DNA of 64,000 nt from Mycolicibacterium confluentis (GTDB taxonomy: Bacteria > Actinomycetota > Actinomycetes > Mycobacteriales > Mycobacteriaceae). A program made the translations under genes and the position numbers. The stretch lies in contig NZ_AP022612.1 of the NCBI RefSeq assembly GCF_010729895.1, positions 868,001 through 932,000 on the forward strand, given 5' to 3'. Below the pieces are notes generated by a model. That model worked only from the letters and a program-made list of their open reading frames with translations. It did no database searches and was not told the DNA's origin. Positions 1-64,000 of this stretch are shown piece after piece; position 1 is the first letter of the stretch; every line of letters begins with the position of its first letter.

Positions 1-285
1 GTGCAGGTTGTCGACGTTCTGCGTGACCACCGTGACGTCCTCGATGCCGGTGATCTTCTCCCACTCGGCCACGGTGCGATGCCCGTCGTTGGGGTCGACG
101 CGCTGGACCAGGTGGTGGCGCCACAGGTACCACGCCCAGACACGCTCGGGGTGGTCCTGCCAGCCCTGCGTGCTGGACAGTTCGTAGGGATCGAAGCGTG
201 CCCACAGGCCGTTCTTGTCGTCGCGAAAGGTGGGCACGCCGCTTTCTGCGGAGATGCCCGCGCCGCTGAGGACCACAATGCGCAC
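1..285 (-). CDS. cobB: Sir2-family NAD-dependent protein deacylase (N-terminal 95 residues; runs off the window)
   Basis: Sirtuins remove acyl groups from protein lysines using NAD+. The minus strand read from a GTG at 285 gives 95 codons open to the window edge. It shows the NAD-binding GAGIS motif near residue 8, ESGVPTFR, and TQNVDNLH at the window edge, which matches the QN-x-D-x-LH core of the family. The order (this gene, then a GntR gene diverging 37 bp away, then an O-methyltransferase) matches Rv1151c-Rv1153c of M. tuberculosis, where Rv1151c is the sirtuin. The zinc-ribbon and C-terminal half lie outside the window, so only the family can be assigned. Confidence 0.93.
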
Positions 286-322
286 CCCACCAAAATAACG
301 GACCTGATGGATACTGGGACAC

Positions 323-685
323 GTGGAGTTGGGGGAGTGGGTGCAGGTTGATCCGAACGCGCCGAAGCCGCTGTTCGACCAGTTGCGTAGCCAGATCATC
401 GAGGCGGTTCGGGACGGAAGTCTTCCGCCCGGTACTCGGCTGCCGACGGTGCGCGAACTGGCGGGGAAGCTGAGCCTGGCGGTCAACACCGTGGCGCGGG
501 CCTACCGCGAGCTGGAGGCCTCGGGAATGCTCGAAACGCGGGGGCGCTTCGGCACTTTCGTGGCGCGGGCAGATCCGGCGGATGCGGCGATGGCCGCGGC
601 GGCGCACACCTACGTGCAGGCCGCACAGGCGCTCGGGGTGGATCGGGCCGCGGCGCTGCGCTACGTCGAGGCCGCCTTCGCCTGA
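323..685 (+). CDS. GntR-family transcriptional regulator, short YtrA-like type
   Basis: A 120-residue DNA-binding protein. Residues 12-80 form a winged helix-turn-helix of GntR type: [17 protein letters not shown], then [14 protein letters not shown] and [20 protein letters not shown]. Only about 40 residues follow the HTH, so there is no large effector domain, as in the YtrA subgroup that typically controls nearby transport or envelope genes. The GTG at 323 is used; a second GTG at 341 would remove six residues. It diverges from the sirtuin gene with a 37-bp shared spacer. The position corresponds to Rv1152. The ligand is unknown. Confidence 0.88.
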
Positions 686-693
686 CGCTCGGC

Positions 694-1566
694 TCAGCCG
701 AACTTGAGCAGCGCTGTGGTCCCGCGGACCGAATTCAGCAGGCTGGTCGCGTACAGCAGCTCGATGGCGTGGTTGAACAGCCAACCTCGGCCGGATTCGA
801 GCGGGACGTCGTGCACGGCCGCAACGCCGGGAATGGCACTGAGCTGGGCCACCGCCTCGTCGGGCGTCAGTGCGAACGGCATGGTCGGCACGGTGTACCG
901 GCGGGACGGACGCAGCCGGCCCCGCTGCGCGAGCCCGGCGAACCACTTCGGCGTCAGGTCGAACATCATGCGGCCGCCCGGGAAGCGCGCGGCGCATTCG
1001 CCGATCAGGGCGAACGCCTCCTCGGGCTGCAGGTACATCAGCAGCCCCTCGGCCGTGATGATGACCCCGTGCGAGGTGTCAACGGCGTCCATCCAGCTGT
1101 AGTCCAGCGCGGACTGCGCGCGGTACTCGATGCGCGGCGACTCCGGCAGCAGTGCGCGCCGGATGTCCACGACGGGCGGCAGATCAACCGTGAGCCAACG
1201 GAATCGAGGCTCGGGAAGGACCGCGTCCAGCCGCCAGAAACTGGTCTGCAGACCCTCGGCCAGCGCGACGACGGTGGCCTCGGGATGGCTGCGCAGGTAC
1301 TGCGAGGTGTGCAGATCGAAGGTCTTGGACCGCACGGCCATGTCCTGACGCGTCGAGCCGAACCTGGTGAAGTCGTAGTCGATCGAATCGACGAGGCGGA
1401 TGGCCATCGGATCAGAGATCGTCGCGTCGGCCCTGCCGGCCTCGCGCGCTCGGCTGTAGAGCGTCATCAGCGCGGTCTCGGAGACCCCGGTCAGTTCGGC
1501 CTTGTGCTTGGCGGCCGTGTGGTTCTCCAGGTCGTTCTCGAGGGCGTCGTCAGGTGAGGCAGTCAT
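694..1566 (-). CDS. omt: SAM-dependent methyltransferase of the leucine carboxyl methyltransferase (LCMT/Omt) type
   Basis: A 290-residue protein related to Rv1153c (Omt). The ATG at 1566 begins MTASPDDALEND; the frame stays open further upstream but runs through the next gene. The Rossmann-like SAM site is seen in VVALAEGLQTSFWRLD (loop I) and WLTVDLPPVVDIRR (acidic residue binding ribose). VIITAEGLLMYL is the usual LCMT post-motif strand, where the family normally has an E/GL-x-YL pattern. The C-terminus is ordinary for the family. The methyl acceptor is unknown. It ends just past the GntR gene in convergent orientation, and its start lies 11 bp from the stop of the DUF1697 gene on the same strand, so the two may be co-transcribed. 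Confidence 0.85.
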   Translation of the reverse strand: MTASPDDALENDLENHTAAKHKAELTGVSETALMTLYSRAREAGRADATISDPMAIRLVDSIDYDFTRFGSTRQDMAVRSKTFDLHTSQYLRSHPEATVVALAEGLQTSFWRLDAVLPEPRFRWLTVDLPPVVDIRRALLPESPRIEYRAQSALDYSWMDAVDTSHGVIITAEGLLMYLQPEEAFALIGECAARFPGGRMMFDLTPKWFAGLAQRGRLRPSRRYTVPTMPFALTPDEAVAQLSAIPGVAAVHDVPLESGRGWLFNHAIELLYATSLLNSVRGTTALLKFG

Positions 1567-1577
1567 CGAGTTCGACC

Positions 1578-2096
1578 TTACCGGCGCAGCACTTTCTCCA
1601 GCGTGCGCAGGTTTCGGGTGGTGGTCGACGACTTGTAGCGCTTCTTTCCCATGGTCTTGCCGATCGTGGAGTCCAGCGTGCCGGCGCGCGGCACCTGCCA
1701 GTAGAGGACGCCGACTCCGCGCGCGATCCTCTCCTCCGGGCCCGCGGGCAGCGCGGCCAGTTCGTCGAGCACCTCGGGGTCGGTGACGAACGTGACGTAT
1801 GAGTGATGGCCCTCGACCTCGCGTTCGAACGGGAAGGCGTCGTCGATCGCCGCGACCGTGTCGATGTCGTAGGCCAGCACCCACGCGTCGTAACCGAACT
1901 TCTCGCGCAGTGCCTTTTCTGCGTTCCTGCGCACCGTGTCGACCTTGGCTTTGGCGTCGAACAGGACGTTGCCGCTGGCCAGCACGGTCTTGACGTTGCT
2001 GAACCCGGCGTCGGTGAAGGCCTTGGCCACATCGGCCATCTTCAGGTTCACCCCGCCGACGTTCACCCCGCGCAGGAAGGCCACGTATCGAGTCAT
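1578..2096 (-). CDS. DUF1697 family protein
   Basis: A 172-residue soluble protein starting MTRYVAFLRGVNVGGVN, the signature N-terminus of DUF1697. A second conserved segment, VLASGNVLFDAKAK, follows, and GKTMGKKRYKSSTTTRNL lies near the end. The biochemical function of the family is not established. The ATG at 2096 was chosen because it directly begins the conserved block; longer open frame upstream contains unrelated low-quality sequence. It lies head-to-head with the FDOR gene at 2187 across a 90-bp spacer and immediately upstream of the methyltransferase gene. Confidence 0.85.
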   Translation of the reverse strand: MTRYVAFLRGVNVGGVNLKMADVAKAFTDAGFSNVKTVLASGNVLFDAKAKVDTVRRNAEKALREKFGYDAWVLAYDIDTVAAIDDAFPFEREVEGHHSYVTFVTDPEVLDELAALPAGPEERIARGVGVLYWQVPRAGTLDSTIGKTMGKKRYKSSTTTRNLRTLEKVLRR

Positions 2097-2177
2097 CGGA
2101 GGGATCCCGAAAGCCTTGGCCCGTCGGCGGTCACAGTCATGATTTCGATGGTAGGCACGAGTGGGCCCGGTCAGTAG

Positions 2178-2630
<453 letters not shown>

Positions 2631-2645
2631 CGGTAGGCTGCCGTC

Positions 2646-2819
2646 ATGGGCAAGGACGAGACTCCTGAGGACGAGAGCAAGAAGAAGTTCCGGGAGGCAT
2701 TGGAGCGCAAGAACGCCAAGTCCGCGGCCGGGACATCCCACGCAGACGGCGGTGCCAAGCAGCCCAGGGCTCATGGCCCGGTTGAGGGCCGTCGCGAATT
2801 CCGGCGCAAGAGCGGGTAA
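2646..2819 (+). CDS. DUF5302 small hydrophilic protein (57 aa)
   Basis: A 57-residue, highly charged protein beginning MGKDETPEDESKKKFREAL and ending EGRREFRRKSG. The pattern of an acidic N-terminus, a short amphipathic FREALERKN helix, a central disordered segment and a basic tail matches the actinobacterial DUF5302 family. The ATG at 2646 lies 15 bp after the FDOR stop, so co-transcription is likely. No membrane segment or cofactor motif is present, and the function is unknown. Confidence 0.75.
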   Translation: MGKDETPEDESKKKFREALERKNAKSAAGTSHADGGAKQPRAHGPVEGRREFRRKSG

Positions 2820-3107
2820 CTCAACGTTCGACGACAACGATGTCCAAGGCCGCGGCGAACCTGTCAGCGCATCCTTGACGCGGCTGCACACATCCTCAGC
2901 CGGGAAGGCTGCGCCAGATTTCGTCTGGTCGACGTCGCGGCCTACGCGCAACTGCGGCCGCCGACGATCTACTACCACTACGCGTCCCGCGATGACCTGA
3001 TCGAAGAGGTCATGGGGTCGGGTATCGCCGATATGCGCGCCCGTGTCATCGCCGTGCTCGACGACGCGGCCCGCAGGGTCACTCAAGCGCCGAATGCCCA
3101 CCCCTGA
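2820..3107 (+). pseudogene. Remnant of a TetR-family regulator (N-terminal HTH only, no start codon)
   Basis: Directly after the TAA of the DUF5302 gene, in the same frame, about 95 codons stay open to a TGA at 3105. The translation contains a clear TetR DNA-binding domain: RILDAAAHILSREG, then VDVAAYAQL, PPTIYYHYASRDDLIEEV and MRARVIAVL. There is no ATG, GTG or TTG before the HTH, and the ligand-binding domain (normally 120 or more residues) is missing: the frame stops 36 bp before the next gene's end region. This looks like a truncated, decayed regulator. A frameshifted or unusually initiated live gene is less likely because the C-terminal domain is absent. Confidence 0.7.
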
Positions 3108-3139
3108 GCGAGGTCACTCAGAGGTGGGCGGGAGGGTGG

Positions 3140-4453
3140 TCAGTGCGCGGCGGGGTGGGCCGTGGCGGTCGTGTCGGCGGCAGCGCGGCTGAGCACCCGG
3201 GCCGCGATCAGCGCGGCCAGCATGACCGCGACACACGCGATGCCGTCGTCCTTCAGGCCCCACTTCACGGCCGCGAGAGTCGCGGCACCGGCCACGCACA
3301 GCAGCGCGCCCACCGCGGCACTGCGCGGTCCGGGCGACACGGCGATCGCGCCGTCCCATCCGGGCAACGGATTGTTCTCGAGTGGCCGCAGCGCCACGAA
3401 CAGCGCACCGACCACCGCGAGCATCATGAGCAGTTGAATCACGCTGAGTGCCAGGAAGTTCGGCTGACCCGGATAGCGGTCCAGGCCGGCATAGTCGAAG
3501 GCCAGGTGCATCAGCAGCAGGGCGGGCATGTGCCAGAGGTACAGCGTCATCGCCCCCGAGTTGCCGATCGCGGCCAGCCACCACACCCGGGGCCGCTGCG
3601 CCCACCGATTGATCGCCGGCGCCGCGGCGATCGCGAACGCGCACATCATGATTGCGTGCCCGGCCAGCAGCAGCGACGGCGGCGTCATATTCGCCAGGCG
3701 TTGACCCTCGATGCCGACCAGGCTCAACTCGTAGGGCCCGAACACCAGAAACCCCACGTTGACGGCGAACATGCCCAGTCCCACCCACAGCGCGGCGGCC
3801 CCGTCGAGCAGGCGGCGGCGATACGCCACACCGAACATGCCGGGAACCAGCCACACGGCCATGTTGACGTAGCCCAGCAGCGCCAGTTCGGTGTCGTGCA
3901 GGCGGACGGCGTCGACGGCCGCGACCAGGGCGTAGACGCCGACGACGCCGACGAGCAGGTGACCGACGGTGCTGATCCGGTGCAGCAGCGGCATCGCAGC
4001 CAGCATCAGCACGTAGGCGCCCAGGAACCACAGCAGTTGGACGCTGATCCCGGCGATCGGCTCGTAGACGTGCACGGGCAGTATGCGCTGCAGCGCCACC
4101 AGCGTGACGGCCCAGAAGGCCAGGTACCAGAACACCGGCCGGAACAGCCTGGTGCAGCGCTTCATCAGCCATCCGCCCCACGAGATGCCCGGTTTCCACG
4201 AGGTGGCGCTGGCGGCCGCGCCGGCGAAGAAGAACAGCGGCATGATCTGCAGGACCCAGGTCAACGCCTGGAAGACGACCGACGTGGTGAGCAGGTTGTC
4301 CCAGATGAAGACGTCGTCGCGGATGGTGCTGGTGGCCATCACGGTGTGGCCTGCGACCACGCCGACCAGCGCGGAGATGCGGATGACGTCGATGGCACGG
4401 TCACGGTCGGCCGGGGTCTGCTCGGCAACCTGCGCGGGCGTCGGAAAAGGCAT
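3140..4453 (-). CDS. Acyltransferase-3 family integral membrane protein
   Basis: A 437-residue polytopic membrane protein. The family transfers acyl groups to sugars, lipids or other envelope molecules at the membrane. Near the N-terminus RDRAIDVIRISALVGVVAGH contains the R-x(10)-H arrangement typical of acyltransferase 3. At least ten hydrophobic segments follow, including MPLFFFAGAAAS and YLWHMPALLLMHLAF, a common motif of this family. The start ATG at 4453 precedes a hydrophilic lead of about 20 residues. The acceptor is not predictable. It lies 38 bp downstream of the MFS gene on the same strand, so the two may form a unit. Confidence 0.85.
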   Translation of the reverse strand: MPFPTPAQVAEQTPADRDRAIDVIRISALVGVVAGHTVMATSTIRDDVFIWDNLLTTSVVFQALTWVLQIMPLFFFAGAAASATSWKPGISWGGWLMKRCTRLFRPVFWYLAFWAVTLVALQRILPVHVYEPIAGISVQLLWFLGAYVLMLAAMPLLHRISTVGHLLVGVVGVYALVAAVDAVRLHDTELALLGYVNMAVWLVPGMFGVAYRRRLLDGAAALWVGLGMFAVNVGFLVFGPYELSLVGIEGQRLANMTPPSLLLAGHAIMMCAFAIAAAPAINRWAQRPRVWWLAAIGNSGAMTLYLWHMPALLLMHLAFDYAGLDRYPGQPNFLALSVIQLLMMLAVVGALFVALRPLENNPLPGWDGAIAVSPGPRSAAVGALLCVAGAATLAAVKWGLKDDGIACVAVMLAALIAARVLSRAAADTTATAHPAAH

Positions 4454-4491
4454 AGGAGAAACCTAAGCCGCCTCCGCCTAGGTAGAAGTCA

Positions 4492-5703
4492 CTAATTCTG
4501 CGGTTGCCTGCGCTCCTGCAGCAGCACCGCGACCAGGCACAGCGCCGAAAGCACCGCGACCGCGATGGAGAACGTCTCGCCCGCGGTCTTCAGGCCCCAG
4601 GTCTGGGCGGCCAGGCCGACGCCGATCACCGGAATGGAGATCGCCACGTAGGCGACCACGAAGTACGTCGAGCTGACCTCGGCGCGCCGCTCGGCGGGGG
4701 TGCGCTCGGACACCGCGGCCAGACCGCGCGCGAAGCTGATGCCCTGACCGGCGCCGGCGATCACCGCCGACACGATCAGCCACGGCAGCGACGCGGCGTG
4801 CAGGGACACCGCGAGCATGAGCATCGCGACCACCAGGATCGCGCAGCCCAGCGCGACGGCCCGCGCCGGTGGAATCCGGCCCGCGAACAGCTGCGCCCCC
4901 GCGGATCCCGCGAACACCACACTGGCCGCCGCGCCCGCCACGGCGAGATTGTCGATGCCCAACAGGCCCGAGACGAACGACGGTGCCACCGCTGCGAACA
5001 ACCCTGTGACGGCGAAGCCCGCGAACGCCGCGGTGGACGCGACCGCGAACACCGCACGGGTCTGCGGTGGCACCGACAGGCGCTGCACGCCGATGCGTCC
5101 GGCGCGGGCCGAGGTCTCCGGCGCCGCCAGCACGGCCACCACCGCGAGTACGGTCAGCGCGATGTGGACGAGGAAGCTCAACTGCAGGGGATGCGGTGCG
5201 TACTGCACCAGCACGCCGGCGACCAGTGGTCCCAGCCCGAGCCCACCCATGTTGGCGACGGTCGCGATTGCGGCGGCGCGGCCACGCCACGCCGGCGGTG
5301 CGGCCTCGATGATCGCGGCGGTCGCGGTCCCGGTGAACACGCCCGCTGACAGTCCCGACAACACGCGGGCGATCAGCAGGACCGGAATGGAATCGGCGAC
5401 CAGGAAGACTGCGGCGCTGGCCAATGCGGAGGCTGCGCCGGCCAGGAGCACGGGGCGCCGGCCGATCGCGTCGGACCACCGACCGAACAGCAGCAGCGCA
5501 GCGAGCACGCCCACCACGTACGTGGCGTAGATGACCGTCGTGGTCAGCACCGAGAAGTGCATGCGCTCGGCGTAGAGCGCGTACATCGGCGTCGGCATCG
5601 TGGTGCCGACCATGATGGCGGCGAATGCGTAACCCAACAGTGCGATGCCGAAGCGGTTTCGGGGCGGGTTGGTCACGTCGAGCACCTGACGAGTCTGGGT
5701 CAC
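4492..5703 (-). CDS. MFS transporter (drug/efflux type)
   Basis: About 403 residues with 12 predicted transmembrane segments. The loop between helices 2 and 3 carries GRWSDAIGRRPVLL, the MFS motif A that stabilises the outward-facing state, and LIARVLSGLSAGVFTGTATA resembles motif B/C seen in drug:H+ antiporters. Substrate unknown. The GTG at 5703 is preferred because GAGGT lies 5 nt upstream; GTG 5676 is an alternative. A longer frame to 5772 is rejected because it would run into the inverted repeat at 5752-5809. It is followed 38 bp later by the acyltransferase gene. Confidence 0.85.
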   Translation of the reverse strand: MTQTRQVLDVTNPPRNRFGIALLGYAFAAIMVGTTMPTPMYALYAERMHFSVLTTTVIYATYVVGVLAALLLFGRWSDAIGRRPVLLAGAASALASAAVFLVADSIPVLLIARVLSGLSAGVFTGTATAAIIEAAPPAWRGRAAAIATVANMGGLGLGPLVAGVLVQYAPHPLQLSFLVHIALTVLAVVAVLAAPETSARAGRIGVQRLSVPPQTRAVFAVASTAAFAGFAVTGLFAAVAPSFVSGLLGIDNLAVAGAAASVVFAGSAGAQLFAGRIPPARAVALGCAILVVAMLMLAVSLHAASLPWLIVSAVIAGAGQGISFARGLAAVSERTPAERRAEVSSTYFVVAYVAISIPVIGVGLAAQTWGLKTAGETFSIAVAVLSALCLVAVLLQERRQPQN

Positions 5704-5751
5704 CCAGACCTCAACTCCGCAGGCACCTCCCCGATTCCCGCCCCCATACCG

Positions 5752-5809
5752 CGAGCAGACGCAGACTCGCATCGATCACCTCGATTTCATGCGATTCTGC
5801 GTCTGCTCG
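5752..5809. repeat. Large intergenic inverted repeat (21-bp arms, one mismatch)
   Basis: The arms at 5752-5772 (CGAGCAGACGCAGACTCGCA then T) and 5789-5809 are reverse complements with one mismatch, separated by 16 nt. It sits between the stop of the symporter gene (5825) and the start of the MFS gene (5703), both on the minus strand. It could terminate the symporter operon, but lacks a T-tract. It resembles palindromic elements scattered in mycobacterial intergenic regions. Confidence 0.7.
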
Positions 5810-5824
5810 GCGCTGCGGGTGGGG

Positions 5825-7468
5825 CTAGTGCGCGACCGCCTTCTCGGCGCCCACGCCGGTCAGCGACCGGACCTCCATCTCGGCGTTCTTCTCGGTGTCA
5901 CCGGTGTCGGGGGACGTCAGCGTCCCGACGATGCCCAGGATGAACGCCAGCGGGATCGAGATGATGCCGGGATTGGCCAGCGGGAACCACGCGAAGTCCG
6001 CGTTGGCGATCATCGAGGTCTTGGTGCCCGACACCGCGGGCGAGAACACGATGAGCACGATGGTCGAGATCAGACCGCCGTACATGCTCCACAATGCACC
6101 CCGGGTGTTGAACCGCTTCCAGTACAGCGAGTAGACGATGGTCGGCAGGTTGGCCGCCGCGGCCACCGCGAACGCCAGCGCCACCAGGAATGCGATGTTC
6201 TGCCCGTTGGCCAGGATGCCCAACCCGATCGCGAACACGCCGAGCACCACCGCGGTGATGCGAGAGACGCGCACCTGCTCGTCCTCGGTGACAGTGTTTT
6301 CGCCGTGCCGGCTTCGCCAGACGCTGGCGTACACGTCGTGGGCGAAGGACGCCGACGCCGTGATGGTCAGGCCCGCGACCACCGCGAGGATGGTCGCGAA
6401 CGCGACCGCCGAGATGATGCCGAGCAGCACCACGCCGCCGAGTTCGAAGGCCAGCAGCGGCGCCGCGGAGTTCACGCCGCCCGCCGCGCCGAGGATGCGG
6501 TCGGGGCCGACCAGGGCCGCCGCGCCGTAGCCGAGCACCAGGGTGAACAGGTAGAACGCACCGATCAGCGCGATGGCCCAGACCACGGACCGGCGGGCCT
6601 CCTTGGCGGTCGGCACGGTGTAGAAGCGCATCAGCACGTGCGGCAGACCCGCGGTGCCCAGCACCAGCGCCAGGGCCAGCGAGATGAAGTTGATCTGCGA
6701 CGTCAGCGATCCGCCGTACTGCGCGCCGGGGGCGAGCACGTCGCGACTCGCGACACCCTGGGTCGTCGACCCCGAGATCGCGGCCTGCGCGCTGCCGAGG
6801 ATCTCGGAGAAGTTGAGCCCGAACCTGCTCAGCACCATGACCGTCATCAGGCCGGCGCCGGCGATCAGCAGCACGGCCTTGATGATCTGCACCCATGTGG
6901 TGCCCTTCATGCCGCCCACCAGGACGTAGACGATCATCAGGATGCCGACGACGGCGATCACGATGGACTGCCCTGCGCGGCTGTTGATGTCGAGCAGCAG
7001 GGCCACCAGGCCGCCGGCGCCGGCCATCTGGGCCAGCAGATAGAACAGCGACACCGTCAGCGTCGAGGTGGCCGCGGCCAACCGGACCGGCTTCTGTTTG
7101 AGTCGGAAGCTCAGCACGTCGGCCATGGTGAATTTGCCGGTGTTGCGCAGCAGTTCGGCCACCAGCAGCAGGGCCACGAGCCAGGCCACCAGGAAGCCGA
7201 TCGAGTAGAGGAAGCCGTCGTAGCCGTACACCGCGATGGCACCCGCGATACCCAGGAAGCTGGCCGCTGAGAGGTAGTCGCCTGCGATGGCGATGCCGTT
7301 CTGCGGTCCGGAGAAGCCGCGGCCGCCCGTGAAGAACTCGTCGGCCGTGGCGTTGCGCTTGCTGGCGCGGATCACCACGACCATGGTGACCGCGACGAAC
7401 ACGCCGAAGATCGCGATGTTGGCGACGGGATTGCCCACGGCGTCGGCGGCAAGGAGAGTGGTGGTCAC
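5825..7468 (-). CDS. actP: Sodium:solute symporter (SSS), cation acetate symporter ActP-like
   Basis: A 547-residue, roughly 13-helix transporter for small monocarboxylates such as acetate or pyruvate. Typical features are FFTGGRGFSGPQNGIAIAGDY (helix 2 region), the sodium site segment SAASFLGIAGAIAVYGYDG, and the late SSS signature LGTAGLPHVLMRFYTVP. It starts at GTG 7468, overlapping the stop of the DUF485 gene by 4 nt, which implies translational coupling. The DUF485-symporter pairing is the same as yjcH-actP in E. coli and the mctC locus in Corynebacterium. It is the last gene of a kinase-regulator-transporter operon. The actual substrate is inferred, not shown. Confidence 0.87.
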   Translation of the reverse strand: MTTTLLAADAVGNPVANIAIFGVFVAVTMVVVIRASKRNATADEFFTGGRGFSGPQNGIAIAGDYLSAASFLGIAGAIAVYGYDGFLYSIGFLVAWLVALLLVAELLRNTGKFTMADVLSFRLKQKPVRLAAATSTLTVSLFYLLAQMAGAGGLVALLLDINSRAGQSIVIAVVGILMIVYVLVGGMKGTTWVQIIKAVLLIAGAGLMTVMVLSRFGLNFSEILGSAQAAISGSTTQGVASRDVLAPGAQYGGSLTSQINFISLALALVLGTAGLPHVLMRFYTVPTAKEARRSVVWAIALIGAFYLFTLVLGYGAAALVGPDRILGAAGGVNSAAPLLAFELGGVVLLGIISAVAFATILAVVAGLTITASASFAHDVYASVWRSRHGENTVTEDEQVRVSRITAVVLGVFAIGLGILANGQNIAFLVALAFAVAAAANLPTIVYSLYWKRFNTRGALWSMYGGLISTIVLIVFSPAVSGTKTSMIANADFAWFPLANPGIISIPLAFILGIVGTLTSPDTGDTEKNAEMEVRSLTGVGAEKAVAH

Positions 7469-7806
7469 AGTGCGCTGCCTTCCAGTTCCTCGCGGATCGC
7501 GGTCGCGCGGGGATCGAGTTCACGGTTGGCGAACCGTACGTAGAGGCCCGTGATGAGGAACGTCGTCAGGAACTGGCCCAGGCCGATGATCAGGCCGAGG
7601 TTGACGTTGCCGAACACCCGGATGGCCATGAAGTCATGGGCGAAGGCGCCCAATGCGACGTAGAGCGCGTACCAGAGCAGGAAGAACGCGGTCATCGGAA
7701 ACACGAAGCGGCGCAGCCGAGTCCGCAGTTCCTGGAACTCTGGACTGGCCTGGGTCTCAAGGAACTGAGCGCTTGTAGGCGCTGGTGGACTGTCGGTGGT
7801 GGGCAC
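7465..7806 (-). CDS. DUF485 small membrane protein (symporter partner)
   Basis: A 113-residue protein with two transmembrane helices: FVFPMTAFFLLWYALYVALG and GLIIGLGQFLTTFLITGLYV, ending YVRFANRELDPRA, the DUF485 signature. Members (YjcH) are encoded next to acetate/monocarboxylate symporters and probably help assemble or regulate them. GTG 7806 was chosen because CAGGAG lies 7 nt upstream; the frame could extend to an ATG at 7839 without a good ribosome-binding site. Its stop overlaps the downstream symporter start by 4 nt. Confidence 0.82.
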   Translation of the reverse strand: MPTTDSPPAPTSAQFLETQASPEFQELRTRLRRFVFPMTAFFLLWYALYVALGAFAHDFMAIRVFGNVNLGLIIGLGQFLTTFLITGLYVRFANRELDPRATAIREELEGSAL

Positions 7807-7955
7807 GGCGGGTCTCCTGACGTCGATGTGGTGCTGCACTCTGAGGTCAGAGTATTGAGACTCACATCACATCCGAAGGGCTCACGCGACCCAGCTCGCC
7901 GAAGCTCGCCCGTCCTGCGGTGAACGGTTGTCGGTGACCGTTGAACGGTCACGGG

Positions 7956-9650
7956 TCAACCGCGCGGAACGCGCTCGATTCCCATGCCCAGGCGTTCCGG
8001 GACGTGCATGCGCGCGAAGATCCGGGCGACGTCGCGCGGTGCGCTGCCCGCCGTCAGCCGGCTCACCACCACCGTCGTCACGAACGCGATGGGGACCGTG
8101 ACGGCGGCCGGGTATCCGACGATGGCGGCGGGCCATCCGGAGAAGAGGTCGGTGTCGATCACACCGGTGACGGTCAGGGCGACGGCCGTGCCGGACAGCA
8201 GGCCGCCGGTGGCCAGGCCGGCGATCGCGCCCGCCGCCGTCAGACCGCGCCACCAGATGCCCAGCACCAACAGCGGGCACAGTGTCGACGCCGCGACCGC
8301 GAACACCAGTCCGACGTTGCGGGACAACTCGAGCGACGTGGCGGCCAGCGCCAGGGGAACCGGCACGAGTCCGCCGATGACCGCGGCCAACCGGAAGTCG
8401 CGCACCCGACCCTTGAGCACGTCGGTCGACAGCGCGCCGGCGATGCTGACCAGCAGTCCCGACGAGGTGGCGAGGAACGCCGCGATGGCCCCGGCCGCGA
8501 CCAGGGCCGCCAGCCCGGCGCCCACCGGTCCACCGATCGCGGCTCCCGGCAGCAGCAGCACGGCCGCGTCGGCGGTGCCGGTGATCAGCAGTTGTGGCAC
8601 GTGGAGGCGGGCGAACACCCCGAGGATCGTCGGAAACAGATAGAACAGCGACAGCAGCGCAATGACCGCCAACGCTGTCCGCCGCGCCGCGCGACCGTCG
8701 GGATTGGTGTAGAACCGCACCAGCACATGGGGCAGCCCCATGGTGCCCAGGAACGTCGCCACGATCACCGAAAGCACCTGGTAGAGCGGATGTTCGCCGC
8801 CCAGGCCGGAACCTGAGGAGAGCCACTGATCGCCGCTGACGGGCGCGCCGTCGACGACGGGGGTGGCCGCGCCTGCCGCCAGGGTCAGAGTGCTGCCGGT
8901 GTGCAGCGTGTAACGGCCCGGCCCGTGCAGCGGTGCGCCGTCGACCGAGACACCCTCGGGTTGCGCGACCTGCACCACGACGTCGGTCTCGATCGCGACC
9001 GTCGTCGCTTCGGTGACGACAGGGGGCAGCGGACCCCCAAGGGCGGGACGGTCGGTGAGGAACAGCGCCGTCAGGGCCAGTGCGGGTATGGCGATGGCCG
9101 TCAGCTTGAGCCAGTACTGGAAGGCCTGGACGAACGTGACGGACCGCATGCCGCCGCCGACGACGTTGGCGATCACGATGGCCCCCACGGCCACCGGGCC
9201 GATCCAGACCGGCACGCCCAGAAGGATCTTCAGTGTCAGGCCCGCGCCCTGATACTGCGGCACCAGGTAGAGCACGCAGATCACCACGACCACGAGCATC
9301 GCGATGGTGCGCACCCGCGCTGATCCCAGGCGGAACTCGGCGAAGTCCGGCACGGTGTAGGCACCCGAGCGGCGCAGCGGTGCGGAAGCGAAGAGCAGCA
9401 GCCCCAGATAGCCCGCGGTAAACCCAACGGGATACCACAGCGCGTCGGCGCCGTACTTGGCCACCAGCCCGGCGACGCCGAGAAATGATGCGGCCGAGAG
9501 GTATTCACCGGAGATGGCCGCGGCGTTCCAGCGCGGCCCGACGGTGCGGGAGGCCACCAGGAAGTCTGAGGTGGTGCGGGACAGTCGACCGCCGTAGGCG
9601 CCGACCAGGATCGTCGCCAAAGCCGCGAGCACCAGGGCGGCCGCGGTCAC
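7956..9650 (-). CDS. Second sodium:solute symporter with an extended extracytoplasmic insert
   Basis: About 564 residues and the SSS fold: helix 1 (residues 3-21), DFLVASRTVGPRWNAAAISG, EYLSAASFLGVAGLVAKYG, and LGTMGLPHVLVRFYTNPDGR. It is paralogous to the symporter at 5825 but carries a longer loop, residues about 200-288, rich in Val/Thr/Gly with two short repeated VDGAP segments, between LTALFLTD and HPLYQVLSV. This probably folds as a small beta domain outside the membrane. GTG 9650 overlaps the upstream stop by 4 nt. Likely substrate is a small carboxylate (inferred from family). A 149-bp gap separates it from the next cassette, which has its own start signals. Confidence 0.85.
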   Translation of the reverse strand: MTAAALVLAALATILVGAYGGRLSRTTSDFLVASRTVGPRWNAAAISGEYLSAASFLGVAGLVAKYGADALWYPVGFTAGYLGLLLFASAPLRRSGAYTVPDFAEFRLGSARVRTIAMLVVVVICVLYLVPQYQGAGLTLKILLGVPVWIGPVAVGAIVIANVVGGGMRSVTFVQAFQYWLKLTAIAIPALALTALFLTDRPALGGPLPPVVTEATTVAIETDVVVQVAQPEGVSVDGAPLHGPGRYTLHTGSTLTLAAGAATPVVDGAPVSGDQWLSSGSGLGGEHPLYQVLSVIVATFLGTMGLPHVLVRFYTNPDGRAARRTALAVIALLSLFYLFPTILGVFARLHVPQLLITGTADAAVLLLPGAAIGGPVGAGLAALVAAGAIAAFLATSSGLLVSIAGALSTDVLKGRVRDFRLAAVIGGLVPVPLALAATSLELSRNVGLVFAVAASTLCPLLVLGIWWRGLTAAGAIAGLATGGLLSGTAVALTVTGVIDTDLFSGWPAAIVGYPAAVTVPIAFVTTVVVSRLTAGSAPRDVARIFARMHVPERLGMGIERVPRG

Positions 9651-10063
9651 GGGTCCTCGCCCTCCTGGCCGCCCTCGTTCACGATGCGCATGAAATCGCG
9701 TTCGGACTGTTCGGCGAGGCGTACGTAGAGGCGGCCGAGGCCGTAGAACAGCGGGTAGAGGCCCACGCCCAACACCAGCCAGTTGAGTTGGATGCCGAAC
9801 ACGCTCAGCGCGGCGACTTCGGGAAAGGCGTTGCCGATCAGGGGGATCGCGATCGCGATGCCGGCGACGACGGCGGCCAGTCGCAGTGCCAGGCCCAGTT
9901 GGGCCCGCACCAGGCCGCGGACCAGGGCGTCGCCGACCTCGGTCTGTTCCTGGACCTCGACGCGCGTGCGCACCATGCGGGCACCGCGCCGGTGCGCGAG
10001 TACGACGCGTTCGCGGCGTGGGGGATCGGTGCGTTCGCGGCGGGGAGGATCGGAGCGGTTCAC
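9647..10063 (-). CDS. DUF485-like small membrane protein (partner of second symporter)
   Basis: A 138-residue protein. The first 55 residues are hydrophilic and Arg-rich (repeated DPPRRERT/V), followed by two transmembrane segments, LALRLAAVVAGIAIAIPLIG and LNWLVLGVGLYPLFYGLGRL, then YVRLAEQSERDF, which mirrors the YVRFANRELDP end of the other DUF485 protein. It is more divergent than the first and the N-terminal basic tail is unusual. ATG 10063 overlaps the response regulator stop by 4 nt, and its own stop overlaps the symporter start by 4 nt, so all three are translationally coupled. Confidence 0.75.
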   Translation of the reverse strand: MNRSDPPRRERTDPPRRERVVLAHRRGARMVRTRVEVQEQTEVGDALVRGLVRAQLGLALRLAAVVAGIAIAIPLIGNAFPEVAALSVFGIQLNWLVLGVGLYPLFYGLGRLYVRLAEQSERDFMRIVNEGGQEGEDP

Positions 10064-10827
10064 GGTTCGACCGGGCGATAACTGCGCATGGGTTCACGAA
10101 CCAGTCGGTCGCGCAGTTCCCGGGTCTGTCTCCGACTCACCGGAAGTTCGACCGCGGGCGAGGCGCCGTTCTCCCGAATGCGCACCAGTACTCCGCTGTC
10201 GGTATTGCGCAACCCGGTGACCATGCCGAGCGCCACCAGATAGGAGCGGTGTACACGCTGGAAACCCGAATTGCGCCAACGGGTTTCCAGGGTGGACAGG
10301 GGGATGCGGACCAGATGCGATCCGGACGACGAATGCAGGCGCGCATAGTCGCCGTCGGCCTCGACCCAGCCGATGGTGTCCCGTCGCACCAGGGACGTGA
10401 TCCCGGCGAGTTCGACGGGCACCACTTCGTCGTCGCCGCCGGTCTGCGGTTCGGCGGTTCGGGCGGCGACGACGCGGCGCACGGCCTCGTCGAGGCGCTC
10501 ACGTCGCAGTGGCTTCAGCAGGTAGTCGATGGCCCCGACGTCGAAAGCCGCGACGGCCTTGTCCTCGTGCGCCGTCACGAAGACGACTGCGGGCGGGTTG
10601 GAGAAGTTGCCCAGCACCGCGGCGAGTTCCAGGCCCGACAGGCCCGGCATGTTGATGTCGAGGAAGATCGCGTCGATGCTGTGCTCGGACAGTTCGCGCA
10701 GTGCGGCGTTGGCATCACTGACCCCGTGCACCTCGCCGACGGACTCGTTGTTGGTCAGCAGATAGATCAACTCGTCGAGTGCGGGTGCCTCGTCGTCGAC
10801 CGCGAGCACGGTGAGTGGGCTGGTCAT
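10060..10827 (-). CDS. LytTR-family response regulator
   Basis: A 255-residue two-domain regulator. Residues 5-120 are a receiver domain with acidic pair DDE (11-13), phospho-acceptor Asp57 in IFLDINMPG, conserved Thr/Ala in VFVTAHED and Lys in DYLLKPLRRERL. Residues about 145-250 form a LytTR DNA-binding domain (VEADGDYARLHSSSGSHLVR, RVHRSYLVALGMV). LytTR regulators pair with LytS/YehU-type kinases, as seen here: the kinase gene overlaps upstream by 4 nt. By analogy with BtsR/YpdB systems, which sense pyruvate and switch on carboxylate transporters, it probably controls the downstream symporters; this is inference from context. Confidence 0.9.
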   Translation of the reverse strand: MTSPLTVLAVDDEAPALDELIYLLTNNESVGEVHGVSDANAALRELSEHSIDAIFLDINMPGLSGLELAAVLGNFSNPPAVVFVTAHEDKAVAAFDVGAIDYLLKPLRRERLDEAVRRVVAARTAEPQTGGDDEVVPVELAGITSLVRRDTIGWVEADGDYARLHSSSGSHLVRIPLSTLETRWRNSGFQRVHRSYLVALGMVTGLRNTDSGVLVRIRENGASPAVELPVSRRQTRELRDRLVREPMRSYRPVEP

Positions 10828-12008
10828 ACGCGTACTCCAGCCGCGAATTTGGGTACCCGCATGATCACCTTTGTGCCTGCCCCGAGCGCTGTTTCGACAA
10901 CCAGACCGTAGTCGTTGCCGAAGGCCGCGCGCAGGCGATGGTCGACATTGGCCAGGCCGACACTGGCGGAGTCGTCGGCGTCGTTCCGTTCCAGTGCGTC
11001 GGCGTGCGCGGTGCGCAGGGTCTCCGGGTCCATGCCGACGCCGTCGTCCTCGACGCTGATGACGCAGTCGTTGCCCTCGTCGCGTGCCGTCAGGGTGATG
11101 ACGCCGTCGCGCCTGCCTGCCAGGCCGTGCCGAATCGCGTTCTCCACCAACGGCTGCAGTGCCAGGAATGGCACCACCACGCCCAGCACCTCGGGGGCGA
11201 CCTGAAGCCTGACGTCCAGGGCGGACCCGAATCGCGCGCGTTCCAGCGTCACGTAGCGGTCGATGTTCTTGAGTTCGTCGGACAGCAGCGTGTACGGACC
11301 TGCGGCGCGGAACGAGTACCGCGTGAAATCGGCGAAGTCGAGGATCAACTCTCGGGCCCGGTCGGGGTCGGTGCGGACGAACGAGGCGATCGTGTTGAGC
11401 GCGTTGTAGACGAAGTGCGGACTGATCTGGGCGCGCAGCGCCAGCACCTCGGCGCGGTCCAGGCGGGCCCGGGAGGCGTCGAGTTCGGCGAGTTCAAGTT
11501 GGCTCGACGCGTAGCGGGCGACTTCCCCGACCGCGCCGAGCATTCCGGGTCCGGGCCGGGCGTGGGTGAGGACCACCAGCACGCCGAGCACGTCGTGTTC
11601 GTCGGGCAGCAGAGGCTGGGCGATCACCGCGGGACTGGTGCCGGCCAACACGCGCCTGCCGTCCTCGGCCGCGGTGCGCGCCGCGCGAGCGCATTCAGCG
11701 AGCATGTGCGTGGTCCACATGAGCGCGTCGTCGGGGTCGTGCGCCAGCAGGTGACCCTCGGCGTCGTACAGGGCGACGCCCTGAGCGCCGGTCAGCTCCC
11801 GCAGGTGTGGCACCGCGTCGCGCGCCGACTCCGCGTCGAGGCCCTGGCGCAGGGCCCTTGCCGACAGCGCGGCGGTGTGCAGGGCCGCGTGCACGGCGAT
11901 CTCGGTGGGGGTCGCCACGACGCGTCGGGTGCGCACCACGGCGATCGCCGCGAGCAGGGCGACGACGAGCAGTGCGGCGACCAACGCAGCCGCCATCTCG
12001 CCGGACAT
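10824..12008 (-). CDS. LytS/YehU-type sensor histidine kinase
   Basis: A 394-residue membrane kinase. One N-terminal transmembrane helix (residues 5-26) is followed by a cytosolic GAF-like sensor region (about 40-165), then the His_kinase domain with QISPHFVYNALNTI (phospho-His198) and an HATPase domain (LVENAIRHG N-box, DDGVGMDPE, GLANVDHRL). This is the LytS family but with only one membrane helix instead of the usual multi-helix 5TM sensor, so the signal is likely intracellular or redox/metabolite-type. The ATG at 12008 starts the operon kinase-regulator-DUF485-symporter-DUF485-symporter. Confidence 0.9.
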   Translation of the reverse strand: MSGEMAAALVAALLVVALLAAIAVVRTRRVVATPTEIAVHAALHTAALSARALRQGLDAESARDAVPHLRELTGAQGVALYDAEGHLLAHDPDDALMWTTHMLAECARAARTAAEDGRRVLAGTSPAVIAQPLLPDEHDVLGVLVVLTHARPGPGMLGAVGEVARYASSQLELAELDASRARLDRAEVLALRAQISPHFVYNALNTIASFVRTDPDRARELILDFADFTRYSFRAAGPYTLLSDELKNIDRYVTLERARFGSALDVRLQVAPEVLGVVVPFLALQPLVENAIRHGLAGRRDGVITLTARDEGNDCVISVEDDGVGMDPETLRTAHADALERNDADDSASVGLANVDHRLRAAFGNDYGLVVETALGAGTKVIMRVPKFAAGVRV

Positions 12009-12068
12009 GCTGCCGACCCTAGCGACTCAGCGTGCGGCCAGGCTGCGGGTATGGCGAACGTGTTGCCG

Positions 12069-12365
12069 TCACTGGACGGGGCAGGCGTACTTCCGTGCCA
12101 CATCGAAGACCCGGTCCTGGGCTCCGGGGCCGATGACACCCTGCGCGGCCAGTTCGATGCCGATGTATCCCGGGATGCCGCCGATGCACGCCTGATGGGC
12201 GACACGCCACGCGGTGTCCGGGTTGAGGTTGTAGCCGTTGCGCTGCAGGCCCTGCAGGTATTCATCGAACCCCGGCGTGCCCTGGTCTGGAATCGCCTGC
12301 GCCGTGCCGGCCAGGGCGAGCGCGGCGACCGCGGCCGCGACAAGAGGTGTCACCACGCGTCTCAT
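12069..12365 (-). CDS. DUF732 secreted protein
   Basis: A 98-residue mycobacterial secreted protein. Signal peptide MRRVVTPLVAAAVAALALAG then TAQAIPDQGT, with cleavage probably after AQA. The mature part has the DUF732 pattern: FDEYLQGLQRNGYN, a Cys in AHQACIGG and a second Cys near the end (KYACPVQ), probably disulfide-linked. The ATG at 12365 was chosen over ATG 12371 because AGGAG ends 6 nt before it. Function unknown. It stands alone, divergent from the HhH-GPD gene. Confidence 0.83.
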   Translation of the reverse strand: MRRVVTPLVAAAVAALALAGTAQAIPDQGTPGFDEYLQGLQRNGYNLNPDTAWRVAHQACIGGIPGYIGIELAAQGVIGPGAQDRVFDVARKYACPVQ

Positions 12366-12495
12366 GTCCATCTCCTATGGGCGTATCCAGGGTTATCGCG
12401 TCTACGTTCGCATACTCCGCCGACAGCGGCGTCTGAACCGGCTGACCTGGGTGCCCTTGCTGATCGCCGGCACCGAGCGGGCCTAAACTGGCTCA

Positions 12496-13083
12496 GTGCC
12501 CACCTTGCAGCTGGTTCAAGACCCGGACGCCGACGCGCTGCTGGAATCCAGCCCGCTCGCGCTGCTGATCGGGATGCTTCTCGATCAACAGATTCCGATG
12601 GAGGTGGCGTTCGCCGGGCCCAAGAAGCTCGCCGATCGCCTCGGCGGCCTCGACGCCCGTGTGATCGCCGAGTACGACCCGGAGAAGTTCGCCGCACTGT
12701 TCGCTGAAACGCCTGCGGTGCACCGGTTTCCGGGCTCGATGGCCAAGCGCGTGCAGGATCTGGCGCGCATCATCGTCGACGAGTACGACGGCGACGCCGC
12801 CGCGGTGTGGACCGAGGGCAACCCCAACGGGCGCGAGGTGTTGCTGCGGATGAAGCGACTGCCCGGGTTCGGCGATCAGAAGGCCAAGATCTTCGTCGCG
12901 CTGCTGGGCAAGCAGTACGGCCTGATCGCCGAGGGATGGCAGGCCGCCGCGGGTGATTACGGCAAGGATGGCGTGCACATGTCGGTCGCCGACGTGCGTG
13001 ACGCCGAGTCGCTGGGCAAGGTCCGCAGTTACAAGAAGCAGATGAAGGCGGCAGCTAAGGAAGCCAAGGCCGCCAAGGGCTGA
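12496..13083 (+). CDS. HhH-GPD family protein (Rv1156 homologue)
   Basis: A 195-residue protein related to base-excision DNA glycosylases. LALLIGMLLDQQIPMEVAF matches the start of the HhH-GPD fold and MKRLPGFGDQKAKIFVALLG is the helix-hairpin-helix. A basic Lys-rich tail (KKQMKAAAKEAKAAKG) follows. The catalytic Lys/Asp of endonuclease III-type glycosylases is not obvious, so activity is uncertain; this actinobacterial subgroup has no established role. Start GTG 12496. The order relative to the FDOR (Rv1155) and the Pro/Ala-rich genes (Rv1157c-1158c) matches M. tuberculosis, with the two-component operon inserted between. Confidence 0.82.
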   Translation: MPTLQLVQDPDADALLESSPLALLIGMLLDQQIPMEVAFAGPKKLADRLGGLDARVIAEYDPEKFAALFAETPAVHRFPGSMAKRVQDLARIIVDEYDGDAAAVWTEGNPNGREVLLRMKRLPGFGDQKAKIFVALLGKQYGLIAEGWQAAAGDYGKDGVHMSVADVRDAESLGKVRSYKKQMKAAAKEAKAAKG

Positions 13084-13135
13084 GCCTTACCCGCAGGCTT
13101 CACCTGCACCCACCCCATGCCCCCACCCCCAGCGC

Positions 13136-13174
13136 GCTCGCGGGAAAAGAAGGGGGCTTGCGGGAAAGAAGGGG
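13136..13174. repeat. Tandem near-identical 19/20-bp units
   Basis: Two copies of a GCTYGCGGGAAARGAAGGGG-like unit lie side by side (13136-13155 and 13156-13174) between the convergent HhH-GPD and Pro/Ala-rich genes. The same CGCGGGAA core recurs as TTCCCGCG in three copies at 57167-57210, so this may be a dispersed intergenic sequence of the genome. Confidence 0.5.
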
Positions 13175-13175
13175 C

Positions 13176-14150
13176 TCAGGGCACCACGGACGAACCGATG
13201 GTGGGCATGAACTGGCACTGCTTCTCGGTCGTGGTGACCTGCCCGAAGATCGTCGACATGATGCTGCCCGATCCGGTGTCGACGATCGCGGTCAGCGTCG
13301 TCGGCCCCTCGGGGTTGATGTCGGGGCGCGGCTTGAGCGTTGCGCTGCCGGACTTCCCGGTCGTCAGGTTGACCCAGGTGACGTTGAGCGGCAGCTTCTG
13401 CTCGGCCGCAGGCGCCGAGGTCCCGACCGCCGTGAACACGTAGGCGGTCTGCCCTGCGGCGGGCCCCGGCAGCGGGATGGTCGCGGGACCGGCCACGGAG
13501 ATCGCGGTCGCGATCGAGTTGCCGCCGTCGGCCAGGCATCCATTGCCGATCGACGGGTACATGAAGTCCTGCGTGACCGGCGTGTCGGGCCCGAAACCCG
13601 GTGCGGGCGCGGGCCCGGGGACGGCGGCGTCGGGAGCGGGCGCCGCTTCTGGTGCGGGCGCCGCCTCGGGCGCCGGGGCGGGTGCGGCCTCGGGAGCCGG
13701 TGCCGGCGCCGCAAGCGGAGCGGCCTCAGGCTCAGGTCCCGCGGCATGCGCGGGATTGATCCCCGGCGGCAGGTGCGCCTCGGCGCCGGGCACCACACCG
13801 GCGGGCGGCACATGCGCGGTGGCGGCCACCGGTGCCGGGATCGAGGTCGGAGGATCGGACACGAACTGGCTGACCGCGGCCGCGAGGTGGTGCGAATCGT
13901 CGGCCGCAGCGGTGTTCTGGGTGAACGCCTGTGCGGCTGCCATCAGCATCGACGCGGCATTGGAAGGGTCGCCGGCGGCCTGTTGGATCGCCGGACTCAG
14001 GTTCTGCATCGCTGACAGCCCCGGAGCCTGCAGGCCATCGATCGGCGGCGGCGCCGGCGCAGGCGGTTCGGCGACGGCCACACCACCGAACGCGATCGCG
14101 ACCGACGAGCCGACGACGAAAGCCGTGCTGCTCAGCAGGATCCGGGACAT
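13176..14150 (-). CDS. Ala/Pro-rich secreted protein (Rv1157c homologue)
   Basis: A 324-residue exported protein. Residues 1-27 are a signal peptide (MSRILLSSTAFVVGSSVAIA then FGGVAVA) followed by EPPAPAPPP. The middle (about 120-185) is low-complexity Pro/Ala/Glu (EAAPAPAPEAAP repeats). The C-terminal 140 residues look globular and contain two Cys (NGCLADGG and EKQCQF) with GPATIPLPGPAAGQTAYVFT between. Length and layout fit Rv1157c. Function unknown; probably a cell-wall or secreted protein. It follows the related gene at 14180 on the same strand with a 29-bp gap, so they are probably one operon. Confidence 0.83.
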   Translation of the reverse strand: MSRILLSSTAFVVGSSVAIAFGGVAVAEPPAPAPPPIDGLQAPGLSAMQNLSPAIQQAAGDPSNAASMLMAAAQAFTQNTAAADDSHHLAAAVSQFVSDPPTSIPAPVAATAHVPPAGVVPGAEAHLPPGINPAHAAGPEPEAAPLAAPAPAPEAAPAPAPEAAPAPEAAPAPDAAVPGPAPAPGFGPDTPVTQDFMYPSIGNGCLADGGNSIATAISVAGPATIPLPGPAAGQTAYVFTAVGTSAPAAEQKLPLNVTWVNLTTGKSGSATLKPRPDINPEGPTTLTAIVDTGSGSIMSTIFGQVTTTEKQCQFMPTIGSSVVP

Positions 14151-14179
14151 GCGGATGCTCCTTACGTTAAGGGCGACGA

Positions 14180-14848
14180 TCAGGGCAGGGCGTTGGTGGG
14201 GAACAGCGACAGCAGTGCCGGCTCGGTTCCCGGGTATGCGGCCGACGGTGCGCCAGCCGCGGTCGCCGCCGCCTGCGCGGGCGTCATGGTCGTGCCGCCC
14301 AGGAACGACGTCAGCTCGGTGGGCAGCGTGAGGTTCTGCGGCAGCGGCACGGGCAGGCCGGGCACCTGGGGCAGCGTCAGTTGAGCCGCGGGCTGCGCGG
14401 CGCCGGGCGCGCTGGCGGGCACGGCGGGGGTCAAGGCGGGCATACCGGGCAGGGCGGCGGGCACAACCGGGGTTGCGGCGGGCATGCCGGGCAGGGCGGC
14501 GGGCACAGCCGGGGTTGCGGCGGGCATGCCGGGCAGGGCGGCGGGCATGCCGGGCAGCGTGGGCTGCGGCACGTTGAGTGACGCGCTGGCCACCGGCGGC
14601 GGCGTGAGCGGCAGGGCCGGCGTGGCCGGGGTGGTCTGCGCGCCGCCCAGGATCGACGCGGCGGTCTGCAGCAGCTGGGGTGCCTTGGACGGGTCGACGA
14701 ACTGCTCGACGACGCTGAGCCCGGGCACGCTGGGTGCCGGGACCGCGGGTGCTGCCGGGTCGGCCTTGGCGATTCCTCCGGTCAACAGTGCAAGGCCGCC
14801 TCCGGCGATGATCGCGGAGGTGGACAACACGCTTCTGATCCCTGACAT
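14180..14848 (-). CDS. Ala/Pro-rich secreted protein (Rv1158c homologue)
   Basis: A 222-residue exported protein. The ATG at 14848 gives the signal peptide MSGIRSVLSTSAIIAGGGLA ending near IAKA-DPAA; GGAAG lies 4 nt upstream. The frame is open to 14911, but the extra 21 residues are not signal-like. The N-terminal mature part (VVEQFVDPSKAPQLLQTAAS) resembles the MQNLSPAIQQAAGDPS segment of the neighbouring protein, so the two are probable paralogues. Residues 98-146 are a tandem repeat of LPGMPAATPAVPAA. Function unknown. Corresponds to Rv1158c by position. Confidence 0.82.
   Translation of the reverse strand: MSGIRSVLSTSAIIAGGGLALLTGGIAKADPAAPAVPAPSVPGLSVVEQFVDPSKAPQLLQTAASILGGAQTTPATPALPLTPPPVASASLNVPQPTLPGMPAALPGMPAATPAVPAALPGMPAATPVVPAALPGMPALTPAVPASAPGAAQPAAQLTLPQVPGLPVPLPQNLTLPTELTSFLGGTTMTPAQAAATAAGAPSAAYPGTEPALLSLFPTNALP
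14411..14557 (-). repeat. 42-bp coding tandem repeat (3.5 copies)
   Basis: Within the Ala/Pro-rich gene, three full copies of a 14-codon unit (LPGMPAATPAVPAA, with A/V and A/L changes) follow a half copy. The last copy is the most diverged. In-frame repeats like this can change copy number between strains. Confidence 0.8.
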
Positions 14849-15029
14849 GGCTCTTCCAATCCCTTGTAAGTGGTCTGAACCCGAAGCTACGGTGTTACTG
14901 GTGGTACTCAAGTGACACGTGTGGCATTTATGGGACCGTTACCGAAGCGAGCGGCGACGGTGACCGGAAGCCGCGCCCATTAACCTTTCGCGTATCGACA
15001 CAAAGAACACGGCCCTGCGATACGCCCCG

Positions 15030-16205
15030 GTGCTGCTGGTGCTCAGCGTCGTGGCGCGGCTGGCCTGGACCTACCTGGTCCCCACCGGCGCGAACTTCGT
15101 CGATCTGCACGTCTACATCGGCGGCGCGGAGGCGCTGAACCGGCCCGGCACGCTGTACAGCTACGTCTACGCCGACCAGACCCCGGACTTCCCGCTGCCC
15201 TTCACCTACCCGCCGTTCGCGGCCGTGCTGTTCTATCCGTTGACTCTGCTGCCGTTCGGCCTGGTGGCACTGCTCTGGACGCTCGGGGTGATGGGCGCCC
15301 TCTACGGCGTGGTGCGTCTGTCGCAGCGTCTGCTCGGCATCACCGGTGGGACGCGGACCGCGATGCTGTGGACCGCGGTGGGCATCTGGACCGAACCCAT
15401 GCGCAGCACCTTCGACTACGGCCAGGTCAACGTCCTGCTCGTGCTGGCGGTGCTGTTCGCGGTCTACAGCACCAGATGGTGGGTGTCGGGTCTGCTGCTC
15501 GGACTGGCTGCCGGCATCAAGCTGACGCCCGCTATCGGCGGCCTGTACTTCGTCGGAGTTCGACGGTGGGGCGCGGCGGTGTTCTCGGCGGTCGTGTTCG
15601 CCGGAACCATCGCGCTGTCGTTGCTGGTCGTGGGGGACCAGGCGCGCTACTACTTCACCGATCTGTTGGGCGACGCCGACCGCGTGGGACCGATCGGCAC
15701 GTCGTTCAACCAGTCGTGGCGCGGCGGCATCTCGCGCATCCTCGGGTACGACGCGGAGTACAACTCACTGGTGGTGGCGGCCATCGCGGTGACGGCCGTG
15801 TTGGCCTGGTTGGCGTGGCGTGCGGTGCAGACCGCGCCGGGCGAGCAGGACCGCCTGGGCCTGGTCCTGGTGGTGCAGATGTTCGGCCTGCTGCTGTCAC
15901 CCATCTCGTGGACGCACCACTGGGTGTGGCTGATCCCGCTGATGATCTGGTTGATCCAGGGGCCGTACCGATATCTGCGCGAGGCCCGCGTGATCGGCTG
16001 GGGCTGGCTGGTGCTGGTCCTGGTCGGCGTGCCGTGGCTGCTGGGTTTCGCCCAACCGAGCATCTGGGACATCAGCCGGCCGTGGCCGCTGGCGTGGGCG
16101 GGGCTGATCTACATCGTCGCCGCTGTCGCGACGCTGGCCTGGATCGCGGCGTTGCGGATCAGGTGCCCGGGCGCCCGACGATCGAGTCGATATCGCGCGC
16201 CATAG
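15030..16205 (+). CDS. pimE: Polyprenol-phosphate-mannose-dependent alpha-1,2-mannosyltransferase PimE
   Basis: PimE adds an alpha-1,2-mannose from polyprenol-phosphate-mannose to PIM4, making PIM5 and leading to PIM6 in the plasma membrane. This GT-C (GT87-like) protein has about ten hydrophobic segments. The first large extracytoplasmic loop contains [15 protein letters not shown] with the Asp expected for catalysis. GTG 15030 is the first usual start, but it falls inside the first hydrophobic helix: the frame is open up to 14964 and codes for [11 protein letters not shown]. The true start is therefore probably upstream, for example an ATT at 14979 with GGAAG 8 nt before. Its 3' end overlaps the convergent dehydratase gene by 47 bp. 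Corresponds to Rv1159. Confidence 0.87.
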
Positions 16206-16452
16206 CCACGTCCTTCTCCGTGATCCCACCCGCGGAATGTGTCACCAGAGCGAATGTGACTGTCCGCCAACGGATGTCGATATCGGGATGGTGATCCTGC
16301 GCTTCGGCGTGCTCGGCGACGCGGCGCACCGCGTCGATGCCGTCCAGGAACGTGTCGAATGTGATCGACCGTCGCAACGACCCGTCAGAGCGCTTCCACC
16401 CGTCGAGTTCCGCGGCGGCCGCGTCCACCTGTTCATCGGTCAACACAGACAT
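16159..16452 (-). CDS. Pterin-4a-carbinolamine dehydratase-like protein
   Basis: A 97-residue PCD/DCoH-fold protein: [19 protein letters not shown], then the active-site motif [15 protein letters not shown] (the HHP pair that dehydrates 4a-hydroxytetrahydropterin), and [16 protein letters not shown]. Full length for the family. It would recycle pterin cofactor after aromatic hydroxylation, although no such hydroxylase is nearby; some bacterial members have other roles. It corresponds to Rv1159A. Its last 47 bp overlap the pimE 3' end on the opposite strand. Confidence 0.92.
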
Positions 16453-16528
16453 GCTTCGATCTCCTCACCGAGTTGAGAGCATGTAGACCGATCATAGGTG
16501 AAGATCCTCCGCACGGACGCGGGCGAAG

Positions 16529-17356
16529 ATGTCAGAATGCTCCCCTGTGGAGTCCACTGTCGTGACCGTTGCCGGCGTCCGTTCGCCTGTGCTGGTGGGA
16601 GGTGACGAGAAGGCTCCCGGCGAAGCCGTGGTGTTCGTCCACGGCAACAACGCCGGCGCGCCGTGGACCGCGCTCATGAATCCGATCACCGAGTTCGCAC
16701 GCGCGGTGGCGCCGGAGATGCCCGGGTTCGGGGCCGCGGACAAACCGGCCGACTTCCCCTACACCGTCGACGGCTACGCGCGTCACCTCGACGGCGTGCT
16801 GACCGAACTCGGTGTCACGCGTGCGCATCTGGTGGCGCACGACTTCGGCGGACCATGGGCTCTGGCCTGGGCCGCCGACCACCTGGATCGCGTCGCGAGC
16901 ATCACGCTGATCAACACGCCGGTGGACATCAACCACACGGCCGCCAAGATCTGGCGCACCCCGGTTCTGGCCGACGTGATGCGCGTCGTTATGGGGGAGC
17001 GGTCCACCGCGGCCCTGCTGCGCCGCACCGATCCGCAGGTGCCGGCGCGGGCACTCGACGAGATCGCCCGGCACGCAACGGTTCCCGAGACCTACCGCGC
17101 CGTCGTGCGGCTCTACCGGGCGACGGGACGGGATGCGATCGGGCCGTACGTGGAACGACTCAAACACTTTCCGGGCAACGTCCTGATCATCTGGGGGGAC
17201 GGCGACGCCTACCTCCCGATCGACCAGGCGCGGCGCCAGCAGGAGCTGTTCGCGCATGCCGAGCTCAGGATCGTCCCGGGAGTCGGCCACTGGCCGTGGC
17301 TCGCCGAGCCCGACGTGGTCAGTGACCACCTGACGGCCTTCCTGAGCGAGCAGTGA
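16529..17356 (+). CDS. Alpha/beta hydrolase with an Asp nucleophile elbow (epoxide hydrolase/dehalogenase-like)
   Basis: A 275-residue alpha/beta hydrolase. The oxyanion region is VVFVHGNNAGAPWTA. The nucleophile elbow reads AHDFGGPWAL, so the nucleophile is Asp rather than Ser, as in epoxide hydrolases and haloalkane dehalogenases. The acid is in WGDGDAYLPI and the base His in VGHWPWL near residue 257. The cap lies at about 150-210. The lid Tyr pair of epoxide hydrolases is not certain, so the reaction remains open. Its ATG at 16529 is used, and its stop overlaps the mutT2 start by 4 nt, so the two are coupled. Confidence 0.82.
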   Translation: MSECSPVESTVVTVAGVRSPVLVGGDEKAPGEAVVFVHGNNAGAPWTALMNPITEFARAVAPEMPGFGAADKPADFPYTVDGYARHLDGVLTELGVTRAHLVAHDFGGPWALAWAADHLDRVASITLINTPVDINHTAAKIWRTPVLADVMRVVMGERSTAALLRRTDPQVPARALDEIARHATVPETYRAVVRLYRATGRDAIGPYVERLKHFPGNVLIIWGDGDAYLPIDQARRQQELFAHAELRIVPGVGHWPWLAEPDVVSDHLTAFLSEQ

Positions 17357-17748
17357 CCATGCCGATTCAAGTGGTCGTCGCGGGCGCCCTCATCGCCGAC
17401 GGTGCGCTGCTGGTCGCGCAGCGGGAGCGACCGCCCGCGCTGGCCGGGATGTGGGAACTGCCCGGCGGCAAGGTGGCACCCGGGGAGTCCGACGAGCAGG
17501 CCCTGGCCCGCGAACTGCACGAGGAACTGGGGATCGACGTGACCGTCGGCGCGCGCTTGGGCGCCGACGTCCCGCTCAACGAGAACACCACGCTGCGCGC
17601 CTACCTGGTCACCCTGTCCGACGGCGACCCACACCCGCACGATCACCGTGAACTGCGCTGGGTGCGCAGCGGTGAACTGCACGACCTGCCGTGGGTGCCC
17701 GCCGACACCGCGTGGCTGCCGGATCTCACGGTGGCGCTGGCTGAGTAG
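17353..17748 (+). CDS. mutT2: Nudix hydrolase MutT2 (CTP/dCTP and oxidised nucleotide pyrophosphatase)
   Basis: A 131-residue Nudix protein. The Nudix box starts GGKVAPGESDEQ and ends ARELHEELGID, with all catalytic Glu/Arg residues present. The N-terminus (QVVVAGALIADGALLVAQR) is the usual first strand of MutT-type enzymes. Mycobacterial MutT2 (Rv1160) hydrolyses dCTP, 5-methyl-dCTP and related nucleotides, sanitising the pool. It overlaps the hydrolase gene by 4 nt and precedes narK by 69 bp. Confidence 0.92.
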   Translation: MTMPIQVVVAGALIADGALLVAQRERPPALAGMWELPGGKVAPGESDEQALARELHEELGIDVTVGARLGADVPLNENTTLRAYLVTLSDGDPHPHDHRELRWVRSGELHDLPWVPADTAWLPDLTVALAE

Positions 17749-17773
17749 GCACGGCCGAGACAAGGAAGATTTC

Positions 17774-17785
17774 GTTGAAGTCAAC
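17774..17785. promoter_or_regulatory. Short palindrome upstream of narK
   Basis: GTTGAAGTCAAC is a 12-bp inverted repeat (GTTGA/TCAAC, 2-nt spacer) 32 nt before the narK start, in the only spacer ahead of the nar operon. It might be an operator, but the repeat is short and no known nitrate or oxygen regulator site was recognised. Confidence 0.25.
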
Positions 17786-17817
17786 CCGCGCTGCGCCCGG
17801 AGTGCTTTGCTGAAGGG

Positions 17818-19032
17818 GTGACAACGGCGACCCCGTCGTCCACTTACGCCGGGCAGGGCGTGAACCTTGCACTGGCGACCTGGGTTTCGACGATCAACTT
17901 CTGGGCCTGGAATCTCATCGGGCCCTTGTCGACCACCTACGCCGCTGATCTCTCCCTGAGCAGCACGCAGGCGTCACTGTTGGTCGCGACGCCGATCCTG
18001 GTGGGCTCGCTCGGTCGACTTGTCAGCGGGCCGCTGACCGATCGCTTCGGCGGCCGACGCATGCTCATCGCGGTCACCCTGGCGTCCATCCTGCCCGTGC
18101 TCGCGGTCGGCGCCGCGGGAACCGCGGGGTCGTATCCGCTGCTGCTGGTCTTCGGCTTCTTCCTGGGCGTGGCGGGCACCATTTTCGCGGTCGGCATTCC
18201 GTTCTCCAACAACTGGTACGAACCGTCCCGGCGCGGATTCGCCACCGGCGTGTTCGGGGCCGGCATGGTGGGCACGGCCCTGTCGGCCTTCTTCACCCCC
18301 AGGCTCGTCACCTGGTTCGGCCTGATGGCCACCCACGTCCTCATCGCCGCCGCGCTCGCCGTCACCGCGTTGATCAGTTTCGTCGCGCTCAAGGATGCTC
18401 CGGCCTTCCACACCAACACCGATCCGGTGGCGCCCAAGCTGTTGGCGGCGGCCAAGCTGCGGGTCACCTGGGAGATGTCGTTCCTCTACGCCGTGGTGTT
18501 CGGTGGATTCGTCGCGTTCAGCAACTACCTGCCCACCTACATCAAGACCATCTACGGTTTCTCCCCCGTAGACGCCGGAGCGCGCACCGCGGCGTTTGCA
18601 CTGGCTGCCGTGATCGCCCGCCCCATTGGCGGCGCGCTGGCCGATCGCATCCCACCCAGGACGGTGGTGCTGGCCTCGCTGGGCGGGACGGCAGTCATGG
18701 CGCTCATCGCGGTCACACAACCGCCCGCCGATCTGTGGTCGGCCATCACCTTCACCCTGCTGGCGGTGTTCCTCGGAATCGGCACCGGCGGTGTGTTCGC
18801 CTGGGTCGCCCGACGTGCACCCCGCAAGTCGGTCGGATCGGTCACCGGAATCGTGGCCGCCGCAGGAGGTCTGGGCGGATACTTCCCACCGCTGGTCATG
18901 GGCGCCAGCTACGACCCGGTGGACAACGACTACACGGTCGGACTGCTGCTCCTGGTCGTGACCGCATTGTGCGCCCTGGCCTACACGGCACTGCGATTGT
19001 CGGCGCACGAAGACCAGAAGGACACCTCATGA
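17818..19032 (+). CDS. narK: Nitrate/nitrite transporter NarK
   Basis: A 404-residue MFS protein of 12 helices that takes up nitrate and/or exports nitrite across the plasma membrane. The motif-A-like loop GRLVSGPLTDRFGGRRML lies between helices 2 and 3; nitrate-signature-like Gly-rich segments occur in helix 5 (FGAGMVGTALSAFFTPR) and helix 11 (AAAGGLGGYFPPLVMG). RPIGGALADRIPPRT is a second cytosolic loop. Start GTG 17818. Its stop overlaps the narG ATG (ATGA), so it is the first gene of the nitrate reductase operon. Confidence 0.9.
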   Translation: MTTATPSSTYAGQGVNLALATWVSTINFWAWNLIGPLSTTYAADLSLSSTQASLLVATPILVGSLGRLVSGPLTDRFGGRRMLIAVTLASILPVLAVGAAGTAGSYPLLLVFGFFLGVAGTIFAVGIPFSNNWYEPSRRGFATGVFGAGMVGTALSAFFTPRLVTWFGLMATHVLIAAALAVTALISFVALKDAPAFHTNTDPVAPKLLAAAKLRVTWEMSFLYAVVFGGFVAFSNYLPTYIKTIYGFSPVDAGARTAAFALAAVIARPIGGALADRIPPRTVVLASLGGTAVMALIAVTQPPADLWSAITFTLLAVFLGIGTGGVFAWVARRAPRKSVGSVTGIVAAAGGLGGYFPPLVMGASYDPVDNDYTVGLLLLVVTALCALAYTALRLSAHEDQKDTS

Positions 19033-22000
19033 CCGCACGCATCGGCGGACCCCTCGAAGAGCTGCTGGAGCGCAGTGGGCGGTTCTTCACGCCGGGTCAG
19101 GTCTCCGACGATCTGCGCACCGTCACCCGCACCGGCGGACGCGACGGCGACGTCTTCTACCGCGACCGCTGGAGCCACGACAAGGTGGTGCGCTCCACGC
19201 ACGGCGTCAACTGCACCGGGTCGTGCTCGTGGAAGGTCTACGTCAAGGACGACATCATCACCTGGGAGACCCAGGAGACCGACTATCCGTCGGTCGGTCC
19301 CGACCGCCCGGAGTACGAACCCCGCGGTTGTCCGAGGGGTGCGGCGTTCTCCTGGTACACCTATTCGCCCACTCGGGTGCGTTACCCCTACGCGCGCGGC
19401 GTGCTCATCGACATGTACCGGGAGGCCAAGTCCAGGCTCGGTGATCCCGTGCTGGCATGGGCTGACCTTCAGTCGGATCCGTTGCGCCGCAGTCAGTATC
19501 AGCGCGCCCGGGGGAAGGGCGGCCTGGTGCGGGTGAGCTGGGCCGAGGCCGCCGAGATGATCGCGGCAGCCCACGTCCACACCATCGCCGAGTACGGCCC
19601 CGACCGGGTGGCCGGATTCTCCCCGATTCCGGCCATGTCGATGGTGTCGCACGCCGCCGGCTCGCGTTTCGTGGAACTCCTCGGCGGGGTCATGACCTCG
19701 TTCTATGACTGGTATGCCGACCTGCCGGTGGCCTCACCGCAGGTGTTCGGCGATCAGACCGACGTGCCCGAGTCCGGCGACTGGTGGGACGCCGCCTATC
19801 TGGTCATGTGGGGCTCCAATGTGCCGGTGACCCGGACACCCGATGCGCACTGGATGGCGGAGGTGCGCTACCGCGGCACCAAGGTGGTCTCGGTCAGCCC
19901 GGATTACGCCGACAACACGAAGTTCGCCGACGAATGGATGCCGTGTGCGGCGGGCACCGACGGCGCGCTGGCGATGGCGATGGGCCATGTCCTTCTCACC
20001 GAATGCTTTGTCGAGCAGCGTGTCCCGTTCTTCACCGATTATGTGCGGCAGTTCACCGACCTGCCGTTTCTGGTCAAGATCGAACATCGCGACGGCGCCC
20101 TGGTACCAGGCAAGAACCTGACCGCCGCCGATCTCGGGCACGACGTCGAGAACGCGGCATTCAAACCCGTACTGCTGGACGGGAAGACCGATTCCGTTGC
20201 GGTGCCGCGCGGTTCGCTCGGCTTCCGCTTCGGTGACGACGGCGTGGGGAAATGGAACCTCGACCTCGGCGACATCGTGCCCGCGCTCACCGTCGCCCGC
20301 GCGGACGGGGAGTCAGCGGCGATCCTGCTGCCCAGCTTCGACACCGTCGACGGCCACGGTGCGACCCTGGCGCGTGGGGTGCCCGTCCGTCGCATCGGTG
20401 AGCATCTGGCGTGCACGGTATTCGACCTCATGTTGGCGCAGTACGGTGTCGCGCGTCCCGGTCTGCCGGGCGAGTGGCCCACCGGGTACGACGATGCCGC
20501 GCACCAGTACACCCCGGCCTGGCAGGAGTCGATCACCGGAGTCTCAGCGGCACAGGCCATCCGGGTGGCCCGCGAATTCGCGCGCAACGCCGAGGAGTCC
20601 GGTGGCCGCTCGATGATCATCATGGGGGCAGGCATCTGCCAGTGGTTCCACGGTGACGCCACCTACCGCGCGATCCTGGCGCTGCTGCTGCTGACTGGAT
20701 CGATGGGCCGCAACGGCGGGGGATGGGCGCACTACGTCGGACAGGAGAAGTGCCGGCCCGTGACGGGTTGGTCCACCGTGGCCATGGCGACCGACTGGTC
20801 GCGGCCCCCGAGGCAGATGGCGGGCACCTCCTACTGGTACGCCCACACCGACCAGTGGCGGTACGACGGCTACCGCGCCGATGCGCTCGCCAGTCCGACG
20901 GGCCGGGGCCGCTTCCGCGATCGGCACACCATGGACGTGCTGGCCTCGGCCGCGGCGATGGGATGGAGTCCGTTCTATCCGCAGTTCGACAAGTCAAGCC
21001 TGCAGGTCGCCGACGAGGCGCAGGCCTCCGGCCGCGACCCCGCCGAGTACGTCGCCGAGCAGTTGTCCTCGGGTGCACTGCAATTGGCCGTCACGGACCC
21101 GGACAACCCGCGCAACTGGCCCCGGGTGCTCAACGTCTGGCGGGCCAACCTGCTGGGCTCCTCAAGCAAGGGCAACGAGTACTTCCTGCGGCACCTGCTG
21201 GGCACCACGTCGAACCTGCAGGCCACGCCCGCACCGGAACATGTTCGGCCGAAGGGCATCACCTGGACCGAGGACATTCCTGAAGGCAAGCTCGATCTGC
21301 TGATGTCCGTCGACTTCCGGATGACGTCGACAACCCTGCTGTCCGACGTGGTGCTGCCCGCGGCCACCTGGTACGAGAAGGCGGATCTGTCGAGCACCGA
21401 CATGCACCCCTACGTGCACGCCTTCACCCCTGCGATCGACCCGCCCTGGGAGACCCGGTCGGATTTTGACGCCTTCGGGGCAGTCGCCCGGGCGTTTAGC
21501 ATCCTGGCCGCCAAGCACCTCGGCGTCCGCAGCGACGTCGTCCTCACCACGCTGCAGCACGACACCCCCGCGGCCATGGCCTGCCCCGGTGGTGCCGAGA
21601 ATGACTGGCGCGCCAGCGGAGCGGTGCCGGTACCGGGGAAGACGATGGGGCCGGTGGCCGTCGTGGAGCGCGATTACGCCGCGATCTTCGACAAGTGGTC
21701 GACACTGGGACCGCTGACCGAACGATTGGGGTTGACCACCAAGGGCATCACCACGCATCCGGACGTCGAGGTCGAACAGCTGGCCGCCAAGTTCGGGGTG
21801 CTGAGTTCCGGTGTGGCTCAGGGCCGCCCGGCGATCACGACGGCCGAGCGGATGGCCGATGTCATTCTCGCCCTGTCGGGTACATCCAACGGCCGGCTGG
21901 CGGTGCAGGGTTTCCGCGAACTCGAGCGTCGCACGGGACGCCAACTCGTGCACCTGGCCGAGGGCAGCGAGGAGCGCCGAATCACCTACGCCGACACCCA

Positions 22001-22703
22001 GGCCCGCCCGGTTCCGGTGATCACGAGCCCGGAATGGTCGGGGAGCGAGACCGGGGGCCGCCGCTACGCGCCGTTCACCGTGAACATCGAAGGACTCAAA
22101 CCCTTCCACACGCTCACCGGGCGAATGCACTTCTACCTCGACCACGACTGGCTCGAGGAGCTCGGTGAGCAGCTTCCCGTCTATCGGCCGCCGTTGGACA
22201 TCGCGAGGCTCTTCGGGGAGCCGGAACTCGGGACCACCGGGGCCCTGGGGTTGACCGTGCGGTATCTGACCCCGCATTCCAAATGGTCCATTCACTCCGA
22301 GTACCAGGACAACCTGTTAATGCTGTCGCTGTCGCGGGGCGGGCCGACGATGTGGATGTCGCCCGCCGATGCCGCGAAGATCGACGTGAGCGACAACGAC
22401 TGGGTCGAGGCCGTGAACCGCAACGGCGTCGTGGTGTGCCGCGCCGTGGTGAGCCACCGCATGCCGGACGGTGTCGTCTTCGTCTATCACGCGCAGGAGC
22501 GCACGATCGATGTGCCGTTGACCGAGACCACCGGAACCCGTGGCGGCATCCACAATTCGCTGACCAGGCTGCTGATCAAGCCCAGCCATCTGGCCGGCGG
22601 ATACGCCCAGACGGCGTATGCGTTCAACTACCTCGGGCCCACCGGCAACCAGCGCGACGAGGTCACCATGGTGCGCCGTCGCTCGCAGGAGGTGACGTAC
22701 TGA
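19029..22703 (+). CDS. narG: Respiratory nitrate reductase alpha subunit NarG
   Basis: A 1224-residue molybdopterin enzyme that reduces nitrate to nitrite with electrons passed through NarH from quinol. The N-terminal FS0 [4Fe-4S] ligands are visible as His58, Cys62 and Cys66 (THGVNCTGSC) and Cys101 (EPRGCPRG). The Mo-ligand Asp lies in SFYDWYADLP, and the C-terminal MGD-binding part has ISPADAAKIDV-like and GNQRDEVTMV segments. There is no Tat signal cleaved, as normal for cytosol-facing NarG. The open frame starts much further upstream inside narK; ATG 19029 overlapping the narK stop is the true start. Full length. Confidence 0.96.
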   Translation: MTARIGGPLEELLERSGRFFTPGQVSDDLRTVTRTGGRDGDVFYRDRWSHDKVVRSTHGVNCTGSCSWKVYVKDDIITWETQETDYPSVGPDRPEYEPRGCPRGAAFSWYTYSPTRVRYPYARGVLIDMYREAKSRLGDPVLAWADLQSDPLRRSQYQRARGKGGLVRVSWAEAAEMIAAAHVHTIAEYGPDRVAGFSPIPAMSMVSHAAGSRFVELLGGVMTSFYDWYADLPVASPQVFGDQTDVPESGDWWDAAYLVMWGSNVPVTRTPDAHWMAEVRYRGTKVVSVSPDYADNTKFADEWMPCAAGTDGALAMAMGHVLLTECFVEQRVPFFTDYVRQFTDLPFLVKIEHRDGALVPGKNLTAADLGHDVENAAFKPVLLDGKTDSVAVPRGSLGFRFGDDGVGKWNLDLGDIVPALTVARADGESAAILLPSFDTVDGHGATLARGVPVRRIGEHLACTVFDLMLAQYGVARPGLPGEWPTGYDDAAHQYTPAWQESITGVSAAQAIRVAREFARNAEESGGRSMIIMGAGICQWFHGDATYRAILALLLLTGSMGRNGGGWAHYVGQEKCRPVTGWSTVAMATDWSRPPRQMAGTSYWYAHTDQWRYDGYRADALASPTGRGRFRDRHTMDVLASAAAMGWSPFYPQFDKSSLQVADEAQASGRDPAEYVAEQLSSGALQLAVTDPDNPRNWPRVLNVWRANLLGSSSKGNEYFLRHLLGTTSNLQATPAPEHVRPKGITWTEDIPEGKLDLLMSVDFRMTSTTLLSDVVLPAATWYEKADLSSTDMHPYVHAFTPAIDPPWETRSDFDAFGAVARAFSILAAKHLGVRSDVVLTTLQHDTPAAMACPGGAENDWRASGAVPVPGKTMGPVAVVERDYAAIFDKWSTLGPLTERLGLTTKGITTHPDVEVEQLAAKFGVLSSGVAQGRPAITTAERMADVILALSGTSNGRLAVQGFRELERRTGRQLVHLAEGSEERRITYADTQARPVPVITSPEWSGSETGGRRYAPFTVNIEGLKPFHTLTGRMHFYLDHDWLEELGEQLPVYRPPLDIARLFGEPELGTTGALGLTVRYLTPHSKWSIHSEYQDNLLMLSLSRGGPTMWMSPADAAKIDVSDNDWVEAVNRNGVVVCRAVVSHRMPDGVVFVYHAQERTIDVPLTETTGTRGGIHNSLTRLLIKPSHLAGGYAQTAYAFNYLGPTGNQRDEVTMVRRRSQEVTY

Positions 22704-24352
22704 TGCGTGTCATGGCTCAGATGGCGATGGTGATGAACCTCGACAAGTGCATCGGCTGCCACACCTGCTCAGTGACCTGCAAACAGGCCTGGACCAATCG
22801 CGCGGGCACCGAGTACGTCTGGTTCAACAACGTCGAAACCCGCCCCGGCCTGGGCTATCCGCGCACCTATGAGGACCAGGATCGTTGGCGAGGCGGATGG
22901 GTCCGAGATCGCAGGGGCCGGCTGAGATTGCGTGACGGCGGCAGGCTGGCCAAACTGGCGCGGATCTTCTCCAATCCGAAGTTGCCGTCCATCGACGACT
23001 ACTACGAACCGTGGACCTACGACTACGAGAACCTGACCTCGGCCCCGCTGGGGGAACACATTCCGGTCGCGGCGCCCCGCAGCCTGATCAGCGGCAAGCC
23101 GATGAAGGTGTCGTGGTCGGCCAACTGGGACGACGACCTGGGGGGCTCACCGGAGATCGTGCCGCATGACCCGGTGCTCAAGCAGGTCAGCGAGCAGGTC
23201 AGGTTGGAACTCGAAGAGACCTTCATGTTCTATCTGCCGCGCATCTGCGAGCACTGCCTGAATCCGTCCTGTGTGGCGTCCTGCCCGTCTGGTGCGATGT
23301 ACAAGCGCAGCGAGGACGGGATCGTTCTGGTCGACCAGGACCGGTGCCGCGGTTGGCGGATGTGCGTCTCTGGATGCCCTTACAAGAAAGTGTATTTCAA
23401 CCACAAGACCGGCAAGGCCGAGAAGTGCACGCTGTGCTACCCGCGCATCGAGGTCGGCCTGCCGACGGTGTGTTCGGAGACGTGCGTCGGACGCCTGCGC
23501 TACCTGGGTCTGGTGTTCTACGACGTCGACCGCGTCCTGGAGGCCGCCTCCGTCGCCGACGAGAAGGACCTCTACGAGGCGCAGCGCGAGATCCTGCTGG
23601 ACCCCAACGACCCTCAGGTGATCGCGGGCGCCCGCGCCGAGGGCATCTCCCCCGAGTGGATCGCGGCGGCCCAGCGCTCACCGGTGTATGCGCTGATCAA
23701 CACCTACCGGGTCGCGTTGCCTCTGCATCCGGAGTTCCGCACCGTGCCGATGGTTTGGTACATCCCGCCGCTGTCGCCCGTGGTCGACGCCGTCAGCCGT
23801 GACGGACACGACGGAGAGGACATCGGCAACCTGTTCGGCGCCCTTGAGGCGCTGCGCATTCCGATCGAGTACCTGGCCGGGCTGTTCACCGCGGGGGACA
23901 CGGCCCCGGTCGAGGCCGTGTTGCGGCGACTGGCGGCGATGCGGTCCTACATGCGTGACATCAACCTCGGCCGTGAGACCCAGGCGCACATTCCGGCCGC
24001 GGTGGGTATGACCGAACAGCAGATCTACGACATGTATCGACTGCTGGCGATCGCGAAGTACGACGAGCGCTACGTCATCCCCAGTGCCTACGCCCCGACA
24101 GGGGCGCCGGTCGAGGAACCCGCCTGCTCACTGGATTTCGACGGCGGTCCCGGCATGTACGCATCCGGTCCGTTCGGTGAGGCCAGCGGCGTGCCGGTGC
24201 CGGTGGCGGTGGAAACCTTCCACGCCCTTCAGCGCCGGCAGACCACCGGCGAGATGGCCGCCAACGCCAGCAGGCCGTCGCGGCTCAATCTGCTCAACTG
24301 GGACGGCCGCGGTGCGCCACCCGGGTTGTTCCCGGACGGAGGACAGCGATGA
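22703..24352 (+). CDS. narH: Nitrate reductase beta subunit NarH (Fe-S electron transfer)
   Basis: A 549-residue subunit with four Fe-S clusters that carries electrons from NarI haems to NarG. Ligand motifs: CIGCHTCSVTC near residue 16, CEHCLNPSCVASC about 185, CRGWRMCVSGC about 215 and CTLCYPRI about 243. The Trp in CRGWRMC replaces a cysteine, which is normal in NarH and yields a [3Fe-4S] centre. The ATG at 22703 overlaps the narG stop by one base; the frame is open further upstream but reads through narG. The stop overlaps the narJ start by 4 nt. Confidence 0.96.
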   Translation: MRVMAQMAMVMNLDKCIGCHTCSVTCKQAWTNRAGTEYVWFNNVETRPGLGYPRTYEDQDRWRGGWVRDRRGRLRLRDGGRLAKLARIFSNPKLPSIDDYYEPWTYDYENLTSAPLGEHIPVAAPRSLISGKPMKVSWSANWDDDLGGSPEIVPHDPVLKQVSEQVRLELEETFMFYLPRICEHCLNPSCVASCPSGAMYKRSEDGIVLVDQDRCRGWRMCVSGCPYKKVYFNHKTGKAEKCTLCYPRIEVGLPTVCSETCVGRLRYLGLVFYDVDRVLEAASVADEKDLYEAQREILLDPNDPQVIAGARAEGISPEWIAAAQRSPVYALINTYRVALPLHPEFRTVPMVWYIPPLSPVVDAVSRDGHDGEDIGNLFGALEALRIPIEYLAGLFTAGDTAPVEAVLRRLAAMRSYMRDINLGRETQAHIPAAVGMTEQQIYDMYRLLAIAKYDERYVIPSAYAPTGAPVEEPACSLDFDGGPGMYASGPFGEASGVPVPVAVETFHALQRRQTTGEMAANASRPSRLNLLNWDGRGAPPGLFPDGGQR

Positions 24353-25002
24353 GGCTGGGGCGCAGGCGCGCAGTGACGTCGACGGATCGCGCGGTATGGC
24401 AGGCGGCCTCGCTGCTGCTGACCTATCCCGACGAGGGGCACAGCGCCCGTTTGCAGGTGGTGACGCAGCTTCTCGACCATGTGCCGGGCTGTGCCCGCGA
24501 CCTTCTGGTGCGTGCGCACACCGCGCTGATCAGCCGCGGTTCGCGGCAGGCCGCCGAAGACTATGTCGAGACGTTCGACCTGAATCGGCACGCCACGCTG
24601 TACCTCACCTACTGGACCGCGGGGGACACCAGGCGCCGTGGTGCCGCGATGCACGAATTCGCCGCTGTGTACCGGACTTCCGGAGCGGACGCGCCCAAAA
24701 AGGAGTCGCCCGACCACCTTCCGGTGCTGCTCGAGTTCGCCGCCCGGGTGGATCCCGAGGCAGGGCTGCGTCTGCTCACCGAACATCGGGTGCCGCTTGA
24801 CGTGGTGCGCGCGGCCCTGACCGAGCGCGGCTCACCCTATGGTGACGTGCTCGCCGCGGTGTGTTCGACGCTGCCTGCGGCCGGCGACCAGGACGTGCAG
24901 CTGGCTCGGAGACTGGCCGCGGCCGGGCCGCCCGTCGAAGCCGTTGGGCTGGAGCCGTTCACGCTGACCGTGCCGCCCAGACGAACCGAGAAGGTGCCAT
25001 AG
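24349..25002 (+). CDS. narJ: Nitrate reductase assembly chaperone NarJ
   Basis: A 217-residue all-helical NarJ/TorD-type chaperone needed for molybdenum cofactor insertion into NarG and for holding the apoenzyme. Features: VWQAASLLLTYPDEG, then YVETFDLNRHATLYLTYWTAG, which is the conserved centre of the family, and DHLPVLLEFAA. The ATG at 24349 overlaps the narH stop (ATGA). A short basic lead (MRLGRRRAVTS) precedes the conserved region. Confidence 0.94.
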   Translation: MRLGRRRAVTSTDRAVWQAASLLLTYPDEGHSARLQVVTQLLDHVPGCARDLLVRAHTALISRGSRQAAEDYVETFDLNRHATLYLTYWTAGDTRRRGAAMHEFAAVYRTSGADAPKKESPDHLPVLLEFAARVDPEAGLRLLTEHRVPLDVVRAALTERGSPYGDVLAAVCSTLPAAGDQDVQLARRLAAAGPPVEAVGLEPFTLTVPPRRTEKVP

Positions 25003-25004
25003 CC

Positions 25005-25730
25005 ATGGGTGCTGTCTTCTGGGATGTGATCCCGTACGTGACGCTGGCCGTCGTGATCGTCGGAAGCTGGTGGCGCTACCGCTACGACAAGTTCGGGTGG
25101 ACCACCCGCTCGTCGCAGCTCTACGAATCGCGACTGCTGCGGATCGGCAGCCCGATGTTCCACTTCGGCATCCTGGTGGTCATCATCGGCCACGTGATCG
25201 GCCTGGTGATCCCTGAATCCTGGACGCGTGCGCTGGGCCTGAGCGAGTACGCCTATCACCTCCAGGCCGTCATCCTGGGGTCCATCGCCGGCATCGCCAC
25301 GCTGGTGGGCATCGTGCTGCTGGTGTATCGGCGCCGCACCACCGGTCCGGTGTTCATGGCGACCACGCGCAACGACAAGCTGATGTACGCGGTGCTGGTG
25401 GCCGCGATCGTGGCGGGCCTGTGCGCCACCGCGCTGGGATCGGGGCTCGTCGGCGAGCCCTACAACTACCGGGAGTCGGTGTCGGTGTGGTTCCGGTCGA
25501 TCTGGGTGCTGGACCCGCGCGGCGACCTGATGGCGGGTGCGCCCATCTACTACCAGGTGCACGTCCTCATCGGGTTGGCGCTGTTCTGCCTGTGGCCGTT
25601 CACCAGGCTTGTGCACGCGTTCAGCGCCCCGTTCGCGTACCTGTTCCGGCCCTACATCGTCTATCGGACCCGTGATGCAGCCCGACCGACCGAACTGGTC
25701 GGCTCCCGGCCGCATCGCCGCGGTTGGTGA
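25005..25730 (+). CDS. narI: Nitrate reductase gamma subunit NarI (cytochrome b)
   Basis: A 241-residue membrane cytochrome b with five transmembrane helices that oxidises menaquinol and passes electrons to NarH. The likely haem ligands are His pairs in MFHFGILVVIIGHVIG (helix 2) and YYQVHVLIGLALFC plus TRLVHAFSAPF (helix 5). ATG 25005 lies 2 nt after the narJ stop with AAGGTG upstream. The longer open frame is a shadow over narJ. It completes the narGHJI set in the standard order. Confidence 0.95.
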   Translation: MGAVFWDVIPYVTLAVVIVGSWWRYRYDKFGWTTRSSQLYESRLLRIGSPMFHFGILVVIIGHVIGLVIPESWTRALGLSEYAYHLQAVILGSIAGIATLVGIVLLVYRRRTTGPVFMATTRNDKLMYAVLVAAIVAGLCATALGSGLVGEPYNYRESVSVWFRSIWVLDPRGDLMAGAPIYYQVHVLIGLALFCLWPFTRLVHAFSAPFAYLFRPYIVYRTRDAARPTELVGSRPHRRGW

Positions 25731-25742
25731 CGGTGGGCAGGG

Positions 25743-26006
25743 TCAGTAATGCAGCGAGTCCGCCAGCACTCGCACGGGCGCGCGACGATGGTGCGCGGCA
25801 TATAACGGGTGCATCAGCGCCGGGTGCCTGCAGTGCGGGCACGACGTCGGTGAGGAATTCACCGCCGATCCGGTGAGGTGATGACACTCACTGCAATGCA
25901 CCACATAGAACCCGCCCATCCAATTGAGCAGGCCCAGATAGATGGCCAATGTTGCGGCGAATCCGACGAACGCGATGACCGCAAGCGCTATAGCCGTGAC
26001 GACCAT
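25743..26006 (-). CDS. Small membrane-anchored zinc-ribbon-like protein (87 aa)
   Basis: The ATG at 26006 follows a perfect GGAGG 7 nt upstream. Residues 4-24 form one transmembrane helix (AIALAVIAFVGFAATLAIYL). After FYVVHCSECHHL comes a second pair in TSCPHCRHPAL, giving CxxC-x(14)-CxxC with extra His residues, which suggests a zinc ribbon or a metal site. The rest is basic. It is not recognised as a named family. It lies convergent to narI (12-bp gap) and is separated from the Cys-rich gene at 26145 by a 138-bp promoter region. It could sense or bind metal at the membrane, but this is only a guess from structure. Confidence 0.65.
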   Translation of the reverse strand: MVVTAIALAVIAFVGFAATLAIYLGLLNWMGGFYVVHCSECHHLTGSAVNSSPTSCPHCRHPALMHPLYAAHHRRAPVRVLADSLHY

Positions 26007-26144
26007 GTCGGTACCTCCAAACCAGCCCTGAGAGACCTTCCGGCGGGTGACTCCACGGTACGCCGCCAAGCTTCGCGTTGGGGCCGCAATCAGGGCGCCG
26101 AAGTGCGAGAACGGTGCGCCGCAGGGGCGGTCTCGGTGACGCGA

Positions 26145-26312
26145 TCAGGCCTTTCGGGCGCGTTTGTAGACCTTCTCGAGTTCCTTGCCGCGAAGACCCG
26201 TCAACTCGGCTTTGTGGACCTTGTTCAGCACCAGTGGGCAGCGCTTGCAGCGGGGCTTGCTGCGGCAGCACTTCTTCTTCGGTTTGAGGTCGGCATACTT
26301 GCTTGACTTCAC
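26145..26312 (-). CDS. Small basic Cys-rich protein (55 aa), divergent from typA
   Basis: A 55-residue frame from GTG 26312: VKSSKYADLKPKKKCCRSKP, then RCKRCPLVLNKVHKAELTGL and a Lys/Arg-rich helix end (GKELEKVYKRARKA). The CC-x(5)-C-x(2)-C spacing could bind zinc or an Fe-S cluster, and 22 of 55 residues are Lys/Arg, suggesting nucleic acid or ribosome contact. The frame is uninterrupted with coding-like composition. The start is uncertain: there is no strong ribosome-binding site before the GTG. It diverges from typA, a ribosome-associated GTPase, with 53 bp between starts. I recall similar short actinobacterial proteins but cannot name a family. Confidence 0.6.
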   Translation of the reverse strand: MKSSKYADLKPKKKCCRSKPRCKRCPLVLNKVHKAELTGLRGKELEKVYKRARKA

Positions 26313-26365
26313 TGGCTGGCTGTTCTCGTTTTCGTGATCGGGGCCTGCACTGCGACAATCTGTAA

Positions 26366-28273
26366 GTGGAATCTCGCCCCAACTTTAGAAACGTCGCGAT
26401 CGTCGCTCACGTCGACCACGGCAAGACGACTCTGGTCGACGCGATGCTGCGGCAGTCAGGGGCCTTGACGCACCGTGGTGACGACGCTGCCGAGCGCATC
26501 ATGGACTCCGGTGACCTTGAGAAGGAAAAGGGCATCACGATCCTGGCCAAGAACACCGCGGTGCACCGGCACAACGCGGATGGCTCGGTCACCGTGATCA
26601 ACGTGATCGACACCCCGGGCCACGCCGACTTCGGTGGTGAGGTCGAGCGCGGTCTGTCCATGGTCGACGGCGTGGTGCTGTTGGTCGATGCGTCCGAGGG
26701 GCCGCTGCCGCAGACCCGATTCGTGCTGCGCAAGGCGCTCGCCGCGCACCTTCCGGTGATCCTGGTGGTCAACAAGACCGACCGGCCCGACGCCCGCATC
26801 GCCGAGGTCGTCGAGGAGAGCCACGACCTGCTGCTCGATGTCGCCTCCGACCTCGACGAGGAGGCCCAGGCCGCGGCTGAGAAGGCGCTCGACCTGCCGA
26901 CCCTGTACGCCTCGGGCCGCGCCGGCATCGCCAGCACCACCGCACCTGAGGACGGCCAGAACCCGGACGGGGAGAACCTCGACCCGCTGTTCGACGTGCT
27001 GCTCGAGCACATCCCGCCCCCGCAGGGCGATCCGGAAGCCCCGCTGCAGGCGCTGGTCACCAACCTCGACGCCTCGGCCTTCCTGGGCCGACTCGCGCTG
27101 ATTCGCATCTACAAGGGCAAGATCAAGAAGGGCCAGCAGGTGGCCTGGATGCGTGAGATTGACGGGCACCCCGTCGTCACGAACGCCAAGATCACCGAAC
27201 TTCTGGTCACCGTCGGCGTCGAGCGCACTCCCACCGAGGAGGCCATCGCAGGTGACATCGTCGCGGTCGCCGGCATGCCGGACATCATGATCGGTGACAC
27301 CCTGGCCGACCCGGATCATGCGCACGCACTGCCGCGCATCACCGTCGATGAGCCGGCCATCTCGGTCACCGTCGGCACCAACACCTCGCCGCTGGCCGGC
27401 AAGGTGTCCGGTCACAAGCTGACCGCGCGCATGGTCAAGAGCCGGCTGGACGCCGAACTCGTCGGCAACGTCTCGCTCAAGGTCGTCGACATCGGCCGTC
27501 CCGACGCGTGGGAGGTGCAGGGCCGTGGTGAGCTGGCGCTGGCGATCCTCGTCGAGCAGATGCGCCGCGAGGGCTTCGAGCTGACCGTCGGTAAGCCGCA
27601 GGTGGTCACCCAGACCATCGACGGCAAGCTGCACGAGCCGTTCGAAGCGCTGACCATCGACTGCCCCGAGGAGTTCCTCGGCGCCGTCACCCAGCTGATG
27701 GCCGCCCGCAAGGGGCGCATGGAACAGATGGCCAACCACGCCGCCGGATGGGTGCGGATGGACTTCATCGTGCCCAGCCGTGGCCTGATCGGCTTCCGCA
27801 CCGATTTCCTGACGCTGACCCGGGGCACTGGTATCGCCAACGCCGTGTTCGACGGCTACCGCCCGTGGGCCGGTGAGATCCGCGCACGGCACACCGGCTC
27901 GCTGGTGTCCGATCGAAGCGGTCAGATCACCCCGTTCGCGATGATCCAGCTCGCCGATCGCGGGCAGTTCTTCGTCGAGCCCGGCGAGGAGACCTACGAG
28001 GGTCAGGTCGTCGGCATCAACCCGCGCGCCGAGGATCTCGACATCAACATCACGCGCGAGAAGAAGCTGACGAACATGCGCAGCTCGACCGCCGACGTGA
28101 TGGAGACGCTGGCCCGGCCGCTGGAACTCGACCTGGAGAAGGCCATGGAGTTCTGCGCCGAGGACGAGTGCGTCGAGGTCACGCCTGAGATCGTTCGGGT
28201 GCGCAAGGTGGAACTGACGGCCAGCCTGCGGGCCCGCGCCAAGGCGCGCGCCAAGGCGAACGCCAAGGTCTAG
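26366..28273 (+). CDS. typA: Translational GTPase TypA/BipA
   Basis: A 635-residue ribosome-binding GTPase related to EF-G, involved in ribosome assembly and stress adaptation. G1 is AHVDHGKTTLV (residues 14-24), G2/G3 include KGITILAKNTAV and DTPGHADFGGEV, and G4 is VVNKTDRPDAR. Domain 2 (about 220-310) and the C-terminal BipA-specific domain (SRGLIGFRTDFLTLTRGTG, then ENLTN-like KLTNMRSSTADV) are intact. A Lys/Arg/Ala tail ends the protein. Start GTG 26366. A strong terminator follows at 28280. Confidence 0.96.
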   Translation: MESRPNFRNVAIVAHVDHGKTTLVDAMLRQSGALTHRGDDAAERIMDSGDLEKEKGITILAKNTAVHRHNADGSVTVINVIDTPGHADFGGEVERGLSMVDGVVLLVDASEGPLPQTRFVLRKALAAHLPVILVVNKTDRPDARIAEVVEESHDLLLDVASDLDEEAQAAAEKALDLPTLYASGRAGIASTTAPEDGQNPDGENLDPLFDVLLEHIPPPQGDPEAPLQALVTNLDASAFLGRLALIRIYKGKIKKGQQVAWMREIDGHPVVTNAKITELLVTVGVERTPTEEAIAGDIVAVAGMPDIMIGDTLADPDHAHALPRITVDEPAISVTVGTNTSPLAGKVSGHKLTARMVKSRLDAELVGNVSLKVVDIGRPDAWEVQGRGELALAILVEQMRREGFELTVGKPQVVTQTIDGKLHEPFEALTIDCPEEFLGAVTQLMAARKGRMEQMANHAAGWVRMDFIVPSRGLIGFRTDFLTLTRGTGIANAVFDGYRPWAGEIRARHTGSLVSDRSGQITPFAMIQLADRGQFFVEPGEETYEGQVVGINPRAEDLDINITREKKLTNMRSSTADVMETLARPLELDLEKAMEFCAEDECVEVTPEIVRVRKVELTASLRARAKARAKANAKV

Positions 28274-28279
28274 ACAGCA

Positions 28280-28311
28280 CGCTGGGCCCCTCCTGGCGGA
28301 GAGGCCCAGCG
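28280..28311. terminator. Hairpin terminator between convergent typA and GjpA-like gene
   Basis: CGCTGGGCCCCTCC at 28280-28293 pairs with GGAGAGGCCCAGCG at 28298-28311 (14 bp, one mismatch, TGGC loop). It starts 7 nt after the typA stop and ends 14 nt before the stop of the opposing gene, so it can serve both directions. No clear U-tract, as common in mycobacteria. Confidence 0.8.
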
Positions 28312-28324
28312 GGTTTCGCCGCCG

Positions 28325-29428
28325 TCACTCGGTGGCGTCGGCGGTCTTCTTCGGCTTCGGTGACAGTGCCTTCTTGACCTTGGCCACCGCGGCCTTGACC
28401 TCGGTGCGCACCGACTTCGCCGCCTGACGCAGTGCCGCGCCTGGCTTGGCCTTCGGGGTCTTCGTCGTCTTGGCGGCCCCGTCGGTGTCGCCGTCGGTCT
28501 TGGCAAGGCCGGCGGTGTCGTCGGTGAGGGCGGCCCGATCCGCCTTGACCAGCTTGGCCCGCGGTTCGTCGGCGAGCTTGGCCTGGTCGTCGACCGTCTT
28601 GATCCTCCCCGGGTTGAGCGCGTCGGCGATGCTGAGCTGCGCGGCGCGCACCGTGGCCAGGATGCTCCGGTGGCGCACCTCCATCTTCATCTCGACCGGG
28701 GCGTCGTCGCGGATGCCAGTTCCGATGGTGACCGCCCGCGTGACGTCGGCGACGTTGGCCGCGCCTGTCACCACGGCGTTGTAGGTCGCGGTGAGGTCGC
28801 GTGTCTTGGCGGCATCGACAACTCCCACGAATGCGGTGATCTGAGCGCGGGTGATCTCCCGGAAGGCGTTCGCCGAGGCCGCGAGGATGGCCCTGGCCGC
28901 CTCCGGTACGACTTCGGAAAGTCGTCCGACGATCTCGGCCTGCATCCGCATGATCTGCTGGCCGGTTCGGATCAGTCTGTCGGCCGCCTGGAGGGCGCGG
29001 CCTATGGTGCCGTCCTCGAGCACCGCGATGGCACCTTCGACGTCGCCACTGCGGACCAGATCCCTAGCGGAGCTCAACGTGGCGGGCAGGTCCCAGACGA
29101 TGCTCGAGAGCGTGGCACCGGCGTCCACCGCCGCGGCCGCGAGTCCCCCGGTGAAGTACAGCTGGTTCGAGATGAGTTGGCTCGTGATCGGCACCGGGTC
29201 GCTGACGAAGTCCATCGTGGACAGCGTGAGGTCCCGAATCGTGGCCTGCACGACGGGGGAGAACGCCTGGATCGGGTTGATCGGCCCTGTGGCCATCGCG
29301 GTGGGGACGACGGTGATGTCGTGAACTGAGCGAACTTCCGGCCCCGGTGTGACGGGTGACACCAGCAGGGCGCCGACGCCGACAAGCGCGACTCCCGCGG
29401 CTAAATGACTTCGTATTGCAATTGACAT
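28325..29428 (-). CDS. Secreted Lys-rich-tailed protein, GjpA-like architecture
   Basis: A 367-residue exported protein. Residues 1-25 form a signal/anchor (MSIAIRSHLAAGVALVGVGA then LLVSPVTPGPEVR). The centre (about 40-260) is predicted helical and rich in Ala (IQAFSPVVQATIRDLTLSTM, GRALQAADRLIRTGQQIMRM). The last 80 residues are highly basic (TKTPKAKPGAALRQAAKSVR, then KVKKALSPKPKKT). This layout matches mycobacterial and Gordonia proteins annotated as outer membrane porin GjpA, but that is by architecture, not an alignment. The ATG at 29428 is used; the frame to 29503 adds 25 non-signal residues. A CTGAG repeat lies 43 nt upstream. Confidence 0.72.
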   Translation of the reverse strand: MSIAIRSHLAAGVALVGVGALLVSPVTPGPEVRSVHDITVVPTAMATGPINPIQAFSPVVQATIRDLTLSTMDFVSDPVPITSQLISNQLYFTGGLAAAAVDAGATLSSIVWDLPATLSSARDLVRSGDVEGAIAVLEDGTIGRALQAADRLIRTGQQIMRMQAEIVGRLSEVVPEAARAILAASANAFREITRAQITAFVGVVDAAKTRDLTATYNAVVTGAANVADVTRAVTIGTGIRDDAPVEMKMEVRHRSILATVRAAQLSIADALNPGRIKTVDDQAKLADEPRAKLVKADRAALTDDTAGLAKTDGDTDGAAKTTKTPKAKPGAALRQAAKSVRTEVKAAVAKVKKALSPKPKKTADATE

Positions 29429-29470
29429 CTGGAGACCCTTTCCAATGGTGGCTGATGTGCGGAAACGTAC

Positions 29471-29486
29471 CTGAGAGGAAGCTGAG
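29471..29486. promoter_or_regulatory. CTGAG-N6-CTGAG direct repeat upstream of the gene at 29428
   Basis: CTGAGAGGAAGCTGAG. In the orientation of the gene it reads CTCAGCTTCCTCTCAG, followed one nt later by TACGTT, a possible -10 element. The same 16-mer layout is found at 33032 and 35096. An 11-bp period direct repeat is typical of OmpR-family response regulator sites. Confidence 0.55.
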
Positions 29487-29887
29487 CGATTGTTTTTCAG
29501 CAAAAATTAACGGCATGGTCGATCAATGTGCTTAACAACGCAAATAGTTGTTTAGCAAAGGTGAAATAGCTGCTATGGTCAGCGCAGTTCAACACGAGAA
29601 AGCGGGCCCCTCTCAGGGCGGAGGACGACCACCTTCGCACCGCAACCTTTGAGGCGATAGCCGTCTATAACAGCTAACGTAATTGTCGCTGGCATGAATG
29701 GTGTGCGGACCTGCGAAAATCTTGCCGCCGACAATATGGCGAAATTCTTCAGAGGAGCGCCGAATAGCCCACCCTGCACAATTGTCCGGCGGACTTATGG
29801 CATCGGGCAAACCTTTGCTGGGCAACGTCTGTGCTCGCTGATGCCGGTGATGACCGGCAGAAGGCCGCCGAACCTGCCGATACGCTG
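29487..29887. other. 400-bp spacer between divergent GjpA-like gene and lpqW, lower GC
   Basis: This stretch contains AT-rich patches (for example TTTTTCAGCAAAAATTAACG and AATAGTTGTTTAGCAAAGG) unlike the surrounding coding DNA. Short frames exist (one of 64 codons at 29694) but none has a convincing ribosome-binding site or protein-like composition. It probably holds the promoters of the divergent genes and untranslated leaders; nothing else is identified. Confidence 0.5.
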
Positions 29888-31768
29888 ATGTGCGTGCCGA
29901 CCGCCCGCCGCCGCCTGATGACGACCGCGGCCGTTTTGTCTGCGCTGGTCACCGGGGCGTGCACGGTCAGTCCGCCTCCGGCGCCGCAGAGCACGGAGAC
30001 CGTGGAGAGCACGCCCCCGCCGCCGCCGAAGGCGACCCAGATCATCGTGGGCATCGACAACGTGGGCCCCGGCTTCAATCCGCATCTGCTCTCTGATCAG
30101 TCACCCGTCAATGCGGCGATCAGTGCCCTGGTGCTGCCCAGTGCGTTCCGTCCGGTCGTCGACAACAAGACTTCGACGGGATCGCGCTGGGAGATCGACA
30201 ACACCCTGCTGCTGTCGGCCGAGGTCACCAGCGAGGATCCGTTCACGGTCACCTACAAGATCCGACCCGAGGCGTCGTGGACCGACAACGCCCCGATCGC
30301 CGCGGACGACTTCTGGTACCTGTGGCGCCAGATGGTCAGCCATCCCGGCGTGGTGGATCCCGCGGGTTATGACCTGATCACCGGCGTGCAGTCGATCGAA
30401 GGCGGTAAGACCGCGGTCGTGACGTTCTCGCAGCCCTACCCGGCCTGGCGGGAACTCTTCACCGACATCCTTCCGGCCCACATCGTCAAGGACGTGCCCG
30501 GCGGGTTCGGAGCGGGTCTGGCCCGCGCCCTGCCCGTGACGGGTGGTCAGTTCAGGGTCGAGGCCATCGATCCGCAACGCGATGAGATCCTGCTGGCGCG
30601 CAACGACAGGTTCTGGGGCCAGCCCGCGGTGCCCGATCAGATCCTCTTCCGCAGAGCCGGAGCTCCTGCGGCGCTGGCCGATTCGATCCGTAACGGCGAC
30701 ACACAGGTGGCTCAGGTCCATGGCGGTGCCGCGGCCTTCGCTCAGTTGTCGGCCATTCCCGATGTGCGCACCGCGAGGATCGTGACGCCCCGCGTCATGC
30801 AGTTGACGCTGCGCGGTCAACAGCCCCAGCTGTCAGATCCGCAGGTGCGCAAGGGCGTTCTCGGCCTCATCGACGTCGACCTTCTGGCCGCCGTGGGTGC
30901 CGGCAGCGACAACACCGTGACGCTGGCCCAGGCACAGGTCCGCTCGCCGTCGGATCCCGGATACGTGCCCACCGCCCCCGCGGCGCTCACGCGGGAGGCC
31001 GCGCTCGACCTCCTCGAGGGCGCCGGTTATGTGTTCGAACCGGAGAGTGCCACTCCGGAGCAGGAACCGTCCCGGCCTCGTCTGGTCAAGGACGACAAGC
31101 AGCTTGCGCTGGTGCTCGGGGTCGCAGCCAACGATCCGACGTCCGTGGCAGTGGCCAACACTGCCGCCGACCAACTGCGGAACGCAGGCATTGCGGCCTC
31201 AGTCCTGGCGTTGGACCCGGTCGCGTTGTACGGAGACGCCCTGGCCAACAACAAGGTTGACGCGATCGTCGGGTGGCATCGGGCCGGGGGAGACCTCGCG
31301 ACGCTGCTGGCCTCGAGGTACGGCTGCCCAGCGCTGGAGGCGACTCCGGTTCCGACGACGGGGGCCACGCCGACCCCCACCTCCGCGTCACCAAAGCCGA
31401 CGTCGGTGAGTCCGACCACCACCTCTGCGTCACCGAAGCCGACGTCGCCCACCGCGACTCCGACCACCACCACCGTGCCCCCGCCGCCTGCGGAGTCGGC
31501 CGAACTGGTTCAGGCGCCGTCCAACCTGACGCAGGTCTGCGACCGCAGCATTCAGGCCAATATCGATGCGGCCCTTGACGGTTCGAAAGAGATCGGCGCG
31601 GTGATCGACGCCGTCGAGCCCAAGCTGTGGAACATGTGGACCGTGATGCCCATCCTGCAGGACACCACCATCGTGGCGGCGGGGCCGTCCGTGCTGAACG
31701 TTGCCCTGACCGGCGCGGTGCCGGTGGGCATCGTCGGCGATGCCGGCACGTGGGCGAAGAAGCCCTGA
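29888..31768 (+). CDS. lpqW: Lipoprotein LpqW (regulator of PIM/LAM branch point)
   Basis: A 626-residue lipoprotein with the solute-binding-protein (SBP_bac_5) fold. From ATG 29888 the signal peptide [20 protein letters not shown] ends in the lipobox-like VTGAC, with lipidation at Cys24. SBP core segments include [40 protein letters not shown] and [10 protein letters not shown]. Residues about 495-540 are an inserted Pro/Thr/Ser-rich linker containing a duplicated TSASPKPTS. In mycobacteria LpqW influences the switch of PIM4 toward polar PIMs or lipomannan, and suppressors of lpqW loss map to pimE, also in this window. Other start: GTG 29894. Confidence 0.9.
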
Positions 31769-31852
31769 CCGATCGAGTCCTGCTGTGAGAGTCACTGCGG
31801 CCGGGTGACGCCCTGAACTGATGCGGAGGGGTGCCCGCGGCCGTGAACGCCA

Positions 31853-31891
31853 CTGCCCCCTGTCCGACGCCGGGCGCCGAGCAGGGGGCAG
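31853..31891. terminator. Hairpin between convergent lpqW and GjpA-like gene
   Basis: CTGCCCCCTG at 31853-31862 pairs perfectly with CAGGGGGCAG at 31882-31891, with a GC-rich 19-nt loop. It lies between the lpqW stop (31768) and the opposing stop at 31899, so it probably ends the minus-strand gene and perhaps lpqW. Confidence 0.65.
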
Positions 31892-31898
31892 AAGTGGC

Positions 31899-32957
31899 TC
31901 AGTCCTTCGAGTCGGCGGCCGACGCACGATCGGCGCCGGTCACGCGTTTCACGAGGCGCTCCAGGCGCTTACCGGGAGCCTTCACGTCGAGCTTCCGGTC
32001 GGCCTTGGTCAGAGAGGAGAGCGGCGTGATCCGCTTCGGCGCGGCCGTGTCGTCCTTCTCGTCCTTGACGTCCTTTGCAGCCGTGTCCCTGGCCGCGGAC
32101 GGCAGCAGGCTGCTGCGCGCCTGCACGGTCGTCGTGGGGACCGGGGCACCCGAATTGGGGTTCACTCCCAGGGCGTCGGCCACGGTCTTGCGCACCGAAT
32201 CGCGGGCGCCGATAAGCACGTTGTTGCGGAACTGCATTAACTGACCGTCACCGGTCGGGTCCGTGGGTTCGCCGTTTGTGCCTCCGACGGGTGCGGGCAG
32301 CACGCGCGCGACGCCTTCGATGGCGGGATCAGCGATCCACTGCGGTGCGTCGATGTACTCCCGCAGGGCCAGGTACAACGCGGTGTTCGGACCACCCGAC
32401 AGTGAGGTGAGCGCCCCCTCCGCGACGGGAACCACGCCGAGGGGTGCCGACGCGAGTCCTCTGATCAGACGCTGCAGGGAAATGGCCGTGCCTTCGGCGA
32501 GGTCGCCGACATCGTCGCGCAGGTCGATCAGCGCGGTGTTGCGGAACTTCAGCAGAGCCCCGTCGCCGACACCATCGGTGGGCTCGCCGCCGGTTCCGCC
32601 GCCCAGTTCGTCCGGAATGATCTGCGCGAGGGCCTCCAAGACGGGGTCGAGCGCCCACAGCGGTGTATCGGCGGCATCGGTGACCACGCTGCGCAGCAGA
32701 TTCTCGTCACCTGCGATCACCACGTACGCCGCGACAAGGGGCGTCAGCGGGGCTGACGCCACGGTGGTGACGAACCGCTGGCCGGACAGCGCCAGCAGTT
32801 CGGTCGGCGGCTGGTTATAGATTGCTGCCAGCCCAACCTGTGCTTCGATCGCCCGCGGTGTCGCCGCCGACGCGGGCGCGATCGGTGTCAGAGCGATGAC
32901 GCTCGCGCCGACGATCGCCACACCCGCACCAAGACGGCATTGAACAGACTTCTTCAT
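31899..32957 (-). CDS. Secreted protein with an internal duplication and basic tail, GjpA-like architecture
   Basis: A 352-residue exported protein from ATG 32957: signal MKKSVQCRLGAGVAIVGASV, with ASA cleavage near residue 32. The mature part contains two related units: DTPLWALDPVLEALAQIIPD...GEPTDGVGDGALLKFRNTAL and DAPQWIADPAIEGVARVLPA...GEPTDPTGDGQLMQFRNNVL, about 110 residues apart. A basic linker and tail (KDVKDEKDDTAAPKRITPL, then KRLERLVKRVTG) end it. Probably an envelope protein. The frame open to 33011 adds 18 residues with no signal character. A CTGAG direct repeat lies 75 nt upstream. Confidence 0.7.
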   Translation of the reverse strand: MKKSVQCRLGAGVAIVGASVIALTPIAPASAATPRAIEAQVGLAAIYNQPPTELLALSGQRFVTTVASAPLTPLVAAYVVIAGDENLLRSVVTDAADTPLWALDPVLEALAQIIPDELGGGTGGEPTDGVGDGALLKFRNTALIDLRDDVGDLAEGTAISLQRLIRGLASAPLGVVPVAEGALTSLSGGPNTALYLALREYIDAPQWIADPAIEGVARVLPAPVGGTNGEPTDPTGDGQLMQFRNNVLIGARDSVRKTVADALGVNPNSGAPVPTTTVQARSSLLPSAARDTAAKDVKDEKDDTAAPKRITPLSSLTKADRKLDVKAPGKRLERLVKRVTGADRASAADSKD

Positions 32958-33031
32958 TTGCTGAACCCCCCAAGGTTCTGTGATTGCCCCAACCCCGCGC
33001 AGGTCTTCCATGCGCCCTGCGACGAGTATGG

Positions 33032-33047
33032 CTCAGGTTCCTCTCAG
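33032..33047. promoter_or_regulatory. CTGAG-N6-CTGAG direct repeat upstream of the gene at 32957
   Basis: On the plus strand CTCAGGTTCCTCTCAG; in the orientation of the minus-strand gene CTGAGAGGAACCTGAG. It differs from the 29471 copy (in plus-strand reading of that site) at one base. The included GGAAC could also act as an extracytoplasmic-sigma -35 element. Confidence 0.55.
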
Positions 33048-33179
33048 CTTTCACCACCTCGTTGAATGCGCAAGCATCCCTGGTTTCGAGGTGGTAGCTG
33101 ACCGCTGGTCGAGTCGAACGGGGCCGCAGATCGAGCGGTCGGCTCGCCTTTGCTGGCGGCTGGGGCACGAGCAGAAACA

Positions 33180-33212
33180 AAGCGGGGCCCACTCAATGAG
33201 TGGGCCCCGCTT
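33180..33212. terminator. Strong hairpin terminator of the gene at 33223
   Basis: AAGCGGGGCCCACTCA (33180-33195) is perfectly complementary to 33197-33212, with one base between arms, so the real loop is a few nt. It starts 11 nt past the stop of the minus-strand gene at 33223. It is the longest perfect hairpin in this region besides that after mshB. Confidence 0.88.
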
Positions 33213-33222
33213 CGTGGGGGTG

Positions 33223-35034
33223 TTACTCGGCGCTGGCGCTGCTCGACGCAGACTCCCGCTTCGAGGCGCGCTCGGCCTTGGCGGCTGTGCGCTTCTCGGC
33301 ACGCTCGGCCTTGGCGGCCTGACGCTTTTCGGTCCGCTCAGCCTTGGCCGCGGCACGCTCGGCCTTGGCGGCTTCGCGCTTCTCCTTGGCCTTGCTCACC
33401 GTGGACGGGGCTTCGGTGCTGGATTCGCTGTCGGAGCCGCCGGTCGACGGGGTCTCGGTCAGATCCGAATCCTTCACGACCACCGAGGTCTCGCCCTCGG
33501 AGGTCTCGTCCTTGATGGTGGAGTCGTCGACGGCGACGATCTCCTTGTCGACGGCGACATCGGTGGCGACCTCGACGTTGACCAGTGCGGTACGCGCACC
33601 GGCACCGGCATCCGGTGCCTCCGGGGTCAGCGCTTCGCCGATCGCCGTCAGGGCGCCGGTGATGGTCTCCTCAACCGTGTAGGAGATGGCGAGGGCGGTG
33701 TCGACGCCGTCGTCGATCAGGCCGTTGACGGCGGTGAGGCCGCCGAGCGCCAGGTCCTTGGCGTCGCTGATCACCTGGTTGATCTGCACCGCCAACGCCA
33801 CCGGCAGACCCGCGATGTCCTCGGGCAGGCCGACGGCCGTCAGCAGGCCGGAGACCGCGTCCGCGACACCGGTCGTGAGGGAGGCGATCAGAGTCGCGGT
33901 GGTCTCCGTCAGGCTGGATGCCAGGTTCACCGGGATGTGCAGGAAATCGCCGGAGGCGATGATCCCGGTGTTGAGCACCCCGAAGCCTCCGCTGATGAGC
34001 GAGGACAGGGCCGTGGTGTAGCTCGCGGGGCTCAGCGGCTGGTCGCCGATGGCGGTGAGCGCACCGTTGATGCCCTGCTGCACGCTGGCGGTCACGTACC
34101 AGGGGATATCGGTGGCGGTGAAGAAGCCGGCCCGGAGGGCGTCCACGACGGCGTTTCCGGTGCTCGCCGCGGCGTTGACCACCGCAGAGATCGGGGTGAT
34201 CGCCAGGCCCTGGATCGCCTGAACCACACCCGCGACGATCTGGCTGTCCGAGGCGGTCGCGAGGCCGCTGAGGATGCCGCTCAGGCCGCCGAGCGCGATG
34301 TTGATCTGGCCCTGCACCTCTCCGATGCCGAGCTTGATCAGGCCGTCCGTCCACGACACGGACTGTGCGGCGGAGGGCTCGACGTTGTTCCAACCCAACA
34401 GCGCGCCACCGAGGGTGTCGATCAGTTCGACGCCGCCGTAGACCGCGCCTGCGGCGATGTCCACGCCGCCGCTGAGCAGGCCGGTGTAGCTCGACAGGGC
34501 CAGCGGGTTGTTGACGACGTCGGCGAGAGCGTACAAAGCCGTCGACAGCGAACCGATGAGCGTCGAACCGATGATGTCGGTGACATCGCCCGGCAGGAAG
34601 GAGACGATCAGGTCGGCGTTGCCGACGGTGCTCAGGAGCTGGGAGAAGCCCGCTTCTGACGTGGCGGACAGGGCGTACAGCAGGCCGCCCAGGGTCGTCG
34701 TCGGGCCACCCGCGGCGTCGATCAGGGTGGTCCACAGGGCGGTGTTGAGGGTGGACGCTTCGTCGAGTACGCCGAGCAGAGTTTGCCCCGGAATCGAGGC
34801 GATCGCGTCGACCGTCCCGACGACGTCGGCGAGGCCGGCGTTGAGTGCGGCGATGAACTCAGCGATCGCGGCGTCGTCGATCACAGCCGACAGCTGCACG
34901 TCGGGCACCGAGACGCTCGGAATCGTCAGGGTCCGATTGTCGCTTGGTGTGACCACGACGGGCGTCAAAGCAATGGCACTGGCTGCAGTGAGTGCCATGC
35001 CGGCCGTGAGGTACGAGCGGGCGGAGATCTCCAT
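33223..35034 (-). CDS. Large secreted GjpA-like protein with Ala/Lys coiled tail
   Basis: A 603-residue exported protein. The N-terminus MEISARSYLTAGMALTAASA followed by IALTPVVVT is the pattern seen in proteins annotated as outer membrane porin GjpA. The long centre (50-470) is Ala/Gly/Leu-rich helical with repeated short motifs such as VVNNPLALSSYTGLLSGGVD and YTTALSSLISGGFGVLNTG, consistent with amphipathic membrane association. The last 65 residues are a repetitive AAKAERAEKR-type coiled tail. Porin function is inferred from name-bearing relatives only. Start ATG 35034; the CTGAG repeat at 35096 lies 62 nt upstream and a perfect terminator follows. Confidence 0.75.
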   Translation of the reverse strand: MEISARSYLTAGMALTAASAIALTPVVVTPSDNRTLTIPSVSVPDVQLSAVIDDAAIAEFIAALNAGLADVVGTVDAIASIPGQTLLGVLDEASTLNTALWTTLIDAAGGPTTTLGGLLYALSATSEAGFSQLLSTVGNADLIVSFLPGDVTDIIGSTLIGSLSTALYALADVVNNPLALSSYTGLLSGGVDIAAGAVYGGVELIDTLGGALLGWNNVEPSAAQSVSWTDGLIKLGIGEVQGQINIALGGLSGILSGLATASDSQIVAGVVQAIQGLAITPISAVVNAAASTGNAVVDALRAGFFTATDIPWYVTASVQQGINGALTAIGDQPLSPASYTTALSSLISGGFGVLNTGIIASGDFLHIPVNLASSLTETTATLIASLTTGVADAVSGLLTAVGLPEDIAGLPVALAVQINQVISDAKDLALGGLTAVNGLIDDGVDTALAISYTVEETITGALTAIGEALTPEAPDAGAGARTALVNVEVATDVAVDKEIVAVDDSTIKDETSEGETSVVVKDSDLTETPSTGGSDSESSTEAPSTVSKAKEKREAAKAERAAAKAERTEKRQAAKAERAEKRTAAKAERASKRESASSSASAE

Positions 35035-35095
35035 TTTTTGTTACTTCCCCTTCTGGTTGGGCTGAACCGGGTAGCTGTGAGCGTAGGGGCAATTT

Positions 35096-35111
35096 CTCAG
35101 GTTCTGCTCAG
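35096..35111. promoter_or_regulatory. CTGAG-N6-CTGAG direct repeat upstream of the gene at 35034
   Basis: On the plus strand CTCAGGTTCTGCTCAG; in the gene orientation CTGAGCAGAACCTGAG. Ten nt downstream in gene orientation is TACGCT, a plausible -10, so the repeat overlaps or sits just upstream of the -35 region. Confidence 0.58.
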
Positions 35112-35502
35112 GGAATTGCAGACCAATTCGGTCGATCTTTGCGTTTTCAACTAAGTTTGCTGGCGAAGGTCGGTGGCGTCGGCGGACTCACGTGTCGAAG
35201 ACCGTGGATAACGGAAACTGGTGGCATGAGCTGTCATTGTTTGCTGGATACGCGTGAGGCTGCTGTTGCTGCTGTAACCAGCCTTCAAGATCGCCCGCGA
35301 GCGGCATAACTGTTAGCTGGGCCACATGAGCCGTGGTTAATTTCCGGTAACGTCAAAAATGATTGGCGGCGCTACGAGAATGTTTGCCCCAGGTGAACGA
35401 AATTTGATCTCGAAACAGTCTCGGCGGGATGTCGAGAACTCTCAGGAAGCCTCTCGGAAGGGGCTGACGGAGCCGTAAAACCTTGCTGCCAGGGCCGCGA
35501 AC

Positions 35503-35518
35503 CTGAGCTCAACCTGGG
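35503..35518. promoter_or_regulatory. Degenerate copy of the CTGAG repeat upstream of mshB
   Basis: CTGAGCTCAACCTGGG matches the 35096 site in gene orientation at 13 of 16 positions and keeps the 11-bp period. It starts 66 nt before the mshB ATG in the same orientation as two of the three clear copies. Could be chance. Confidence 0.3.
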
Positions 35519-35568
35519 AAGCTGCCGGTGGGCGGCGTTCGCCAAAAGATCGCCGCTACGCTGAATCG

Positions 35569-36456
35569 ATGCAAGCTGAAAGGCCACGTCTTCTCTTTGT
35601 GCACGCGCACCCAGACGACGAGACCATCAACAACGGGGCAACCATCGCCCACTACGCAGCCCTCGGCGCCGAGGTTCGGGTCGTCACCTGCACCCTCGGC
35701 GAGGAGGGAGAGGTGATCGGCGAGCAATGGGCTCAGTTGGCCGTCGATCACGCCGATCAGTTGGGCGGATACCGCATCGCCGAACTCTGCTCGGCCCTGC
35801 ACCTTCTCGGGATCGACGACCCGATATTCCTCGGAGGGGCCGGACACTGGCGCGACTCCGGGATGGCGGGAACACCTCCACGTGGCGGGCGGCAGCGCTT
35901 CGTCGACGCGGATGAGAGGGAGGCCGTCGGCGCTCTCGTGGAGATCATCCGCGATCTGCGTCCCCACGTCGTCGTCACCTATGACCCCAACGGCGGTTAC
36001 GGGCACCCAGACCACATCAGGGCACACGAGGTGACGACGGCGGCGGTCGCTGCCGCAGCCACGACGGAGTACCCCGGTGAGCCCTGGACGGTGTCCAAGT
36101 TCTATTGGACGGTCCTCTCGGGCCGTGCCGTGCAGGCCGCCGCCGCCGGTTTGGACTCGTCTGACCTCCTGCCGGGATGGGTGCTGCCGCCGAGCGACAT
36201 CGAGTTCGGCTACTCGGACGAGCAGATCACCGCGATGGTCGACGCCACCGATGGGTTGACCGCCAAGATCGAAGCGCTTGGGGCACACGCCACGCAGGTC
36301 GTCGTCGGTCCCACCGGTCGCGCCGCGGCGCTCTCGAACAACCTCGCACTGCCGGTCTCGGGATACGAGCACTACGTCCTCGCATCAGGGGAGAGCGGCG
36401 AGCGAAACGAGCGCGGTTGGGAGACCGACCTCCTGGCAGGCCTGGACCTGCCTTAG
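35569..36456 (+). CDS. mshB: N-acetyl-glucosaminyl-inositol deacetylase MshB (mycothiol biosynthesis)
   Basis: A 295-residue zinc deacetylase of the PIG-L fold that converts GlcNAc-inositol to GlcN-inositol, the second enzymatic stage of mycothiol synthesis. Zinc ligands are in [10 protein letters not shown] (residues 12-21: His14 and Asp17) and the later HPDHIRAHE; the catalytic base Asp is Asp16 of the same motif. [14 protein letters not shown] and [12 protein letters not shown] are family-typical. The ATG at 35569 directly precedes [18 protein letters not shown] perfect terminator follows 8 bp after the stop. Position corresponds to Rv1170. Confidence 0.95.
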
Positions 36457-36464
36457 ACAGGGAA

Positions 36465-36503
36465 TCGCCGGCGGGACTGCCCCCTCTGCAGTCCCGCCGG
36501 CGA
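36465..36503. terminator. Perfect 16-bp hairpin terminator after mshB
   Basis: TCGCCGGCGGGACTGC (36465-36480) pairs perfectly with 36488-36503 around the loop CCCCTCT. It lies 9 nt past the mshB stop and 11 nt before the stop of a small minus-strand frame at 36514, so it could work for both. Confidence 0.9.
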
Positions 36504-36513
36504 AGTCTTTGGC

Positions 36514-36645
36514 TCAGACGTTCGGAGAGCGCCGGAAGCGGCGCGTCCGAGTCCTCTTCGCGCGGTTTCGGCCCGCCTGGTGCTGTGTTTCGGTGCGGCC
36601 CTGCGCGATCCCCGCGATCATCGCGGCGCAGATTCTGCTGCTCAT
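36514..36645 (-). CDS. Possible small basic protein (43 aa) convergent with mshB
   Basis: From ATG 36645, preceded by GAGGGGG with 4-nt spacing, 43 codons read MSSRICAAMIAGIAQGRTET, QHQAGRNRAKRTRTRRFRRS and PNV. The tail is strongly basic. It ends 11 nt from the hairpin at 36465-36503, where a terminator would be expected. There is no recognised family and the codon composition is not decisive; it could be a chance frame in the 346-bp space between mshB and the next gene. Confidence 0.35.
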   Translation of the reverse strand: MSSRICAAMIAGIAQGRTETQHQAGRNRAKRTRTRRFRRSPNV

Positions 36646-36802
36646 CGATCCCCCTCGATTCGGCTCTGCGCAGGAAATTACGGTGCTTCGTGACGGTGCG
36701 ATACGCCCTGCGCCGCACACGCGTAGCCCTGGCCGGAGATTCGAGTAGTGACTACCTATGTCGGGTAGGCTGCCGACAGCGGCGCATCGGAAGGGACGAA
36801 CC

Positions 36803-36910
36803 ATGGATCCGGATCTGGACCCCAACCAGCAGCATTGGCAGGACCGGCTGGACAACTTCCAGTGGGTCGTGGGCTCGCTGACCGCGCTGCTCGACAGCGT
36901 CCCGACCTGA
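36803..36910 (+). CDS. Small acidic protein (35 aa), possibly a coupled leader
   Basis: From ATG 36803 (AAGGG about 8 nt upstream) the frame reads MDPDLDPNQQHWQDRLDNFQ then WVVGSLTALLDSVPT. It looks like an amphipathic helix with acidic lead. Its TGA overlaps a CTG codon that would begin the conserved part of the downstream membrane protein, suggesting translational coupling. Not recognised as a family; could instead be a regulatory leader. Confidence 0.5.
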   Translation: MDPDLDPNQQHWQDRLDNFQWVVGSLTALLDSVPT

Positions 36911-37317
36911 CCGACGACCGCGGAGTCGATTCCGCCAGTCGCGTCATCGTCCTAGCTCTCCTCGCCGTCGACGGCGTCATCTGCGCCGTCATGTCTGCGC
37001 TGCTGTTGCCGCTGTATATCGGTGTCATTCCGTTCCCGATCAGTGCCATCGTCGCAGGCCTGGTCAACCTGGCGTTGGTGTGGGCTGCCAGCCAGTGGAC
37101 GACGGAGACGCGCATCGCTGCGCTCCCACTCTGGACGTGGCTGATCACTGCCGGATTGTTGACCTTCGGGGGTCCCGGCGGCGACATCATGTTCGGCGGA
37201 TCGGGTTGGCGCGCGTTCTACCCGATCCTGCTCATCGCGGTCGGGGCGGCACCGGCCGCCTGGTTCCTGGTGCGGCACAACGACGCGAAGCTTCGCCGCG
37301 CGCAAGCCAATCGCTGA
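36907..37317 (+). CDS. Small membrane protein (Rv1171-like), four helices
   Basis: About 136 residues with four hydrophobic segments: VIVLALLAVDGVICAVMSAL, PISAIVAGLVNLALVWAASQ, LPLWTWLITAGLLTFGGPGG and YPILLIAVGAAPAAWFLVRH, with a basic end. The location downstream of mshB and the sequence LPLWTWL...GGPGGDIMFGG resemble Rv1171. The conserved part begins TDDRGVDSASRV; the codon before it is CTG (36907) overlapping the upstream TGA. Alternative starts are GTG 36862 and TTG 36835, which would translate the upstream small gene out of frame. Function unknown. Confidence 0.72.
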   Translation: MTDDRGVDSASRVIVLALLAVDGVICAVMSALLLPLYIGVIPFPISAIVAGLVNLALVWAASQWTTETRIAALPLWTWLITAGLLTFGGPGGDIMFGGSGWRAFYPILLIAVGAAPAAWFLVRHNDAKLRRAQANR

Positions 37318-37339
37318 AAGGCTTGCGCTGATCTCCCGC

Positions 37340-37447
37340 TGATCGGCTGCGCCAGCGCCCTCGGGGCAGGCCCGGTCTGCGTCAGTGCCCTCGGCCAGCC
37401 TGATCGGCTGCGCCAGCGCCCGTCGGGCAGGCCCGGCCTCGGTCTGC
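37340..37447. repeat. Direct repeat of about 41-47 bp between convergent genes
   Basis: The unit starting TGATCGGCTGCGCCAGCGCC occurs at 37340-37380 and 37401-37447 with the same end GGTCTGC; the second has a small insertion (GGCCTC). The repeat fills most of the 131-bp space between the small membrane protein and the GjpA-like gene on the other strand. Confidence 0.7.
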
Positions 37448-37448
37448 G

Positions 37449-38678
37449 CTACTCCGCGGTTTCGGCGGACCTTCGCGGTGACTTGGACGTGGTGGCCTTC
37501 TCGACGGCTTTCGCCACCCGGGTCTTCAGGCCGTCTCCGATGCGTGTACGTGGGCTGTCACCCACCGCGGGGTCGGAACTGGTGTGGTCCCTGCTGTCGT
37601 CCTTTTTGTCGGACTGGGCGGTCGCCTCGGAGGAGGACTTGACGGCCTTGGCCGCCCTGTCGAAATTCCTGCCGGCCTTCTCCCTGGTCAGTTCAAGCCG
37701 TGACAAGGTTTTGGCGAGGACATTCCGCGGATGCTGGACCGCGACGTCGGCGGGCGTGGTGACATCCGCCGGGGCGGGCGTGGTGACGGACGTGGTGTCC
37801 GGGGTGGGCTCAGGTGGCGTTCCCTGGTCCCCGGACTGCGTCGCGCCTTCGTTTTCGAGGTCAGTGAGCTGCACCGGTGGCGACGTCAGTGCGGAACCGG
37901 ACCTGTCGGCGGGTGCGATCTCGTCGAGCGCAGGAACCCAGGTCGCGGGGTCGAGCGCCTGGGCCAGGTGGTCGACTCCGCGCTGGATCGCCGGCTGGAT
38001 CGCAGCGTCCCAGGCCTCGCCAAGCGACTCGGACATTTCCGTGAGGGCTTCCGTGGCGTTGAGGACTGACTCTGGCTCTGTGGCGACGGACGCGGACGCG
38101 ACTGACGAGAGGCTCGGCCACCACGGCGGCAGCGGCGGTATGGGGAACGGCAGCCACTGCAGGCTCAGGGCGTAGTTGATCTCCCCTCGGACGCCGGCGA
38201 TCACACCATTGACGGCGGCGTCGGCGATGGCGCCGATTCCGGCGGCCCAGACGCCGAGGTTGAGCGGGTCGTTGACCACCGGGTCCAGGAAGTCGTAGAC
38301 GAACGCATCGGTCACCGCGAGCACGAAGGGCTGGTACCAGATGAAGATCTGGTCGGAGATCAGGTAACCGAACGGGACGAAGCTCAGCGCCCACGGGGCC
38401 AGTTCGAGCGAAGCGTAGTTGGCCCAGCGTCGAGTGAACTCATACACGGTGTCGATGACGTTCGAGGCCGCGTTCATCGGGGCGACCCCCGCATCGGGCG
38501 ACGGCGGCGCGGCCAGGGTGAACAGGTTGGGGGCGACGCTCGCGGTGTTCTGCACCGACCAGGTGACGGCCGGTGGCGCAGCGGGGGCGGGCGGTGACAC
38601 GACTGGAGCGGCCACGATCGCGGTGGCCGTCAGCGTCGCGACGCCAACGGTCAGAACCGAGCGAACGGAAACACCCAT
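37449..38678 (-). CDS. Secreted Pro/Ala-rich protein with basic tail, GjpA-like architecture
   Basis: A 409-residue exported protein from ATG 38678. Signal MGVSVRSVLTVGVATLTATA then IVAAPVVSPPAPAAPPA. The middle contains FTRRWANYASLELAPWALSF, FGYLISDQIFIWYQPFVLAV and aromatic/Pro-rich WLPFPIPPLPPWWPSLS, suggesting membrane contact. The last 130 residues are Thr/Pro-rich, then basic (LSRLELTREKAGRNFDRAAK, VAKAVEKATTSKSPRRSAE). It differs from the other three in lacking a visible CTGAG repeat upstream. No catalytic motif. The open frame to 38753 has no signal sequence. Confidence 0.7.
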   Translation of the reverse strand: MGVSVRSVLTVGVATLTATAIVAAPVVSPPAPAAPPAVTWSVQNTASVAPNLFTLAAPPSPDAGVAPMNAASNVIDTVYEFTRRWANYASLELAPWALSFVPFGYLISDQIFIWYQPFVLAVTDAFVYDFLDPVVNDPLNLGVWAAGIGAIADAAVNGVIAGVRGEINYALSLQWLPFPIPPLPPWWPSLSSVASASVATEPESVLNATEALTEMSESLGEAWDAAIQPAIQRGVDHLAQALDPATWVPALDEIAPADRSGSALTSPPVQLTDLENEGATQSGDQGTPPEPTPDTTSVTTPAPADVTTPADVAVQHPRNVLAKTLSRLELTREKAGRNFDRAAKAVKSSSEATAQSDKKDDSRDHTSSDPAVGDSPRTRIGDGLKTRVAKAVEKATTSKSPRRSAETAE

Positions 38679-38862
38679 ACCAGCCCCTTGCCTGTGGATT
38701 TGGCCGTCCTGAAATCTACGCGCTGGGCGGCTGATCTGCCCGTATTGCTGCACACAACCGAGGGTGTGTTCACCGAAGCCGTCGGCGCGGCTAGTGTGGG
38801 GGGCGTCAGGGCAGGCACCGACGTTTCAGATAGTGAGACATGCGGATGAATCTCAACCATCG

Positions 38863-41454
38863 ATGGGTTATCGAGGAGTGGCTCTGAACCCGCAGCGCGT
38901 TGACCTGCCCGCACCGGTCATACCCGTGGATACAGATGCCCCGAGTCAAGCGGCGCTGCGGCGAGTCCTGCGGCGAGCACGCGACGGAGTCGCCCTCAAC
39001 GTCGACGAGGCCGCCATCGCATTGGCCGCCCGCGGAGATGACCTGACGGATCTGTGTGCGAGTGCCGCGCGGGTTCGCGATGCGGGCCTGGAGTCGACGG
39101 GTCGGCGTGGCCCAAAGGGGCGCCTGCCGATCAGCTATTCGCGCAAGGTGTTCATCCCCGTCACCCACCTGTGCCGGGACACCTGCCATTACTGCACTTT
39201 CGTCACCGTCCCGGGCGCGCTGCGCAAGCAGGGTATGGGCATGTACATGGAGCCCGACGAGATCCTCGAGGTCGCGCGGCAGGGCGCCGAACTGGGCTGC
39301 AAAGAGGCTCTGTTCACCCTCGGCGATCGACCCGAAGACCGCTGGCCCGAGGCGCGGCAGTGGCTCGATGAGCGCGGTTATGACTCGACGCTGGACTACG
39401 TGCGCGCCATGGCAATTCGCGTGCTGGAGGAGACCGGCCTGCTGCCGCACCTCAATCCCGGCGTAATGAGCTGGTCGGAGTTGTCGCGACTCAAGCCCGT
39501 CGCACCCTCAATGGGCATGATGCTTGAGACCACATCGCGGCGACTGTTCGAGACCAAGGGCGAGGCGCACTACGGCAGCCCGGACAAGGATCCCGCGGTT
39601 CGCCTGCGCACGCTGACCGATGCCGGTCGGCTGTCCATCCCGTTCACAACGGGACTGCTCGTGGGAATCGGGGAGAACCTGGCCGAGCGGGCCGAGACGA
39701 TTCATGCGATTCGGAAGTCGCATAAGGAGTTTGGGCACATCCAGGAAGTGATCGTGCAGAACTTCCGTGCCAAGGACCACACCGCCATGGCATCGACGCC
39801 GGATGCCGGGCTCGAAGATTTCCTGGCCACGATTGCCGTGACCCGACTGGTGCTCGGCCCCGGCATGCGTATCCAGGCGCCACCGAACCTCGTGTCGCGC
39901 GAGGAGTGTCTGGCGCTGGTCGGCGCGGGAGTCGACGACTGGGGCGGCGTGTCTCCGCTGACGCCCGACCACGTCAACCCCGAACGGCCCTGGCCCGCAT
40001 TGGATGACCTCGCCGACGTCACCGCCGAGGCCGGCTACGACCTGGTTCAGCGGCTGACCGCACATCCCAAGTACATCCAGGCCGGCGCGGCCTGGATCGA
40101 CCCGCGGGTGCGTGCGCATGTCGACGCCGTGGCGGATCCCGACACCGGTTGGGCCCGCGACGTCAATCCGACGGGCCTGCCCTGGCAGGAACCGGACGAG
40201 GCCTCCGAGTCGCTGGGGCGCACCGACCTGCACACCGCGATCGACTCCGACGGGCGGCTGACCGAGACGCGCAGCGATCTAGACAGTGCATTCGGTGATT
40301 GGGAATCCATCCGCGCGCACGTCCACGAACTCGCGGCGCGCGCGCCCGAGCGGATCGACACCGACGTCCTCTCCGCGCTGCGATCGGCCGAACGTGACCC
40401 TGCCGGATGCAGCGACGACGAGTACCTGGCGCTTGCCACCGCGGATGGTCCCGCGCTGGAAGCCGTGACCGCGCTTGCTGATTCGCTGCGCCGCGAGGTG
40501 GTCGGCGACGACGTGACATTCGTGGTGAATCGGAACATCAACTTCACCAACATCTGCTACACAGGGTGCCGGTTCTGTGCCTTCGCGCAGCGCAAGGGCG
40601 ATGCCGACGCGTACTCGCTGTCGACCGACGAGGTCGCCGACCGAGCCTGGGAGGCGCACGTCGCGGGTGCCACCGAGGTGTGCATGCAGGGCGGGATCGA
40701 TCCGGAACTGCCGGTGACGGGTTACGCCGATCTGGTGCGGGCCGTCAAGGCGCGGGTGCCCTCGATGCATGTGCATGCGTTCTCTCCCATGGAGATCGCC
40801 AACGGTGTCACGAAGAGCGGGTTGAGCATTCGTGAGTGGTTGATCGCCCTGCGCGAAGCCGGCCTCGACACCATCCCGGGAACCGCCGCTGAGATCCTCG
40901 ACGACGAGGTGCGTTGGGTGCTGACCAAGGGCAAGCTGCCGACCTCCATGTGGATCGAGGTCGTCAGCACCGCGCACGAGGTGGGTCTGCGGTCGAGTTC
41001 GACCATGATGTATGGCCACGTCGACACCCCGAGGCACTGGGTCGGTCACCTCAACGTGTTGCGGGAGATCCAGGACCGCACCGGCGGTTTCACCGAGTTT
41101 GTGCCGCTGCCGTTCGTGCACCAGTCCTCGCCGCTGTACCTGGCGGGCGCTGCGCGGCCCGGGCCCACCCATCGCGACAATCGTGCCGTGCACGCGCTGG
41201 CCCGGATCATGCTGCACGGCAGGATTTCTCAGATCCAGACCAGTTGGGTCAAGCTCGGCGTCGAACGCACACAGGTCATGCTGCGCGGCGGCGCCAACGA
41301 CCTCGGCGGCACGCTGATGGAGGAGACCATCTCGCGCATGGCCGGTTCGGAGAACGGCTCGGCCAAGACCGCCGCCGAACTGATCGAGATCGCGGCCGGT
41401 ATCGGCCGGCCCGCCCGTCAGCGCACCACGACCTACGCCAAGCACGCGGCCTGA
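38863..41454 (+). CDS. fbiC: FO synthase FbiC (F420 biosynthesis, CofG+CofH fusion)
   Basis: About 863 residues with two radical-SAM domains that together make the F420 chromophore FO from tyrosine and a ribityl-diaminouracil. The CofG-like cluster motif is CRDTCHYC (about residue 104) and the CofH-like one is CYTGCRFC (about 565). [12 protein letters not shown] and [20 protein letters not shown] are signature segments. The start is uncertain: ATG 38863 is used; GTG 38878 would match the shorter N-terminus of Rv1173, and GTG 38836 or 38764 would lengthen it. It converges on ctaD with adjacent stops (41454/41455), leaving no spacer. Confidence 0.94.
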
Positions 41455-43263
<1,809 letters not shown>

Positions 43264-43324
43264 CTAGGGCCAAAGGTCCCTCGATCACGAGGAGCTGCCC
43301 GCCGTGCGCTTGAAACTACGCGGC

Positions 43325-43813
43325 CTACGCCTCGGTCAGCAGTCTCGGCCGTAGTCGGGACGGGGTGATGTCGGCACCCGCATCGAGGTCGGCGGCAATG
43401 GTTTGTGCGGACTCGATCAGGCCGTCACCGTCGATCCCGTAGGGCAGCGGGCGGGGCACCTCGTCGATGCGGTCCGACGCTCGTCGCAGCAGGGCGGCAG
43501 CACCCCTGGGATTGCCGCGCTGGATGTGGGTGATGCCGACCGCAAACTGCGCCAACGCCTGCCACAGTGCGCGTTCTGCGGCTGGACCGGTCTTCCAGGC
43601 GGCTTCGAACACCTCATGTGCGTGGAATGCCAAACCGTCGTCGAGCAGTCGTTGCGCGTAGCGGAGTGTCTCGTCCGGGGCGAGCTTCAGATCTTCGCTG
43701 ATGCGCGGTACGCCCTGGCTGCCAGGGGGAAGTGGGCGGCCGAGCACGTCGCGTGGCCGTGAGTTGCGGGGACGACCCGATTCGTCGCGGTCGCGGTCAG
43801 ATTCGCTCGTCAC
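43325..43813 (-). CDS. DUF309 family protein
   Basis: A 162-residue protein. After a charged, probably disordered lead (SDRDRDESGRPRNSRPRD) comes the DUF309 core: LDDGLAFHAHEVFEAAWKT (the FHAHEVFEAxW signature), LWQALAQFAVGITHIQRGN and GAAALLRRASDRI. The fold is a small helical bundle; the two His of the signature may bind metal. Function unestablished. GTG 43813 is chosen with GGGGACA upstream; the frame continues to 44023 but the extra 70 residues look noncoding. An isolated gene between ctaD and YceI. Confidence 0.83.
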   Translation of the reverse strand: MTSESDRDRDESGRPRNSRPRDVLGRPLPPGSQGVPRISEDLKLAPDETLRYAQRLLDDGLAFHAHEVFEAAWKTGPAAERALWQALAQFAVGITHIQRGNPRGAAALLRRASDRIDEVPRPLPYGIDGDGLIESAQTIAADLDAGADITPSRLRPRLLTEA

Positions 43814-44237
43814 TGTGTCCCCGTCCTGGATGACCTCAATCCTATGCCGCGGGCTTCCAATCGATCTCGACGACGACGGCGGCACTCCGCACCTTCCCGC
43901 CCCACACCGACCAGCCGCCCCGACTGCCCTGTTGCAGTCGGGGTCGTGGCCGTCGGCGTCTCCCCGCCTTTCGTCGCCGGCGCTCGGTTGGGGCGGCCCC
44001 GGTGGCCTTGGCGGCTCAGTCACTGTCGCCGCCGGGGTCGGACCGGCCTTGGTTGTCCTCCTTGTAGGGGTTGAGGAGGTTTTCGGGGTGGTGGTGGTCG
44101 TTGATGCGGCGTCCGCCGTTGTTCTCGGCGGTCGACAGCCCTGCGGAAGTTGATCCCTGGGGAATATAACCGGACCAGGGTCCGTTTATGCGAATGACGG
44201 TGCCGGGAAGACTGCGCCGCGAGATCAAGGAGACGTC
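43814..44237. other. 424-bp spacer between DUF309 gene and yceI; no confident gene
   Basis: The minus strand holds a frame ending at 44016 that reads NNGGRRINDHHHPENLLNPY then KEDNQGRSDPGGDSD, and in the same frame after that stop a further open stretch to a TAG at 43842 ending VWGGKVRSAAVVVEIDWKPA. Both look protein-like, but neither has a normal start codon in a sensible place. A palindrome before yceI lies at 44166. I do not call a gene here. Confidence 0.4.
44166..44189. promoter_or_regulatory. 24-bp near-perfect palindrome upstream of yceI (probable operator)
   Basis: ATAACCGGACCAGGGTCCGT followed by TTAT: the half sites ATAAcCGGACC and GGTCCGtTTAT are inverted around AG with one mismatch. 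It ends 48 nt before the YceI ATG, where a repressor of the MarR/TetR type could act. The regulator is not identifiable from this window. Confidence 0.6.
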
Positions 44238-44789
44238 ATGACCACAGCACTGAAGACCACCGATCTGGCCACCGGGACCTGGGCGATCGATCCCGTACAT
44301 TCCACCGTCGGATTCGCAGTCCGCCATCTCATGGTGAGCAAGGTGCGCGGCACGTTCGGCAGCTTCAGTGGCGCCATCACGGTCGCCGAGGACGGCACGC
44401 CCTCGGTCAGTGCTGAGATCGAGGTGGCGTCGGTGAACACGGGCAATGAACAGCGCGATGCCCACCTCAAGGCCGCAGACTTCTTCGATGTCGAGCAGTA
44501 CCCGACCGCGACCTTCCGCTCCACCAGCGTCGAGGCCAAGGGCGACGAATACGTTGTCAACGGAGATTTCACGCTGCACGGCGTCACCAAGCCGGTCAGC
44601 CTTGCGCTCGAATTCAATGGAGTCAACCCTGGCATGGGACACGGCGAGGTGGCCGGTTTCGAAGCCTCGGTTGTCCTCAACCGCAGGGACTTCGGCATCA
44701 GCTTCGATGCACCTTTGGAGACCGGCGGCGCCGTGGTCGGCGACAAGGTCACCATCACCCTTGAGATTGAGGCGCTCAAGCAGGCCTGA
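44238..44789 (+). CDS. YceI family lipid-binding protein
   Basis: A 183-residue YceI-type lipocalin-like barrel that binds polyisoprenoids or other long lipids. Motifs: GTWAIDPVHSTVGFAVRHLM, KVRGTFGSFSGAITV, KAADFFDVEQYPTATFRST and FTLHGVTKPVSLALEF. No signal peptide is visible, unlike E. coli YceI, so it is probably cytosolic. ATG 44238 follows GGAG 4-8 nt upstream (AAGGAGACGTC). A strong palindrome lies 48 nt upstream, suggesting regulation by a specific repressor. Convergent with fadH, 23 bp apart. Confidence 0.93.
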   Translation: MTTALKTTDLATGTWAIDPVHSTVGFAVRHLMVSKVRGTFGSFSGAITVAEDGTPSVSAEIEVASVNTGNEQRDAHLKAADFFDVEQYPTATFRSTSVEAKGDEYVVNGDFTLHGVTKPVSLALEFNGVNPGMGHGEVAGFEASVVLNRRDFGISFDAPLETGGAVVGDKVTITLEIEALKQA

Positions 44790-44812
44790 CGGACCTCAAA
44801 CAGGCCGACGGA

Positions 44813-47418
<2,606 letters not shown>

Positions 47419-47420
<2 letters not shown>

Positions 47421-47453
47421 ATGCAACAAAGTGCACAGCGCCTGGATGCATAT
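47419..47453. promoter_or_regulatory. Inverted repeat ATATGCA/TGCATAT at the padR start
   Basis: Perfect 7-bp arms at 47419-47425 and 47447-47453, 21 nt apart, at the start codon of the PadR gene; GTATGCA at 47400 is a third half-like site. PadR proteins often bind ATGT/ACAT-type repeats near their own start. Weak evidence. Confidence 0.3.
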
Positions 47454-47672
47454 CCGCAGCGCGGGCGGAGACGCACCGGGTGCCGCGTTTGCGCGACTTG
47501 TAAATGCGACGTCTAGTATCAGGTACCGCGCCTGAGAGGGTCTGGGCGTGGAAGTTAGGGCACACTGGCACAGCCGTCCGGTTTTGGTCATCGGATACTG
47601 GTCATCAGCCCGCTGGACGATAAGAACAGCAGCCCTGCACCGAGTTAACGCAGAGACCCAGAGGAGATTTCT

Positions 47673-47996
47673 GTGACATACGTGATCGCCGAACCTTGCG
47701 TCGACGTCAAAGACAAGGCATGTATCGAAGAGTGCCCCGTCGACTGCATCTATGAGGGCGCACGGATGCTCTACATCCACCCCGACGAGTGCGTGGACTG
47801 TGGTGCCTGCGAGCCGGTCTGCCCGGTCGAGGCCATCTTCTACGAAGACGATGTGCCCGACGACTGGAGTGGCTACATCCAGAGCAACGCAGACTTCTTC
47901 GAAGAACTCGGCTCGCCCGGCGGCGCCTCGAAGGTCGGCCAGACCGACAACGATCCGGCGTCGGTCAAGAGCCTGCCGCCGAAGGCGGAAGACTGA
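47673..47996 (+). CDS. fdxC: 7Fe ferredoxin FdxC
   Basis: A 107-residue ferredoxin with one [3Fe-4S] and one [4Fe-4S] cluster. Cys motifs: [20 protein letters not shown] and [20 protein letters not shown]; the C-terminal extension ([16 protein letters not shown]) is normal for the mycobacterial type. GTG 47673 follows GAGGAG with 7-nt spacing. It is an electron carrier, for instance for reductases or cytochromes P450. It precedes dapC by 8 bp. Corresponds to Rv1177. Confidence 0.95.
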
Positions 47997-48004
47997 GCAC
48001 AGCA

Positions 48005-49105
48005 GTGACCGGGCTAAAGGTGTCGGCGTCCCTGCCGGTCTTCCCGTGGGACACCCTCGCCGACGTCACCGCCAAGGCCCGATCGCACCCGGACGGCATC
48101 GTCGACCTGTCGGTCGGCACGCCTGTCGATCCGGTTGCCCCGCTCATCCAGGACGCCCTCGCGGCGGCCGCGTCCGCACCCGGTTACCCGACGACGGCGG
48201 GCACGCCCGCGCTGCGTCAGTCCGCCGTGGGTGCACTTCAGCGCCGGTACGGCATCACCGGACTGGAAGAGCATGCGGTGCTGCCGGTGATCGGCACCAA
48301 AGAGCTCATCGCCTGGTTGCCGACGCTGCTCGGCCTGGGCCGCGATGACCTGGTGGTCATCCCGGAGTTGGCGTATCCGACGTACGACGTCGGCGCGCGC
48401 CTCGCGGGTGCGCAGGTGCTGCCCGCCGATTCGCTGACTCAACTGGGTCCGCAGACACCGGCGCTGATCTTCATCAACTCACCGAGCAACCCGACCGGCA
48501 AGGTGCTGGGCGTCGACCACCTCCGCAAGGTGGTCGGCTGGGCCCGCGAGCGCGGCGTGATCGTCGCGTCCGACGAGTGCTACCTGGGCCTGGGCTGGGA
48601 CGCTCAACCGCTGTCGGTGCTGCACCCGTCGGTCTGCGACGGTGACCACACCGGACTGCTCGCGGTGCACTCGTTGTCCAAGACCTCGTCGCTGGCCGGC
48701 TACCGCGCCGGCTTCGTCGCGGGTGACCCGAAACTGGTCGCCGAACTCCTCGCGGTGCGCAAGCACGCCGGGATGATGGTGCCGACGCCCATCCAGGCCG
48801 CCATGGTCGCGGCCCTGGACGACGACGCCCACGAGGCGCATCAACGCTCGCTGTACGCGCGGCGCCGCGAGGCGCTGCTCCCGGCGATCCAGCGCGCCGG
48901 ATTCACGGTCGACGACTCCGAGGCGGGCCTCTACCTGTGGGCCACGCGCGGCGAACCGTGCCGTCAGACGCTGGCATGGTTGGCCGAGCGCGGCATCCTT
49001 GTTGCGCCCGGTGAGTTTTACGGCGCGCGCGGCGCCCAGCACGTCCGGATCGCGTTGACCGCGACAGACGAGCGCATCGACGCCGCAGTCGCCCGCCTGT
49101 CCTGA
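48005..49105 (+). CDS. dapC: Succinyldiaminopimelate aminotransferase DapC (class I/II PLP enzyme)
   Basis: A 366-residue PLP-dependent aminotransferase that makes N-succinyl-LL-diaminopimelate in lysine/peptidoglycan precursor synthesis. VDLSVGTPVDPVAPLIQDAL, the Asn of INSPSNPTGKVL, the Tyr of ELAYPTYDVGAR and the PLP Lys in VHSLSKTSSLAGYRAGFVAG are in place. GTG 48005 was chosen; the frame is open upstream through fdxC. The actinobacterial DapC subfamily (Rv1178) fits; the window also holds dapD and dapE of the same succinylase route. A less specific aminotransferase role cannot be excluded. Confidence 0.88.
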   Translation: MTGLKVSASLPVFPWDTLADVTAKARSHPDGIVDLSVGTPVDPVAPLIQDALAAAASAPGYPTTAGTPALRQSAVGALQRRYGITGLEEHAVLPVIGTKELIAWLPTLLGLGRDDLVVIPELAYPTYDVGARLAGAQVLPADSLTQLGPQTPALIFINSPSNPTGKVLGVDHLRKVVGWARERGVIVASDECYLGLGWDAQPLSVLHPSVCDGDHTGLLAVHSLSKTSSLAGYRAGFVAGDPKLVAELLAVRKHAGMMVPTPIQAAMVAALDDDAHEAHQRSLYARRREALLPAIQRAGFTVDDSEAGLYLWATRGEPCRQTLAWLAERGILVAPGEFYGARGAQHVRIALTATDERIDAAVARLS

Positions 49106-49123
49106 CTCCGTCCTGACGCCGGG

Positions 49124-50692
49124 TCAACCCGACGCGCGCAGGCTCAAGTCCAGCAGCAGTCGTGACTCCGGGTCGCCCAGCGACGTCCCCAGCACCTGCT
49201 CGATCCGACGTACCCGGTACCGCACGGTGTTGGGGTGCACGTGCAGTGCCTCGGCGGCGTCGGCCACATCACCGAAGCTGTCCAGATAGGTGCGCAGCGT
49301 CCGGGTCAACGTCGAATCCAACTGCTGGATCCGGGAATCCAGCAGCCGAGGATTGTCGGCCAGCCAGGTGACGATCTCGTCGAGCAGCACGGTGGTGCGT
49401 GCCTCCGCAGTCGAGCTCACCCGATCGATCGCGCCGGGATGCCGATCGCCACTGTCCAGCACGCGGTCGATGTCGACGCGGGCCGCCGCGACCTGACCGA
49501 GCCCGGCCAGCGACGCGGCCGTCACGGCCCGCAGATCCAGGCCCAACTCGGTCTTCAGGGAACTCACCACACCGCGGATCCACGACGTGACGGCCGCGGG
49601 TCGGCCCGCGTCGGGGAACACCACGTAGGCCCGCTGGCCGACGGACGCGACCACGGCGTCGCGGCGAAACGCGCTCGCGCTCAGCCCCAGAATGTCGCCC
49701 AGCCGAGCATGAGGCGCTGCGCACTGCACGCCGACGACCGCGGCCCGGCCGTCTTCGGCGATCCCGAGTTCCCGGGCCAGCGTGCCGAGGTCGTCGCCGC
49801 CCTCACGCAGTCCGAGCAGTTCGTGGGCCCGGACGGTGTGCATCGACGGTGTGCTCATCAGCCTCGTCATGATGCGTGCCGCGAGGACGGCGGCACCCCG
49901 CAGCACGTCGTCGGCGTCGTCGGCCAATGGACGGGACCCCTCCTGGACCCAGATCGTCCCCGCGAACGTCGGGGTCCGACGCTGGTCGACGTCGGGGCGG
50001 TGGACGCCGATCGCACGCCGAGGCCGCAGTCCCAGTTCCGGGCGTGCGGCCACCCGCACGACGCCGCTGCCCACGCGCAGTGCGTCGAAGATGCCCCACT
50101 GCGCGATCCACGCCAGGTGCTCGGGCGGCCCGGCGCGGCCCAGGATCGACAGCCGGCGCAGTTCGTCGGCCTCGTCGTTGGACGCCGAATACGCGAGCAC
50201 ATGCGACTGCGCGTCCTCGATGCTGACCATGCCGTGCGTCCGGTCGGCGATGGACTGTGCCAGGCCGAAGAGGTCGGTGCCGGAGTCGGACTGAGGGTCG
50301 GCGCGGTCGCCGTGATGCTCGAAGACATGGTTGACCAGGCGGTACAGCCGTTCCCATCGCGCGCGGGGGTCGACTGCGACGACGGCGACGCCCAGCGTCG
50401 CGGCCCGCTCGACGAGCGTCGATCCGGGCTCCTTGGCGAAGATCGCGGTGGGATGCCGTGCGGTGGCCTGCCGGTCCAGCCATCTCAGCGCCTCGGCCTC
50501 GGAGATGCCGAGGAGGAAGAACACGTCGGCCGACCCCGCCGCGAGCGCAAGGCCCAGGCGGACGTCGTCGGAGTCCAGCAGCGCGGCCGACGCCACCGGA
50601 AGATCGAGCCCGCGGGGCGCCTGCACCAGCGTGACCAGGGTCGCGTCCAGGGCCAACAGCAGTTGACCGAGGCTTACTCCCGTGACCCGCAT
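49124..50692 (-). CDS. pruC: PucR-family transcriptional activator of proline catabolism
   Basis: A 522-residue regulator. The N-terminal half is a PucR sensory region (LGQLLLALDATLVTLVQAPR, GTDLFGLAQSIADRTHGMVS), then a GGDEF-like domain, and the C-terminus has the PucR helix-turn-helix LDSFGDVADAAEALHVHPNT-VRYRVRRIEQVLG. It diverges from pruA and in mycobacteria the equivalent gene (Rv1186c; named PruC in M. smegmatis, from memory) activates pruAB in response to proline. ATG 50692 is used; the frame extends 300 codons further but crosses pruA. Confidence 0.88.
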   Translation of the reverse strand: MRVTGVSLGQLLLALDATLVTLVQAPRGLDLPVASAALLDSDDVRLGLALAAGSADVFFLLGISEAEALRWLDRQATARHPTAIFAKEPGSTLVERAATLGVAVVAVDPRARWERLYRLVNHVFEHHGDRADPQSDSGTDLFGLAQSIADRTHGMVSIEDAQSHVLAYSASNDEADELRRLSILGRAGPPEHLAWIAQWGIFDALRVGSGVVRVAARPELGLRPRRAIGVHRPDVDQRRTPTFAGTIWVQEGSRPLADDADDVLRGAAVLAARIMTRLMSTPSMHTVRAHELLGLREGGDDLGTLARELGIAEDGRAAVVGVQCAAPHARLGDILGLSASAFRRDAVVASVGQRAYVVFPDAGRPAAVTSWIRGVVSSLKTELGLDLRAVTAASLAGLGQVAAARVDIDRVLDSGDRHPGAIDRVSSTAEARTTVLLDEIVTWLADNPRLLDSRIQQLDSTLTRTLRTYLDSFGDVADAAEALHVHPNTVRYRVRRIEQVLGTSLGDPESRLLLDLSLRASG

Positions 50693-50728
50693 ATTGTCCG
50701 ATTCTACTAACACCGACGCTCTGGATTG

Positions 50729-50738
50729 GCTGATCAGC
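50729..50738. promoter_or_regulatory. Perfect 10-bp palindrome in the pruC-pruA promoter spacer
   Basis: GCTGATCAGC within the 84-bp space between the divergent starts. It may be part of a regulator site for PruC, but a palindrome this short is only suggestive. Confidence 0.25.
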
Positions 50739-50776
50739 TCACAGTTCGGTCGGTCATGTCGGGGATCGTTGACCCC

Positions 50777-52405
50777 ATGGATGCCATCTCCGACGTGCCG
50801 CTTCCCGCCAACGAACCGGTCCATGACTACGCCCCCGGGTCGCCCGAGCGCGATCGCCTGATCACCGCCTTGGACGAGCTCACCTCGGCTCCGATCGATC
50901 TCCCACATGTCATCGCCGGCCGGCGCCTGATGGGCGACGGTGCCCGCATCGACGTCGTCCAACCGCATCGCCACAGCGCCGTGCTGGGCACACTCACCAA
51001 CGCCGAGCACCGTGAGGCCGCAGACGCCGTGGACGCCGCGATGGCGGCCAAGGCGAACTGGGCCGCGATGCCCTTCGACGAACGCGCCGCGGTGTTCCTG
51101 CGCGCGGCCGACCTGCTGGCTGGGCCGTGGCGCGAGAAGATCGCAGCGGCGACCATGCTGGGCCAGTCGAAGACCGCCTATCAGGCCGAGATCGATGCGC
51201 CCTGCGAACTCGTCGACTTCTGGCGGTTCAATGTCGCTTTCGCCCGCCAGATTCTGGCGCAGCAGCCGATGAGTTCGCGCGGCGTGTGGAACCGCACCGA
51301 CTACCGGCCGCTCGATGGATTCGTCTACGCCATCACGCCGTTCAACTTCACCGCGATCGCGGGTAACCTGCCCACCGCACCCGCGCTGATGGGCAATACC
51401 GTGGTGTGGAAACCCTCGGTCACGCAGACGTTCTCGGCCTACCTGACCATGCAACTGCTCGAAGCCGCAGGCCTGCCGCCCGGCGTCATCAACCTCGTGG
51501 CCGGTGACGGTCTGGCGGTCTCCGAGGTGGTGCTGACGGATCCACGCCTCAGCGGAATCCACTTCACCGGGTCCACCGCGACCTTCCAGCATCTATGGCG
51601 GGAGGTCGGCACCAATATCGAGCGCTACCACAGCTATCCGCGTCTGGTCGGGGAGACCGGCGGCAAGGACTTCGTCGTGGCCCACTCGTCGGCACGGCCA
51701 GACGTGCTGCAGACCGCGCTGATTCGCGGTGCGTTCGACTATCAGGGGCAGAAGTGTTCGGCCGCTTCGCGCGCGTTCATCCCGCAGTCGGTGTGGCACG
51801 AGATGGGTGACGATTTCCTTGGTGCCACCGACGCGCTGGCCTACGGCGACGTCACCGATCTGCGCAATTACGGCGGCGCCCTGATCGACGAGCGGGCTTT
51901 CGCCAAGAACGTCAAGGCCATCGAGCGGGCCAAGGGTGCGGCGGGGGTGACGGTGGCCGCTGGCGGCGAGTATGACGAGAGCACAGGCTATTTCGTGCGT
52001 CCCACCGTGCTGCTGTCCGACGACCCGACGGATGAGGCGTTCTCCACCGAGTACTTCGGGCCGATCCTCGCGGTGCACGTGTATCCGGACGACAAGTTCG
52101 ACGAGATCCTGACGGTCGTCGACCAGGGGGCCAAGTATGCGCTGACCGGAGCGGTGATCGCCGACGACCGCGGGGCGGTGCTCACGGCGTCCGAACGCCT
52201 GCGGCACGCCGCGGGCAACTTCTACATCAACGACAAGCCCACCGGGGCGGTCGTCGGGCAACAACCATTCGGCGGATCGCGGGCCTCGGGCACCAACGAC
52301 AAAGCCGGCTCGGCGCTGAATCTGTTGCGCTGGACATCCGCGCGGTCCATCAAGGAGACGTTCGTGCCGGCCACGTCGCACCCCTACCCGCACATGGAGG
52401 TCTGA
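50777..52405 (+). CDS. pruA: 1-pyrroline-5-carboxylate dehydrogenase PruA (RocA)
   Basis: A 542-residue aldehyde dehydrogenase that oxidises glutamate semialdehyde (from P5C) to glutamate with NAD+. The catalytic Cys is in FDYQGQKCSAASRAF and the general-base Glu in VGETGGKDFVVA. NAD-binding segments include AITPFNFTAIAGNLPTAPAL and WKPSVTQTFSAYLT. ATG 50777 starts MDAISDVPLPANEPVHDYAP, matching Rv1187. An in-frame GTG at 50759 and earlier codons are unlikely. The last 3 nt before pruB's ATG leave no spacer, so the two form an operon. Confidence 0.95.
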   Translation: MDAISDVPLPANEPVHDYAPGSPERDRLITALDELTSAPIDLPHVIAGRRLMGDGARIDVVQPHRHSAVLGTLTNAEHREAADAVDAAMAAKANWAAMPFDERAAVFLRAADLLAGPWREKIAAATMLGQSKTAYQAEIDAPCELVDFWRFNVAFARQILAQQPMSSRGVWNRTDYRPLDGFVYAITPFNFTAIAGNLPTAPALMGNTVVWKPSVTQTFSAYLTMQLLEAAGLPPGVINLVAGDGLAVSEVVLTDPRLSGIHFTGSTATFQHLWREVGTNIERYHSYPRLVGETGGKDFVVAHSSARPDVLQTALIRGAFDYQGQKCSAASRAFIPQSVWHEMGDDFLGATDALAYGDVTDLRNYGGALIDERAFAKNVKAIERAKGAAGVTVAAGGEYDESTGYFVRPTVLLSDDPTDEAFSTEYFGPILAVHVYPDDKFDEILTVVDQGAKYALTGAVIADDRGAVLTASERLRHAAGNFYINDKPTGAVVGQQPFGGSRASGTNDKAGSALNLLRWTSARSIKETFVPATSHPYPHMEV

Positions 52406-52408
52406 GCC

Positions 52409-53374
52409 ATGACACGCCTCTTCGACACCCTGGCCCGACCCGCGATCCTGACCGCGAGCCATTCCCACGGCTTGAAGCGGTCTGCGGAACGGATCCCTCT
52501 GACCCGTCGGGTGGTGCAACGGTTCGTGCCGGGGGAGACGGTCGAGGACGTGCTCAGCGCCGTCGCGGACCTGCGGTACTCGGGGCGGATGGTCAGCATC
52601 GACCACCTCGGCGAGGATGTCATCGACACGGGCGCCGCCGACGCCAACGTGCAGGTCTACCTGAGGCTGTTGGACCTTCTGGGAGAACGGGGCGAGGCGA
52701 ATCCTGAAGGGGTTGCGCCGCTCGAGGTCTCGTTGAAGCTGTCGGCGCTGGGGCAGGCGCTGGACCGCGACGGTGAGAAGATCGCGCTGGAGAACGCCCA
52801 TCTGATCTGCACCCGGGCACGTGAAGTCGGGGCGTGGGTCACGGTCGACGCCGAGGACCACACCACGACGGACTCGACCCTGCTGATTGTGCGCGAACTG
52901 CGCGCCGACTTCCCGTGGCTGGGCACCGTCCTGCAGGCCTATCTGCGCCGCACCTACGGCGACTGTCAGGAGTTCGCGGCCTCCGGTGCCCGGATTCGAT
53001 TGTGCAAGGGCGCCTATGACGAACCGGCCGCTGTCGCCCACCGCAACCCCGATGAAGTCACGGCCAGCTATGTGCGCTGCCTGCGGGTGCTGATGGCCGG
53101 TTCTGGATACCCCATGGTCGCCTCACACGATCCGGCGGTGATCGATGCCGTGGCCGGTATTGCCCGTGAATGCGGGCGGGGAGCAGGGGATTTCGAGTAC
53201 CAGATGCTCTACGGCATCCGGGATGCCGAGCAGGTTCGTCTGGCCGACGCGGGCGCCAACATCCGCGTCTACGTGCCGTTCGGCACGCAGTGGTTCGGCT
53301 ACTTCATGCGGCGCCTGGCCGAGCGCCCCGCCAACCTGGCGTTCTTTGCGCGTGCGTTGGTGCAGCGGGGTTAG
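52409..53374 (+). CDS. pruB: Proline dehydrogenase PruB (monofunctional PRODH)
   Basis: A 321-residue FAD-dependent TIM-barrel enzyme that oxidises proline to P5C and passes electrons to the quinone pool. VSIDHLGEDVIDT, LEVSLKLSALGQALD, IRLCKGAYDEPAAVA and the end FGTQWFGYFMRRLAERPANL are typical of monofunctional PRODH. ATG 52409 is 3 nt after the pruA stop. Corresponds to Rv1188. Substrate channelling with PruA is likely from the operon arrangement. Its stop overlaps the opposing gene end by 3 bp. Confidence 0.95.
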   Translation: MTRLFDTLARPAILTASHSHGLKRSAERIPLTRRVVQRFVPGETVEDVLSAVADLRYSGRMVSIDHLGEDVIDTGAADANVQVYLRLLDLLGERGEANPEGVAPLEVSLKLSALGQALDRDGEKIALENAHLICTRAREVGAWVTVDAEDHTTTDSTLLIVRELRADFPWLGTVLQAYLRRTYGDCQEFAASGARIRLCKGAYDEPAAVAHRNPDEVTASYVRCLRVLMAGSGYPMVASHDPAVIDAVAGIARECGRGAGDFEYQMLYGIRDAEQVRLADAGANIRVYVPFGTQWFGYFMRRLAERPANLAFFARALVQRG

Positions 53375-53874
53375 GCCGGGTACGCGGCGACCGGCATCAC
53401 GACGCTGCCGCGGCAGGCTCCGGTGGAGATGTCGGTGTGCCAGATGCCGCGCAGCGACCCGTCAGGCTGTGGCGCGTAGAACGTGAACGACTGCGCCGGA
53501 CTCCACTGCGACTGGCTGGTGTCACCGCCGATTGAGCACTGCCACACCCACTCGTAGCTGGTCTTCCACTGCTGGCCGTCCCATGAGTAGCGCAACGGGT
53601 TGGGCACGGTCGGGTTCGAGGACGGCGGGCCGTCGGCCGTGGCGACGCACGCACCCGCGCCGCAACTGGTCGACAACGTGAAGACCGCGGCGAAGTCGGC
53701 CTCGCGCTGGCGGACCGCCGCGCTGGTGCCGCCCTTCTGCGAGGCATAGGTCACCATCGAATACCGCCCCATCCACGGCTGCCCCGCGGCCTGCGCCGGA
53801 GCCACTCCGATCAACGTCAACCCCGCGATGAGGCACAGGGCCATCACCGCACCGCGTGGGCGTCGGATGCGCAT
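53371..53874 (-). CDS. Secreted hypothetical protein
   Basis: A 167-residue exported protein. From ATG 53874, with GAGG 7 nt upstream, the signal peptide MRIRRPRGAVMALCLIAGLT ends near APAQA-AGQP. The mature domain has four Cys in about 130 residues (STSCGAGACVA, WQCSIGG, TGACRGSV), probably two disulfides, and a Trp-rich surface (WDGQQWKTSYEWVWQC). Resembles mycobacterial secreted proteins of unknown function; no catalytic motif. It is convergent with pruB and overlaps its stop. Confidence 0.8.
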   Translation of the reverse strand: MRIRRPRGAVMALCLIAGLTLIGVAPAQAAGQPWMGRYSMVTYASQKGGTSAAVRQREADFAAVFTLSTSCGAGACVATADGPPSSNPTVPNPLRYSWDGQQWKTSYEWVWQCSIGGDTSQSQWSPAQSFTFYAPQPDGSLRGIWHTDISTGACRGSVVMPVAAYPA

Positions 53875-54016
53875 CGTTTTCCTCGAATGATGTGGATTGG
53901 TCGGTGGTCCACCCAAGGTATCGACGGGGTCCGTCAATTCCCGAATCGCGACGCGGGGCATGACCAAGTCGTTATGGAGTCGATGCCCGGTCTTGGCGCA
54001 GGTGTTGCCGGCCGCG

Positions 54017-54772
54017 TCAGACCAGCGAATCGAGCGCCGTGATGATGCCGACGACGTCGGTGCTCTCGGCCCGACGAATCCGCCGCACCACCGTCCCGAT
54101 CGGCTCCGGAGGGTTTGCGATGACGCGGCCGAGGAGCTTGGTCCGGTTGTCCAACCCGTCGATGACGAGCGGCCGGATGGCACCCGGGACGTTCGACACC
54201 AGCGTGCCGGCGCGCCAGGCCTCGTCGCGCGCGATGTCCACGCTGAAGTTCAGCGCCAGCGCCACATCGGGCCCGCCGACCGCGGTCAGTTCGGCGAGCT
54301 TGGGTGAGAACTCCTCGACGGCTTTGCGGGCCAGCGGGATCAGGCTCGCCAGCACCTCGTTGATCTCGTCGAAGTCCGTGCGAAACCCCGGCAGAGCGGC
54401 GGGCTTGAACTCCGATCCCGTCACCACGCCAAGGTCCAGGTTGATGTGGGCGTTGATGCCCAGCAGCAGGTCCTGCAGGATGATCGTCTGGTCGGCTCGG
54501 GCCTGCTCGAAGGCGAACTGCCACGAGCGGCTCGTCCGTTGCCTGCGCTGGAACCGGTCGTAGGCGGCGAAGTAGGCATTGGCGAACTTCGCGTCGAACC
54601 GGGACATCCGCGGACCGTCCTCGAAGATGCCCAACTCGATCCCGTCCCTGACCCGCAGGGTCACCTGCCGGTAGAGCGCCGCGAAGTACCCCAGTGGGTC
54701 CCGTCGTCTCTTGGTGTCGGCGACGATCGTCGCCAGGATGTCGAGCACGTCCTCGATGTCCTTGGCCTGCAT
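54017..54772 (-). CDS. DUF5995 family protein
   Basis: A 251-residue helical protein without a signal peptide. Central segments ALYRQVTLRVRDGIELGIFE, NAYFAAYDRFQRRQRTSRSW, LGINAHINLDLGV and DFDEINEVLASLIP fit DUF5995. The HINLDLG motif is conserved and might be a metal or substrate site. ATG 54772 was chosen for the MQAKDIEDVLDIL start; the frame to 54823 adds a poor lead. Function unknown. Alone between a secreted protein gene and the Nudix gene. Confidence 0.78.
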   Translation of the reverse strand: MQAKDIEDVLDILATIVADTKRRRDPLGYFAALYRQVTLRVRDGIELGIFEDGPRMSRFDAKFANAYFAAYDRFQRRQRTSRSWQFAFEQARADQTIILQDLLLGINAHINLDLGVVTGSEFKPAALPGFRTDFDEINEVLASLIPLARKAVEEFSPKLAELTAVGGPDVALALNFSVDIARDEAWRAGTLVSNVPGAIRPLVIDGLDNRTKLLGRVIANPPEPIGTVVRRIRRAESTDVVGIITALDSLV

Positions 54773-54833
54773 GATGAACCACCCCCTATGTTGCACTGTG
54801 GCCGCGCCGTGGGGGTCTCGCACGCGTAGTCGA

Positions 54834-55376
54834 CTACGTGTCGTTGTCGAGAAGTCCCAGCAGCGTCCAGGCGGCCAGCGACTGCGCGTCGGTGATCTGG
54901 GAGGTGCGCATCATCGACTCGACCTGCTCGCGGGTGAACCACGCACAGCGCATGTCCTGCTCCTCGTGCTCGCGCTGCGGCGGGCCTTCGGTGATCCCGA
55001 GCGCCAGATACGCCCGGCCACGCTGACTGCTCATCCCCGGCGCGACGTCCAGCAGACCCAACTCGACCATCGTGGTCGCCGTCAGACCCGTCTCCTCGCG
55101 AAGTTCACGCGCGGCCAGATCGGCCGGCGCCATCTCAGCGCGCTCCGGCGCGGTGCCCTGCGGAAACTCCCAGCGACGCATGCCCAGGGGGTACCGGAAC
55201 TGCTCGACGAGCATGTACTGATCGTCGTGCCGCGCGATCACCAGCGCATAGTCCGGTTTGTCCACCACTCCGTAGATGCCGTGGCTGCCGTCGGGCCGGC
55301 GAATGGCGTCTTCGCGCACGGTCATCCATGCGTTGGAGTACACCGTGTCGGACTTGCACCGCTCGATGGGATCCAT
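54834..55376 (-). CDS. Nudix hydrolase (ADP-ribose pyrophosphatase-like)
   Basis: A 180-residue Nudix enzyme. The Nudix box begins EFPQGTAPERAEMAP and ends ARELREETGLT, keeping the catalytic REUxEE residues. YALVIARHDDQYMLVEQFRY is the usual N-terminal strand of ADP-ribose or related pyrophosphatases. It could hydrolyse ADP-ribose or a similar nucleoside diphosphate sugar. Start ATG 55376. It diverges from fadD36, 29 bp apart. Confidence 0.9.
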   Translation of the reverse strand: MDPIERCKSDTVYSNAWMTVREDAIRRPDGSHGIYGVVDKPDYALVIARHDDQYMLVEQFRYPLGMRRWEFPQGTAPERAEMAPADLAARELREETGLTATTMVELGLLDVAPGMSSQRGRAYLALGITEGPPQREHEEQDMRCAWFTREQVESMMRTSQITDAQSLAAWTLLGLLDNDT

Positions 55377-55405
55377 CGGGTCAGTATCGCGGTAGCGTCA
55401 CAGGC

Positions 55406-56812
55406 GTGCTGTTGGCTTCCTTGAACCCCGCTGCTGTGGCCGCCGGTGCCGACCTCGCCGACGCTGTGACGATCGGCGGCACCACGCTGAGCCGCAGTGA
55501 CCTCGTCGGCGCCGCGACGTCGGTCGCCGAACGCCTCGGCGGTGCCCGCCGAGTGGCCGTGCTCGCCACGCCGACCCCGGCCACCGTGCTGGCCGTGACG
55601 GGCTGCCTGATCGCCGGCGTGCCCTTCGTGCCGATTCCGGCCGACGTCGGCGTCACCGAACGCGCGCACATGCTCACCGACTCCGGTGCCCAGGCCTGGC
55701 TCGGGGAGCTGCCCGACGATCCCGGCGGACTGCCGCACATCCCCGTGCGCATGCACGCCCGGTCGTGGCACCGGTACGCCGAACCCTCGCCCAGTGCACT
55801 GGCCTACATCATGTACACCTCGGGCACCACGGGTCTGCCCAAGGGCGTCCAGACCACCCGCGCGGCCGTCGCCGCCGACATCGACGCGCTGGCCGAGGCG
55901 TGGCAGTGGAACGCGGACGACACACTGGTGCACGGACTTCCGCTGTTCCACGTGCACGGCCTGGTGCTGGGGCTGCTGGGCTCGCTGCGCATCGGCAACC
56001 GATTCGTGCACACCGGAAAGCCCACACCCGAGGCCTACGCCGCGGCGGGAGGCACGCTGTACTTCGGGGTGCCGACGGTCTGGTCGCGGGTGGTCGCCGA
56101 CCCCGACGCGGCCCGCGCCCTGTCGTCGGCGCGCCTGCTGGTGTCGGGCAGTGCGCCGCTGCCGGTGCCGGTGTTCGACAAGCTGACCGAACTCACCGGG
56201 CATGCGCCCGTGGAACGGTACGGCAGCACCGAATCGCTGATCACGCTGAGCACCCGCGTCGACGGTGAGCGTCGCCCGGGTTGGGTGGGGTTCCCCCTTC
56301 GGGGAGTCGAAACCCGCCTGGTGGACGACGCCGGTGAGCCCGTCCCACATGACGGGGAAACCATTGGCCACCTCCATGTTCGGGCGCCGATGCTGTTCAA
56401 GGGATACCTCAACCGGCCGGAGGCCACCGCCGAGGTGCTCGGTGACGACGGCTGGTACCGCACCGGGGACGTCGCCGTCATCGACGCGGAGGGGATGCAC
56501 CGCATCGTCGGACGCGAGTCGGTCGACCTGATCAAGACCGGCGGCTTTCGCGTGGGAGCCGGCGAGATCGAGACCGCGCTGTTGGAGCACCCGGGCGTGC
56601 GTGAAGCTGCGGTGGTCGGGATGCCCGACGCGGATCTGGGCCAGCGGATCGTCGCCTACGTCGTCGGGGATGCGTCCCCGGAGGAGCTGATCGACTATGT
56701 CGGGCAACAGCTTTCGGGGCATAAGCGGCCGCGTGAGGTGAGGATCGTCGCCGAGCTGCCGCGCAACGCGATGGGCAAGGTGCTCAAGAAGGAGTTGATG
56801 ACATGCCCCTGA
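55406..56812 (+). CDS. fadD36: Acyl-CoA synthetase FadD36
   Basis: A 468-residue AMP-forming acyl-CoA ligase. The P-loop-like AMP motif is YIMYTSGTTGLPKGVQTTRA and the second is ERYGSTESLITLS, with DGWYRTGDVAVID and GKVLKKELM giving the acylation Lys. GTG 55406 starts VTGVLLASLNPAAV, close to Rv1193 (FadD36). Similar short enzymes can act on malonate or methylmalonate, so the chain length is not certain. It overlaps the VOC gene by 10 nt. Confidence 0.9.
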   Translation: MLLASLNPAAVAAGADLADAVTIGGTTLSRSDLVGAATSVAERLGGARRVAVLATPTPATVLAVTGCLIAGVPFVPIPADVGVTERAHMLTDSGAQAWLGELPDDPGGLPHIPVRMHARSWHRYAEPSPSALAYIMYTSGTTGLPKGVQTTRAAVAADIDALAEAWQWNADDTLVHGLPLFHVHGLVLGLLGSLRIGNRFVHTGKPTPEAYAAAGGTLYFGVPTVWSRVVADPDAARALSSARLLVSGSAPLPVPVFDKLTELTGHAPVERYGSTESLITLSTRVDGERRPGWVGFPLRGVETRLVDDAGEPVPHDGETIGHLHVRAPMLFKGYLNRPEATAEVLGDDGWYRTGDVAVIDAEGMHRIVGRESVDLIKTGGFRVGAGEIETALLEHPGVREAAVVGMPDADLGQRIVAYVVGDASPEELIDYVGQQLSGHKRPREVRIVAELPRNAMGKVLKKELMTCP

Positions 56813-57150
56813 GGTTCAGCGAACTGTGCATCGACGCCCATGATCCCGCGGCGCTCGGGCACTGGTGGTCGCAGGCCCTGGACTGGCCGTCGGAGATCAC
56901 CGAGGACGGCGACGTCGCACTGCGCCCGCCCGGTGGAGCCCGGCCGCTGTGGCTGTTCCTGCCGGTCGACGATGAGAAGGTGGTCAAGAACCGCATCCAC
57001 TTCGACTTCACGCCCGACGATCAGGAGGCCGAGGTGGCGCGCTTGATCGGCTTGGGCGCCCGCCACGTCGACATAGGGCAGGGCGAGTCGAGTTGGGTTG
57101 TGCTCGCAGACCCCGAGGGCAACGAGTTCTGCATCCTCGCCGCTGAGTAG
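56803..57150 (+). CDS. VOC (glyoxalase-like) domain protein
   Basis: A 115-residue protein of glyoxalase/bleomycin-resistance fold: ELCIDAHDPAALGHWWSQAL, RIHFDFTPDDQEAEVARLIG and SSWVVLADPEGNEFCILAA. The metal-ligand positions of typical VOC enzymes (His in IDAHD, His in IHFDF, Glu in GNEFC) are present. Substrate unknown. ATG 56803 overlaps the fadD36 end by 10 nt, so the pair is coupled. Confidence 0.88.
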   Translation: MPLRFSELCIDAHDPAALGHWWSQALDWPSEITEDGDVALRPPGGARPLWLFLPVDDEKVVKNRIHFDFTPDDQEAEVARLIGLGARHVDIGQGESSWVVLADPEGNEFCILAAE

Positions 57151-57166
57151 CCAGCGGAGTAGCTCT

Positions 57167-57265
57167 TTCCCGCGTGCACCCCTTCCCGCGAGGCCTCACC
57201 TTCCCGCGAGTGTGCGTGTCTGTACGGTGACACGCCGCGTCAGGCGTACAAAGTGGGCCGCTCGC
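57167..57265. repeat. TTCCCGCG direct repeats and adjacent inverted repeat
   Basis: Three TTCCCGCG copies lie at 57167-57210. Immediately after, GCGAG (57206) pairs with CTCGC (57261), and TGTACG (57221-57226) with CGTACA (57245-57250). It lies between convergent VOC and BluB genes. The sequence resembles dispersed intergenic repeats of mycobacteria. Confidence 0.55.
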
Positions 57266-57302
57266 CAGAGACCCAGGGGACGCTCGGCGTCGTGAGAAGA
57301 GC

Positions 57303-57947
57303 TCAGCCCCAACCATTCTCGAAGACGAACTCCGAAAGTGGACGCGCCACCGCCCAGTGGTCGATCTCCAACTGTGGGCGCGCGGGGAACTCCGGCACCT
57401 CACCCAGGCACAGCACCGCGATGGGTTCGGCGCCCGCGGGCATGCCGAGCAGCTGAGCCAACGCCTCCGGATCGAAGATCGACACCCAGCCCACCCCGTA
57501 GCCCTCGGCCCGGGCCGCAAGCCAGACGTTCTGAATCGCACACGCGGCCGAGGCCAGATCCATCTGCGGCATGGTGCGCCGGCCGAAGACGTGCTGCTCG
57601 CGGCCCTCGCCCAGCGCGATGACCAGCAGTTCGGCGCAGTCCAGGATGCCCTCGACCTTGAGCGCCATGAACTCGTCGTCGCGAGAGCCCAGCGCCTCGG
57701 CCGTGCGGATCCGCTCCTCGTTCACCAGGCGGTGAATCCCGGCGCGAACCTCGTCGTCGGTGATCCGGATGAACCGCCACGGTTGCATCAGGCCGACGCT
57801 CGGCGCCGCATGCGCGGCGCGCAGAATCCGGTGCAACGCCTCGGGCGGTACGGACGTGCCGGGCACGAATCGGCGCATGTCACGCCGGGCGAAGATGGCG
57901 TGGTAGACCGCGTGGCGTTCAGTGTCGCTGAACGCATGCAGGCTCAT
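57303..57947 (-). CDS. bluB: BluB-like 5,6-dimethylbenzimidazole synthase / nitroreductase
   Basis: A 214-residue flavin enzyme. BluB cleaves FMNH2 to make 5,6-dimethylbenzimidazole, the lower ligand of vitamin B12. Signature residues are RRDMRRFVPGTSVPPEALHR, AAHAAPSVGLMQPWRFIRI, VFGRRTMPQMDLASAACAIQ and GYGVGWVSIFDPEAL. These closely follow BluB rather than general nitroreductases, so DMB synthase is likely. Start ATG 57947. It lies 10 bp downstream of dapD on the same strand, perhaps an operon with it. Confidence 0.88.
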   Translation of the reverse strand: MSLHAFSDTERHAVYHAIFARRDMRRFVPGTSVPPEALHRILRAAHAAPSVGLMQPWRFIRITDDEVRAGIHRLVNEERIRTAEALGSRDDEFMALKVEGILDCAELLVIALGEGREQHVFGRRTMPQMDLASAACAIQNVWLAARAEGYGVGWVSIFDPEALAQLLGMPAGAEPIAVLCLGEVPEFPARPQLEIDHWAVARPLSEFVFENGWG

Positions 57948-57957
57948 TGTTGGCGCC

Positions 57958-58902
57958 TCAGTTCGCGTGCAGGGCCTCGTTGAGGGTGATGCCGTGGCCG
58001 TCGCGATGGACGACCTCCACCGCTCCGCTGAGTGAGTTGCGGCGGAACAGCAGATTCGACGATCCGGACAGTTCGCGCGCCTTGACCGACTGGCCGTCGG
58101 ACGTGGTCACCTTCGTGCCTGCCGTGACATACAGACCGGCCTCGACGACGCAGTCGTCGCCCAGCGAGATGCCCAGACCCGAGTTGGCGCCCAGCAGGCA
58201 GCGCTTGCCCAGCGAGATGACCTCGCTGCCGCCGCCCGACAGCGTGCCCATGATCGAGGCACCGCCGCCGACGTCGGAGCCGTCATCGACGACCACGCCG
58301 GCCGAGATGCGCCCCTCGACCATCGAACTGCCCAGGGTGCCCGCGTTGAAGTTGACGAATCCCTCGTGCATGACGGTGGTGCCGGAGGCCAGGTGCGCGC
58401 CGAGTCGCACACGGTCGGCGTCGGCGATGCGCACGCCCGCGGGCACGACGTAGTCGACCATGCGGGGGAACTTGTCGACGCCGTAGACCGTCACCTGCCC
58501 GCGGCGGCGCAGCTTGGCGCGCACCAGTTCGAAGCCCTCGACCGCGCACGGCCCGTGGTTGGTCCACACGACGTTGGTCAGCAGGCCGAAGAATCCGTCG
58601 GCGTTGAGCTTGTGCGGCGCGACCAGGCGGTGCGACAGCAGGTGCAGACGCAGGTACACGTCGTGCGTGTCGGCGGCCTTCGCGTCGAGGTCGGCGATCG
58701 TGGTGCGGACGACGACGGTCTCGGTGCCGCGGTCCTCGTCGCGACCGGCCAATGAGGCCAGGTCGGCGGGCGCGTCCGCGCCCGAAAGCCGCACGGTGCC
58801 GGCGTCGCTGAACGTTCCGAGTTCCGGGGCGGGGAACCAGGTGTCGAGAACCGACCCGTCGCTCGCCAGTGTTGCCAATCCGATACCCGCAGCTCCAGTC
58901 AC
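57958..58902 (-). CDS. dapD: Tetrahydrodipicolinate N-succinyltransferase DapD
   Basis: A 314-residue left-handed beta-helix trimer that succinylates tetrahydrodipicolinate in the DAP pathway. The hexapeptide repeats run from about residue 160 ([20 protein letters not shown]) to 270; [20 protein letters not shown] and [16 protein letters not shown] contain catalytic/binding residues. GTG 58902 starts [20 protein letters not shown], as in Rv1201c. It diverges from dapE with a 147-bp spacer that holds a 71-bp inverted repeat. Confidence 0.95.
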
Positions 58903-58952
58903 GGTGTTACAGGCTACCGGGACGCCCAGTTGACGCCCACGGCACGTCCTTG

Positions 58953-59023
58953 CCATCGCCGAGACTGCGGGGAGTGCGAAAACTCGCCGGATTGAGCTCA
59001 CTCACCGCAGTCTCGGCGGATGG
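58953..59023. repeat. Inverted repeat in the divergent dapD-dapE promoter region
   Basis: CCATCGCCGAGACTGCGG (58953-58970) and CCGCAGTCTCGGCGGATGG (59005-59023) are reverse complements apart from one indel. Inner GGAGTG and CACT could extend the stem. It occupies half of the 147 bp between the divergent starts, ending 26 nt before dapE, so it could affect transcription of both or be a dispersed palindromic element. Confidence 0.72.
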
Positions 59024-59049
59024 GGGCAGGGCGGCTAGCCTGGGTAGTC

Positions 59050-60114
59050 GTGCTGGACCTTCACGGTGATCCGATTGCCCTGACCGCGGCGCTGGTCGAC
59101 ATCCCCAGCGAGTCGCGCGACGAGGCGCGCATCGCCGACGCGGTCGAGTCCGCGCTGCGCGAGCAGACCGTCGGCTTCGAGGTGATCCGCAGCGGCGACT
59201 CCGTCCTGGCCCGCACCAATCGGGGCCTGCCCAGTCGCGTCATGCTGGCCGGACACCTCGACACCGTGCCGATCGCCGAGAACCTGCCCAGCCGGATCGA
59301 GGGCGACGTCATGTACGGATGCGGCACCTCCGACATGAAGTCCGGTGACGCGGTGTTCCTGCACCTGGCGGCCACCGTCACGGACCCCGCCCACGATCTG
59401 ACGCTGGTGTTCTACGACTGCGAGGAGATCGAAGCCTCGGCCAACGGCCTCGGTCGCATCGAGCGCGACCTGCCGGAGTGGCTGCGCGCCGACGTCGCCG
59501 TGCTGGGGGAGCCGACGGGCGGTTACATCGAAGCCGGCTGCCAGGGCACGCTGCGCGTTGTCCTGAGCGCGACGGGTACTCGGGCGCATTCGGCGCGATC
59601 GTGGATGGGCGACAACGCGATTCACAAACTGTCGCTCGCGTTGGCGAGGCTGGCCGACTATCAGCCGCGCGATGTCGACATCGACGGGTGCGTGTACCGC
59701 GAGGGTCTGTCGGCCGTGCGCATCGACGGGGGAGTGGCGGGCAACGTCATCCCCGACGCGGCCTCGGTGACGGTGAACTTCCGGTTCGCACCTGACCGCA
59801 GCCCGCAGCAGGCGTTCGACCATGTCCGCGAGGTGTTCGACGGTCTGCCGGTCTCCGTCGAGTTGACCGACTCCGCGGCGGGAGCACTACCGGGTCTCGG
59901 GCAGCCCGCCGCGGCCCAACTTGTCGCGGCCGCAGGCGGTCAGGTGCGGGCCAAGTACGGCTGGACCGACGTGTCGCGGTTCGCGGCGCTGGGCATCCCC
60001 GCACTCAACTACGGCCCGGGGGATCCGAACCTGGCCCACCGGCGTGACGAGCGGGTGGAGATCGCGCAGATCACCGCCGTGACGGAGACGCTGCGCGCTT
60101 ACCTGTCCCGCTGA
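59050..60114 (+). CDS. dapE: Succinyl-diaminopimelate desuccinylase DapE
   Basis: A 354-residue M20 metallohydrolase that releases succinate to give LL-diaminopimelate. Zinc ligands are in [12 protein letters not shown] (His and Asp), [17 protein letters not shown] (Asp) and [10 protein letters not shown] (catalytic Glu and ligand), with [18 protein letters not shown] (His) and the C-terminal [17 protein letters not shown] 59050 begins [20 protein letters not shown], matching Rv1202; the upstream frame is a shadow. Its end overlaps the ATPase gene by 16 nt. Confidence 0.95.
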
Positions 60115-62111
60115 ACCCCGCGGGCTTCGGCGAGCGCGCGGTCGGTCAGCGCAGCGTCGACCGTGGGCGCGAGTCGCTCGAGCGCGTCGGTGGCGCGTGG
60201 GTCACCGAACCTGACTGCCTCATACCAGCACTGCACCGCGATGGCGGCCTGCCCGGATCGTTCCGCCATCCCGGCGGCCTGCCTGGCCGCCGCGACGGCG
60301 CCATGCTGATCGCGGCCGGCCGCAAGCCGCCATGCCCGTGCGATCCCCAACTCCGGAGCGAACAGTGCGGATTTGGTGCCGTGCCGAGACTCCGCCCGTG
60401 CCAACATCTTTGCCGCGCCGGGCAGGTCGCCGAGCTGCGCCTTCGCTGTTGCCGAAAGCATCAACGCCAGCGGTCCCCACGAATAGCCCGTACGTTCCAG
60501 AGCCGCCGCGGCGGGACCGAGAAGTTGCGCTGCGGTCGCCGAATCACCCTTGGCCAGAGCGACATTGGCGAGAAGCACCTCACCGATCGCGCGACCCGGC
60601 TGCTGCAGTTCGGCGAAGTCGGTGTGCCGCTGCGCGACGGCTTCGGCACCGTCGAGGTCTCCGGCCATCACCAGCGCCGTGCACTCCGCCAGCCCGACCG
60701 TGAACCGCAGCAGGCCCGGGTGCTCGACCGCGGAGGCGCGTCGCGCATAGGGGTCGACGTCGGCGAATCGGCCCATCCGCGCCGAGGACAGGGCCGCGGC
60801 ACTGGCCGCCCAGGCCACCGCGGTGTCGTCGGCCGTCGATGACGACAACACCGTCTCGGCAATCCGCAGCGCACGCTCCGGCGCTCCGGCGTTCATCGAG
60901 AAGGTGGCGGTGAGCGCATCGATCGTGGTCTGCGCGGAGGGTTCGCTGAGGCGACTGCGGGTGTTGCGCAGGAACGCCGTCGCCTGCTCGGGCTCGCCGA
61001 GCATCCAGAACTGATTGGCCGCGCGCGGCAGCGCCCACGCCATCACTTCACCGTCCGACAACCCGTTCTGGTCCACGGCAGCGAGCAGTTCGGCCGCCTC
61101 CCGCCCGCGGCCCTGCCAGGACAGGGCGTGCGCGAGCACCAGACGAGCACCGAGGGCGTCGGATCGTGCCAAGGCCGAGCGGGCCAGGCGTTCGGCCAGG
61201 GTGAGGTCGCCGAGGCGCAACGCCGCACCGGCGTCGGAGATGGTCTGGTCGACGGGCGGCGGGCGATCACTGTCGACGGCGAGGTCGGCCACCCGGAGTC
61301 GGTCGCTGGGGTGGTCACCCGCGCGCGCCGCCGCGACCTGCGCCAGGGCGCCCCGAATGCGTCGTCGGGCATCCGGATCGAGGGCCGCCGCTGAGCGCAG
61401 CGCGAACAGCGGATGCGTCGTGAACACCATCTGTGCGCCGCCACGGGGAAGCACCTCGATCACTCCGAGTCGCTCCGCGTCGCGCACCGCCTCCTCCGAC
61501 GTCAGCGTGACGAGGTCCTCGCGCGGGATGGGCTCCTGCTGGCTGAGGTGGTCCAGGACGGCGCGGACTTCCGCGGGCGCATGGGTCAGAAACGCTTCGG
61601 CGTCCTCGACCGAGGTGACCGCAGCGGCCTGCGCGACGTCGATGCGGCGCAGCAGCGCGTCGGTCCACAGCGCTCGGACGGGCGCCGGTGCGTCCTCTTC
61701 GCGTGCCGTGACGATCATCCGGGTCTCGCCGGCCAGCGCGAGTTGGTACACCAGCGTCGCCGAGAGCGGATCGAGTTGGTTGGCGTCGTCGACGATCATC
61801 AGGTCGTCGGCCTCGGCCCGCAACGAGTCGCGCGCGGCGCGCAGCAGCGCGGCGGGTTTGCCCATCTCGGCGACGTCGACCAGATGTGCGAACGCGCCGA
61901 ACGGAACCGCGCGTTCGGTGGGCGTACCGGTCACGATGCGCAGCGCCACGCCGGGGTGCGCCTCGGTGTACTGCGCGGCGGCTTGGTGCACCAGGGTCGA
62001 TTTGCCGACCCCATCGGGCCCGGTCACGACGGCGCCGGGACGCCTCGCCACCGCCGCCGCGAGCTGCTCGAGGACGTCGGCGTGCTGCGGGACGCTCCAG
62101 TGCATCGGCAC
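60099..62111 (-). CDS. AAA/LuxR-like ATPase with TPR-type repeats, no C-terminal HTH
   Basis: A 670-residue STAND-type protein (Rv1204c-like). Walker A is [19 protein letters not shown], Walker [19 protein letters not shown]. Residues about 290-600 form degenerate tetratricopeptide-like helices ([36 protein letters not shown]). LuxR/MalT-type ATPases usually end in a HTH, but none is visible in the final 60 residues, so it may act through protein partners. Start ATG 62111 or 62105. It converges on dapE. Confidence 0.8.
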
Positions 62112-62174
62112 GGCCGGATCCTATGACCCGGGCGGCGGGGCTGACCGGGTTAGCGCCAAATACGCTCGGGTGTC

Positions 62175-62747
62175 ATGCAGAACGAATGGGCCGTCTGTGT
62201 GTACTGCGCCTCGGGGCCCACACATCCTGAACTGTTGGATCTGGCCACCCGGCTGGGCCGGGGGATTGCCGACCGGAACTGGACGCTGGTGTCGGGCGGC
62301 GGCAACGTCTCGGCGATGGGAGCGGTGGCCGCGGCGGCGCGCTCGCGCGGTGGCCGCACCGTGGGGGTGATTCCGAAGGCGCTCGTGCACCGCGAGGTCG
62401 CCGACGTCGAGGCCGACGACCTGATCGTCACCGACACCATGCGTCAGCGCAAACAGGTCATGGAGGACCACGCCGACGCCTTCATCACGCTGCCAGGCGG
62501 CATCGGCACGCTCGAGGAGATGTTCGAGACCTGGACCGCCGGCTATCTGGGCATGCACACCAAACCCGTGGTGCTGCTCGACCCGGACGGGCACTATGAC
62601 GGGCTGCTGTCGTGGTTGGACGGGCTCCTGGCAACGGGTTTCGTCGCCCAAGCGGCATTGGACCGGCTGCTGGTCGTGCGCGATATCGACGCGGCGCTGG
62701 ATCTGTGCGCTCCCCGTCCGATACCACCGGTCTCGTCTCCCGGTTAG
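62175..62747 (+). CDS. LOG family protein (cytokinin riboside 5'-monophosphate phosphoribohydrolase)
   Basis: A 190-residue Rossmann-like LOG protein. WTLVSGGGNVSAMGAVA, the substrate-site PGGIGTLEEMFETW and MRQRKQVMEDHADAFITLPG are the defining motifs. LOG enzymes release cytokinin bases from nucleotides; Rv1205 was shown to make cytokinins in M. tuberculosis, and this is its positional and sequence counterpart. Start ATG 62175. FadD6 follows after 10 bp on the same strand. Confidence 0.93.
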   Translation: MQNEWAVCVYCASGPTHPELLDLATRLGRGIADRNWTLVSGGGNVSAMGAVAAAARSRGGRTVGVIPKALVHREVADVEADDLIVTDTMRQRKQVMEDHADAFITLPGGIGTLEEMFETWTAGYLGMHTKPVVLLDPDGHYDGLLSWLDGLLATGFVAQAALDRLLVVRDIDAALDLCAPRPIPPVSSPG

Positions 62748-62757
62748 GCTCGACGGC

Positions 62758-64000
62758 ATGCCAGCGTCTGACTCTCGTGCTTCCGTCGGCCTCCTCGACA
62801 TCGTTAGCCAGATCCCCGGCCTCCTGCTGGATGCGCCCGCGATCGTTCGCGGGGTCAGCACCGGGATGCTCGCGCGACCGACATCGAAAGCCTCCATCGG
62901 CAAGGTCTTCCAGGACCGGGCGGCCAAGTACGCCAACCGGGTCTTCCTGAAGTTCGGCGACCAGCGGATCACGTACGCCGAGGCCAACGCCACCGCCAAC
63001 CGCTACGCGGCGGCCCTCGCGGCGCGCGGCGTCGGGCACGGCGACGTCGTGGGCATCATGCTGAGGAACTCACCGAATGCGGTGCTCGCGATGCTGGCCA
63101 CGGTCAAGTGCGGGGCCGTGGCGGGGATGCTCAACTACCACCAGCGCGGCGACGTCCTCGCACACAGCGTCGGACTTCTGGGGGCCAAGGTCATCCTGTC
63201 CGAGACCGACCTCGTCGAGCACCTCAGCGAATCCGCCGAACTCGAGCCCGGCGTGGTGGTGACCATCGAGGAGTTCGAGAAGTCCGCGGCGACCGCGCCG
63301 ACGGGCAACCCGGCGTCGGCGTCGGCGGTGTTGGCGAAGGACACCGCGTTCTACATCTTCACCTCAGGCACCACCGGCAACCCCAAGGCCAGCGTCATGA
63401 CGCACTTCCGCTGGCTGCGCGCGCTGGCCGGGTTCGGCGGACTTGGCCTGCGACTGCGGGCCGACGACACGCTCTATTCGTGCCTGCCGCTCTATCACAA
63501 CAATGCTCTGACGGTCGCGTTGTCGTCGGTGATCAACGCCGGTGCCACGCTTGCCATCGGCGAGAAGTTCTCGGCGTCGCGGTTCTGGGACGACGTGATC
63601 CGTTACGACGCGACGGCGTTCATCTACATCGGCGAGTTGTGCCGGTACCTGCTCAACCAGCCCGAGAAGCCGACCGACCGGCAGCACAGGGTCCGGTTGA
63701 TCGCGGGTAACGGCCTGCGGCCCGAGATCTGGGACGAGTTCACCACGCGGTTCGGGATCAAGCGGGTGTGCGAGTTCTACGCCGCCAGCGAGGGCAACAC
63801 CGCGTTCATCAACATCTTCAACGTCTCGAAGAGCACGGGTGTCAGCCCGATGCCGTTCCTGGCCTACGTCGAATACGACACCGACACAGGCGAACCCAAG
63901 CGCGACGAGAACGGGCGGGTGCGCAAGGTGGGTGCGGGCGAACCGGGTCTGCTGATCAGCCCCGTCAACCGACTGTCGCCGTTCGACGGCTACACCGACC
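62758..64000 (+). CDS. fadD6: Acyl-CoA synthetase FadD6 (partial at window end)
   Basis: The frame from ATG 62758 is open for 414 codons to the window edge. It has the long-chain/FATP-like layout: VFQDRAAKYANRVFLKFGDQ, IFTSGTTGNPKASVMTH (AMP P-loop), LPLYHNNALTVALSSVI and EFYAASEGNTAFINIFNVS. Homologues (Rv1206) activate long-chain fatty acids. The C-terminal ligase subdomain and catalytic Lys lie outside the window. Confidence 0.93.
   Translation, partial: MPASDSRASVGLLDIVSQIPGLLLDAPAIVRGVSTGMLARPTSKASIGKVFQDRAAKYANRVFLKFGDQRITYAEANATANRYAAALAARGVGHGDVVGIMLRNSPNAVLAMLATVKCGAVAGMLNYHQRGDVLAHSVGLLGAKVILSETDLVEHLSESAELEPGVVVTIEEFEKSAATAPTGNPASASAVLAKDTAFYIFTSGTTGNPKASVMTHFRWLRALAGFGGLGLRLRADDTLYSCLPLYHNNALTVALSSVINAGATLAIGEKFSASRFWDDVIRYDATAFIYIGELCRYLLNQPEKPTDRQHRVRLIAGNGLRPEIWDEFTTRFGIKRVCEFYAASEGNTAFINIFNVSKSTGVSPMPFLAYVEYDTDTGEPKRDENGRVRKVGAGEPGLLISPVNRLSPFDGYTD

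Follow-up and report, generated by a model that had tools for sequence, protein, structure and literature searches.

The closest described system is the MprAB regulon of M. tuberculosis (mprA, pepD, sigB and sigE), in which the MprA box of He and Zahrt (2005) reportedly consists of two loosely conserved 8-bp repeats. Published targets of this envelope-stress response regulator include mprA, pepD and sigB (PMC3062566, PMC4867592), and mycobacteria are described as sharing the gene order mprA-mprB-pepD-moaB2 (PMC11656743). The PhoP box of M. tuberculosis, TCACAGC-N4-TCACAGC, is likewise an OmpR-family tandem-dimer site with an 11-bp period (PMC4832192). The MprA of C. glutamicum was assigned a different motif, TKTTAAGAAM (PMC12113857), which counts against the identification proposed below. 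In the parts of the literature searched, a mycobacterial MprA motif was not found quoted, and nothing on point was found that links outer-membrane proteins or small RNAs to MprA. The genus investigated here shares with the MprAB regulon an 11-bp-period direct repeat at mprA, pepD and sigB.

In the 64-kb stretch of DNA that was analyzed (the window), the sequence-only reading had described exact CTGAG-N6-CTGAG pairs upstream of three genes called GjpA-like. These are confirmed as the sole exact matches in the window, at 29471-29486 (+), 33032-33047 (-) and 35096-35111 (-). That three copies are unlikely by chance also holds (mean expectation 0.13; three copies in none of 100 shuffles), and the six-base middle was correctly described as alike (STTCYK). 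The distance to the gene starts, given as 43-75 nt, was close: it is 42, 74 and 61 nt with the start codons used here (29428, 32957 and 35034, all on the minus strand). All three genes are minus-strand genes for secreted proteins, of 367 aa (gene 1, 28325..29428), 352 aa (gene 2, 31899..32957) and 603 aa (gene 3, 33223..35034). Their family label proved weak, with genes 1 and 2 reaching 22.8 and 22.2 bits against the NF033942 cut-off of 100, and gene 3, which resembles the others mainly at its N-terminus, giving no match to this model. Elsewhere in the same genome, genes at 5633230 and 5631757 exceed the 100-bit cut-off. A fourth similar gene (37449-38678; query without its first residue) did not match NF033942. 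Pfam gave no match for the four window proteins, and a sigma-70 consensus scan of 28300-36000 gave none either. No paper on the GjpA protein was found in the open-access literature; subscription papers lay outside this search.

Genome-wide, CTGAG-N6-CTGAG as originally written showed no clear excess (11 sites versus 9 for the reversed pattern). Therefore, it was dropped as the motif unit in favor of TCTCAG-N5-TCTCAG, which occurs in the same genome 6 times exactly versus 0 for its reversal, and 17 versus 6 times with up to one mismatch. Each window site carries one mismatch to this consensus: GCTCAG-CTTCC-TCTCAG at 29471..29487 (-) lies on the strand of gene 1, and GCTCAG-GTTCC-TCTCAG at 33031..33047 (+) and TCTCAG-GTTCT-GCTCAG at 35095..35111 (+) lie opposite to the strands of genes 2 and 3, respectively. 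The 29471 copy, which had been flagged as inverted and in need of explanation, turns out to have the orientation found at mprA, pepD and sigB, the other two being the opposite ones. A position weight matrix trained only on mprA and pepD sites (34 unique), which never saw a gjpA gene, ranked these MprA-box-like sites first, second and third of the 64 kb, with scores of 12.9, 11.5 and 8.5 bits that do not rise above the lower end of what the training sites scored (10.8-31.1). In simulated windows, the best score exceeded 12.9 in 5 of 20 and the third-best exceeded 8.5 in 2 of 20; the weight of the matrix result comes from the coincidence of the ranks with gjpA-like promoters and not from any single score. 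Upstream of the fourth gene there is no good site (best matrix score -4.6).

Across 25 genomes of the same genus, including that of the window, we identified 91 exact sites and no exact reversed match, and the reversed pattern was also absent in exact form from all 41 genomes scanned. By flanking gene, 21 of the 91 sites belong to mprA, 17 to sigB, 15 to pepD, 8 to PE-PPE-like and 7 to GjpA-like genes, with 23 unassigned. Counted by genome, 21 of the 25 have a site before mprA, 17 before sigB and 14 before pepD, and two genomes (G016 and G022) have no exact site; these counts, like those of loci below, are inflated by relatedness. Of 28 named mprA loci scanned, 22 carry a site with up to one mismatch within 160 nt upstream, always on the gene strand and extending to other genera as far away as Actinocrinis and Nocardioides (28 of the 80 loci returned, L218-L244 and L289; the remainder, with at most 56% identity, were left out). 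The regulator itself was recognized as MprA by its domains (Response_reg, Trans_reg_C) and by the names of its 88-100% relatives, and the gene order mprA-mprB-pepD-moaB2 at its locus also supports this identity. In the window's genome, sigB (SigB, NF005920, 648 bits) has a one-mismatch site upstream. Published MprA targets also include sigE and acr2; no sigE was recognized beside the 17 sites of this genome, as judged from flanking genes only. One MspA gene and one gene of the rpf type were also preceded by one-mismatch sites, to which we give little weight. Rfam searches of eight loci with orphan sites yielded nothing up to an E-value of 0.1.

The recurrence of the site before mprA, sigB and pepD points to MprA, and we consider it very likely that the motif is the MprA operator. 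The earlier suggestion of an OmpR-family direct-repeat operator is supported in this form, while its other candidate, PhoP, is disfavored by position 3 of the half-site. PhoP, as an example of another OmpR-family regulator with a half-site one base different, would fit the period and the 4-bp spacer between its TCACAGC repeats (PMC4832192). Position 3, which is A in that repeat, is however T in all 34 first halves and 33 of 34 second halves of the unique training sites, and the three window sites have T in each half as well; furthermore, mprA itself retains the site, as autoregulation predicts, so that binding by PhoP or another such regulator is improbable. The GGAAC spacer of the 33031 copy could be read as the -35 element of an ECF (SigE-type) promoter, and a GGGAACT does lie 49 nt downstream of the box at all 17 sigB sites. 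By eye, however, neither of the remaining window copies has GGAAC on the gene strand, nor do the further opposite-strand sites that were inspected, and the ECF reading was rejected for this reason as very improbable. We regard as equally remote an origin by chance, or by gene duplications that carried the promoters with them: the three genes are distantly paralogous and the bare CTGAG motif lacks a clear genome-wide excess, but exact reversed matches are absent from the 41 genomes, genes 1 and 3 are only 21% and 20% identical to gene 2, and their promoters are alike only at the box (by eye). Additionally, conservation of the mprA site in other genera speaks against both, and conservation of the site at the unrelated genes mprA, pepD and sigB contradicts this reading.

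In GjpA-family promoters chosen by protein among the listed matches, a site with up to one mismatch was found in 27 of 132 and was missing from 105; on the same promoters, the reversed pattern scored 0 of 132 and permuted half-sites a mean of 0.32. The site was present in 11 of 70 promoters of the GjpA-model set and in 6 of 26, 9 of 10 and 1 of 26 homologues of genes 1, 2 and 3. The opposite-strand arrangement of the 33031 site is kept in 8 of 10 gene-2 homologues (with N-terminal match), and the 35095 site is not conserved, the single gene-3 homologue with a site having it on the other strand. The GjpA-model set was drawn from 90 regions that make up part of the matches listed, almost all of them aligned from close to the beginning of the model, with three known box-bearing genes (L015, L060, L088) lying outside these 90. 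Six of the 90 were left out: L134-L137, whose match begins no earlier than model position 22; L147, which gave no usable frame; and L152, excluded without sound reason and having only a two-mismatch site. For the homologue set, 64 of 90 loci with a match within the first 10 residues were used, and three loci of the window's own genome were left out. One promoter dropped for an in-frame stop and 15 dropped as duplicates gave the final 132.

Our computation further shows, as a new feature, that the spacing between the site and the putative, sequence-predicted -10 element is fixed but specific to the gene class. In 16 of 18 same-strand GjpA promoters, TA...T stands at offset 18, 1 nt from the site; these include 29471, where the predicted -10 element TACGTT occupies 29464..29469 (-), immediately downstream of the site by this spacing. 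In 7 of 11 opposite-strand GjpA promoters, TA...T stands at offset 34 (17 nt from the site). Genes 2 and 3 have no TANNNT at offset 34; a possible -10 element of gene 3, TACGCT at 35080..35085 (-), lies 9 nt downstream of the 35095 site, a spacing absent from the other opposite-strand promoters. At offset 27 (10 nt from the site),.A...T is found in 39 of 40 mprA and 30 of 31 pepD promoters. The first -10 position is T in 1 of 40 mprA and 0 of 31 pepD promoters versus 17 of 18 same-strand GjpA promoters. At sigB, the ECF-type -35 GGGAACT is at offset 66 in 17 of 17. In PE-PPE-like genes, a weak signal (3 of 7) places TANNNT 2 nt before the site, which would then cover the transcription start. 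The L204 site (-195), outside the same-strand distance limits, and the single PE-PPE-like same-strand site were left out of these phasing counts.

We propose that a tandem dimer of MprA, presumably phosphorylated, would bind the two TCTCAG half-sites, which repeat with an 11-bp period. In the mprA and pepD promoters, the site would span roughly -39 to -23, with a poor -10 downstream of it, and binding would lead to activation. In promoters of the GjpA type, 29471 among them, the site would span roughly -30 to -14 and abut a good TANNNT -10; a dimer bound there should exclude RNA polymerase, so that MprA would most likely repress these envelope genes under stress. The good -10 elements of GjpA promoters, set against the poor ones of activated promoters, also suggest repression, which we favor with some reserve for 29471-type genes. 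Alternatively, MprA might activate the GjpA-like genes from the same operator, with the site near the -10 working with an RNA polymerase for which a -35 is dispensable. Activation of pepD and sigB by MprA has been reported, as has its autoregulation (PMC11173970, PMC3062566, PMC4867592), the opposite-strand sites 17 nt upstream of the -10 are in an activation-compatible position, and same-strand GjpA promoters have no visible -35 (by eye). We consider activation rather unlikely, since mprA and pepD show a 10-nt instead of a 1-nt spacing together with poor -10 elements, and since the PE-PPE-like site would cover the start, to the extent that this weak signal holds. As a whole, an MprA operator with class-set spacing and repression at 29471-type promoters is probably the best explanation. 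A more tentative extension is a two-way MprA switch with its output set by operator position: about 10 nt upstream of a weak -10, the site may activate (mprA, pepD), and against or over a strong -10, it may repress genes whose products are secreted or belong to the outer envelope (GjpA, PE-PPE-like genes and perhaps one of the MspA copies), possibly along with a small RNA.

The analysis provides a sharp operator consensus. It also connects a well-known envelope-stress switch with a large family of secreted mycobacterial envelope proteins that has received little study. In contrast to the MprAB regulon as described, the additional targets here would be secreted proteins of the GjpA-like and PE-PPE-like kinds, whose sites adjoin the -10, cover the likely start or are found on the opposite strand. 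Dual control by MprA has precedents: it switches one sigE promoter off in favor of another (PMC11173970), and for espACD a review covers repression as well as activation by MprAB (PMC5855569). GjpA-like genes, the motif and the -10 spacing are absent from the portions of these accounts available to us. Whether mycobacteria respond to stress by turning down their outer-envelope proteins thereby becomes a testable question. In E. coli, envelope stress shuts off porins through OmpR, CpxR and sigma E small RNAs. By analogy only, with no homology claimed, the proposed logic would be shared, in that stress lowers outer-envelope proteins and raises an HtrA-like protease, here PepD. If the two-way MprA switch is true, mycobacteria would possess their own porin shut-off response.

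The repeat upstream of the three secreted genes is a real operator, very likely that of the response regulator MprA at new target genes, as judged by sequence comparison. The sequence-only reading had described CTGAG-N6-CTGAG before secreted genes 1, 2 and 3 (all on the minus strand; operator copies at window positions 29471, 33031 and 35095) as unlikely by chance. All three copies are present as the sole exact matches in 64 kb (three versus 0.13 expected; none of 100 shuffles held three). The genome scan that it proposed (5.88 Mb, one contig) showed no clear excess in total (11 sites versus 9 for the reversed pattern), but the neighbouring genes are striking. Three sites precede the window genes, one lies 17 nt upstream of an OmpR-type regulator gene, and another lies at the end of the histidine-kinase gene that comes next, ahead of an HtrA-like protease gene. 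Two precede further GjpA-like genes and one another secreted-protein gene; of the last three, one is close to a thiamine-pyrophosphate enzyme and parA-like gene, one falls between two genes and one sits where an open frame ends.

Because T precedes at least one CTCAG in 10 of these 11 sites, we took the unit to be the 17-bp box TCTCAG-N5-TCTCAG, found in this genome 6 times exactly (reversed, 0) and 17 times with up to one mismatch (reversed, 6). The relaxed search adds sigB (NF005920, 648 bits), an MspA porin gene (NF053716, 374 bits) and an Rpf-type gene (model score below cut-off).

We call the regulator MprA on the basis of its relatives' names, its OmpR-family domains and its gene order. 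Several naming sources use MprA for its close relatives (88-100% identical), others only "response regulator". The genes after it encode a histidine kinase, a trypsin/PDZ protease and a MoCF (MoaB-type) protein, matching the order mprA-mprB-pepD-moaB2 given in a passage of PMC11656743. At 578000-592000 of the contig (L125), mprA-mprB-pepD and the MoaB-type gene lead into a tandem of three MspA-like porin genes; a 1-mismatch box stands some tens of nucleotides ahead of the second, the one matched to the MspA model.

Named mprA loci were fetched by the MprA protein alone, so that their selection was independent of the motif. A box with up to one mismatch lay within 160 nt upstream of mprA in 22 of 28 loci scanned, spanning Mycobacterium, Nocardia, Rhodococcus, Amycolatopsis, Actinocrinis and Nocardioides. 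In the six mprA-type loci without one, the best site had 2 mismatches in a Mycolicibacterium MAG and in Streptomyces, 3 in Dietzia, and 4 each in Acidipropionibacterium, Micromonospora and Actinoplanes, where regulators at 58% identity may not be MprA. In 15 of 16 loci (L218-L233), a second box stands 2.1-3.4 kb further on, at the pepD position.

Across 25 same-genus genomes, own included, we found 91 distinct exact boxes (reversed, 0), and in 16 other genomes of the order 16 (reversed, 0); the genomes are related to one another, so binomial figures overstate. The exact box was absent from two of the 25 (G016 and G022). BLAST of flanking genes assigned 21 sites to mprA (21 genomes), 17 to sigB (17), 15 to pepD (14), 8 to PE-PPE-like genes (7) and 7 to GjpA-like genes (4), leaving 23 (12 genomes) with no target assigned, two of which (L074 and L102) look like sigB promoters, judged from their neighbours by eye. 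Passages of PMC3062566 and PMC4867592 give mprA, pepD and sigB as MprA targets. The earlier guess of an OmpR-family operator is well supported by the box at these genes across genomes and by a matrix of 34 unique mprA/pepD sites, which, scanned over both strands of the 64 kb, ranks the window sites first, second and third; their scores are modest singly (best score higher in 5 of 20 simulated windows).

In four genomes (L063, L077, L090, L050), an exact box stands some 630 nt ahead of a polyketide-synthase-like gene, and no gene of at least 60 aa was called within 500 nt. An identical exact box, TCTCAGCGATCTCTCAG, recurs in three genomes (L069, L096, L099) near genes without an assigned target. 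In four same-genus loci (L066, L106, L081, L044), the box precedes a candidate small RNA or leader: TANNNT follows 1 nt after the box, and the roughly 85 nt beyond it finish with a GGCCCCTCCC/GGGAGGGGCC hairpin. The fold (-46.7 kcal/mol, z -2.6) has only 1 compensatory pair. Of 148 genus genomes, 8 contain the candidate at 87-100% identity, and apart from the query's own, the matches stop after the hairpin. It had no match in Rfam.

We gathered 132 distinct GjpA-family upstream regions in the genus from proteins only. Within 250 nt, 27 carried a box with up to one mismatch (none in the reversed control; permuted half-sites averaged 0.32, with a maximum of 10 reached by two of 100 permutations), and with up to two mismatches 35 versus 3. 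By source, the 27 were 11 of 70 loci of the GjpA model (NF033942; among the matches listed), 6 of 26 gene-1 homologues (5 same strand, 1 opposite), 9 of 10 gene-2 homologues and 1 of 26 gene-3 homologues. The window proteins themselves score below the model's cut-off (100 bits; genes 1 and 2 at 22.8 and 22.2). Gene 2 was matched in 23 of 148 genomes; an opposite-strand box stands at -86 to -111 in 8 of the 10 homologue loci whose match reaches the N-terminus, the other two being the weakest matches. A fourth similar secreted gene in the window (37449-38678, minus strand) has no MprA-like site upstream in the matrix scan. At 4775090-4786000 of the contig (L123), three large secreted genes follow one another; two of them contain a PE-PPE domain (PF08237), and sites with up to one mismatch precede two of the three.

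The 29471 copy had been singled out as inverted. Its orientation is that of mprA, pepD and sigB, and the 33031 and 35095 copies are of the opposite type. Offsets were counted along the direction of the gene, with the box's first base as 0, in promoter sets selected for having the box. At offset 27,.A...T occurs in 39 of 40 mprA and 30 of 31 pepD promoters; the first base of this element is T in 1 and 0 of them, respectively. TANNNT lies at offset 18 in 16 of 18 same-strand GjpA promoters, including that of window gene 1, and at offset 34 in 7 of 11 opposite-strand ones, window genes 2 and 3 being among the misses; 3 of 7 PE-PPE-like genes have it 2 nt ahead of the box, a weak pattern. In sigB, GGGAACT lies at offset 66 in 17 of 17.

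At mprA and pepD, the box would thus be placed as an activator site relative to the putative -10s, and at sigB far upstream of a probable ECF-type promoter; in many secreted genes, it lies within or across a seemingly good SigA-type core promoter. A strong -10 lying under an operator usually points to repression, a weak one behind an operator to activation. We infer from these signs that the operator/-10 arrangements may mark repressed and activated promoters. This position pattern makes a putative shut-off of envelope proteins by MprA the leading idea. MprA is described as acting both ways, at sigE and espACD, in passages of PMC11173970 and PMC5855569.
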